Of a DNA stretch of 35,920 nucleotides, positions 1-35,920 are shown piece after piece (position 1 is the first letter of the stretch; each line of letters opens with the position of its first letter). The DNA lies in assembly GCA_001804125.1 (NCBI GenBank), contig MHFI01000010.1:1-35920 (forward strand). Reading direction: 5' to 3'. Origin of the DNA: Omnitrophica bacterium RIFCSPHIGHO2_02_FULL_51_18 (GTDB lineage Bacteria; Omnitrophota; Gorgyraeia; 2-02-FULL-51-18). Both the position numbers and the translations under genes were made by a program. The notes under the pieces were generated by a model. That model ran no database searches, was not told where the DNA came from, and saw only the letters and a program-made list of their open reading frames with translations.

Positions 1-102
1 TAGAGCTTGCTTGCTATTTTATCCTATCTTTTGGGAGGTCAGCTTTCATATTATCAAATCTTTCAACCTGTCCCCTCGGTAGACGGTACCGTTCTATGCA
101 GT

Positions 103-432
103 TTACTGTTTAGGAGTGATCCTATCAATTTTAACTGCGAGGATAAAGTCATTTTCAGACAATCCGCCGATCGCGTGAGTACTCAGCGTAACCGTCAATC
201 GTCGATAATTGGTCAGTGACAGATCGGGATGATGGTTTTCCGCTTCGGCGAGCTTTGCGATGCGGTTTATAAATCGGATGGCGCTCATAAAATCCTTCAT
301 ACGGTAGTCCTTGTAAATGGCGCGGCCCTTCGCCGACATCTTCCAATCTTTTAGCCATTTCATCAACCGAAGCGCTTGTTTTCTTTGGAGCGGCTTAACG
401 CCTCCTTCGCAGGGCAGGCACCTTTTTTTCAT
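103..432 (-). CDS. phhB: Pterin-4a-carbinolamine dehydratase (4a-hydroxytetrahydrobiopterin dehydratase family)
   Basis: 109 aa ORF with PCD-like core ...MSAIRFINRIAKLAEAENHHPDLSLTNYRRLTVTLSTHAIGGLSENDFILAVKID. Confidence 0.88.
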   Translation of the reverse strand: MKKRCLPCEGGVKPLQRKQALRLMKWLKDWKMSAKGRAIYKDYRMKDFMSAIRFINRIAKLAEAENHHPDLSLTNYRRLTVTLSTHAIGGLSENDFILAVKIDRITPKQ

Positions 433-439
433 GGGTTCC

Positions 440-550
440 CTATGGCTCCTCTTCTACTTCAGCGTCAAACGAAGCGCCGCAGTGTGGGCATGAGCCGTTT
501 TCGATATCAGGCTGGTCTATCGGTTCACCGCAATTCGGGCAAATGAACAT
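440..550 (-). CDS. Small zinc-ribbon protein (36 aa), immediately upstream of phhB
   Basis: Hand translation MFICPNCGEPIDQPDIENGSCPHCGASFDAEVEEEP*, two CPxCG knuckles; below the ORF-track size cutoff. Confidence 0.65.
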   Translation of the reverse strand: MFICPNCGEPIDQPDIENGSCPHCGASFDAEVEEEP

Positions 551-856
551 GATAGGGATAGTTTACTGCGGGAAGGAGAATTAGTCTAACCTGTCCCCAA
601 ACAAATCCTTCACTCCCTAGAAAGGAGACCCTCGCCATTTATTAGGCGACCACAAAATCATGTTATTTTTCCGACGGAAATGAGGGGTGTCGCAACCTAG
701 ACCGTTTTCACTCAGATTTCATGTTCACCCTGACCCGGAAGGAGATCCGGAACATATCACAATTTGGGGATATCAAGTTGGGGCGGCAGAAGTTTGAGTC
801 AGGCTGCCGGGTGGCGAAGCCTTGTCGGGACCTGGTCCCGCATATCAAACACTCAT

Positions 857-1120
857 TTATAGATGAAATTTACCCTGATCGTTATAACCCTTCCGGTTCA
901 ACCCCTTCTGAAATTTCTTTTCCACTTCATCAACCGCGGTTTTTAAGGTGCCGAGGATCTTTTCGACTTGCTCGGCGGTGAATTCATAGTTGGCGCCGGC
1001 AAGATTGCCGATGATCCCGATCTTTTTAACGGCGTTGCCGACCCGGAGTTCGGCCAGTCTCTTGAACCGCTCTGCCTTGGATTCTTCCTTGCCGCCAGTC
1101 ACATTTTCTTCATTGGCCAT
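857..1120 (-). CDS. Conserved-looking hypothetical protein, 87 aa
   Basis: ORF MANEENVTGGKEESKAERFKRLAELRVGNAVKKIGIIGNLAGANYEFTAEQVEKIL...; resembles small RFxRLAExRxxxxxxxIxxIGNL-type proteins. Confidence 0.6.
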   Translation of the reverse strand: MANEENVTGGKEESKAERFKRLAELRVGNAVKKIGIIGNLAGANYEFTAEQVEKILGTLKTAVDEVEKKFQKGLNRKGYNDQGKFHL

Positions 1121-1170
1121 GGATACCTCGTTAGAATCAATCTATCCTCCCTCTTTTTTCAGACCTCGGG

Positions 1171-1407
1171 CTATTTTAACTTCGCGTGCGTCCCGTCACA
1201 AAAAGGTTTGTTCGCGGATTCTTTGCATCCGCACCAGGCGATTTTCTTGTCAGTATCGAGGTGGGTTTTGAGGGGCCTCATGCCGGTGTTTTTGCGGGCG
1301 TGTGAGCCATCACAAAAGGGCTGTTTTTCGGATTCGCCGCAGGCGCACCAAAAATAGTCGCCGGGCTTCATGTCGATCACAAACGGTGTATTTTGTTTCG
1401 TGCTCAT
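1171..1407 (-). CDS. CDGSH iron-sulfur domain protein, two CDGSH motifs
   Basis: Two motifs: CACGESEKQPFCDGSHA and CGCKESANKPFCDGTHA. Confidence 0.92.
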   Translation of the reverse strand: MSTKQNTPFVIDMKPGDYFWCACGESEKQPFCDGSHARKNTGMRPLKTHLDTDKKIAWCGCKESANKPFCDGTHAKLK

Positions 1408-1506
1408 ACGTTCTCTCCTTGTACCATCAACCGTTTCCTACATCTTCCCCGCTTCGTCTTTCAGCCTAAGCGCGTCCGCGTTCTTGAAATCATATTGGAG
1501 CGCGAG

Positions 1507-1561
1507 CACTTCGCAGCCCTCCTAAGTTCTGCAACGCAGAACGAAGGAGGGCGAAGAAGTG
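1507..1561. repeat. Imperfect hairpin element abutting the tmRNA 3' end
   Basis: CACTTC..CCCTCC..GTTCTGC-GTT-GCAGAAC..GGAGGG..GAAGTG arms directly after the encoded CCA of ssrA. Confidence 0.75.
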
Positions 1562-1947
1562 GTGGAGGCGGCGGGAATTGAACCCGCGTCTCCGGCTTTC
1601 GCACCTGGAGCTTCTACATGCTTAGCTGCTTATTTAGATGTCCTCTCCAAGCTCGAATCAGCACGATTTTAAAGAGTGAGCCCCATGTCACATCTCGTCA
1701 AACCAGCCAGAGACACGCTGGCAAGACCAGCCTGCTATCGACGCCCGACCTCATCCCGCAGGCGCAGATGAGCGGACGGCAGCCGTTATTAGGCGGCTAG
1801 CGGAAACGCCATAGGTGCCATGAAGGGCACCCGCACGATGTTCGTGTTTTTAGCGTTTAATTTGGTGCCAGGTGTTTAAGGAGGCCTCCCGACAACCTCC
1901 GCATGCTACTATCAGATCAAAGAGCCGGATCGAAACCGATCGCCCCC
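1560..1947 (-). ncRNA. ssrA: tmRNA (one-piece), encoded CCA; tag (A)AKNTNIVRVPFMAPMAFPLAA
   Basis: 5' GGGGGCGATCGGTTTCGATC and 3' GACGCGGGTTCAATTCCCGCCGCCTCCACCA pair as a tRNA-like acceptor; resume codon GCT at 1854, tag ends LAA with TAATAA. Confidence 0.95.
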
Positions 1948-1960
1948 CAGACCCATCTAA

Positions 1961-2084
1961 ATCCGAAATCCGAAACTCGAAACAATATCGAAATTCAAAT
2001 GCTCAAAATTTAAAACAGCTGTTTTAATCATTTGAGTTTTGGTCATTCCTATTTGTTTCGGATTTCGAATTTCGTGCTTCGAAT
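1961..2084. repeat. Inverted array of 7-bp units (TTCGRAT / ATYCGAA) around an 18-bp perfect palindrome
   Basis: ATCCGAA-ATCCGAA-ACTCGAA (1961-1981); TTAAAACAGCTGTTTTAA (2010-2027); TTCGGAT-TTCGAAT-TTCGTGC-TTCGAAT (2057-2084). Confidence 0.8.
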
Positions 2085-2091
2085 TTTAATT

Positions 2092-2568
2092 TTATCTCCT
2101 ATTTCTACTCTTCACGGCGCGGTCGATGTCGCGCTCGGCGTCGCGCTTTTTGATGTCGGTGCGCTTGTCCCAGAGCTTTTTACCCTTCGCCACCGCCAAT
2201 TCCACCTTAGCCAGCCCGCGCTTGTTGAAATAGAGTTTTAAAGGGATCAGCGTAAAACCGCGTTCAAGCGCCTTGCTTTTAAGTTTTTCTACCTGAGAAC
2301 GGTGAAGAAGAAGCTTTCTGGCACGGGTGGGCTCATCGGGATTCTCCCGGTTCCCCATCTCGTAGGGCGCTATGTAAAGATTATACAAGAATAGCTCTTC
2401 CCCTTCAAGCCGCGCGAAACTCCCCGAGAGGCTGGCTTTGTGGTCCCTCAAGGACTTCACCTCGCACCCCGAGAGCATAAGCCCCGCTTCCATGGACTCA
2501 ACGATAAAATAATCCCGCCGCGCCTCGTGGTGCGTGACAATAACCGGATCTTCTTTCTTCCCTTTCAC
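2092..2568 (-). CDS. smpB: SsrA-binding protein SmpB (likely GTG start at 2568; track ORF extends to 2622)
   Basis: ARRDYFIVESMEAGLMLSGCEVKSLRDHKASLSGSFARLEGEELFLYNLYIAPYE... and C-terminal KGKKLWDKRTDIKKRDAERDIDRA; SD GAGGTG 5 nt upstream of GTG. Confidence 0.93.
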   Translation of the reverse strand: MKGKKEDPVIVTHHEARRDYFIVESMEAGLMLSGCEVKSLRDHKASLSGSFARLEGEELFLYNLYIAPYEMGNRENPDEPTRARKLLLHRSQVEKLKSKALERGFTLIPLKLYFNKRGLAKVELAVAKGKKLWDKRTDIKKRDAERDIDRAVKSRNRR

Positions 2569-2635
2569 CCCACCACCTCTTTGGCCCGCATACGCGGGCC
2601 GATTGTGAAACAATCGTTGCAAAGAGGTGGTGGGG
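2568..2635. repeat. Branched palindromic element (16-bp perfect outer stem plus two inner hairpins) abutting smpB start
   Basis: CCCCACCACCTCTTTG (2568-2583) / CAAAGAGGTGGTGGGG (2620-2635); inner GCCCGC-ATAC-GCGGGC and GATTGT-GAA-ACAATC. Confidence 0.9.
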
Positions 2636-2710
2636 TCATGGCGTTACTATAACATACACCGGGTGCCTTGAAAATTGCGAATAAAATGCCGGCTCTGTTA
2701 CAATGTGTGC

Positions 2711-3097
2711 ATGAAAAAAGGCCTGATCCTAAGCCTCGCGTTTTTCCTGCTGTCCCGCACGGCGGGCGCCGAACCTAAGAACATCGTCGAAATATCCGAT
2801 GCATCGATAAGCCAAATTGACGCGCTTCATACGAAAGCCGAAGGCCAGATCGTGGAAAATGACTTCAGGGGCGCCGTCAGAACCTATGAGGACATTCTTC
2901 TCGTGGAACCCGACGACGAAGCCGCCTACACGAATCTGGGCCGCATCTACATGATCCTGGGAGACACGCAAAAAGCCGCGGAATGTTTTCAAAATGCGCT
3001 GCATATCAACCCCGACAATGAAGGCGCGCTGTTTGGCATTGAAAAAATAAGGGACCCGGACAAAGAGTTTGTTGAGTCCGCGTCACCGCAGACCTGA
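2711..3097 (+). CDS. TPR-repeat protein with signal peptide
   Basis: MKKGLILSLAFFLLSRTAGA signal-like N-terminus; AAYTNLGRIYMILGDTQKAAECFQNALHINPDNEGALFGIEKI TPR. Confidence 0.75.
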   Translation: MKKGLILSLAFFLLSRTAGAEPKNIVEISDASISQIDALHTKAEGQIVENDFRGAVRTYEDILLVEPDDEAAYTNLGRIYMILGDTQKAAECFQNALHINPDNEGALFGIEKIRDPDKEFVESASPQT

Positions 3098-3107
3098 CGC
3101 GCTTTTT
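3080..3107 (+). terminator. Rho-independent terminator for the TPR gene
   Basis: GCGTCA...TGACGC stem followed by GCTTTTT, overlapping the stop codon. Confidence 0.55.
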
Positions 3108-3108
3108 G

Positions 3109-4818
3109 TCAGGACCTGTGGCTCTGTTTATCCAGAAAAAGGTCCTTATCCGCCTCTTCTATGAGCGCCTGCGGATGGGGAGGAGTTCGCGGATTTTTAG
3201 CGGGATCAAACGAAGCCACACCGATGCTGATCGAGGAGCCTTGAAGCGCGGGCTCAAGTGTCTTGACCATCGTATGATACATGTCCCTTAAGCGTTCACG
3301 ATAGATTTTTGCCTCCTCAAGACTCGAATGCCATAAAAGAATTACAAACTCATCACCGCCATATCGGGAGACGACATCATAGCGCCTGGCGCTTTCCTGA
3401 ATCACCTTCCCCGCTCGTTTAATCATGTCGTTCCCCACTTCATGCCCCAGCGTATCGTTGACCTGTTTGAAACGATCGAGGTCCGTCATCACAACCGACA
3501 CCGGCGATTTCGCGCGAAGACAGCGCTTCCATTCTTCCTCGAGGCACTCGCGAAGATATTCATATTTGTAAAGCCCCGTCAGCTTGTCATGGATAACCTT
3601 CGTCTCAAGGCCCTTATTTTCCAAAAGAAGCTGGAGTGAATTGGCGAAAAAACCGGCCAGAGTCGCAAAAAACGGGCCGAACAAGGCCGTGAAAGGCTCC
3701 ATCACCATGTCTTGCGCAAAAAGAAGCTGCGATCCTATGAAAACTCCCCCGACGGCCGCGACCGAACCCGCGATGCCAAGCCAAAACCTCCTCGACAGGT
3801 ACAGCCCCAGGACGCAAAGCCCCACGAGCCAGGCGATCGTTTCGGTGACTTTGTCCGGGACAAACCGGAGCATGCGGCCGGATAAAATGGAAATGAGCTC
3901 GTTGGCATGAATCCCGATCCCGGACATAATCCCGAAAGGTGTCGAATGCATGTCAGAAAAAAGGGACGATCTCAAACCGATCAAAACCATCTTGTTCCTG
4001 ATTTCGGAACCGGACACTTTGCCCTGCACCACCTTCCAGGCGGGTATTGTTAAAAAATCGGACTCAGCGGCCAGGTAATTGATCGTATAACTGCCATCGG
4101 GCTCCAAAAAAACAGCCCGGCGCGGCGCGTTGCCCACCGTGACCAACCCAAGCACGCGGTCATAGCCGGGATTGTTTTTCTCAAGGCCATCGGAATAACC
4201 GGCCACAAGCTGCAAAGGAAACGAGCTTTCAAAAAATCCCCCCGCATTCGCGGCCGCCAGGCCGCCGGGGCCGGCGATTTTCTGCACCGCATACGGCCGC
4301 ACGAGATACGAACGCCGGATCGAGAGATCCGCGTCCATTATCTTCTCAAGGTAGCCGACTCTCGCGGCGGCTTCGGCAATCAGGGGGCTCGGTCCTACCA
4401 GGCGATTGGATTCATCAAACGTAGCGCCGACGACGACGTTGCCATGCGTGCGCAGGGCCTGGGCCAGGATTTGGCTGGATTCGCTCGATCCGTCCTCAAG
4501 GCCCGCAAAAGAAACATTGAGCCCTATGAGCCGTGCCCCGCGGGCCGCCAGCTCATCGATCATAACGGCAAACGTGCGCCTTGACCATGGCCAGCGGGCG
4601 TTTAATTTCCGGCAGGATTCATCGTCAATCGAAACAAATACGATTTCTTTCAAGATTCCGGGTTCCGCCGAGGAAAGGCGGCGGATCTTGAAAAACAAAT
4701 CGCGCGTGTTTAGCGCAAGTTTTTGGACGGTTTCTGAGGATTCAAAATAAAACGGGAGTGACCAGTAGATGGATGAGAAAACAATTAAAACTGCGGCCGG
4801 ATAAAAATACTTTTTCAT
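3109..4818 (-). CDS. CHASE2 sensor domain diguanylate cyclase (GGDEF, RxxD I-site)
   Basis: CHASE2-like periplasmic region, transmembrane segments, DRFKQVNDTLGHEVGND...ARRYDVVSRYGGDEFVIL. Confidence 0.9.
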   Translation of the reverse strand: MKKYFYPAAVLIVFSSIYWSLPFYFESSETVQKLALNTRDLFFKIRRLSSAEPGILKEIVFVSIDDESCRKLNARWPWSRRTFAVMIDELAARGARLIGLNVSFAGLEDGSSESSQILAQALRTHGNVVVGATFDESNRLVGPSPLIAEAAARVGYLEKIMDADLSIRRSYLVRPYAVQKIAGPGGLAAANAGGFFESSFPLQLVAGYSDGLEKNNPGYDRVLGLVTVGNAPRRAVFLEPDGSYTINYLAAESDFLTIPAWKVVQGKVSGSEIRNKMVLIGLRSSLFSDMHSTPFGIMSGIGIHANELISILSGRMLRFVPDKVTETIAWLVGLCVLGLYLSRRFWLGIAGSVAAVGGVFIGSQLLFAQDMVMEPFTALFGPFFATLAGFFANSLQLLLENKGLETKVIHDKLTGLYKYEYLRECLEEEWKRCLRAKSPVSVVMTDLDRFKQVNDTLGHEVGNDMIKRAGKVIQESARRYDVVSRYGGDEFVILLWHSSLEEAKIYRERLRDMYHTMVKTLEPALQGSSISIGVASFDPAKNPRTPPHPQALIEEADKDLFLDKQSHRS

Positions 4819-4838
4819 GAAAATGTGCCAGGTGCTTG

Positions 4839-4884
4839 CACTGCGAAGCTCTTCGCAGTTTTAGCGAAGAAGGGCGAAGCAGTG
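4839..4884. repeat. Hairpin element at the 3' end of tRNA-Leu(CAG)
   Basis: ACTGCGAAG-CT-CTTCGCAGT (4840-4859) plus outer CACTGC/GCAGTG running into the tRNA acceptor end. Confidence 0.7.
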
Positions 4885-4964
4885 CGGAAGGTGGGATTTG
4901 AACCCACAAGCCTTGCGGCACAGGCTTCTGAGACCTGCGCGTATGCCAATTCCGCCACTTCCGC
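4883..4964 (-). tRNA. tRNA-Leu(CAG), no encoded CCA
   Basis: GCGGAAG TGGCGGAATTGGCATACGCGCAGGTCTCAGAAGCCTG...GGTTCAAATCC...CTTCCGC A; anticodon loop CTCAGAA. Confidence 0.92.
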
Positions 4965-4999
4965 GAGTTTTGTATGCGAAATATTATTTAAAAACAAAA

Positions 5000-6148
5000 T
5001 TACTTGCGGTTTGAGATGGGAATGTAGGCGCGGCTCTGGGCGCCCACGTATTCCGAAACAGGCCGGATCAGACGATTGTCCTTCAACTGTTCAAGCAGGT
5101 GGGCCGTCCACCCCGCCATACGACTGATCGCGAACATCGGCGTAAAAAGATCCACGGGAATCCCGATCGTGTAAAGCACCGAGGCGGAATAAAAATCGAC
5201 GTTGCAATTAAGCTTCTTTCTCGCCCAAACGGTCTGCTCGAGCTTCTCCGAAATCGCAAACCACTTGACTTCCTGCTTGTTGTTTTCAGCGAGCGTCTTC
5301 GCCATCAGACGCAAATCGTCCGCGCGCGGGTCCGGGCCTTTGTAAACACGGTGGCCGAAACCCATCAATTTCTTTTTGTTCTGAAGCGCGTCTTCCACAA
5401 AGGCTTCGACTTTATCCAAACTTCCGATGGCAATCAGGCTCTCCATCGTGCGGCTGTTCGCCGATCCGTGCAAGTCCCCTTTAAGCGTGCCGACCGCCGA
5501 AACAATCGCCGAATAAATGTCCGAGAGCGTCGAGACGGTAATCACCGCGGCGAACGTCGATGCATTCAGATCATGCTCGGCCAGGAGAACGAAATATTTA
5601 TCCAGCATCTTGGATTCGGTGGGTGTCGCGTCTTCCCCCTTCATCATGTAAAGAAAATTGGCGGCCGTGCTCACCGTGGACTCGAGCTTCGGATGGACAA
5701 GCTTCTCGTTGCGCCGGACCCTGTCAAAGTAGGCCACAATGGAAGGCACCCTCGCCATGAGCCGTATCGTCTTGCGAATGTTCGACTCGGCCGATTTGTC
5801 GTCCGCTTCGGGATCATAAAAAGAAAGAAGCGACACGCCGGTCCGAAGCGCCGCCATCGGATTGGCCGTCTTCGGGAATGATTCAATGAGCCGCACGAGG
5901 TCTTTCGGAAGCTCGCGCTCGCTGGCGAGTTTATTTTTAAAATCAATCAGCTGTCTTTCGGTGGGCAGATCGCCGAAAAGCAGCAAATAAGCCGTTTCTT
6001 CAAAATTGGAATTCACGGCCAGATCATGGATGTCATAACCGCGGTAGGACAGCCTTGAATTTTTTCCGTCTATCAGGCAGATTGAACTCTCTGCCGCAAC
6101 GACGTCTTCGAGACCTTTTGAAAACGTGCTTTGCTCAGGCGTGCTCAA
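5000..6148 (-). CDS. gltA: Citrate synthase / 2-methylcitrate synthase family
   Basis: SYRGYDIHDLA, GFGHRVYKGPDPRA, FYSASVLYTIGIP, ISRMAGWTAHLLEQ motifs. Confidence 0.92.
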   Translation of the reverse strand: MSTPEQSTFSKGLEDVVAAESSICLIDGKNSRLSYRGYDIHDLAVNSNFEETAYLLLFGDLPTERQLIDFKNKLASERELPKDLVRLIESFPKTANPMAALRTGVSLLSFYDPEADDKSAESNIRKTIRLMARVPSIVAYFDRVRRNEKLVHPKLESTVSTAANFLYMMKGEDATPTESKMLDKYFVLLAEHDLNASTFAAVITVSTLSDIYSAIVSAVGTLKGDLHGSANSRTMESLIAIGSLDKVEAFVEDALQNKKKLMGFGHRVYKGPDPRADDLRLMAKTLAENNKQEVKWFAISEKLEQTVWARKKLNCNVDFYSASVLYTIGIPVDLFTPMFAISRMAGWTAHLLEQLKDNRLIRPVSEYVGAQSRAYIPISNRK

Positions 6149-6221
6149 GTGTCTTGCTCCTCTTGTTATGAATGCTTATTCTGCCACCCGCACGCACTAA
6201 AATCAACCCGAAAAGGAAACG

Positions 6222-7625
6222 CTATTTTTTTGGAATTCCCGGTTCGGTCATGCGTACCGGATCCATGATTTTTTGGATCTCGGCTTCGGACAACATTTTT
6301 TTCTCGCGAATCACCTGAATAATTGTTTTGTGGCTTTTAAGCGCTTCCTTGGCGACTTCGGCCGCCTGCGCATAACCGATAAATGTGTTGAGCGCGGTCG
6401 CAAGGCCCATACTGCTTTGGGCGTAATGCCGGCAGCGCTCCGCGTTGGCCGTAATGCCCTGCACGCATTTTTCGCGGAGAATTTTTAGCGTATTCCCGAG
6501 AATCGTGGCCGAAAAATTAAGTTCATAGGCCATCACGGGCATCATGACATTGAGCTCCAACTGCCCCGCCTGCACGGCCATCGCCACCGTCGTATCCGAG
6601 CCCACCACATGAAACGCCGTCATGTTGACCATCTCAAGGATGGACGGGTTCACTTTGCCCGGCATGATTGAGGAGCCGGGCGCCGTCGCCGGCAGGTCAA
6701 TCTCGGCAAACCCCGTCGTGGGCCCCGAAGACAAAAGCCTCAAGTCGTTCACGATTCTTATGAGCTCAAGCGAAAGGTTCCGAAGCGCGGCCGAAACCTC
6801 CGCCATCGGCCTTTGGCTTTGCATGGATTCGCGCATGTCTTCGGCAGGCACCAGCTTCAATCCCGTCAACCGGTTGAGCTCTTTTATGATTTCTTCGCGA
6901 TAACCGGGCGCGGTGTTGAGTCCGGTGCCGGCCGCGCTGCCTCCGATCCCAAGCTCGCACAGTGACTCGGCGGCTCTCTGAACAAAAATGCGCGATTTCT
7001 TGATGGCCTCGCCATAGGCCTTGAATTCCTGTCCCAAGCGTATCGGCACCGCATCCTGCAGGTGCGTGCGGGCGGATTTCAAAACCCCGTCAAACTCCCT
7101 GCCTTTTTTCAGGAACTCCTTTTCAAGCGCTTCCAACGGTTCATACAGGTTTTCTCTTAAAATCAGAAGAAGCGCGATGCGCATCGTGCTGGGAAAGGTG
7201 TCGTTGGTCGACTGGCCCATATTCGCATGATCATTCGGATGGACGGGCTTGTTGTCCCCTTTGCGCCCTCCCAGGATTTCGTTGGCGCGGTTGGAAATTA
7301 CTTCGTTCACATTCATATTGTACGCAGTGCCGGCGCCCATCTGGAACACATCCACCGGAAATTGATCGCGAAGCTTGCCGGATAGAATCTCGTCACACGC
7401 GCTGACCAGCGCATCGGAAAGGTTTTTCGAGAGCACGCCGCTCTTGGCGTTGGCAATCGCAGCCGCTTTTTTGACGGTCACATAGGCATCGATGAAGCGC
7501 GGATGGGCCCTCAGGCCGCTGATCGGGAAATTTTCTATCGCGCGATCCGTCTGAATGCCGTAATAGACCTCGTCGGGAATCTTGCGTTCCCCTAATGAGT
7601 CTTTTTCTATTCGGACATTTGCCAT
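6222..7625 (-). CDS. Aspartase/fumarase superfamily lyase, probably aspartate ammonia-lyase
   Basis: GSSIMPGKVNP signature; GTGLNTAPGY; DTTVAMAVQAGQLELNVMMPV...ITAN resembles AspA. Confidence 0.88.
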   Translation of the reverse strand: MANVRIEKDSLGERKIPDEVYYGIQTDRAIENFPISGLRAHPRFIDAYVTVKKAAAIANAKSGVLSKNLSDALVSACDEILSGKLRDQFPVDVFQMGAGTAYNMNVNEVISNRANEILGGRKGDNKPVHPNDHANMGQSTNDTFPSTMRIALLLILRENLYEPLEALEKEFLKKGREFDGVLKSARTHLQDAVPIRLGQEFKAYGEAIKKSRIFVQRAAESLCELGIGGSAAGTGLNTAPGYREEIIKELNRLTGLKLVPAEDMRESMQSQRPMAEVSAALRNLSLELIRIVNDLRLLSSGPTTGFAEIDLPATAPGSSIMPGKVNPSILEMVNMTAFHVVGSDTTVAMAVQAGQLELNVMMPVMAYELNFSATILGNTLKILREKCVQGITANAERCRHYAQSSMGLATALNTFIGYAQAAEVAKEALKSHKTIIQVIREKKMLSEAEIQKIMDPVRMTEPGIPKK

Positions 7626-7631
7626 AATGTT

Positions 7632-7707
7632 ATTCCCGCAAAAGCGGGAATCGTGTTTTGCCGTTGATCCTCACTTTCGTGAGGATGACGCTGCCTTCGG
7701 CAGCGTC
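7632..7707. repeat. Three consecutive perfect hairpins between lipoprotein gene and lyase gene
   Basis: ATTCCCGC-AAAA-GCGGGAAT (7632-7651), ATCCTCAC-TTTC-GTGAGGAT (7667-7686), GACGCTGCC-TTC-GGCAGCGTC (7687-7707). Confidence 0.9.
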
Positions 7708-7972
7708 ACTTCAAATCGAACTCTTGGGAACTGACCTTCCCGGCGGCGGGCTGCGCTTTTGCGGCCTCAAGATCCGAAAGCGCGCTATCCAGCTTGTTCG
7801 CCAGCGCCTGCTTTTCAGATTCGGCCTGACTCAGCTGGGCTTGCAAAGAAGCCATCCGTGAATTCAAAGAATTTATTTCCGAGTCGTAATTCCTGCCGCT
7901 TCCCGTCGCGCAACCTGCAATGGCCAGCATTCCAAAACCCGCCAAAACCCATAAACTTGTCTTCTTGAACAT
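7706..7972 (-). CDS. Small coiled-coil (Lpp-like) lipoprotein
   Basis: Lipobox LAIAGC; heptad-rich SLNSRMASLQAQLSQAESEKQALANKLDSALSDLEAAK. Confidence 0.75.
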   Translation of the reverse strand: MFKKTSLWVLAGFGMLAIAGCATGSGRNYDSEINSLNSRMASLQAQLSQAESEKQALANKLDSALSDLEAAKAQPAAGKVSSQEFDLK

Positions 7973-8000
7973 GACCTACCCCCTTTAGCTCTCCCCCTTA

Positions 8001-9590
8001 TCACTGCTTTGACAAATAAACCCGGTAATCAATGTCTGGAAAAATATTATCGGTAGATTCTATGCTTTCCAGGGCGCGCGTGTCCACAGAATTTTCCTTA
8101 AGTTGCGACCAAAGCCGCATGAAACGCTCGAGATGCTCCTTCGTGCGTTTGAGCGCATAGGCGCTGTGCGTGCCAGTCTTCAGAATAAACGCCCAGTCGC
8201 TTGATTGTGCCAATAAAAGCTCGCGCGCCATCTGGTTTAAAGCGCGCGCTTCCAGGCCTCCGGCATGGGGCCTCTGATTGGCCAGATCAATCATACGCTC
8301 GGCCGCCTTGTGCAAATGGCGGTAAATCCAGTCGTTGGCGCCGTTCAGCCACACCTCCGCATAACCGTTGTAGCCCCAGCTTGACATGGACGGGACAATC
8401 TTCTGGTTGCACGGATATTTCTCAAGGTATTCGGCCAGACTAATCGCCTTAAAAACATTTTGGTCATAATGGATTTTCCTGAAGAGAAAATCAAACCACA
8501 TCGGCCCCTCAAACCACCAGTGCCCGAAGAGTTCGGCGTCGTAGGGGGCGACAACCAGAGGCGGGCGGTCCATAAATCCTGAAAGATATTCGACCTGTTT
8601 TTCACGGTTAAACATGAAATTTCCCGCGTGTTCGGCCGCCTTCTCCCTGGCCCAATGCGGAGAATAAGGCTCCTTGTGGTCCGTCTTGCCGGTAATCCGA
8701 TAATACTTGATGCCCGTATTGATGCGGGAACCGTCACCGTTCAGATACGGCCGCACATAATCATAATCCAGGTCAAAACCGATGTCGCGGTAAAATTCGC
8801 GGTAGTTGGCGTCGCCGGGATATCCCTCTTCGGCACTCCAGACGCTTTTCGAGGATTCCGGGTCCCGGCCAAAGGCCGCGACGCCTGATTTGCAGTACAC
8901 GGGCGCATAAATGCCGTACTTGGGTCTGGGGCTTCCAAAAAGGACCCCGTGCGTGTCCATAATAAAAAATAGAATTCCATTTTCTTTAAGAATTTCATCC
9001 ACGCCGGGGGTGTAACCGCATTCGGGAAGCCAAATGCCCTTCGGCGCGCGGCCGAGAATCCTTTTGTGCGTCTCTACCCCCACCCGGATCTGCGCACGCA
9101 CCGCCTCTTTATGAATATCCAGGAGCGGCAGAAAACCGTGCGTCGCGGCACAGGTGATAATTTCAAGTTTTCCCATCTCTTGAAACTCCCGGAACGCCCC
9201 GGCAAGATCATTGTGGTAGCGGTCACAGAAAATTTCACGGGCCTCCAGAAAAAGGCGGTGATACATCTCGGCCAGCGGGGAAAAAGCGCTGTCTGGGCGC
9301 GTGCGCTCCATTTCTTTTTGCGAAAGCTCAATCAGGCGGTCGAGGTGTTTGACGTAACGGGACTGGAGCAGAGGGTCCGTGAGCATCGACAAAAGTGTCG
9401 GCGTCAGAGACAACGTCAGGCGAAAATCAACGCCGTCCCGCACCAGAGAATGGAATACCTTGACGAGCGGAATGTAGGTCTCGGTGACCGCTTCGTAAAA
9501 CCACTCTTCTTCTAAAAAACGCTCATGCTCCGGGTGGCGTACATAAGGCAGGTGTGCGTGCAGGACGATCGACAGGTAACCTTTTTCCAT
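8001..9590 (-). CDS. GH57 family 1,4-alpha-glucan branching enzyme-like protein (DUF1957 C-terminal)
   Basis: MEKGYLSIVLHAHLPYVRHPE...LPECGYTPGVDEIL...APYDAELFGHWWFEGPMW. Confidence 0.92.
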   Translation of the reverse strand: MEKGYLSIVLHAHLPYVRHPEHERFLEEEWFYEAVTETYIPLVKVFHSLVRDGVDFRLTLSLTPTLLSMLTDPLLQSRYVKHLDRLIELSQKEMERTRPDSAFSPLAEMYHRLFLEAREIFCDRYHNDLAGAFREFQEMGKLEIITCAATHGFLPLLDIHKEAVRAQIRVGVETHKRILGRAPKGIWLPECGYTPGVDEILKENGILFFIMDTHGVLFGSPRPKYGIYAPVYCKSGVAAFGRDPESSKSVWSAEEGYPGDANYREFYRDIGFDLDYDYVRPYLNGDGSRINTGIKYYRITGKTDHKEPYSPHWAREKAAEHAGNFMFNREKQVEYLSGFMDRPPLVVAPYDAELFGHWWFEGPMWFDFLFRKIHYDQNVFKAISLAEYLEKYPCNQKIVPSMSSWGYNGYAEVWLNGANDWIYRHLHKAAERMIDLANQRPHAGGLEARALNQMARELLLAQSSDWAFILKTGTHSAYALKRTKEHLERFMRLWSQLKENSVDTRALESIESTDNIFPDIDYRVYLSKQ

Positions 9591-9600
9591 GTTTTTCGAA

Positions 9601-10341
9601 TCAGGATTTTTTTCTGGGAGCGGGAAAGCTCTGCGAGGAAACCATGCCTTTCAAATAGCGTTCCAGAACCTCGCGCACGTCCAACGAACTCTTCCGGTCT
9701 GACAAACCCGCCATGCGGCCGAAAAGTTTCCAATAAAGATCATCCGGCATCATCCATTCTTCGTCCAGCACATCGGACAAGCCAAAGCGCGGCGTTTTGA
9801 CCGCATTGGATCGCACCAACGCAAAAAAATGCCCATGCGTCGTTCTGATCCCAATCTCCGCAATCCAATCAGTGTCAGGCCTTCCCACGTCGATATACCA
9901 GTTATTCGTAAAAAAATTAAGCTCAATGTCAAAAGAGGAGTTGGGATGGGAGGGGGACGTGCCGGTAATCTCATAAACCCTGAGAACTGTCTTGTCCTTT
10001 TGAAGGCTTTTTTGCAGGATTTCGCGCAACACTTCCTTTTCGCGTTCCGGCGTCACTTCCCAATAAGCAAACACCCACCAGGGATCGCGCACTAAGAGCA
10101 CCAGCTTATTTTCATGGTAAGAGGAAGGAAACTCAAAACCTGCGCTCCGGGAGCCCTGAAATTCCCCATTTTGCTTCGGGAACGCTGTAAAGGAAGATAT
10201 AAAATCTTTTATCTTATGTTTTTTAAATGACTTACGAGATACCTTCGAGCGTATTTTTCGGAGCGTTTTTTTAACGCGGCGGAAAGAGAGTTTGCGCGGT
10301 TTTTCCGCTTTTTTATGCTTTCTTTTGATACGCTTTCGCAT
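9601..10341 (-). CDS. DUF4912 domain protein
   Basis: NKLVLLVRDPWWVFAYWEVTPE...LRVYEITG...NNWYIDVGRPDTDWIAEIGI. Confidence 0.85.
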   Translation of the reverse strand: MRKRIKRKHKKAEKPRKLSFRRVKKTLRKIRSKVSRKSFKKHKIKDFISSFTAFPKQNGEFQGSRSAGFEFPSSYHENKLVLLVRDPWWVFAYWEVTPEREKEVLREILQKSLQKDKTVLRVYEITGTSPSHPNSSFDIELNFFTNNWYIDVGRPDTDWIAEIGIRTTHGHFFALVRSNAVKTPRFGLSDVLDEEWMMPDDLYWKLFGRMAGLSDRKSSLDVREVLERYLKGMVSSQSFPAPRKKS

Positions 10342-10421
10342 GGCAGCTCCTCAAGGTAAATTATAAGCCAATCGCCAGGCGAAGTAAATAGAAAGCGGTG
10401 CAGACTTGGTGCGGATTTTGG

Positions 10422-11810
10422 TTAGGAAATTTTGGTCACGAGCTTAAGGTCTTCAAAGGAACCGCTGACCTTAAGATCCAGTTGCGAAAATAAATTCTGT
10501 ACGGCGCCCAAATCCCTGTCAAGGACCAGGCAATAAAAGCGCTGTGCCTGTTTTGCGGCCGCGGTCAGCTCCTGAGGTGTATCCAGATACCAACAACCGC
10601 GGTCCAGGTAAAAAGTGACCGCGTTGGTTTCGTGGTAGTTGTAGAGGTATATCCATTGACCCTCCGGAACGCCTGTCCTCACGACCGATGCGATCCCTTT
10701 GATATTGCGGCTGTAATCATGGTCAAAAATATGCGAGTACTGGATGTGAAGCACCATGACACCGATAAAAGCCGCTCGCACAAAATTACCGTGATTTTCA
10801 TCGAAGAGCTTCGCGAGCACATAGCCCACGGTCAGAGAAAGGGCGGGATAAATCGGGAGGATGTACCAGGGCAGTTTCGTCTGCACCCCCGTGATCACCG
10901 CAAAGATAAAAAATATCCACACGGCCAGATACAAGGCGCCGCCGATTCTTTCTTTCGCGGCCTTGAATAAAAAAAACGGGCCCGAAAAAATTCCTATCAA
11001 AACCCACGGATGGTATTTATTGACGAGTGTGCGGATATAGAAATAAAAATTTCCCTTATGGCCGTCGAGCGACGTGAGTGTGCGGCGAAAAAGGTGCTTG
11101 ATCACCACCTCATTCACAAACAAGTGGCCGTGATCAATCATCTCGTACAAATTCCACGGCAGCGCGACACCCGCGGCAAGCATCAGCCCGATCCAATACG
11201 AAGATCTCAGCAGAATCTCAAACTCGCCGGAAAAAGCGCAGTAAAGCCACGTGATGGGAAAAATAAGAAACCCCGTAAAACCTTTGGTCATGATCGCCAA
11301 ACCGGCGCTGATCCCTGAAAAAATAAGATACCGGTTACGCTCATAACCCCGCCAGAAAAAATAAAGCGACAGTGACAAAAAGAACACGAGCGGCGCGTCG
11401 AGCATGCCAAACCGCGCATAACGGATAAATTGGGAGGAAGACAGAAGGACAAGCGCGCCTAAAAAACCCACCCAGCGGTTGAAAAGCTTACCGCCGATAA
11501 GGTAGGTCACGAGGACCGCGCCAATGCCGCAGAGCGCCGAGAAAAAACGCGCGGAGAATTCATGAACGCCGAATAACCGGTAGAAAAACGCGGTGGCCCA
11601 GATACCAAGCGGCGGTTTGTCCGCCCACTGGCTTCCGTTTAGCGTCAGATGCAGCCAATCCCCGGACTGGAATATCTCTTTGGCGACCGACGCGTAAAGC
11701 GCCTCATCCCAACTGGCGAGCGAACCGCTCCCGAGCCGGAACAACAAAAAGAAAGCACTTAGCGCAGTTAAAAAAAGGATGTCCTGCAGGAAAAAATGTT
11801 TAGAAGTCAT
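10422..11810 (-). CDS. Glycosyltransferase family 39 / ArnT-like PMT family membrane protein
   Basis: GSGSLASWDEALYASVAKEIFQSGDWLHLTLNGSQWADKPPLGIWATAFFYRLFGVHEFSARF plus multiple TM segments. Confidence 0.9.
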   Translation of the reverse strand: MTSKHFFLQDILFLTALSAFFLLFRLGSGSLASWDEALYASVAKEIFQSGDWLHLTLNGSQWADKPPLGIWATAFFYRLFGVHEFSARFFSALCGIGAVLVTYLIGGKLFNRWVGFLGALVLLSSSQFIRYARFGMLDAPLVFFLSLSLYFFWRGYERNRYLIFSGISAGLAIMTKGFTGFLIFPITWLYCAFSGEFEILLRSSYWIGLMLAAGVALPWNLYEMIDHGHLFVNEVVIKHLFRRTLTSLDGHKGNFYFYIRTLVNKYHPWVLIGIFSGPFFLFKAAKERIGGALYLAVWIFFIFAVITGVQTKLPWYILPIYPALSLTVGYVLAKLFDENHGNFVRAAFIGVMVLHIQYSHIFDHDYSRNIKGIASVVRTGVPEGQWIYLYNYHETNAVTFYLDRGCWYLDTPQELTAAAKQAQRFYCLVLDRDLGAVQNLFSQLDLKVSGSFEDLKLVTKIS

Positions 11811-11958
11811 CCCTTAACTTCCCTCCTGAAACGAGACGGTTTGTGGCGAGCTTAAGCCGAAGCCGGACGAGGAGTCCATATCCTCTGCGATATGGACGAC
11901 GAATACGGCAAAGGCGTAAGCCGCCAGAAACCGTCGCAGTTACGAGGGAAGTTAAGGG
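11811..11958. repeat. 148-bp palindromic element with perfect 15-bp outer arms abutting the glycosyltransferase start codon
   Basis: CCCTTAACTTCCCTC (11811-11825) / GAGGGAAGTTAAGGG (11944-11958); central TCCATATC-CTCTGC-GATATGGA. Confidence 0.92.
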
Positions 11959-11968
11959 GTGGCTTCTA

Positions 11969-12580
11969 TTAAAAGAGGAAAACACCGACCGCCACCACTG
12001 TCGTGTAGCCGCCCTTTTCCACAATCGCGGACTGCGTAACGTTCGTGGTTTTCACGATCTTGTCGGAAATGCGGTAGATTTCCTCCTTCTCGTCCCAGCT
12101 CTTATCCTCGTCAATATCGATGCCGAGCGTGGAGGCGAGCATCGCGGCCGCCAGATCCTCGGCGGTGTCTCCCGCCTCTTTTTCAGTCTGGCCGAACGCG
12201 TAGTACTCGCTCAGGTAACCGTAGGTATTGGGGTCTGAAGGAATGGCACATCCGATCGATGCGGCGATCAAGCGGTGCGGTTCGTTCGAAGAAAGACGTG
12301 AAGTCACCGCGAACGTAATCATGCCCGGATGAATGAACTTCATGCCTTCGTTTTTGGAGATCAATTCGCAATTCGGGGGAAATATGCTCGACACATGGAC
12401 AATATTGCATTTCTCAACACCGGCGTCGCGCAACGAAATCTCGAACGAACGCAGCTCATGCTTATGAGAGCCGGTGCCTTTTGCAAAAAACATCTTCTTG
12501 GGAACCAAAAGCGGGGTCGCCTGATTCGTGTGATTTTGCGTCTGCGCGACCGCCGGACTACTGACTTGCGCAATTCCCAT
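11969..12580 (-). CDS. Pyruvoyl-dependent arginine decarboxylase
   Basis: CNIVHVSSIFPPNCELI self-cleavage region; PGMITFAVTSRLSSNEPHRLIAASIGCAIP. Confidence 0.92.
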   Translation of the reverse strand: MGIAQVSSPAVAQTQNHTNQATPLLVPKKMFFAKGTGSHKHELRSFEISLRDAGVEKCNIVHVSSIFPPNCELISKNEGMKFIHPGMITFAVTSRLSSNEPHRLIAASIGCAIPSDPNTYGYLSEYYAFGQTEKEAGDTAEDLAAAMLASTLGIDIDEDKSWDEKEEIYRISDKIVKTTNVTQSAIVEKGGYTTVVAVGVFLF

Positions 12581-12640
12581 TAATCGGCTTCCTCCAAAAA
12601 AATTATTCTGCGATTACTATACGTTCCCTCATTTTCAAAG

Positions 12641-14935
12641 TCAAGAACGAACTGGCAAATTTACGTCGAGATGCCTTCCATCCGAAACAATCTCGACGGC
12701 GCCGTCCCGGTCCGTTCTGAAAATTTGGCTGCCGGAAACCTCCGACAAAACATCCAGCGTCATTTGAGAGGGGTGATGAAACGGATTGCGCGCGCCGACG
12801 CTGATTACGCTGACTTTGGGATTCACGCGTTTGACGAAGCGTTCCCCTTCCACTTTAAATTTCGCGCCGTGATGAGGCGCCTTAAGCACCGTCGCGGACA
12901 AATCCGCTTTCTTCTCCAACAACGCGGCCATCGCTTCTTTCCCAATATCGCCGGTCAAAAGAAAACTCGTGCTTCCGTACGTCAGTTTCAAAACAAGCGA
13001 CTCGTTGTTCACATCGCCCCGGCCCAGCCACTCCTCCGCCGGGCCGAGCACCTGAACGGCTACGCCTTTAAATTCACCGAGCGCGCCGCCTTCCCTCAAG
13101 ATCCGGTGTTGCGAACGCTCCTTTTTTATTTTTCCTTTGACTTCATGAAACAGTTCCGTAGGGTACTCTGAACCGGCCTCGCCGAGGCGTTTTATCCGAA
13201 ATTCATCAAAAAGCACCGGCAGGCCGCCGATGTGGTCCTCCTGGGGATGGCTGATAATCATAAAATCGATGCTGCGAACTCCTTTCGATTTTAGAAACGG
13301 CGCGATCACGCGCCGCCCCTTGTCGCCGTCGCCGCCCTTCCCGGCATCGACAAGCATATTCCCGCCCTGCGGAAATTCGAAATAAATCGAATCCCCCTGC
13401 CCGACGTCTAGCACCGTCATGCGGAACGGCCGGTTAAACTGCCGGGACATTTCTTGCAGGCAAAAAACGTTCATAAGAAACAACAGAATCACCGCCGCGC
13501 GCACGGTGCGGTTCTTGATCCTTTTATTCGCCAACAAATAGGAAATGCCGAGAACCAGGCACAGGAAAAACGGCCAACCCAGCTTCCCCACAATGAAATA
13601 AGCGCCCGGGATTTGCTCGATGCCCTTGAGAATCGCGACAAACAGCTTCATTAAACCGCTCATGAGAAACGGGATCCAGCCCAGCGCCGAATGCGTCCAC
13701 GCCGCGCTTAGGAAAAACAAAACGCCCGCCAGAAACAGCAGAAACGAAAGCGGCACCACGGCCAGATTGGATAAAACGGAAAGCGGCGTCACGATGTAAA
13801 AGTTTTGCACCGTGACGGGCAGCGTCACCACCAGGCACACAAAGGACACCCAAAAAATCTCTTTGAGATAAAAAAGAACGCGCTCCTTGAGCGTCTTATG
13901 TTCATGAGGCAAAAGTTCGGCTCTTTTCAGGAACAGCGGCACAAAGCACACGATCCCGAAAACCGCCAAGAATGAAAGCTGGAAACCCACGTCAAAGAGG
14001 GCCTGCGGATTAAAAACTAAAATGACGCAGGCCGCAAGCCCGAGCGAATTAAGAGCGTCTGCTTTCCGGCCCAGGAGCTGGCCCATAAAAAACACCGAGG
14101 CCATGAGGGAGGCCCTCACGACCGGCGCCTGCCAGCCCACGACGGCACAGTAGAGCCAGATCGTGATGAGCGCCATGAGCAGTTTCACGTTTTTTGGAAC
14201 GGGAAACGGATAGAGCAAAAGAAAAAGCGCGGCACACAGGAAACCGATGTTGAATCCGCTCACGGCGAGAATGTGCATCGTACCCGTTTTTATAAAGAGG
14301 TCGGTGAAGTCCTCCTCCAGCTCGCTTCGTTCGCCTAAAAACAGGGCCTTCAGAAACGCCGCCTCATTTTTCTCAAAAGCCCGGGAAAGCCTGTCGGATA
14401 AAAAATGTTTGGCTTCGAGCGCTTTTCCGTAAACAAAATTGGTCTGGCCCCGCCGAAGGAGCTTCGCGTTAAAATGTTTGTCGCCGTAAAAAACGGTTCG
14501 TATGCGTTGGCGGGCCAGATAGACGCTCTGGTCAAAGCCGCCCGGGTTCCTTAGACCGGGCGGGAGCCTCAAATCCCCTCGAATCACAATCTCATCGCCG
14601 TATTTCAAGGGCACAGCCAAGCGCTTCAAATAACACTTCACCCGGCCGCTCACTTTTTTGCCGCCTTTATCTTGTTCGATCCAAGCTTTCTTTGCCTCCA
14701 GCACAAAACCGGTCAGCGGGTCCCCATACCCGGAAATCCGCGTTTCCACCTCGGAGATTATGACGCCTCCCAAAAAAACGGATTTTTCTTTCTCCCGAAC
14801 CTCCCAATAAATATCGTCTTGTGAAATACGGTTAAAGATATCCTGAAATGGCGGCGGGAAAACAGGGCTGGCAAGAATTAAAAAGGAAATGAGGAACGCC
14901 GCGTAAAACAACGGCCGGCGCCTCAGGGCCTGCAT
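12641..14935 (-). CDS. comEC: ComEC/Rec2 family DNA internalization protein
   Basis: AVSGFNIGFL competence domain, DUF4131-like N-terminus, metallo-beta-lactamase-like VLDVGQGDSIYFEFPQGGNMLVDAG...ISHPQEDHIGG. Confidence 0.93.
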   Translation of the reverse strand: MQALRRRPLFYAAFLISFLILASPVFPPPFQDIFNRISQDDIYWEVREKEKSVFLGGVIISEVETRISGYGDPLTGFVLEAKKAWIEQDKGGKKVSGRVKCYLKRLAVPLKYGDEIVIRGDLRLPPGLRNPGGFDQSVYLARQRIRTVFYGDKHFNAKLLRRGQTNFVYGKALEAKHFLSDRLSRAFEKNEAAFLKALFLGERSELEEDFTDLFIKTGTMHILAVSGFNIGFLCAALFLLLYPFPVPKNVKLLMALITIWLYCAVVGWQAPVVRASLMASVFFMGQLLGRKADALNSLGLAACVILVFNPQALFDVGFQLSFLAVFGIVCFVPLFLKRAELLPHEHKTLKERVLFYLKEIFWVSFVCLVVTLPVTVQNFYIVTPLSVLSNLAVVPLSFLLFLAGVLFFLSAAWTHSALGWIPFLMSGLMKLFVAILKGIEQIPGAYFIVGKLGWPFFLCLVLGISYLLANKRIKNRTVRAAVILLFLMNVFCLQEMSRQFNRPFRMTVLDVGQGDSIYFEFPQGGNMLVDAGKGGDGDKGRRVIAPFLKSKGVRSIDFMIISHPQEDHIGGLPVLFDEFRIKRLGEAGSEYPTELFHEVKGKIKKERSQHRILREGGALGEFKGVAVQVLGPAEEWLGRGDVNNESLVLKLTYGSTSFLLTGDIGKEAMAALLEKKADLSATVLKAPHHGAKFKVEGERFVKRVNPKVSVISVGARNPFHHPSQMTLDVLSEVSGSQIFRTDRDGAVEIVSDGRHLDVNLPVRS

Positions 14936-14944
14936 AGAGCGGAA

Positions 14945-17491
14945 TCAAGAAACGGCCAGAGAAAATATTTTCTTTGGGACGTATTTTTTATGGACTATTT
15001 TCTTTCCCTGGACCAAGGCGGCCACTTTCTCGTCCTTCAGCACTTCCGCCTCCACGAGCGCCTGGTCCCAATCCGAACGGACATGGATCCTGGATCTCAC
15101 CTTGCCGTTGATCATCACGGCAATCTCAACCACCTCATCCTCGATAAGCGCCGGGTCATATTCAGGCCATTTTTCATAGGCAAGCGATTGCGGGTGTCCC
15201 AGCATCCGCCACAGCTCTTCGGCCAGATGCGGCGCAAACGGCGACAAGATAAGCGTAAATTTTTCCATCACGGCTTTTTCTTTCACCGTTTCTTTCGATA
15301 GTTCATTTGAAAAAATCATGAGCGCCGAGATTGCGGTGTTGAACTGAAGCGACTCGATGTCCTCCTCCACTTTTTTGATCGTGCGATGCAAAAGCTTCTG
15401 AATAACTTCATTGGGCGTAAGATTCTGAATCGCGGGATCCAATTTTCCTTCGCGGTCCGTATAAAGCCTCCACACTCTCCCCAAAAAACGGTAAACACCC
15501 TCCACGCCTTTCATCGACCATGCCTTCATCTGGGTCAGCGGCCCCATAAACATCTCATAAAGCCGCATCGAGTCGGCGCCGTAATTTTCTATGATGAAAT
15601 CGGGATTGATCACATTGCCGCGCGACTTGGACATCTTCTGGCCGTCTTCGCCCAAGATCATTCCCTGATTCACGAGCTTCGTGAACGGCTCCTTTGTGGA
15701 AACAAGCCCCAGATCATAGAGCACTTTGTGCCAGAACCGCGAGTAAAGAAGGTGCAACACCGCGTGCTCCGCGCCTCCCACGTAAAGATCGACGGGCATC
15801 CAGTATTTTTCCCTCACGCGGTCACAAAATGAGTCCGGATTCTTCGAATCAATATACCGGAGATAGTACCAGCAGGAACCCGCCCATTGAGGCATGGTGT
15901 TTGTTTCGCGTGCGGCCGCGCCGCAGCACTTCGGGCATTTTGTGTTCACCCATTCTTTGGCCTTAGCGAGCGGCGGCTCAGCACTGCCCGTGGGTTTAAA
16001 ATCCTTTATATCGGGCAGGCGAAGCGGCAGGTCGCTCTCCGGCAAAGGCACGATTCCGCAGGAAGCGCAATGAACCACCGGAATCGGCTCGCCCCAATAC
16101 CTTTGTCTGGAAAAAAGCCAGTCGCGAAGCTTATAGTTAACGGTCTTTTTACCCAAACCTTTTTCTGCCAACCATTCCGTGATCTTCTTCTTAGCTTCGG
16201 CTGTACGAAGATTCGAAATAAAACCACTATTCACGTTTATCCCATCACCTGTAAATACGTCATCCTGAGGCGTGTCAGCGCCGAAGACTGCCTGCCGCCT
16301 GCCTGCCGGCAAGGCAGGGACAGGCAGGGATCTTAGCCTAGATTCTTCGTCGCTTCGCTCCTCAGAATGACGCGATAGTTTGGTGACAACCTCCACGATC
16401 TTGAGTCCAAACTTCTTCGCAAATTCATGATCGCGCTCATCATGCGCCGGAACCGCCATGATGGCGCCGGTGCCATAGGTGGCGAGCACATAGTCCGCGA
16501 TCCAAATGGGGATCTTCTCTTTGTTGACCGGATTGACCGCGTACGCTCCCGTGAAAACGCCTGTTTTTTCCTTCGCGAGCTCCGTTCTTTCGAGTTCGCT
16601 TTTTTTAGAGGCTTGACTTTGATAGTTCTCGATCGCTTTTTTTTGTTCGGGAGTCGTGATCTTGGAAACGAGTGGATGTTCTGGAGATAAGACCATATAA
16701 GTCGCGCCGAAAAGTGTGTCCTGCCGGGTAGTGAACACGCGAATCAATTCATTTTTTTGCGGACCCTCTGCGACCTTAAAGTCTACCTGGGCGCCTTCAC
16801 TGCGGCCGATCCAGTTTTTCTGCATTTCCTTGATCGAATCGGGCCAATCCACAAGCGAGAGGTCTTCCAACAGCCGGTCCGCATAGGCCGTAATCTTCAA
16901 AATCCACTGTTTCATCGGCCGCCGCACGACCGGGTGCCCGCCGCGCTCGCTTTTGCCGTCCATCACCTCTTCGTTAGCCAGCACGCAACCGAGCGCCTCG
17001 CACCACCACACCGGCACCTCGGCCACATACGCGAGGCCCCTATTATAAAGCTGAAGAAAAATCCACTGCGTCCATTTCACGTATTCGGGATCGGTCGTGT
17101 CGACTTCACGGTCCCAGTCGTAGCTTAAACCCAATCTTTGAATCTGGCGTCTAAACGTCTCTATGTTTTTTCGGGTGGTAACCGCCGGATGCGTGCCGGT
17201 TTCGATCGCGTATTGCTCGGCCGGAAGCCCGAACGCGTCCCATCCCATCGGATGGAGCACATTGAACCCTCGCATTCTTTTGTAGCGGGAATAAATATCG
17301 GTGGCCGTATAGCCTTCCGGGTGCCCCACATGAAGACCTGAACCCGAAGGATAAGGAAACATGTCGAGGATGTAGAGCTTTTTCCTGCCCCCGGCTTTGT
17401 CGGGTTCCAGGGCCTTGAACATTTTATTTTCGATCCAGTATTTTTGCCACCGGGGCTCTATTTGGGCGAAAGGGTAAATGGGTTCGGGCAT
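14945..17491 (-). CDS. leuS: Leucyl-tRNA synthetase
   Basis: [23 protein letters not shown] (HIGH), [18 protein letters not shown] (KMSKS), editing domain [19 protein letters not shown]. Confidence 0.97.
16258..16372. repeat. Palindromic repeat inserted in frame inside leuS
   Basis: CGTCATCCTGAGG ... CCTCAGAATGACG ends (12/13 inverted), nested CCTGCC/GGCAGG hairpins; encodes [40 protein letters not shown]. Confidence 0.88.
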
Positions 17492-17584
17492 TGAGTTAGT
17501 GTGTGGGTCATATTATCTTTTTTTAAAATGCAGTTCATTCAAACTTGTCAAACATAACGCTTATATTACCACACGACCTTGAGA

Positions 17585-17621
17585 TTATAAGAGGTAAGTA
17601 ATGAAAACACACCTTATGGAA
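17585..17621 (+). repeat. Duplicate of the higA-like translation initiation region (paired with 18439-18475)
   Basis: TTATAAGAGGTAAGTAATGAAAACACACCTTA vs TTATAAGAGGTAAACAATGAAAACGCATCTTA. Confidence 0.7.
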
Positions 17622-18039
17622 CCGATCAAAAAGAGGATTTTTATCTTCATAGGTGTTGATTGTATTCCGTTCGTCAAAAACCGTCAATTTCTATAAATTT
17701 TTCTCCGGTATACTAAATTCACGAAATCGGTGACTGAGCTCCTACAAAAAATCCCTTACCTCTCAAAATGGCGAGAATCCGCTCATATTTACACGCCTCT
17801 GTCAGCCCCCTATCGCGGAAGTTCCCTCCGCCACCAAAGCATTGGTGGAGCCGCCGCGCTTTTTGACAGAGATTCTGGCCGCCATCTTGCCTAGATATTA
17901 GTCCAATTTCTCTTTACATAAACAGTAAACGAGCTAGAATAACGATCATATTTCCTTTCAAGGGCGGTCGATCCCACCCCTCACTAAGACGCCCAAGTAG
18001 TCCGCAATCCGGACGAAAGAAATAATTCAAAAACTAATC

Positions 18040-18068
18040 TTGAAATTACAAGTATTTACTTGTATACT
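18040..18068 (+). promoter_or_regulatory. Sigma70-type promoter with embedded palindromic operator for higBA-like module
   Basis: TTGAAA-N17-TATACT; TACAAGTA-TT-TACTTGTA (18047-18064) within the spacer and start of -10. Confidence 0.75.
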
Positions 18069-18081
18069 TATAGGTGAGTGA

Positions 18082-18444
18082 ATGACCCATTGCGAAATCG
18101 TTTATTTTAAGATTGATAGGGGCGATGAACCTGTCAGGGAGTTTGTGAATCGCCTCGATACTAGCTCGAAGCGTAAATACTGGCGTAAGATTGATTATCT
18201 AAGAGAGTTTGGGAAAAACCTTTGCGAGCCCCATGCGAAGACATTGGGTAATGGAATCTACGAATTACGCTTTAGAGGGTCAGACGGACATTTTAGAGTC
18301 TTGTATTTTTTCTTTAATAGTGACCATGCGGTTTTGACTAACGCTTTTAAGAAGAAGGCGAATCGAACACCAAAACAGGAGATTGATTTAGCCGTATCGA
18401 GGATGAATGGTTTCTTAGCCTCCCCTGATCAATACGGCTTATAA
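18082..18444 (+). CDS. RelE/HigB-like toxin (phage Gp49-like family)
   Basis: AKTLGNGIYELRFRGSDGHFRVLYFFFNSDHAVLTNAFKKKANRTPKQEIDLA. Confidence 0.88.
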   Translation: MTHCEIVYFKIDRGDEPVREFVNRLDTSSKRKYWRKIDYLREFGKNLCEPHAKTLGNGIYELRFRGSDGHFRVLYFFFNSDHAVLTNAFKKKANRTPKQEIDLAVSRMNGFLASPDQYGL

Positions 18445-18454
18445 GAGGTAAACA

Positions 18455-18790
18455 ATGAAAACGCATCTTACGAACGTAAAAGACCATTTAAAAGAAGAAC
18501 TGAAAGATCCCTATTTCAGGGAACTTTATGAGTTGGATTCGGTAAAAACCGAGATTGCCAAAAAGATCATCGAATACCGCATCAAACATAATTTGAATCA
18601 ATCTCAACTAGCCAAAATGGTAAAAGTAAGCCAACAACAAATCTCCTACATCGAGGAAGGCGATTTCAGTAACTTTCAAACCATCCAAAAAGTGCTCTTG
18701 GCTATTGGTTATAAAATCATGCGAATTCAAATCGGCCAGCTTTCAGCCAAAGAAAAAAGAATCGTCAAAAACAATCTTCAACAAGTCTAA
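18455..18790 (+). CDS. HigA-like XRE helix-turn-helix antitoxin
   Basis: IIEYRIKHNLNQSQLAKMVKVSQQQISYIEEGDFSNFQTIQKVLLAIGYKI; adjacent to toxin. Confidence 0.88.
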   Translation: MKTHLTNVKDHLKEELKDPYFRELYELDSVKTEIAKKIIEYRIKHNLNQSQLAKMVKVSQQQISYIEEGDFSNFQTIQKVLLAIGYKIMRIQIGQLSAKEKRIVKNNLQQV

Positions 18791-19222
18791 AACCTGCGAG
18801 CCTCAAAAAGATGCTGAAGGTGGGAGTCGCCGCCCTCCGTCTCGTAGATTAAAAATCGTGCGGCTCTCATGTCGCACAGGAAAGATCCTCTCTCGTCTGG
18901 CGCTTTCCTACGTATCATTTAATGGCAATAAACTTCTATACAGTCGAACGCCTAGAGAGGCCAGTTTAGGCGATTTTGAGGCCCAGCCAAACAGGACAAA
19001 AATGTGTCCATTTTGTCCAAAATGTCCGGTATTTAAGAGGCTAGTTTTTCTTAACTCTTTGTAATAGAACTGATTAAGTTATGTCCGAGCCTGGGGAGGT
19101 GGACATTTACGCTTTACGCCGCTGCCCAGCTTCTACCTTGAATCCATGGTCCCATATCACTCGATCAACATGTGCCATATTTCTTATTAATGTTGCCGTG
19201 CGATCATAAAAAGTAATACCCC

Positions 19223-19786
19223 CTAACGCTTGATTTCAGCAAACCTTTCTCCATTCCATTTGTAGATTTTTTCATAAGAATCGGCAATCGGGTCTTTGTC
19301 GTAATTCCTCATTTTGCAAACAATTTCCTTTGTTCCATCATTATCCAAGTCTACCTCTGTGATGGAAGGGGCGTCCGAATAGGTTGATAAAACCTCGATT
19401 ATTTCATTGCCTTTGAAAGAATAAACCCTTCTACTTTCACTATGCGCGCCACCGGCCGAATCTACAACGATGAAGGGCTTGATATTTTGTCCGATAGTGA
19501 GGATATCCAGTCTTGTAAAATCGGGGTAAAACCAATCGCCTAAGTACTCAGAAAAAGACTTGTTCTTGGAAACCACTTCTAAAGAAGCTCGACAATTTCC
19601 AATTTCATCTTTGTCACTAAAAATTAAACTGATTTGTTCAGGGTTTTTATCGCCATCCAGATCCATGGATTTGGAAAAAAGCATATCGTCTACCCGCGCG
19701 CAGGCTGTAAGAGAAGATAAACAAAACAACACCGTAACCAAACGGAGCCAGTCCTTGAATTTTGAAATACCATTTTCAATTTTCAA
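19223..19786 (-). CDS. Putative lipoprotein with FG-GAP/VCBS-like DxDxDG repeats
   Basis: LFCLSSLTAC lipobox-like; DLDGDKNPEQISL and DLDNDGTKEIV motifs. Confidence 0.6.
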   Translation of the reverse strand: MKIENGISKFKDWLRLVTVLFCLSSLTACARVDDMLFSKSMDLDGDKNPEQISLIFSDKDEIGNCRASLEVVSKNKSFSEYLGDWFYPDFTRLDILTIGQNIKPFIVVDSAGGAHSESRRVYSFKGNEIIEVLSTYSDAPSITEVDLDNDGTKEIVCKMRNYDKDPIADSYEKIYKWNGERFAEIKR

Positions 19787-20276
19787 GAACTAACCCCTTA
19801 GACTTAGACCCGGTAAATCCAACATCGGATTTTTGTCGCTTATACTCGCAAGGATTAAAAATATGAACGTGACAAACAGTTTTCAGCTCAATGGCTTTTT
19901 TCAAAATGCCTTTGTCTAATGTGATAAAAGGCGCGGAATACTTTCGCGCTTCAAAAATGTGCCGGGCATCTCTTTCGACTTTTACTGGACACCCGTTGCC
20001 TGCCAAGATCTCTTTAATCCGCTCGAGCACTTTCATTTCCTGAGTATTAAGTCTCATCTCTCTAGTGTAAAACGGGATTGATAATCCTAATTTTTTAACC
20101 AATAGAGGAGTGTGCGGATGATCTATCTCCTCCTCTACAGAGCAAGCAACCCACAAGCGAATACGCTCCTGTTTGTGCCAATCCAAAATTTCCAGAAAAC
20201 ATTCACTCTCAGGCGTATTGCAGTGCAATACGCACGCATCGACAAATACCTCGATTGAGCAAAGGCGCTGGTTCAT
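19776..20276 (-). CDS. PIN-like domain protein (putative nuclease)
   Basis: From internal start: MNQRLCSIEVFVDACVLHC...FITLDKGILKKAIEL; ATGA overlap with upstream gene at 20273-20276. Confidence 0.6.
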   Translation of the reverse strand: MNQRLCSIEVFVDACVLHCNTPESECFLEILDWHKQERIRLWVACSVEEEIDHPHTPLLVKKLGLSIPFYTREMRLNTQEMKVLERIKEILAGNGCPVKVERDARHIFEARKYSAPFITLDKGILKKAIELKTVCHVHIFNPCEYKRQKSDVGFTGSKSKGLVLEN

Positions 20277-21844
20277 AATGGCGGTTTCAATTTTTCTAGT
20301 AATTCTTCTATTAAGTTCTTCCTCGGAGGTCCAGGCGTATGCAGGCCCAAAACGTTCAGGTGCTTCCAACCTTCTCCCTGTTTAAATCCATCGGATATAA
20401 TAAATCTTCCCCAACCATTTTTGTCAAAAAAACTTACAAGTTTTTTAAAATACTTCGATGAAGAACCGAATTCCTTTCTCGCGAAATGCGCCGACGATAA
20501 GGCGTACAAACATCTGTAAAGATTGAAATAGTCGAAATATTCTCCCCGGATTTTTTTGTAATTTTTAAACTCCTTCAGCGCAAGCTCCAACGCCCTGTTC
20601 AAATGGTAAATCAATCGGTTCAGATCCGTTTCCACAAGCCCGAGTTTGTAATTGACATCTATGCTGTTGTTATTTATTTCATATGCTTTCTTGAAAAGAC
20701 CCAGCGGAGTAAAAGTTATGTTTTTAAAAAAATCGTAGAACGCGTTGCGAGATGTTTCATTTTCCGGATACTGTTCGTATTCGGAGGTACGCGCATTGAA
20801 CTTTTGAAATAGAAAATCGTTCCAATATTTCACCTGTTCGTCCTCATATCTCGACGAAAACCTCCGGATCCAACTCCCGAGACGAAGGTAAATCTCCTCA
20901 TGCATGGTTCCCAAATCAATGGCTTTCTTAAAATGTTCGGCGGCTTTGACAAAATGCAATACCAAGTTCTTGTCAAAATCAGCTATATAAAACATGCCCT
21001 CCAAATCATAGATTTTTTCATAGTAGAGATCTGTCAACGCTTCATACGCTGAACAAAGGTGAGTTTTTGTGGCGAATGGCTCAAGAACGGTTATGATATC
21101 ATCATATCTTTTGACATCTTGCTTGACCCGGTCCAACTCAGCCTCTCTACCGGATTTATCCGTGTTCTCGCGTTCCCTATCATGCGATTTTAAGCATGAA
21201 GCCAAAGAAGCTGCACCCGCCAAGAGTGGCAAGCGCTGAATTATGCGGGAATCTTCTCGATTGATTTTCAAGTGTTTCAGATAGGAATCAATGGACGCGT
21301 CTGCAATCGAAAGATCGAAAAAATCGAGCGTATAAGGCAGTTTGTAATCACAGGACGCGAGACAACATTTCAACTTCATGTCGGTGCTCGCGTATTCAAG
21401 AAGCATTTTTTTATCTTGATGATAAATACAATGTGCGAAACTATCGCTTTTCTTTGTGCCGTGATTTTTAATCAGATCTTTTAAATACTCATCGCTCAGT
21501 TCAATTACCTCTATACGCCATTTTTCAAGAACTTTTTTGTATTCCGGCTTTGCATAATTGGCCACGACGACACATTTAACTTTTTTATTCGGTTCAATTG
21601 CCTTGAGCGCTAACCTATAGCCCAAAACTTGCTCTCCTACGCCTCTTTCTAAATTTCCTTTTTTAACCTCTACGACTATCAGCTGGCTCTTCCCTTTCGT
21701 AAAAAGCACGTCCGCAACTAAATTTCCGATCATTACCTGCCGCCCGATCAACTTGTACCCTCTTCCATGAAAAATAATATGCGGATATTCTGAAATGATC
21801 GACTCGATGTGACGCTCTGATACCAGTTCTGGCTTTGTATTCAT
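20273..21844 (-). CDS. NucS/DUF91-like PD-(D/E)XK nuclease domain with long C-terminal helical (TPR-like) region
   Basis: N-term LVSERHIESIISEYPHI..GRGYKLIGRQVMIGNLVADVLFTKGKSQLIVVEVKKGNLERGVGEQVLGY; remainder helix-rich. Confidence 0.72.
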   Translation of the reverse strand: MNTKPELVSERHIESIISEYPHIIFHGRGYKLIGRQVMIGNLVADVLFTKGKSQLIVVEVKKGNLERGVGEQVLGYRLALKAIEPNKKVKCVVVANYAKPEYKKVLEKWRIEVIELSDEYLKDLIKNHGTKKSDSFAHCIYHQDKKMLLEYASTDMKLKCCLASCDYKLPYTLDFFDLSIADASIDSYLKHLKINREDSRIIQRLPLLAGAASLASCLKSHDRERENTDKSGREAELDRVKQDVKRYDDIITVLEPFATKTHLCSAYEALTDLYYEKIYDLEGMFYIADFDKNLVLHFVKAAEHFKKAIDLGTMHEEIYLRLGSWIRRFSSRYEDEQVKYWNDFLFQKFNARTSEYEQYPENETSRNAFYDFFKNITFTPLGLFKKAYEINNNSIDVNYKLGLVETDLNRLIYHLNRALELALKEFKNYKKIRGEYFDYFNLYRCLYALSSAHFARKEFGSSSKYFKKLVSFFDKNGWGRFIISDGFKQGEGWKHLNVLGLHTPGPPRKNLIEELLEKLKPPL

Positions 21845-22046
21845 TTATGGGTATAGTTTCGAGGGTACAAAATTCCGGACACCGCCGACTCAGGGTAGGA
21901 TGGATCCTCTATGACAAGGCATTGTATAAGATCTTGTTCATGCCAAGGATATAGGGGTGTCGACTTACTGTAGTCGAGTTGAGGGGCAATGCCAAACTTA
22001 GATTGGGTCAAGTGCCGCGTCTGTTCTTCACTTTTTTTTCGCTCAT
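21841..22046 (-). other. Cryptic short ORF, possibly frameshifted at an A8 run, coupled by ATGA to the nuclease gene
   Basis: MSEKK | SEEQTRHLTQSKFGIAPQLDYSKSTPLYPWHEQDLIQCLVIEDPSYPESAVSGILYPRNYTHK*; A8 at 22032-22039. Confidence 0.4.
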
Positions 22047-22085
22047 ACGGTTAATAAGCATTAATCCTCATGACAAAAAAACTAC

Positions 22086-22670
22086 TCACAGCATTTCCTG
22101 CAAGTAGTCATGAAGCATGCTGTAAGTAGTATCAAGATAAACGCTGATTCGGTCGATGACCTGAGAAAAATTTTCTAAATCTATCTTGTCCAACTGCTCA
22201 AGAGACGGCTCTCCTGATTTGAGCACTGGGTATCTACACTCCTCACCGCTGTTATCCAACTTCGCAAACTCAAGAATTTGGTTGCCAACGATTGATGCGG
22301 GGTTGTCTTCCTCGGGAAAATGAGTTCTGATTATTTTTTTCGCATCGTCCCATAAATTTTCTAACTTGTGGTGGGGTGGAATTTGTACATCACAACCCTC
22401 TACCCTTTGGCCGATAGTGATAATAGCTTTAAGCATTAGCTCAATATAATGTCTGTATAAAAAAATAACCGGATAAACAAGAAGATCCTGGTCTGATTCT
22501 TGCTGTCGTATGTGTTCGATAAGAATATCAGCTGACCGCTTATACCCAGAAGCGTAGGAGCTAAAAGTTTTAAAATGCAAGAAAGCTATTGACCCTCCGA
22601 AAGTAGCGGTCACAAGCTTATCGCCATTTTTTGGCCACGGGAATTCATCCGGGCTGAAATGTATGCGCAT
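22086..22670 (-). CDS. Hypothetical protein, HEPN-like helical signature
   Basis: LVYPVIFLYRHYIELMLKAIITIGQRVEG...HHKLENLWDDAKKII pattern. Confidence 0.6.
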   Translation of the reverse strand: MRIHFSPDEFPWPKNGDKLVTATFGGSIAFLHFKTFSSYASGYKRSADILIEHIRQQESDQDLLVYPVIFLYRHYIELMLKAIITIGQRVEGCDVQIPPHHKLENLWDDAKKIIRTHFPEEDNPASIVGNQILEFAKLDNSGEECRYPVLKSGEPSLEQLDKIDLENFSQVIDRISVYLDTTYSMLHDYLQEML

Positions 22671-22701
22671 TAAATTAACCTTGGAGTGGGTTTCAGCTTT
22701 T

Positions 22702-22920
22702 TTATGCTGCCCACGTCAATTTGCGATGAGATTCAACGCAATCCCTCAAATAAAGGTTGATTAAGCTCTGATAGGGGACGCCCATCTTATCCGCCATGGA
22801 CTTGAAATAATTGATAATGTCCGTCCCAAGGCGGATAGTAACCTGTCTCTTGAGCGCCTTTGCGTATGGATTGCGATGCCCTTTAAGTTTTGTCAGGTCG
22901 TATTCAGCTCTCATATTCAT
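22702..22920 (-). CDS. BrnA/CopG-like antitoxin
   Basis: YDLTKLKGHRNPYAKALKRQVTIRLGTDIINYFKSMADKMGVPYQSLINLYLRDCV; ATGA overlap with BrnT-like gene. Confidence 0.85.
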   Translation of the reverse strand: MNMRAEYDLTKLKGHRNPYAKALKRQVTIRLGTDIINYFKSMADKMGVPYQSLINLYLRDCVESHRKLTWAA

Positions 22921-23204
22921 CTCTCCTCATAACGTTCGGCCTCTTTCTTCGTGGCTTTGCGGGCCGAAACAATTCTAATTTCAGAATCATCCGCTCTGAA
23001 ACAATGGCACACCAAAAGAACCCTGAGGCGATAACTCACTCCCAGCATCAGGAATCTATCTTCATCCTGTGAATGATCAGGATCGTGGAATTCAATGGCT
23101 CGTTCGTCATAGAAAACAGTTTCGGCTTCTTCAAAAGAAACGCCATGTTTTCTCTTGTTTATCCTGTTCTTATTTTCATCCCACGCAAATCGAATTTTAT
23201 TCAT
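22917..23204 (-). CDS. BrnT family (DUF497) toxin; internal start MNKIRF preferred
   Basis: MNKIRFAWDENKNRINKRKHGVSFEEAETVFYDERAIEFHDPDHSQDEDRFLMLGVSYRLRVLLVCHCFRADDSEIRIVSARKATKKE. Confidence 0.92.
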   Translation of the reverse strand: MNKIRFAWDENKNRINKRKHGVSFEEAETVFYDERAIEFHDPDHSQDEDRFLMLGVSYRLRVLLVCHCFRADDSEIRIVSARKATKKEAERYEER

Positions 23205-23205
23205 T

Positions 23206-23225
23206 GTATTTACAAAGTAAATATA
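23206..23225. promoter_or_regulatory. Inverted repeat, putative BrnA operator
   Basis: GTATTTAC-AAA-GTAAATATA directly upstream of the BrnT-like start. Confidence 0.5.
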
Positions 23226-23281
23226 CCATACCTTAACGCTCCTATCAAGAAATATTTGACCCTTGCTATCTCCCAAAACGT

Positions 23282-23770
23282 ATGGCCCTATACGACCAAG
23301 AAAGAGAGGTTGGCATGGGCAGCGAATTGGCCCAAAAAATGGAGGCCTTAAAGGGAGCGCCTTTGAAGGGTTTAAAGGCGGCTTATGCGGAGTATTTCCA
23401 AATCAAAAAGGCCTCCAATAACCGTACCTATATGTGGCGCAGATTGGCCTATAGAATGCAGGAGCTGGAATACGGGGAATTGCCAGCCAAAGCAAAAGCC
23501 AAGCTGAACGCGCTCATGGATACCTACGATCCCGTGAACAATGTGGCCCTTAAGCCCCAAGTGGCTGTATCTGGCTACCTTCCCAAAAGAGACCGGCGGC
23601 TTCCACTTCCCGGCACGATCATCACAAAAGACTATAAGGGCACAAAAATTCAGGTGAAGGCATTGGACAAGGGCTTTGAATATAGCGGCAAGATTTATAA
23701 GTCGCTCACGGCAATCGCTAAAGAGATAACAGGGGCCCACTGGAATGGGTTTTTGTTTTTTAACTTATGA
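23282..23770 (+). CDS. DUF2924 domain protein
   Basis: RTYMWRRLAYRMQELEYGELPAKAKAKLNALMD...GTIITKDYKGTKIQVKALDKGFEYSGKIYKSLTAIAKEITGAHWNGFLFF. Confidence 0.88.
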   Translation: MALYDQEREVGMGSELAQKMEALKGAPLKGLKAAYAEYFQIKKASNNRTYMWRRLAYRMQELEYGELPAKAKAKLNALMDTYDPVNNVALKPQVAVSGYLPKRDRRLPLPGTIITKDYKGTKIQVKALDKGFEYSGKIYKSLTAIAKEITGAHWNGFLFFNL

Positions 23771-25371
23771 AAACTGACGCTGAAGAAAAGAAAATAATCC
23801 GATGCGCGATCTACACGCGCAAGTCCACAAGCGAAGGATTAGACCAGGATTTTACTACCCTCGACAACCAAAGAGAATCCGCTGAAAGCTACATCCAAAG
23901 CCAAAAAAGCCAGGGATGGACTGCTATATCGGAACAGTACAATGATGGCGGTTTCACTGGTGCTAACATTGACCGTCCTGCACTTCAAAAACTCATGGAC
24001 GACATTAAAACCCAAAAGGTTGATTGCGTGGTGGTCTATAAGGTGGATCGACTTTCAAGATCGCTTATTGATTTCGTAAAGCTCCTGCAGTTCTTCGAAG
24101 AGAACAAGGTCACCTTTGTGTCCGTGACCCAGCACTTCAACACCCAGACTTCAATGGGTCGTCTGACGCTGAATATTCTACTGTCCTTTGCCCAATTCGA
24201 GCGCGAGATCATAAGCGAAAGAACGAAGGATAAGATGGGAGCGGCCCGAAAGAAAGGCAAATGGGTCGGAGGACTCTCACCTCTTGGGTATGACCTGGAT
24301 AGGGTAAACAAAAAGCTTGTGATAAACCCCAAGGGGGCTGAAACGATCCGTATGATCTATGATCTCTATATCCAGGAGAAGTCGCTTCTTGCCGTGGCGC
24401 GGAGATTAAACGAAAGAGGTCTCGCAACCAAATCCTACATCCGAAAAACTGGAACATTTGGAGGAGTAAAATTCAGCACTACAAATATTCAGATGATCAT
24501 CAGAAACTACGCATACATAGGAAAGGTCTTTTATGGAGGAGAAATCTATCAGGGGCTTCATGAAGCGATCATCCCGGAAGAGGTGTTCCAAAAAGCCCAT
24601 GAAATACTGGCGTTAAACCGCAAAGAACGGGGAGTTTCAAAAAACACAAAGAGCTTGGGTATTTTGAGCGGTCTCATTCGTTGCAAAGACTGCAATGTGG
24701 CCATGTACCACACGTATTCCAAGAAAGAAAAGTTCAAGTACTTATACTACGTCTGCGTCAACAGCGTCAAAAGAGGCCGGAAGGACTGCCCCACGAAATC
24801 CATCAGTGCCGATAAAACCGAGGAAACTATCTTGGGGATTCTTCGAGAATTAAGCCAAGAGCCGAAGCTGAAAGAAAAAGCATGGAAGAGGCTTGTGCTG
24901 GAAGAAAAGGTCGCAGTGGTCAAAACCTTGCTTAAGGAAGCCGACTACAGCGCCAAGGACGCGATCTTGGGGTTGGCTCTTCAAGGCGAAGGAGAAAGAC
25001 GCGAGTTCAGGGTAGAAGTGAGAGATTTGAAGCATGTTCCTGCGTCAAAAAAAGAGGCGATCAAAAATGAGCCCAAGGTCCGGCAGAACTTGGCTCTTGC
25101 CCATCAGATCGAAGAACTGCTCGACACAGGCAAGATAAACGACGTGAAGCAACTCACAGGCCACTTAAACATGAGCCATGCCAGAATCCACCAACTCATG
25201 GCCATGACGCTCCTCGCGCCTTCTATCCAAGAGGACATCCTGCTTGGCGAGAATGAACGCCTTTCCGAGATCCCCGAATACAAGCTCAGAGAGGTCACCA
25301 GTGAAACCGACTGGCAGACCCAAAGAAACCTTTGGGATAAGCTCCTCCTTCCAATCCCCGCCGCAAACTAA
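23767..25371 (+). CDS. Large serine recombinase (resolvase/invertase family, zinc ribbon)
   Basis: RCAIYTRKSTSEGLDQDFTTLDNQRESAESYI...VVYKVDRLSRS...QFEREIISERTKDKM; ATGA overlap with DUF2924 gene. Confidence 0.95.
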   Translation: MKTDAEEKKIIRCAIYTRKSTSEGLDQDFTTLDNQRESAESYIQSQKSQGWTAISEQYNDGGFTGANIDRPALQKLMDDIKTQKVDCVVVYKVDRLSRSLIDFVKLLQFFEENKVTFVSVTQHFNTQTSMGRLTLNILLSFAQFEREIISERTKDKMGAARKKGKWVGGLSPLGYDLDRVNKKLVINPKGAETIRMIYDLYIQEKSLLAVARRLNERGLATKSYIRKTGTFGGVKFSTTNIQMIIRNYAYIGKVFYGGEIYQGLHEAIIPEEVFQKAHEILALNRKERGVSKNTKSLGILSGLIRCKDCNVAMYHTYSKKEKFKYLYYVCVNSVKRGRKDCPTKSISADKTEETILGILRELSQEPKLKEKAWKRLVLEEKVAVVKTLLKEADYSAKDAILGLALQGEGERREFRVEVRDLKHVPASKKEAIKNEPKVRQNLALAHQIEELLDTGKINDVKQLTGHLNMSHARIHQLMAMTLLAPSIQEDILLGENERLSEIPEYKLREVTSETDWQTQRNLWDKLLLPIPAAN

Positions 25372-25373
25372 GC

Positions 25374-25505
25374 GGCATTTACTAGAGATACAATAAGGCA
25401 CACAAAAGCTGGATGCGCTAGTAAATGGCTTCCAACCAATTTCTCGCCATCTCCAGCTCTCGCGATATTCTGGCGAGATAGCCTTTACTAGGAAGCATTT
25501 ACTAC
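25374..25505. repeat. Four copies of GC(A/C)TTTACTA motif just downstream of the recombinase
   Basis: 25374-25385 +, 25418-25429 -, 25481-25491 +, 25495-25505 +; plus TCTCGCCA/TGGCGAGA inverted arms between. Confidence 0.65.
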
Positions 25506-25647
25506 GAGCCACTTTCGAGATGATTGGCTGTATTTCGGAGAAAATGAGCGCAACCTTCGGCTGGCTTTGTCAGACAAACAGGGAAATGGAAATATTGGCC
25601 AATCGCTCGATTTAAATATCGCGCATCTTGCGACGTTTCAAAGACAT

Positions 25648-25684
25648 AAAAAAGCCCCGATTCAGATCATGGATCAGGGCTTTT
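25648..25684 (-). terminator. Rho-independent terminator downstream of tRNA-Leu(CAA)
   Basis: GCCCTGAT...ATCGGGGC stem followed by TTTTTT on the minus strand. Confidence 0.6.
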
Positions 25685-25718
25685 ATCCTCTCTGATGTGC
25701 CCTTAGGAGAGGAATAAG

Positions 25719-25805
25719 TGGTGCCGGAGATGAGAGTCGAACTCACAACCCCTTACGAGGATCGGTTTTTGAGACCGACGCGTATGCCAATTCCGCCACT
25801 CCGGC
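25719..25805 (-). tRNA. tRNA-Leu(CAA), encoded CCA
   Basis: GCCGGAG TGGCGGAATTGGCATACGCGTCGGTCTCAAAAACCGA...GTTCGACTC...CTCCGGC ACCA; anticodon loop CTCAAAA. Confidence 0.93.
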
Positions 25806-25827
25806 AATATTGTAACTATCAAGGATC

Positions 25828-25940
25828 TCCGCCACAAGGCGTTGGCGGACTCGTCCACTTCGCCATAGGACGAATCCGTCCTTCGGCGGAAAAGCTTCGA
25901 CGACGCCTTGTGGACGGACTCGCCGAAGCTTTGTGGCGAG
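25828..25940. repeat. Nested palindromic element between tRNA-Leu(CAA) and a tRNA-Leu 5' fragment
   Basis: TCCGCCACAAGGCG / CGCCTTGTGGACGGA near-perfect inverted arms; CTCGCC/GGCGAG hairpin. Confidence 0.75.
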
Positions 25941-25982
25941 GGTTTTTGAGACCGACGCGTATGCCAGTTCCGCCACTTGGGC
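25941..25982 (-). pseudogene. Truncated tRNA-Leu(CAA) 5' half
   Basis: GCCCAAGTGGCGGAACTGGCATACGCGTCGGTCTCAAAAACC closely matches the intact tRNA-Leu(CAA) up to the anticodon arm, then diverges; no 3' half. Confidence 0.75.
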
Positions 25983-25993
25983 TAATTTATTTG

Positions 25994-26164
25994 TCAGACT
26001 CTAACCGCGGAAGCTGATGTCTCCGCAAGGTCAAAGGGGATCTTCCCTTTGGTATACTTCATCGTACCCGAGTTATGTTCTTTGACTCTTTTTTGTAAAT
26101 CTGTCGTAAAACCTGTGTAGAAACTTCCGTCTGTTTTGCTTTGAAGAACATAAACGTAATACAT
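25994..26164 (-). pseudogene. Truncated GIY-YIG endonuclease-like protein (56 aa)
   Basis: MYYVYVLQSKTDGSFYTGFTTDLQKRVKEHNSGTMKYTKGKIPFDLAETSASAVRV*; canonical N-terminal GIY-YIG then abrupt divergence. Confidence 0.7.
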
Positions 26165-26214
26165 AGCACTCTAAATACCCTATTGTAGTCCCCCTACGCT
26201 AAAGCTTCGGGGGA

Positions 26215-26343
26215 CACACCTTCGCTGGTGTTTGCACTCCGTCGCTTGCGTTGCAAGCTATGGTGTACTCGCACTCCGTCGCTTGCGTTGCAAGCTATGG
26301 TGTACTCGCACACCGAAGCTCCGCGAAGCGGAGCGAAGGTGTG
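26215..26343. repeat. Composite repeat at tRNA-Ala 3' end: 12-bp perfect inverted ends enclosing two tandem 37-bp units
   Basis: CACACCTTCGCT (26215-26226)/AGCGAAGGTGTG (26332-26343); CACTCCGTCGCTTGCGTTGCAAGCTATGGTGTACTCG at 26235-26271 and 26272-26308. Confidence 0.9.
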
Positions 26344-26412
26344 GACCCACCGGGAATCGAACCCGGACCTTCTCAATGCCATTGAGATGTCTTACCTTTG
26401 GACTATGGGCCC
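26342..26412 (-). tRNA. tRNA-Ala(GGC), no encoded CCA
   Basis: GGGCCCA...TCTCA-ATGGCAT-TGAGA...CCGGG-TTCGATT-CCCGG...TGGGTCC A; G3:U70 identity pair. Confidence 0.88.
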
Positions 26413-26460
26413 TGAAGGGTGGAAAATTGTACCTCCCCGATGTGCAATTCGTTTATAGGG

Positions 26461-27228
26461 CTAAAACGCCCCAACCATAAACCCCGCAACTGCCATCGAC
26501 AAAGCGCCGGCCAGCGCGGCCATCACGGTTGAGCGCGGATGATGCTTAAAAACCTCGCTTAGAAGCGCGTGCAGCACAATAAATATGAAACTTCCGGCAA
26601 TGTGGCCCAGCACATAGCCAATCCAGCGGCTGGCTTCATGGACCAATACAAAAAAGCCGGACAAACCGCCGGCCAGCGTCGTCACCCCCTCGAGGCCCAG
26701 GCAAAACAAAAACGCCCGCCGTCGCCCGAGCCCCGATCCGCGCGCGACCAGAGTCAGCGCAAGACCTTCCGGCAATTTATGAAACGCCACGGCCAGCAGT
26801 ATCAGAATCCCCATATCCGCCGTCGCCAGATACCCGCTGCAGATCGCAAGCCCGTCCATGAAGCTATGGATTGAAAGCGCCGCCACCATCGTGGCCGTGA
26901 CCGCCTTGAAATTCAGTTCCGTATGGGTGGCCGAGCAGGCTGGGCACACGTGAAAAATAAAACGCGAGATAAGCGCAAACAAAATATAGCCTGAGGCTAT
27001 GCTTAACATCCCGCCGATCCAGCCGGCGCTTCTGATTGTTTCGGGAATCAGATCCAGCAAGGCCACCGCCAAAAGCGCCCCGGCCGCAAGGGAAATCAGA
27101 AGGCACAGCCCGAAATGGCTGATCTTTTTAAAACTAATCGCCGCAAAACCGCCAACGGCCGCCATCAAGACAGCGGCCCCCAGCCTCAGAAAAATAGTTT
27201 GCCAGATGTCGGGAAAGTGTGCGTTCAT
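26461..27228 (-). CDS. ZIP family metal transporter
   Basis: ALSIHSFMDGLAIC and AVAFHKLPEGLALTLVA motifs, multiple TM helices. Confidence 0.92.
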   Translation of the reverse strand: MNAHFPDIWQTIFLRLGAAVLMAAVGGFAAISFKKISHFGLCLLISLAAGALLAVALLDLIPETIRSAGWIGGMLSIASGYILFALISRFIFHVCPACSATHTELNFKAVTATMVAALSIHSFMDGLAICSGYLATADMGILILLAVAFHKLPEGLALTLVARGSGLGRRRAFLFCLGLEGVTTLAGGLSGFFVLVHEASRWIGYVLGHIAGSFIFIVLHALLSEVFKHHPRSTVMAALAGALSMAVAGFMVGAF

Positions 27229-27234
27229 AAAAAC

Positions 27235-27256
27235 AAAAAAGGCGGCCTTGCCGCCT
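27235..27256 (-). terminator. Rho-independent terminator
   Basis: GGCGGC-AAG-GCCGCC followed by TTTTTTG on the minus strand. Confidence 0.75.
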
Positions 27257-27312
27257 GTGTCAACGGTCGCTTGATTTTTATTGAGTCTAAAAACGGAATC
27301 TGAAAGAGTACT

Positions 27313-27492
27313 TTAAGATCTGCGGCTTTTCACAATCGACTCGGCCCTGTACCAATCTTCCTGGTCGTTGCCGTTCTGATAGCCCCGCTCCACAAAATAC
27401 TGATAGGCGAGCTTCTCTATCTCTCTTGACTCGTCATACTGTGACGCGTTCCGATTGTTGCCGTTTTTCCGTGTCAACACTGATTTTGCCAT
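27313..27492 (-). CDS. DUF2934-like small protein (59 aa)
   Basis: Hand translation MAKSVLTRKNGNNRNASQYDESREIEKLAYQYFVERGYQNGNDQEDWYRAESIVKSRRS*; below the ORF-track cutoff. Confidence 0.7.
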   Translation of the reverse strand: MAKSVLTRKNGNNRNASQYDESREIEKLAYQYFVERGYQNGNDQEDWYRAESIVKSRRS

Positions 27493-27572
27493 GGTTCACC
27501 GCCTTATGGCCTCTATACTTGCAGATTCTCGCAAAAAAATCAAGCGCTAGCGGATTTCCTGAAAGGCAAGCT

Positions 27573-30500
27573 TTACTGAGTTACGTGCAAGTAACTCAGT
27601 AGGTCTTTTTCAAGCTTTAAAAAATCCCTAAGTCCATAAGAGAATTCCGCCGCTTCGCGGATCGACGAAAAATAAAGCACGCCTTTGGAAGGCGCTTCGC
27701 CGTAAAGCTTCTTAAACACCCACGCATAGAGCGAGATTTGAATTTCGTATTTTTTCGCCAGCGGACCTTTTTGAGCCCGCGTCATGCGATTCGTCTTATA
27801 ATCCAACAGCAGCCACTCACCCCCGCGGGTCTGCAGCACAAGATCCATCTGGCCTTTTAGGACGCCGCGGCCGGTTTTGTAAATAAACGGAAGCTCCGGG
27901 TAACACTTTTTAGCTTCACGCACGACCCGCCCCCAGGGCCCTTTCCAAAACGCAAGCACATCCTTTTTAATCTCCGCCCGATCCTCGTCCCCGAGTGCTT
28001 GCAGAAACGGGGAATTAAAAAACTTGGGGCGTATACTTTTCGGGCGCTCGGATGCCAGGATCTCCATAAGCTTGTGAAATAAGGTTCCAAACTCATTCCT
28101 GGGCGTTGTTGGCTCCTCTTCGTCCGGATCCGGAACCAGATCTTCCTCAGGGCTGATCGGCCCGCGTTCAGCGGCTCTGAGCGAAGCGGTCAAAATATCC
28201 GTCACCGTCATATCCTGCGTCTGGAAATAATCTCTGTGGATCGCTTTAAACCTTTCCTCATAATCGACAAAATCTTTGACCGCTTCCACACGCACCGATT
28301 CGGGAGTAAACAATCCCTGATGAAGCCCGAGCTCACCAGCCACCGTGCACTTAGGCGCCGGATCCTTCCATGGCTCGGGCATGTCCGTGATCACCCGTTT
28401 GAGGATCTGGCACTGGGAGCTGTCCAAAACCGACACCACCTTATCCATCCAGGATCCGCCGGCGGATTTGGGTTCGGCCGGAGCGGATCCCGATAAAATC
28501 AAATGCTCTTTGGCACGGGTCATCGCCACGTACAGCACCCGCTCACCTTCCTCTTTTTCCTTCTCATTCATGACGGCTTCGATCTGCGTGTAAGCAAGAT
28601 CAGGGGACATCTGGCGAGTCAGCGGGTTCAACCACTTCATTCCCAGGCCCGTTTCTTTTAAAGATAAAATCGGCCCGCGGGAATTCTTCTTCGGTTGCGC
28701 GCCCATATCCGCGACCACCACACAGGGAAACTCAAGGCCCTTCGCCGCATGCACGGTAGAAAACGTGACAACATTGCCGGAGCCGCCTTCGATGGGCGCC
28801 TGCGTTTCAGACACTTCCTGCTCCGAAAGGCGCTTCAACGCGCGGATAAAGTCTCCGATGCCGACCCTCTCCCTCTCCTCGGCCACGCGGGCGACTTCAA
28901 CCAGTTTCAGCACATTCGCAAGTTTTTGTTTCCCGGCCTCTTGAGCCAAAAGCTTCGCCTCCAGGCCCGTTTCCATGAAGATCCGCCTGATAAGATCGGA
29001 AACTTTTACCCGGTCCTTCATGGCTCTGAGCTTTTCGATCCATACACAAAAGCGTTCCAAAACGCGCCTATCCGGCGCCTCTATTTCTTTCACCTGATCC
29101 AACCCCGAAAGCGCCGCGCCGAGCGGCGTTTCTTTCTGATTGGCCTGCGCGGCCCGGGCCAGCCAAAAAAGCGCGTCGTCGCTGACTGCCACGAGCGGCG
29201 AGCGAAGCACGCACGCAAGCGCAATGTCTTCCTCGGGACTTTCGATAAACGTCAAACAGCTTAAAATATCCGCGATCTCCGGCTTTTCATAAAATCCTTT
29301 CCCTTTCAGCACCTGGAAAGGGATGCCGGCATCCAAAAACTCTTTTTCATAAAGATACGCGGAGGTAGTGCTCCTAAAAAGAACCGCAAAATCACGGTAG
29401 CTGATCGGTCGGGTGCGGCCGTCCGGCTCCTCCACAGGCTGGCCGGATCCCACCAGTTCACGAAGGTGGCGTGACAGCATCCTGGCTTCGGCAATACGCG
29501 CCTGTTCAAGCGTCGCGATTTTTTCTTTGCCCCGCTCTACGCACAACACTTCCAGTGCATGGGGTTTGACGCTCGCGTAATCTTTGCCGGCCTCCAGCGC
29601 CGCGAAGGGAAATTTTTGGGAGGAATATCTGAAAAGATGGTTGATCCAATCAAGGATCTCCTTTCGCGAACGGTGGTTGCGGCTCAGCGAAACCCTCTCA
29701 TAGGCTTGACGGCCTGCGGGACCCTGGACAAGCCTTTGCAGCACCCAGGGGTCCGCATGACGAAAGCCATAAATGGATTGCTGGACATCCCCCACGATAA
29801 ACAACCGGCTGCCTTTTCGGAGCAAGTCGATGATCCCTGCCTGAAGCGGGCTTGTGTCTTGATACTCGTCCACCAGGATGCAGGAAAAAAGCTTACGAAC
29901 CCGCGACAACACAGCTTGATTTTCCGGCGGGCTTCCCGAAAAAAGTTTGTAGGTAAGATACACCAGGTCCTCGAAATCATAGGCCGCTTTTTTCATTTTC
30001 TCGGATTCATAGGCTCTCTTGAAGCGCGCAAAAACCCTTAAAAATTCGCGTTTGACCGGAGCCAGCACGTCTTCAAGCGCGAAAAGCACCCAGGCATCAA
30101 GCAGTGTCTCAAGTCTCTCGACATCCCCTTTTATTTTCTCACTGCGCTTTTCTAGTTTTTTTCGGACCGCCAAAAGCCGTGCAACCTGCAGTCCCTCCTC
30201 CGGCATGCGCCCAGCGGCCCATGCCTGCATTTCCCGAAGCGTGGTTTTGAATTTCTCTTCAGGCGCCGACAGGCCGCCCCGGGAATCCAGGCGCCGAAGA
30301 CGCTCTTTCAAAAAGGCGCCAAGCGCCTGAAACGCATGTTTCTTTTGGGCGGGGTGGCTCGCGCACTGAAACATCTTTGGGTCATCGGCAAAAGCGCGGC
30401 TAAGATCATAAAAATTTTTGAGCGCTTGGCGGATATTTTCCTCGCCATAGTCCGTCAAGATCTCAAGCCAGGCGGGATTTTCGGCTTCTTCATCGAACAG

Positions 30501-30944
30501 CCGGTCGATCATCTTTTCCATCAGGATTTCGGCTTCTCCTTCGGACAACACCCGGAAAAAGGGGTCAATGCCGCTTTCAATCGGATTTTCCCTTAGGACT
30601 CTTGCGCAAAAACTGTGGATCGTGCTGATCGGGGCATTTTCGAGTTCCTGCCTCAGATTCGACAGCCCTTGCTCCTGGCACCGGGCAACGAGACGCCTTC
30701 TCATCTCATGCGCCGCCTTTTCGGTGAATGTGATGGCGAGAATTTTCTCGGGGGCTATGCGCTCCTTTGTGACCGCATGAAAGAACCTCTCCACCAAAAG
30801 CATGGTCTTTCCGGAGCCGGCGCCCGCGAACACCACGAGGTCTTTGTGAAACAACCGGATGGCGTTTTTCTGTTCTTCAGAATAACAGGCTTCCACGGAA
30901 CGGCTATTCTCCGTCATTTTCATAAACCAATTGCCAGCGTTCAA
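27573..30944 (-). CDS. addA: UvrD-type helicase-nuclease, AddA/RecB-like (start may be MTENSRS at 30917)
   Basis: VVFAGAGSGKTMLLVERF Walker A, VDEYQDTSPLQ, TVHAAKGLEFPCVVVADM, C-terminal PD-(D/E)XK GQMDLVLQTRGGEWLLLDYKTN. Confidence 0.88.
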   Translation of the reverse strand: MNAGNWFMKMTENSRSVEACYSEEQKNAIRLFHKDLVVFAGAGSGKTMLLVERFFHAVTKERIAPEKILAITFTEKAAHEMRRRLVARCQEQGLSNLRQELENAPISTIHSFCARVLRENPIESGIDPFFRVLSEGEAEILMEKMIDRLFDEEAENPAWLEILTDYGEENIRQALKNFYDLSRAFADDPKMFQCASHPAQKKHAFQALGAFLKERLRRLDSRGGLSAPEEKFKTTLREMQAWAAGRMPEEGLQVARLLAVRKKLEKRSEKIKGDVERLETLLDAWVLFALEDVLAPVKREFLRVFARFKRAYESEKMKKAAYDFEDLVYLTYKLFSGSPPENQAVLSRVRKLFSCILVDEYQDTSPLQAGIIDLLRKGSRLFIVGDVQQSIYGFRHADPWVLQRLVQGPAGRQAYERVSLSRNHRSRKEILDWINHLFRYSSQKFPFAALEAGKDYASVKPHALEVLCVERGKEKIATLEQARIAEARMLSRHLRELVGSGQPVEEPDGRTRPISYRDFAVLFRSTTSAYLYEKEFLDAGIPFQVLKGKGFYEKPEIADILSCLTFIESPEEDIALACVLRSPLVAVSDDALFWLARAAQANQKETPLGAALSGLDQVKEIEAPDRRVLERFCVWIEKLRAMKDRVKVSDLIRRIFMETGLEAKLLAQEAGKQKLANVLKLVEVARVAEERERVGIGDFIRALKRLSEQEVSETQAPIEGGSGNVVTFSTVHAAKGLEFPCVVVADMGAQPKKNSRGPILSLKETGLGMKWLNPLTRQMSPDLAYTQIEAVMNEKEKEEGERVLYVAMTRAKEHLILSGSAPAEPKSAGGSWMDKVVSVLDSSQCQILKRVITDMPEPWKDPAPKCTVAGELGLHQGLFTPESVRVEAVKDFVDYEERFKAIHRDYFQTQDMTVTDILTASLRAAERGPISPEEDLVPDPDEEEPTTPRNEFGTLFHKLMEILASERPKSIRPKFFNSPFLQALGDEDRAEIKKDVLAFWKGPWGRVVREAKKCYPELPFIYKTGRGVLKGQMDLVLQTRGGEWLLLDYKTNRMTRAQKGPLAKKYEIQISLYAWVFKKLYGEAPSKGVLYFSSIREAAEFSYGLRDFLKLEKDLLSYLHVTQ

Positions 30945-33900
30945 AGCGGCATACGGGGCTGTACGGGCAGTAATCGCAGGACTTGGACCGGATGGAAATG
31001 TCCGCGCTCCTCAGACGCTTCACGGTCTGCCCGACGAGATCCTCCGTACCGGACAACATGGCCTCAAACGCCTCCCCGGACCAAAGCGCTCTGCGGCCGG
31101 GAAGCGAAAGCGTGTCCCGTTCCGATTCGAGGTAAAGCCCGTCACTGCCGCCCACGCTCAAGAAGCGGAGTTCGCCGCCGATCACCTCGAGTCCCAGCAA
31201 GCGCTTCACCGCGAGAATGTAAAGCGGGATCTGCAGCTCAAGCCCTTGGGAAACCTTTCTGCGGATTGAAACAGGGCGCCTGGAAAGCTTGTAATCCACC
31301 ACCAGCGCTTTTCGGGAGTTTGGGTCCACGTCCACGCGGTCAATTTTGCCCTTGATCACGAACCGATCCACGCCCTGCCCAAGCCGGAGATCATCGAACG
31401 CGTATTCAAAATAAGCGGGAACGAGGCTGCGTTCGGCCAAAGACCGTTTTTCTTGCTCGACAAACAAGCGAAGCGCCCGCTTCATCCTTGTTTCACAGAT
31501 CCTCCGGCGATACAGCGGCAGGAAACTTAAAGGGTTTTTCTCTACGGCCTGCGAAAGTTTCTTCTGAAGGCGTTCCGAGGCCAAACCTTCTTCGTTCCAG
31601 ATCCGGCCGCTTTTCCGGTCGGCCTCGGACAACTCATTGTAAAATTCCTCGAGCACTTTATGAAGCAGGTTCCCCATCTCAAGAAACTCCCGCCCTTCAG
31701 GCGGCTGGCCCAGCTTGAGGATCCGTTCCGAAAAATACTTGAAGGCACAAGTCACAAATGTTTCAAGGCGCGTCGCGCTAAACGGCCCTTGGGTGTCCGC
31801 AAATATCTGTCGGATACGGCTGTCCCGTATCAAGGCCTGCGCCGGGGAAAATGCCGCGTGCAGCACTTCCTGCAACGCTTCCGTTTTAACGTAAACGCCG
31901 ATAGCTTTTAAAACAGGTGCCGGCAAAGACAGGCGCTTGCCGGCGCCGGCGTCCTGCGGTCTGAACAAGATCTCCGACAGGCCCTGGACCACTTCACGTT
32001 CCGTCTCCCATTCATGCCACCCAGGCACCAGGTCCGATGCGTCCTTGCGCACCTCCGAAACGGCGGTGAAGCATTTTTTCACTTCTTCGATAAAAAATGA
32101 ACGAAGCGCGGGCCTGCCCTCCGTGTCAACCTTTGGGTAGGTCAAATACAGCCTTTCTTTCGCACGGCTGATTCCCATGTAGAAAAAATATCGTTCACCC
32201 GTCACGCGCCGCCGCCTCTCCTCTAACAGCGCTTCGCGTTGGTTGATCACGCGACGCTCGGCATCTTTAAAAAGAGGATCCTCGGCAACGCTTTGCGGGA
32301 ACACTTTTTCAAGAAGTCCCGCGATGAATACCGTCTTGTATTCCTTGGGGATCGCCATCACAACATCGTAAACCTGTACGCGGTTTTTTCCTCCGGGCTT
32401 AATGGAAAAAAGGGCCGATTTCAGCGAGTCCTTGAATTCCTTCACAAACAACGCGGCAGAAAAGGGCCGTGATTCTGCCCGGCGGTAAAACTTTTTGGCA
32501 TTCTCAAGAATGTCGGTGATCGTGCTCACCACTTCCGCATCGACGGCATCCGCATCGACGGCGGCCGGTGACTCCAGATCAAATTCGCTCAAAAGTTCGG
32601 TGGCCTGCCGCGTGAATTCATGGATTGTTTTGGCGCCTAAGAGGCCGTTTTCCCATTCAAATATTTTTTGAAGCAGCGTCTGCGCTTCGGGTTTCAAACC
32701 GGAATGCCGCAAAGCCTCCCACCGGCTCCTTCCGCCCAAAATATTGTCACGAAACGCAGCGCTTTCAAGCTCTGACACCTCCTGAGGCGGCACGGCGCGC
32801 CTCAGATAGCTGGATTTCAGAAAGTAAAAAAGGTCCTCCCGGCTCCAGTCCTCGCCGATCAGGTTCATAAAACGGTAGAGCGCCATCGCCAGACCGTGCT
32901 CGATCAATTTTTCACGCTCATGCACAACGACCGGAATCCCGAATTCCGCAAAAACCGACCGCACCAGCTGACGGTAAGAACCGATCTTCCTTAAGATGAT
33001 GCAGATATCGCTGTAGTGGGTGACCGATTCCCGGTAAAGCCTTTTGATCTCGCGCGCGATCATTTCGACCTCGCCGCGGAGGCTGTTCGCCTCTAAGACT
33101 TCAATGCTCCGCTTCGGGTTGTTTCGAAGCGACGGTTTTTCCAGAAATAAATTTTGCTGAAGATGCCTGAGGGATTCATTGCCCGTGCGGTGATTGTGAC
33201 TGTCTGAGGAGCGGGTTTCCCGAAATCCCAGATTCAACAAAAATTCCTGCGTCTGGACCGGATAATCAAACACATGAAGGCGCGACCGGTAGTTTTGAGG
33301 CAAGGTCAAGGTGGCCACGACCCGTCCGGAATGTCCGCATAAGTAAGCGATAAATTTCTGCTGCGCGCGCGTGAAGTGATAGAAACCGTCGAAAATAACA
33401 AGATCCGCCAGATCCGCCCGGGGGGATGTTTGTAAAAGCTGGGCCACAGGGTCTTCAAGCTCCTCAAGACACATTTTCACAAGCTCCGTCTCGTAGGCTT
33501 TCATCAGCACCGTAAAATCCCTGAACTTCACGCGAAATACGGGGTCCTTAAGAAGCGTTTGGGCGCGTTTTTCAAACTCCCGGATACTGAGCAGCGCGCC
33601 TTTAAACTCCTTGATCGTATCGACCAAAAGTTCGTAAAAACCGGGGAAGGTTTTCACTTTCTCAAAATAAGGGAAGGATCTGCCTTCCTCTTGCAGCACG
33701 TCTCTTAAGACCCTTTTACGGATGGCATCGGTGGGACGCGCCATGGAGCGCGAGGATGCCGAGAGCCGCAATATGAAATCATGGAGGGTCAGGATATGCG
33801 CGTTGAAGAGACCCGGCACCTCCTGCTTCAGGATAAGATTTCGGATCCGCTCCGCGTGCTCACGGTTGGGGAGAATAAAAAAAGAGCGGCTGTCAATGCC

Positions 33901-33996
33901 GCCCTTCGATTCCAAGATCTTATCCTTAAAAGAGTCGATGCAGTAAGTTGTCTTCCCGGTTCCGGGAGGTGAGCATAAAAGATCCAAGACCGCCAT
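30904..33996 (-). CDS. addB: AddB-like helicase/nuclease subunit with Fe-S cysteines
   Basis: LLCSPPGTGKTTYCID; C-terminal GKIDRVDVDPNSRKALVVDYKLS; CDYCPYSPVCRFE. Confidence 0.85.
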   Translation of the reverse strand: MAVLDLLCSPPGTGKTTYCIDSFKDKILESKGGIDSRSFFILPNREHAERIRNLILKQEVPGLFNAHILTLHDFILRLSASSRSMARPTDAIRKRVLRDVLQEEGRSFPYFEKVKTFPGFYELLVDTIKEFKGALLSIREFEKRAQTLLKDPVFRVKFRDFTVLMKAYETELVKMCLEELEDPVAQLLQTSPRADLADLVIFDGFYHFTRAQQKFIAYLCGHSGRVVATLTLPQNYRSRLHVFDYPVQTQEFLLNLGFRETRSSDSHNHRTGNESLRHLQQNLFLEKPSLRNNPKRSIEVLEANSLRGEVEMIAREIKRLYRESVTHYSDICIILRKIGSYRQLVRSVFAEFGIPVVVHEREKLIEHGLAMALYRFMNLIGEDWSREDLFYFLKSSYLRRAVPPQEVSELESAAFRDNILGGRSRWEALRHSGLKPEAQTLLQKIFEWENGLLGAKTIHEFTRQATELLSEFDLESPAAVDADAVDAEVVSTITDILENAKKFYRRAESRPFSAALFVKEFKDSLKSALFSIKPGGKNRVQVYDVVMAIPKEYKTVFIAGLLEKVFPQSVAEDPLFKDAERRVINQREALLEERRRRVTGERYFFYMGISRAKERLYLTYPKVDTEGRPALRSFFIEEVKKCFTAVSEVRKDASDLVPGWHEWETEREVVQGLSEILFRPQDAGAGKRLSLPAPVLKAIGVYVKTEALQEVLHAAFSPAQALIRDSRIRQIFADTQGPFSATRLETFVTCAFKYFSERILKLGQPPEGREFLEMGNLLHKVLEEFYNELSEADRKSGRIWNEEGLASERLQKKLSQAVEKNPLSFLPLYRRRICETRMKRALRLFVEQEKRSLAERSLVPAYFEYAFDDLRLGQGVDRFVIKGKIDRVDVDPNSRKALVVDYKLSRRPVSIRRKVSQGLELQIPLYILAVKRLLGLEVIGGELRFLSVGGSDGLYLESERDTLSLPGRRALWSGEAFEAMLSGTEDLVGQTVKRLRSADISIRSKSCDYCPYSPVCRFERWQLVYENDGE

Positions 33997-34053
33997 AGGG
34001 AGTTTTGTCCCGTCTTCTGTTGCTCACATCATAACACAAAAAGCGGAAATTAT

Positions 34054-34353
34054 TCAGCGCGGATGAGAGCGCACAATCGCAATGGCAGCTTTCAGTTCCC
34101 GAACAATGTCCTGCTCGATCTTATCTTCGACCACGACCTTTTTCAGGAAATCCTTGCCGTTCTCCGTCGTCGTGTACATCGGCCAAAGACGGTTTAGCGC
34201 GAGCGCTTTGATGTCTTTTTTCGCCGTGTCGGAAAAACGCGCATGCCGGTACTCCGGCTCAGTTATGAGGCCGTCCAGCATGTCACTGGCAAGCTCTTCC
34301 ATAAAATTGGTGAGACGATTTTTATTGTCAAGCTCAGAGGGTGGTCGTGTCAT
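34054..34353 (-). CDS. ComFB-like small protein
   Basis: DIKALALNRLWPMYTTTENG resembles the DIxALALNxLPPxY core of late competence protein ComFB. Confidence 0.55.
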   Translation of the reverse strand: MTRPPSELDNKNRLTNFMEELASDMLDGLITEPEYRHARFSDTAKKDIKALALNRLWPMYTTTENGKDFLKKVVVEDKIEQDIVRELKAAIAIVRSHPR

Positions 34354-34376
34354 AAATCTTGCATCCTTTAGGTGTT

Positions 34377-34405
34377 AGTATACACGAACTGGTATTAAAT
34401 TACAA
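34377..34405 (-). promoter_or_regulatory. Sigma70-type promoter for the ComFB-like gene
   Basis: TTGTAA-N17-TATACT on the minus strand. Confidence 0.6.
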
Positions 34406-34485
34406 ATTGAAAACAAAATATTATATCTACTAACTACCGCCATAACCTTTTATACCACAAAAACATACCAAAAATCAAGCAAGCG

Positions 34486-35920
34486 CTATGCTTCAAGAGT
34501 TATTTTGGCCACAATCAGCGTAATGTCATCATGCTGTTCGGCTTTTCCCATAAATTTATTGAGATCCGCGATGGCTTCTTCCAAAATTTCACCCGCGGAG
34601 CGCGCCCTGACTTCGGACAAAACGGCCTGCAGCCTTTCAACCGTATACTCCTCCTTTTTTTTGTTTCTTGCCTCACTGACGCCGTCCGAGTAAAAGGCGA
34701 AAATGTCGCCTTCGTTCAAATGCCATTTGAAATTCAAGAAGCAGACTCCCGGCAAAATACCGATGGGCATTCCTCCTTCGGCGCTTAAAAGCTTGGATTT
34801 ACCCTGCGAGTTCACAACCACCAGCGGCAAATGGCCCCCATTCGAGAAGAGAAGCTCTTGGTTTTTAATGTCAAATACCCCGTAAGTGAGCGTCACAAAA
34901 AGGCCGCCGGTGGAGCCCGAAGCCACCGAATCGTTCAAATCCAGCAGCACGTCCGCCGGGTCCGTTTTCCGGTGCGCTGAAAATTTAAATTCGGAAACGA
35001 CTTTGGCCATGAAGAGTGCGGCCGGCGTGCCCTTTCCGGAAACGTCCCCGACCATGATCCCTATTTTCTGGCCTTCCAATTCCAAAAACGTATAAAGGTC
35101 GCCGCCGACTTCCTTGGCAGGCTTCATATAAGCGGCGATCTGGATCCCCTTCCTTTCAGGCGCCTTTTCGGGCAGAAAACTTCTCTGAATCTGGCTTGCG
35201 ATCTTGAGCTCTTTCTCCATCGACTCGCGTTTGTGCATTTCCTGGATCGTGCGGCCAAACGTGGCGGACGCATAGATGACAATCGCCCCGCTCACAGGCA
35301 AAAATAAGTCCACCCAGAGACCCCACTGGATGAAGAGGCAGACAACCGCCACGACAAATAGGATCAAGGTCAAAATAACCCCTAAAAAAGAAACGAAAAG
35401 TCTTCTGTTAAAAGCGGTCCACACGACCCACACGCTCAAAAAAAGCAGAACTAAAGCGTTTGAAAACCGCCCCGCGCGGCGGATAAAATCTCTGTTCAAC
35501 AGACTGTTCAAAACATTGGCATGAATGCCCACATTCGGATAAATGGGCTCAAGCGGCGTCGCGTTGGCGTCGTACGTGGCCGTTGCCGTGTGGCCGACGA
35601 TGCAGATCTTTCCCTTAAGCTTCGAAAGGTCCAACAGGGGCTTTTCGTTATCATAAATCTGGCGCTGGGAATACAGGATCTGATAATACGAATAATGCCG
35701 AAACGTGTGCTCCCAGATGCCCGCATAATTGATCAGCAGGTAGCCTTGATCGTCCAGGGGAACCCGGAGCTTATTTCCCAAATTCAGGTGATGGGCTGAA
35801 TCCACAAAAACCTTCTGCCGGTCTATCGTCAGCAAATCCATGGCGGCTTCAAGGCTGATGTGAAAAAAATCTTTATCCTGATACCGGATCACCGGCATGA
35901 TTCTTCTTCGCTTGCCATCC
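34486..35920 (-). CDS. CHASE2 sensor with PP2C/SpoIIE phosphatase domain, N-terminus truncated by the window edge
   Basis: KGKICIVGHTATATYDANATPLEPIYPNVGIHANVLNSLL CHASE2; AAYMKPAKEVGGDLYTFLE...MVGDVSGKGTPAALFMA...FYSDGVSEARN PP2C; frame is open to the window end. Confidence 0.9.
   Translation of the reverse strand, partial: DGKRRRIMPVIRYQDKDFFHISLEAAMDLLTIDRQKVFVDSAHHLNLGNKLRVPLDDQGYLLINYAGIWEHTFRHYSYYQILYSQRQIYDNEKPLLDLSKLKGKICIVGHTATATYDANATPLEPIYPNVGIHANVLNSLLNRDFIRRAGRFSNALVLLFLSVWVVWTAFNRRLFVSFLGVILTLILFVVAVVCLFIQWGLWVDLFLPVSGAIVIYASATFGRTIQEMHKRESMEKELKIASQIQRSFLPEKAPERKGIQIAAYMKPAKEVGGDLYTFLELEGQKIGIMVGDVSGKGTPAALFMAKVVSEFKFSAHRKTDPADVLLDLNDSVASGSTGGLFVTLTYGVFDIKNQELLFSNGGHLPLVVVNSQGKSKLLSAEGGMPIGILPGVCFLNFKWHLNEGDIFAFYSDGVSEARNKKKEEYTVERLQAVLSEVRARSAGEILEEAIADLNKFMGKAEQHDDITLIVAKITLEA

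Follow-up and report, generated by a model that had tools for sequence, protein, structure and literature searches.

In the window (the whole stretch of DNA analyzed here, 35,920 nucleotides of an Omnitrophica genome), a long palindrome lies across the start codon of smpB, raising the questions of how it came to be there and how the gene is translated when its Shine-Dalgarno (SD) sequence is part of the palindrome. An earlier note had offered two answers, a 5' UTR switch (thermosensor or attenuator) or a repeat inserted at the start codon. The inserted repeat is upheld by the data below and the switch is not. We conclude that the palindrome is probably a nonautonomous, MITE-like element that inserted into the smpB start and carries a translationally coupled mini-cistron.

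The palindrome at the smpB start codon

The features of the locus are as follows.

2092..2568, minus strand: smpB, GTG start at 2568-2566, 158 aa (Pfam PF01668, E 3.9e-52)
2565..2567, minus strand: second copy of the target site duplication (TSD), TGA, which is the mini-ORF stop and the source of TG in the new GTG
2565..2639, minus strand: mini-ORF MTPPPLCNDCFTIGPRMRAKEVVG, 24 codons, with its TGA stop overlapping the new GTG (GTGA)
2568..2583, minus strand: 3' arm in the smpB transcript, bearing the SD plus the opening G of the GTG
2568..2635, unstranded: palindromic mobile element, C-form, 68 bp, CCCCACCACCTC ... GAGGTGGTGGGG, one of the 71 distinct copies that lie between exact 3-bp direct repeats
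2574..2579, minus strand: SD sequence GAGGTG, 5 nt 5' of the GTG
2584..2599, unstranded: inner hairpin 1, GCCCGC-ATAC-GCGGGC (predicted fold)
2600..2616, unstranded: inner hairpin 2, CGATTGT-GAA-ACAATCG (predicted fold)
2620..2635, minus strand: 5' arm in the smpB transcript, including CACCTC, the SD complement
2636..2638, minus strand: first TSD copy, TGA (TCA on the plus strand), from direct-repeat comparison
2637..2639, minus strand: former smpB start ATG, now the mini-ORF start, from by-eye alignment with the empty starts of relatives
2646..2651, minus strand: extended -10 element, TATAGT with TG before it (promoter match; TATAGT/TATATT is common in family relatives)
2669..2674, minus strand: -35-like hexamer TTTTCA, 17-nt spacer (promoter match)

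The earlier note had described a 16-bp perfect stem enclosing two hairpins in a three-way junction. This structure is present in the sequence, with arms CCCCACCACCTCTTTG (2568-2583) and CAAAGAGGTGGTGGGG (2620-2635) perfectly complementary, and the predicted fold of the RNA agrees (-52.7 kcal/mol, z -7.5; 0 of 200 shuffles were equally stable). Also confirmed were its placement of GAGGTG (minus-strand 2579-2574) 5 nt before a GTG in the frame of SmpB, as identified by the PF01668 match, and its reading of the distal arm as an anti-SD, since CACCTC in that arm complements the SD. Sequestration of the SD by the stem is real in the predicted fold. Beyond that account, the element has further copies elsewhere in the genome, is flanked by TGA on both sides, and is crossed by a 24-codon mini-ORF that opens at the ATG at 2639-2637 and ends at 2565. 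The order in the window is -10 box, AACGCC ATGA, element, and then TGAAAGGG. The smpB start was split by the element as A|TGA, and the first G of the present GTG start is the final base of the element.

The sole minus-strand promoter-like match places the predicted +1 at position 2639, on the A of the former ATG, so that the smpB mRNA is predicted from sequence to be leaderless. A transcription start inside the element, which the earlier note had named as counting against its reading, is not favored, since this match puts +1 just before the element.

Automatic ORF calling opened smpB at an in-frame TTG at 2622 (ORF 2092-2622). This codon lies within the element, so a longest-ORF annotation would give smpB a false N terminus, and gene callers may misplace starts at element sites in general. 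Directly downstream of smpB on the same strand is the tmRNA gene, ssrA (window 1560-1947, minus strand), which makes both partners of trans-translation adjacent. Between ssrA and smpB, at 1956-2072, is a long imperfect inverted repeat, AAATCCGAAATCCGAAAC / GTTTCGGATTTCGAATTT, whose sequence is unrelated to the element.

Copies, target duplications, and empty sites

When the element's own genome (1.53 Mb) was searched with an 86-base query, BLAST returned seven matches, and a pattern search found about 20 palindromes, with a CCCCACCACCT-like sequence at one end, its complement at the other, and differing interiors. About 17 copies in this genome are flanked by duplications. A scan of 84,980 species genomes gave 52 stretches, mainly from Omnitrophota, Elusimicrobiota, and one deltaproteobacterial metagenome-assembled genome (MAG); a few matches appear fortuitous, namely those in Paenibacillus, Burkholderiales, and Nitrospirae. 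Arms were paired with at most 2 mismatches in 14, which yielded 100 candidate pairs. An exact 3-bp direct repeat flanks 71 of these, and they constitute the distinct copies analyzed here, from Omnitrophota, Elusimicrobiota, and a few other phyla; many of the 29 pairs without a duplication were overlapping or chance pairs. The terminal inverted repeats, with arms of about 15 bp, are paired in nearly all 71 copies and show compensatory variation at positions 12 to 15. The duplicated triplet is TGA/TCA in 51 copies, TAA/TTA in 9, CCA/TGG in 5, CAA/TTG in 3, and another in 3.

Direct comparison with empty orthologous sites was carried out at smpB. The smpB genes of family relatives start with ATGA or GTGA, mostly about 6 to 8 nt after TATAGT/TATATT, with no element. 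Comparing smpB upstream regions among relatives had been proposed in the earlier note; the element was missing there in at least 10 family relatives, and the smpB leader was not conserved. Evidence for mobility also came from a nested copy, in which deletion of the inner 66 bp and one TTG leaves an 80-bp element resembling a second 80-bp genomic copy. The insertion history of the element is well shown, and the second suggestion of the earlier note, that of an inserted repeat, is well supported by the repeated copies, the target duplications, and the empty sites in relatives.

Two nested arrangements were recorded. At locus L004 (1445-1593), the mini-ORF of the outer copy continues in frame into the inner copy, which is flanked by a TTG duplication of its own, and at locus L005 (1481-1626) an element nested in an element has an inner copy without an exact duplication.

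A dedicated RNA switch in the smpB 5' UTR, working as a thermosensor or attenuator, would explain a strong, stable fold that buries the SD. We nevertheless regard it as very unlikely. The structure precedes dozens of unrelated genes and occurs within coding sequence elsewhere, the smpB genes of relatives do without it, and a GC-rich stem of 16 to 17 bp is too stable for simple physiological melting. A known RNA family was rejected, since an Rfam search gave no match near the element.

When 145 genomes drawn from the phylum were searched with an exact pattern, the element was present only in its own genome, so its occurrence is patchy. Searches of viral contigs, plasmids, and phages gave no match, and a phage or plasmid element was rejected on that ground. 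The patchy presence across Omnitrophota, Elusimicrobiota, and further phyla suggests that an undescribed transposition system has spread horizontally. The rplJ start codon is occupied in two genomes of different phyla, an Omnitrophota genome (L006, 1506-1618) and a deltaproteobacterial MAG (L200, 1283-1398), apparently by independent insertions.

Reading frame and probable translation of the mini-ORF

Copies were assigned to two forms by the base that follows CCCCACCACCT, giving GAGGTGG in the 3' arm of the C-form and CAGGTGG in that of the G-form. The C-form has a length of 2 mod 3 in 24 of 25 copies and a TGA duplication in 25 of 25, whereas the G-form has a length of 0 mod 3 in 30 of 37 copies and mixed duplications (2 mod 3 versus not, Fisher p 2.7e-11). 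C-form copies are located at starts by a strict rule in 23 cases and at a start truncated by the contig end in 1; the only duplication-flanked copy outside a start codon lies in frame within an ORF and has a length of 0 mod 3. G-form sites comprise 14 starts, 10 in-frame positions inside ORFs, and 13 others. In all, 13 of the 71 copies are in frame with at least 60 codons on each side, 10 of them G-form; examples of in-frame insertion are PheT, a fumarase-like lyase, and a UvrD-like helicase.

Two start codons, those of gatC (L003, 1508-1576) and metG (L078, 1237-1302), carry copies with a length of 0 mod 3. Judging by frame, these copies would add an N-terminal extension, MTPPP...GGGV, to GatC or MetRS or would provide a new GTG start.

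With a TGA duplication and a length of 2 mod 3, the frame from the old NTG reaches the second TGA. The mini-ORF is open to exactly the second TGA in 30 of 30 TGA-flanked, 2-mod-3 copies, across lengths of 56 to 149 bp. All 30 have a possible NTG start in front and end in GTGA, and in each the new GTG begins a frame that either stays open for at least 80 codons or continues past the fetched stretch. In the controls, the reversed element was open in 8 of 30 cases and other frames in 10 to 17 of 30, and shuffled interiors averaged 0.33. Since copies from one genome share ancestry, raw counts overstate independence; when interiors were clustered at 70% identity (22 types) and one copy was taken per cluster, 22 of 22 were open, against 7 of 22 when the element was reversed (p 1.5e-6). 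The first TGA closes an upstream open frame of at least 80 codons in 17 of the 30. Where it ends an upstream ORF, the element has landed in a stop/start overlap and turned that one overlap into two. The host genes include rplJ, rplW, dnaG, secD, atpH, plsX, proS, ptsI, lysC, and smpB. An SD sequence is contained in the upstream frame, as GAGGTG in the arm of the C-form and as CAGGTGG in the few G-form copies among the 30.

The constancy of the mini-ORF, always open and in the correct frame, is also what a conserved small gene encoding a functional peptide (MTPPP...VVG), and not a mobile element, would produce. This reading is hardly credible, since the length (about 20 to 51 codons) and interior vary completely among copies, the common ends derive from the terminal inverted repeats, the duplications and nested insertion indicate mobility, and G-form copies lie in frame inside enzymes.

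With mobility, insertion site, and conserved mini-ORF geometry shown by sequence, we infer that translation is coupled by termination-reinitiation together with opening of the stem. The element entered the smpB start at A|TGA with a 3-bp target duplication, and the old ATG now opens a mini-ORF of 24 codons that crosses the entire palindrome to the second TGA. A new smpB GTG, which overlaps this stop (GTGA), is formed by the element's last G and the duplicated TG. The 3' arm provides an SD that the stem on its own would hide. According to the coupling model, a ribosome would start at the old ATG, unfold the stem while translating the mini-ORF, stop at the TGA, and reinitiate at the overlapping GTG, which would keep smpB under its original initiation signal. 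Because the mini-ORF traverses the stem, translational coupling is likely, and a thermosensor is not. Selection on insertions would purge out-of-frame or reversed copies. Should the stem breathe, the SD in the 3' arm might also recruit ribosomes independently.

In its full form, independent initiation holds that a mobile element sits at the start codon, that smpB initiates at the new GTG with the SD of the element, and that the mini-ORF is a by-product. The C-form copies do have an SD of the GAGGTG/GGAGGTG type with a spacing of about 5 nt, and an SD overlapping a start can act alone. Two findings nevertheless make this explanation unlikely: the SD is hidden in a stem predicted at -52.7 kcal/mol, and an untranslated mini-ORF would not predict 30 of 30 open frames versus 8 of 30 reversed, together with a length of 2 mod 3.

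Coupled reinitiation, the preferred reading, can be carried further. The C-form could be a class of transposable element specialized for translation starts, which inserts at NTGA, often where a stop and a start overlap within an operon, and brings a whole mini-cistron with it; we put this forward tentatively, at somewhat less than even chances. The start of the mini-cistron would overlap the upstream stop, and its own stop would overlap the regenerated downstream start. With the mini-cistron built in, the element could enter essential genes such as smpB, rplJ, rplW, and dnaG. Since the C-form is practically confined to starts, its insertion may be targeted to them rather than only filtered by selection. 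Coupled reinitiation would show how selfish DNA can invade the starts of essential genes and yet leave them expressed, because it brings along a ribosome-binding site, a substitute start codon, and a mini-ORF of tuned frame. The copies would also supply many natural, testable cases of translational coupling via an SD-hiding stem.

Relation to known repeats and candidate mobilizers

Neither a transposase nor an autonomous copy was found for the element, and the stretches examined contained no long element with paired terminal inverted repeats. DDE_Tnp_1 (IS4/IS5-type) was detected in 1 of 12 genomes, a carrier, and was rejected as the mobilizer because it is missing from all tested carriers but one. 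The ISAzo13 family gave no match, in a search whose control likewise gave none.

Spread by RAYT, a Y1 tyrosine transposase, as a REP/REPIN-type palindrome would fit a short palindrome, and Y1_Tnp proteins are encoded by the element's own genome, with 3 matches, as well as by several other carriers. We consider this origin highly improbable. Relatives in which the element went undetected have Y1_Tnp just as carriers do, carriers G003 and G023 (both incomplete assemblies) gave no Y1_Tnp match, and RAYT is disfavored as the mobilizer since Y1_Tnp showed no association with carriage of the element in the genomes compared. The element also has 3-bp TSDs, which to our knowledge are not a feature of RAYT-spread REP sequences. 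REP/REPIN sequences are described in the cited passages as short, palindromic, dispersed bacterial repeats that are mostly extragenic (PMC2817692, PMC3116915), whereas this element has other ends and is sited at start codons and in ORFs.

Bacterial MITEs are short and nonautonomous, with terminal inverted repeats, a TSD, and dispersed copies (PMC10969869). The element matches them in its terminal inverted repeats, fixed-length TSD, dispersed copies, and empty sites; it differs in being palindromic nearly throughout, with multiarm junctions, no parent IS found, a frame-tuned length, and a built-in ribosome-binding site and start. The element behaves like a MITE, and the G-form also resembles the Rickettsia palindromic elements (RPEs; Ogata et al. 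2000/2002), short palindromes found in frame inside protein genes (PMC10969869). The G-form likewise inserts in frame (PheT and the lyase and helicase above), whereas the copy in the window is at a start codon. The element appears to differ in sequence from RPEs, and it occurs in Omnitrophota and Elusimicrobiota. Insertion of the C-form at a start codon, with the start regenerated via a mini-ORF and a TGA/GTG overlap, is undescribed for RPEs in the parts of the source drawn on here (PMC10969869). Among the titles and abstracts returned by our literature search, none described the element or a start-codon form equipped with a mini-cistron.

Placement upstream of genes and provision of a ribosome-binding site liken the element to the Neisseria REP2 repeats, which are dispersed just upstream of genes and are said to provide a ribosome-binding site. 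We know of no TSD flanks or mini-ORF with a stop/start overlap for REP2. In ATGA gene pairs, whose stop and start codons share a 4-nt overlap, translation is coupled by termination-reinitiation and the upstream frame contains an SD (Huber et al. 2019, PMC6728339). The element shares with these pairs both the geometry of the 4-nt overlap and an SD within the upstream reading frame, but here a transposable palindrome serves as the upstream cistron and makes a second copy of the overlap into which it inserted.

Follow-up and report, generated by a model that had tools for sequence, protein, structure and literature searches.

The window, a 35,920-nt stretch of DNA from Omnitrophica bacterium RIFCSPHIGHO2_02_FULL_51_18, contains a run of seven minus-strand open reading frames flanked by toxin–antitoxin and recombinase genes, as follows.

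18082-18444, plus strand: HigB-like (Gp49) toxin (PF05973, E 2.9e-24)
18455-18790, plus strand: HigA-like HTH antitoxin (HTH_3, E 5.8e-9)
19223-19786, minus strand: putative lipoprotein, 187 aa, TTG start, with the lipobox LTAC in its sequence
19776-20276, minus strand: PIN-like protein, 166 aa (D13, E50, D103 and D121 invariant in three relatives)
20273-21844, minus strand: NucS-like nuclease, 523 aa (NucS_C in the N-terminal ~135 aa, remainder helical and TPR-like)
21841-22011, minus strand: doubtful cryptic ORF, 56 aa (TTG start, negative codon score, no family match)
22080-22109, minus strand: probable intrinsic terminator behind the HEPN-like gene (a hairpin followed by seven U)
22086-22670, minus strand: helical, HEPN-like protein of 194 aa whose family is widespread (relatives, confident model, weak HEPN fold match)
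22702-22920, minus strand: BrnA antitoxin, 72 aa (PF14384, E 4.7e-8, 33.7 bits against a cut-off of 26.1)
22917-23204, minus strand: BrnT toxin, 95 aa (PF04365, E 1.7e-29, 102 bits against a cut-off of 34.5; ATG at 23204)
23282-23770, plus strand: DUF2924 protein (PF11149, E 4.1e-38)
23767-25371, plus strand: large serine recombinase, LSR (Resolvase, Recombinase and Zn_ribbon_recom domains; PHROG integrase, 6.7e-119)
25666-25718, minus strand: element end, a dyad directly after the tRNA CCA (shared end motif)
25719-25805, minus strand: target tRNA-Leu(CAA) (ARAGORN)

The seven reading frames were found where the first-pass annotation had placed them, and the junctions that it had described were all recovered: the ATGA overlaps of BrnT/BrnA (22917-22920) and of the nuclease and PIN-like genes, the 31-bp gap between BrnA and the HEPN-like gene, and the 11-bp overlap of the PIN-like and lipoprotein genes. 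Its picture of a single compact run held only in part. The main ORFs look coding, with leave-one-out codon scores of z 3.3 to 10.0. The 56-aa ORF called “cryptic”, in contrast, is doubtful as a gene: it starts with TTG, shows no recognizable ribosome-binding site, scores negatively for codon use (z 2.2) and has no match in the family libraries. Furthermore, the HEPN-like gene and the nuclease gene are 241 bp apart, and the run is interrupted, where the HEPN-like gene ends, by a hairpin of 12 bp followed by 7 U (22109-22080; -15.7 kcal/mol, z -4.2), which was equalled by 0 of 200 shuffles. Therefore, we think that the run is probably transcribed in two units, BrnT–BrnA–HEPN-like and nuclease–PIN–lipoprotein, rather than one.

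BrnT and BrnA are ordinary members of their families: both domains exceed the Pfam cut-offs, the genes are adjacent and overlapping as in other BrnT–BrnA type II toxin–antitoxin pairs, and we saw no notable difference from such pairs. The HigBA module (18082-18790) also lies inside the island defined below, at the end opposite DUF2924 and the recombinase, and a remnant of a HigA start was also found.

The label given to the HEPN-like protein is backed by a weak fold match and lacks the catalytic motif. Its AlphaFold model is confident (pLDDT 94) and all-helical, and the two best matches of this model in the PDB were of HEPN type, with 2hsb, 2q00 and 1wol among the best, although these matches are weak and not significant (E 0.64-2.0; TM by target 0.46-0.60). 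The Rx4-6H motif did not occur as a conserved pair in 36 sequences of the family and was absent altogether from the window protein; no library cut-off was reached in family searches, and a profile search against PDB sequences found nothing useful. Residues conserved beyond the search pattern were K81, H101, W107, D139, R146 and Y147, part of the conservation of FLYRH being due to the search pattern itself. The family is broad: members were found at 54 loci in genome_contigs, drawn from many phyla, in 291 plasmids and in 9 viral contigs. When all ORFs were searched in about 70 distinct fetched loci, with flanks of up to 6 kb that were shorter at contig ends, none of the window's BrnT, BrnA, nuclease or PIN proteins was present. 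Neighbors in other loci included HamA (L024), Shedu (L034), DUF6035 (L035), Abi_C (L051) and a type I restriction subunit (L049), along with ordinary genes. HEPN domains are frequent partners of restriction–modification and Abi systems (PMC3710099), a pattern that fits the setting of this gene and that does not by itself establish membership in HEPN. Thus, the protein resembles the HEPN RNase and toxin families (PMC3710099) in its helical fold, in the HEPN proteins among its best PDB matches and in the defense neighbors of several relatives, and differs from them in lacking a conserved Rx4-6H and in a fold match with an E-value of 0.64 or worse.

The N-terminal domain of the nuclease matched NucS_C (E 1.3e-8), with weak TPR matches further on. 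Residues D45, E59, K61 and Q72 of this domain were kept in six relatives, and a profile of the protein and its relatives found solved NucS/EndoMS structures at 1.7e-7. The protein shares with NucS/EndoMS a nuclease domain with D and ExK, but this domain is C-terminal in NucS and N-terminal here, where it is followed by about 390 aa of helical, TPR-like sequence, and the N-terminal domain of NucS is missing. In agreement with these differences, the NucS equivalog model gave 27.6 bits against a cut-off of 216, showing that the full NucS architecture is not present. Two of its relatives in the phylum are fusions of NucS_C with EVE, a domain linked to recognition of modified bases. Full-length relatives were not found in genome_contigs, viral contigs, plasmids, phages, or the sampled genomes of the phylum and class, and searches with the C-terminal ~390 aa returned no relative save a weak match in one genome; a structure predicted without an alignment had a pLDDT of 39. 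PADLOC matched no named anti-phage system over the window cargo, its best match being the candidate family PDC-S11 (2e-6), which covered the nuclease domain only, and a literature search found no paper joining DUF91, phage defense and nuclease.

The PIN-like protein had no hit of its own in the family libraries. Two relatives from the phylum are convincing, with 26-29% identity, and the PIN active-site acids D13, E50, D103 and D121 are invariant in the three sequences. One relative matched PIN_12 at 0.0047, below the cut-off; a profile search of PDB sequences returned no PIN structure, and relatives were absent from viral contigs, plasmids and phages. The locus of one relative (L021) contains a tyrosine integrase and a HigBA pair, and in one relative elsewhere a different neighbor lies 4 bp upstream. 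The lipoprotein gave a weak match to FG-GAP (0.0042), likewise below the cut-off. Within flanks of up to 6 kb, the NucS-like loci contained no PIN gene and the PIN loci contained no NucS-like gene, and the nuclease–PIN pair was found in no genome other than that of the window; therefore, conservation cannot support a joint function for the two. A conserved HEPN–nuclease–PIN module, which we had also considered, was dropped when the search of all neighboring ORFs found its parts in separate places.

The run lies in a segment of about 8.2 kb between tRNA-Leu(CAA) and leuS, and GC content drops to 40-46% between roughly 18 and 25 kb, compared with mostly 52-54% outside. Zip, tRNA-Ala, tRNA-Leu(CAA) and leuS are clustered in relatives from the same family, and the distance from tRNA-Leu to leuS in this cluster was 20 bp to about 1.3 kb in six genomes, three of which have one small gene there; in a seventh, in which a contig end cuts in, the tRNA was 0.5 kb from leuS. 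The tRNAs are oppositely oriented in two relatives. No recombinase was present between tRNA-Leu and leuS in the family relatives examined, compared with 8.2 kb of DNA in the window. The segment is an insertion, since relatives lack an island at this place.

The tRNA-side end of the element is marked by a dyad of about 50 bp directly after the tRNA 3' end, which is common to islands at different tRNAs. An end-motif model trained without the window recovered the window site (25717-25668, E 0.016) as the sole match in 744 kb, a search space that included the islandless relatives. Of the 28 LSR loci whose sequence was long enough, counting that of the window, 17 have a tRNA gene 217-348 bp past the LSR stop, its 3' end facing the element in every case; these tRNAs are those for Leu, Asp, His, Glu, Gln, Lys and Ser. 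Two loci (L157 and L158) have a second copy of the motif in the same direction about 14 kb away, which in L157 repeats ACCCCA, the bases that end its tRNA; these copies are either the other end of the element or a trace of an earlier tandem insertion. The window contains no second copy of the motif, and no repeat of the tRNA-Leu 3' end near 17.5 kb, so the left boundary of the island could not be placed. Together, these observations give good support to the island and its docking site.

Homologues of the recombinase (E 1e-30 or better) were found in 135 of 386 genomes of the phylum, that of the window included. We compared the window with 20 of the closest LSR loci in other genomes, picked by similarity of the recombinase. 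All 20 have DUF2924 immediately upstream of the LSR, and the cargo was mainly on the opposite strand, its first gene starting 0.5-1.1 kb from the LSR; the window shares this layout, with BrnT at 0.56 kb. Contigs of two loci (L165 and L175) stop before any cargo, leaving 18 islands to be scored, of which 14 carry known defense genes: restriction–modification of type IIG (L157, L162, L167), type II (L159, L164, L170), type I (L166, L171) or type III (L169, L174, L176 and, weakly, L173), Hachiman HamAB (L161) and Druantia DruE (L168). The four without clear defense cargo carry a P-type ATPase (L158), a nucleotidyltransferase (L160), a 2359-aa protein with a signal-like start (L163) and AAA_14/DUF4143 (L172). 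By comparison, 0 of 10 genes from the chromosomal side of ten sister loci had a PADLOC match at 1e-6. The count of 14 out of 18 describes this sample rather than a rate for the whole family, because the loci were picked by similarity and the cargo genes by hand.

Several known elements resemble this island. The SCC and SCCmec cassettes, mobilized by Ccr, likewise have a large serine recombinase, a fixed docking site and exchangeable cargo, in which restriction–modification is often found, but they dock at rlmH rather than at a tRNA 3' end, and the window island carries DUF2924; its LSR scored 149 and 135 bits against the CcrB and CcrA models, with cut-offs of 900 and 700, and is thus not Ccr. 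Other islands also dock at tRNA 3' ends. These usually use tyrosine integrases, and a family of serine recombinases acting at tRNA 3' ends is therefore unusual. Tn7-like transposons also carry defense systems as exchangeable cargo (PMC8649781). In contrast to both, the window has a serine recombinase with DUF2924, without a tyrosine integrase at its island end and without Tn7 genes. In the literature searched, DUF2924 was mentioned together with a recombinase in three papers, each of which concerns Wolbachia.

The proposal that the run is mobile defense cargo beside a recombinase was borne out by the islandless relatives, the shared motif at the tRNA end and the defense genes in 14 of 18 sister islands, and it is well supported because of this location. 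We consider it somewhat probable that the run is the cargo of an LSR/DUF2924 island at tRNA-Leu(CAA), with nuclease–PIN–lipoprotein as the likely defense payload. According to this model, the LSR, with DUF2924, would have placed a site-specific island of about 8.2 kb at the 3' end of tRNA-Leu(CAA), and the cargo would occupy the slot in which sister islands mostly carry anti-phage systems. BrnT–BrnA and the HEPN-like gene would form one transcript, whose toxin–antitoxin part may keep the island in the lineage, and the second transcript would be the most likely defense payload. The NucS-like DNA nuclease, with its TPR-like part, might recognize and cut invading DNA, after which the translationally coupled PIN protein might cut RNA as a second, host-arresting step. 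The nuclease–PIN pair is a reasonable candidate defense system because of its location in a defense slot, its intact nuclease site and its ATGA coupling. As it was found nowhere else, it is a lead for a new defense system and not a proven one.

The first-pass annotation had BrnTA leading a single nuclease–PIN–HEPN system. That the seven genes make up a single operon and a single abortive-infection system, with BrnTA, the HEPN-like protein, the nuclease and the PIN protein acting jointly, would agree with their common strand, short junctions and ATGA overlaps, but is very unlikely given the terminator after the HEPN-like gene, the HEPN-like relatives that occur without the other genes and elsewhere adjoin HamA, Shedu, DUF6035 or Abi_C genes, and the separate occurrence of PIN and NucS-like relatives. 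Likewise, the conserved co-occurrence expected of the nuclease and PIN genes did not appear: their homologues lay apart in the sampled genomes, with only two convincing PIN relatives to go by. This separation bears also on a different explanation, which we regard as rather unlikely, that the element is stabilized by toxin–antitoxin modules (BrnTA and HigBA) and that nuclease, PIN and lipoprotein are unrelated passengers gained singly, with no joint role. The presence of two such modules, the HigA-start remnant, which suggests piecemeal gain and loss, the want of a conserved partner for nuclease and PIN, and the different gene found 4 bp upstream of a PIN relative are all consistent with passengers; the nuclease/PIN ATGA overlap and the use of the slot in sister islands mainly for multi-gene defense systems argue against them.

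It is also improbable that nuclease–PIN–lipoprotein serves the island or the host, in DNA repair, element competition or the envelope, rather than phage defense. NucS proper is a mismatch endonuclease, a lipoprotein is unusual in a defense operon, and the cargo of four of the 18 sister islands is non-defense or unclear; on the other hand, the window protein has only the nuclease domain in common with NucS, its relatives in the phylum are EVE fusions, and the slot is mostly used for defense. Points against the main reading, an island with a defense payload, include the other cargo of those four islands, the left end that was not located, the occurrence of the nuclease–PIN pair in one genome, and a PIN assignment that consists of four acids in three sequences.

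Returning to the island with a defense payload, its interest lies in the island family together with one candidate nuclease–PIN pair. A broader form of this reading, which we put forward tentatively and with less confidence, is that an undescribed family of LSR/DUF2924 islands, docking at many tRNAs in a phylum of small-genome bacteria, swaps defense systems in a single cargo slot, and that the system carried here is a new two-effector one made of a NucS-type DNA nuclease with a TPR-like part and, coupled to it, a PIN RNase. The shared recombinase, end motif and cargo slot provide a handle for searches, by which genes in the slot that have no relatives become defense candidates, and the tRNA-docking serine recombinases may be useful as an integration tool. 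The nuclease–PIN pair, if active, would attack both DNA and RNA, in a combination that is new.

Beyond the island end, the 5' half of tRNA-Leu(CAA) is repeated over 42-48 nt at window 25941-25988, 136 bp past the intact tRNA; this partial copy records either a further integration or a duplication. A perfect 37-nt tandem repeat was also observed near tRNA-Ala (window 26234-26307). Furthermore, 32-nt copies that cover the HigA ribosome-binding site and start, 88% identical to each other, occur at window 17585-17616 and 18439-18470; no intact gene follows the former copy, which appears to be what remains of a HigBA module.

A HigBA pair related to that of the window lies farther along L021, another mobile locus, which carries a tyrosine integrase along with a PIN relative located 4 bp behind an uncharacterised 278-aa gene (L021 4098-9142). 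NucS_C–EVE fusion proteins, which we read as type IV-like restriction enzymes, are encoded at two NucS-like loci (L029 5491-6387 and L030 6001-6900).

Finally, relatives of the HEPN-like gene were found directly behind defence genes, separated by short gaps:

L024 6001-6627, HEPN-like gene behind Hachiman
L034 3965-4570, HEPN-like gene behind Shedu
L035 3980-4612, HEPN-like gene behind a DUF6035 gene

The HEPN-like gene may be a general companion that travels with nuclease defence systems.
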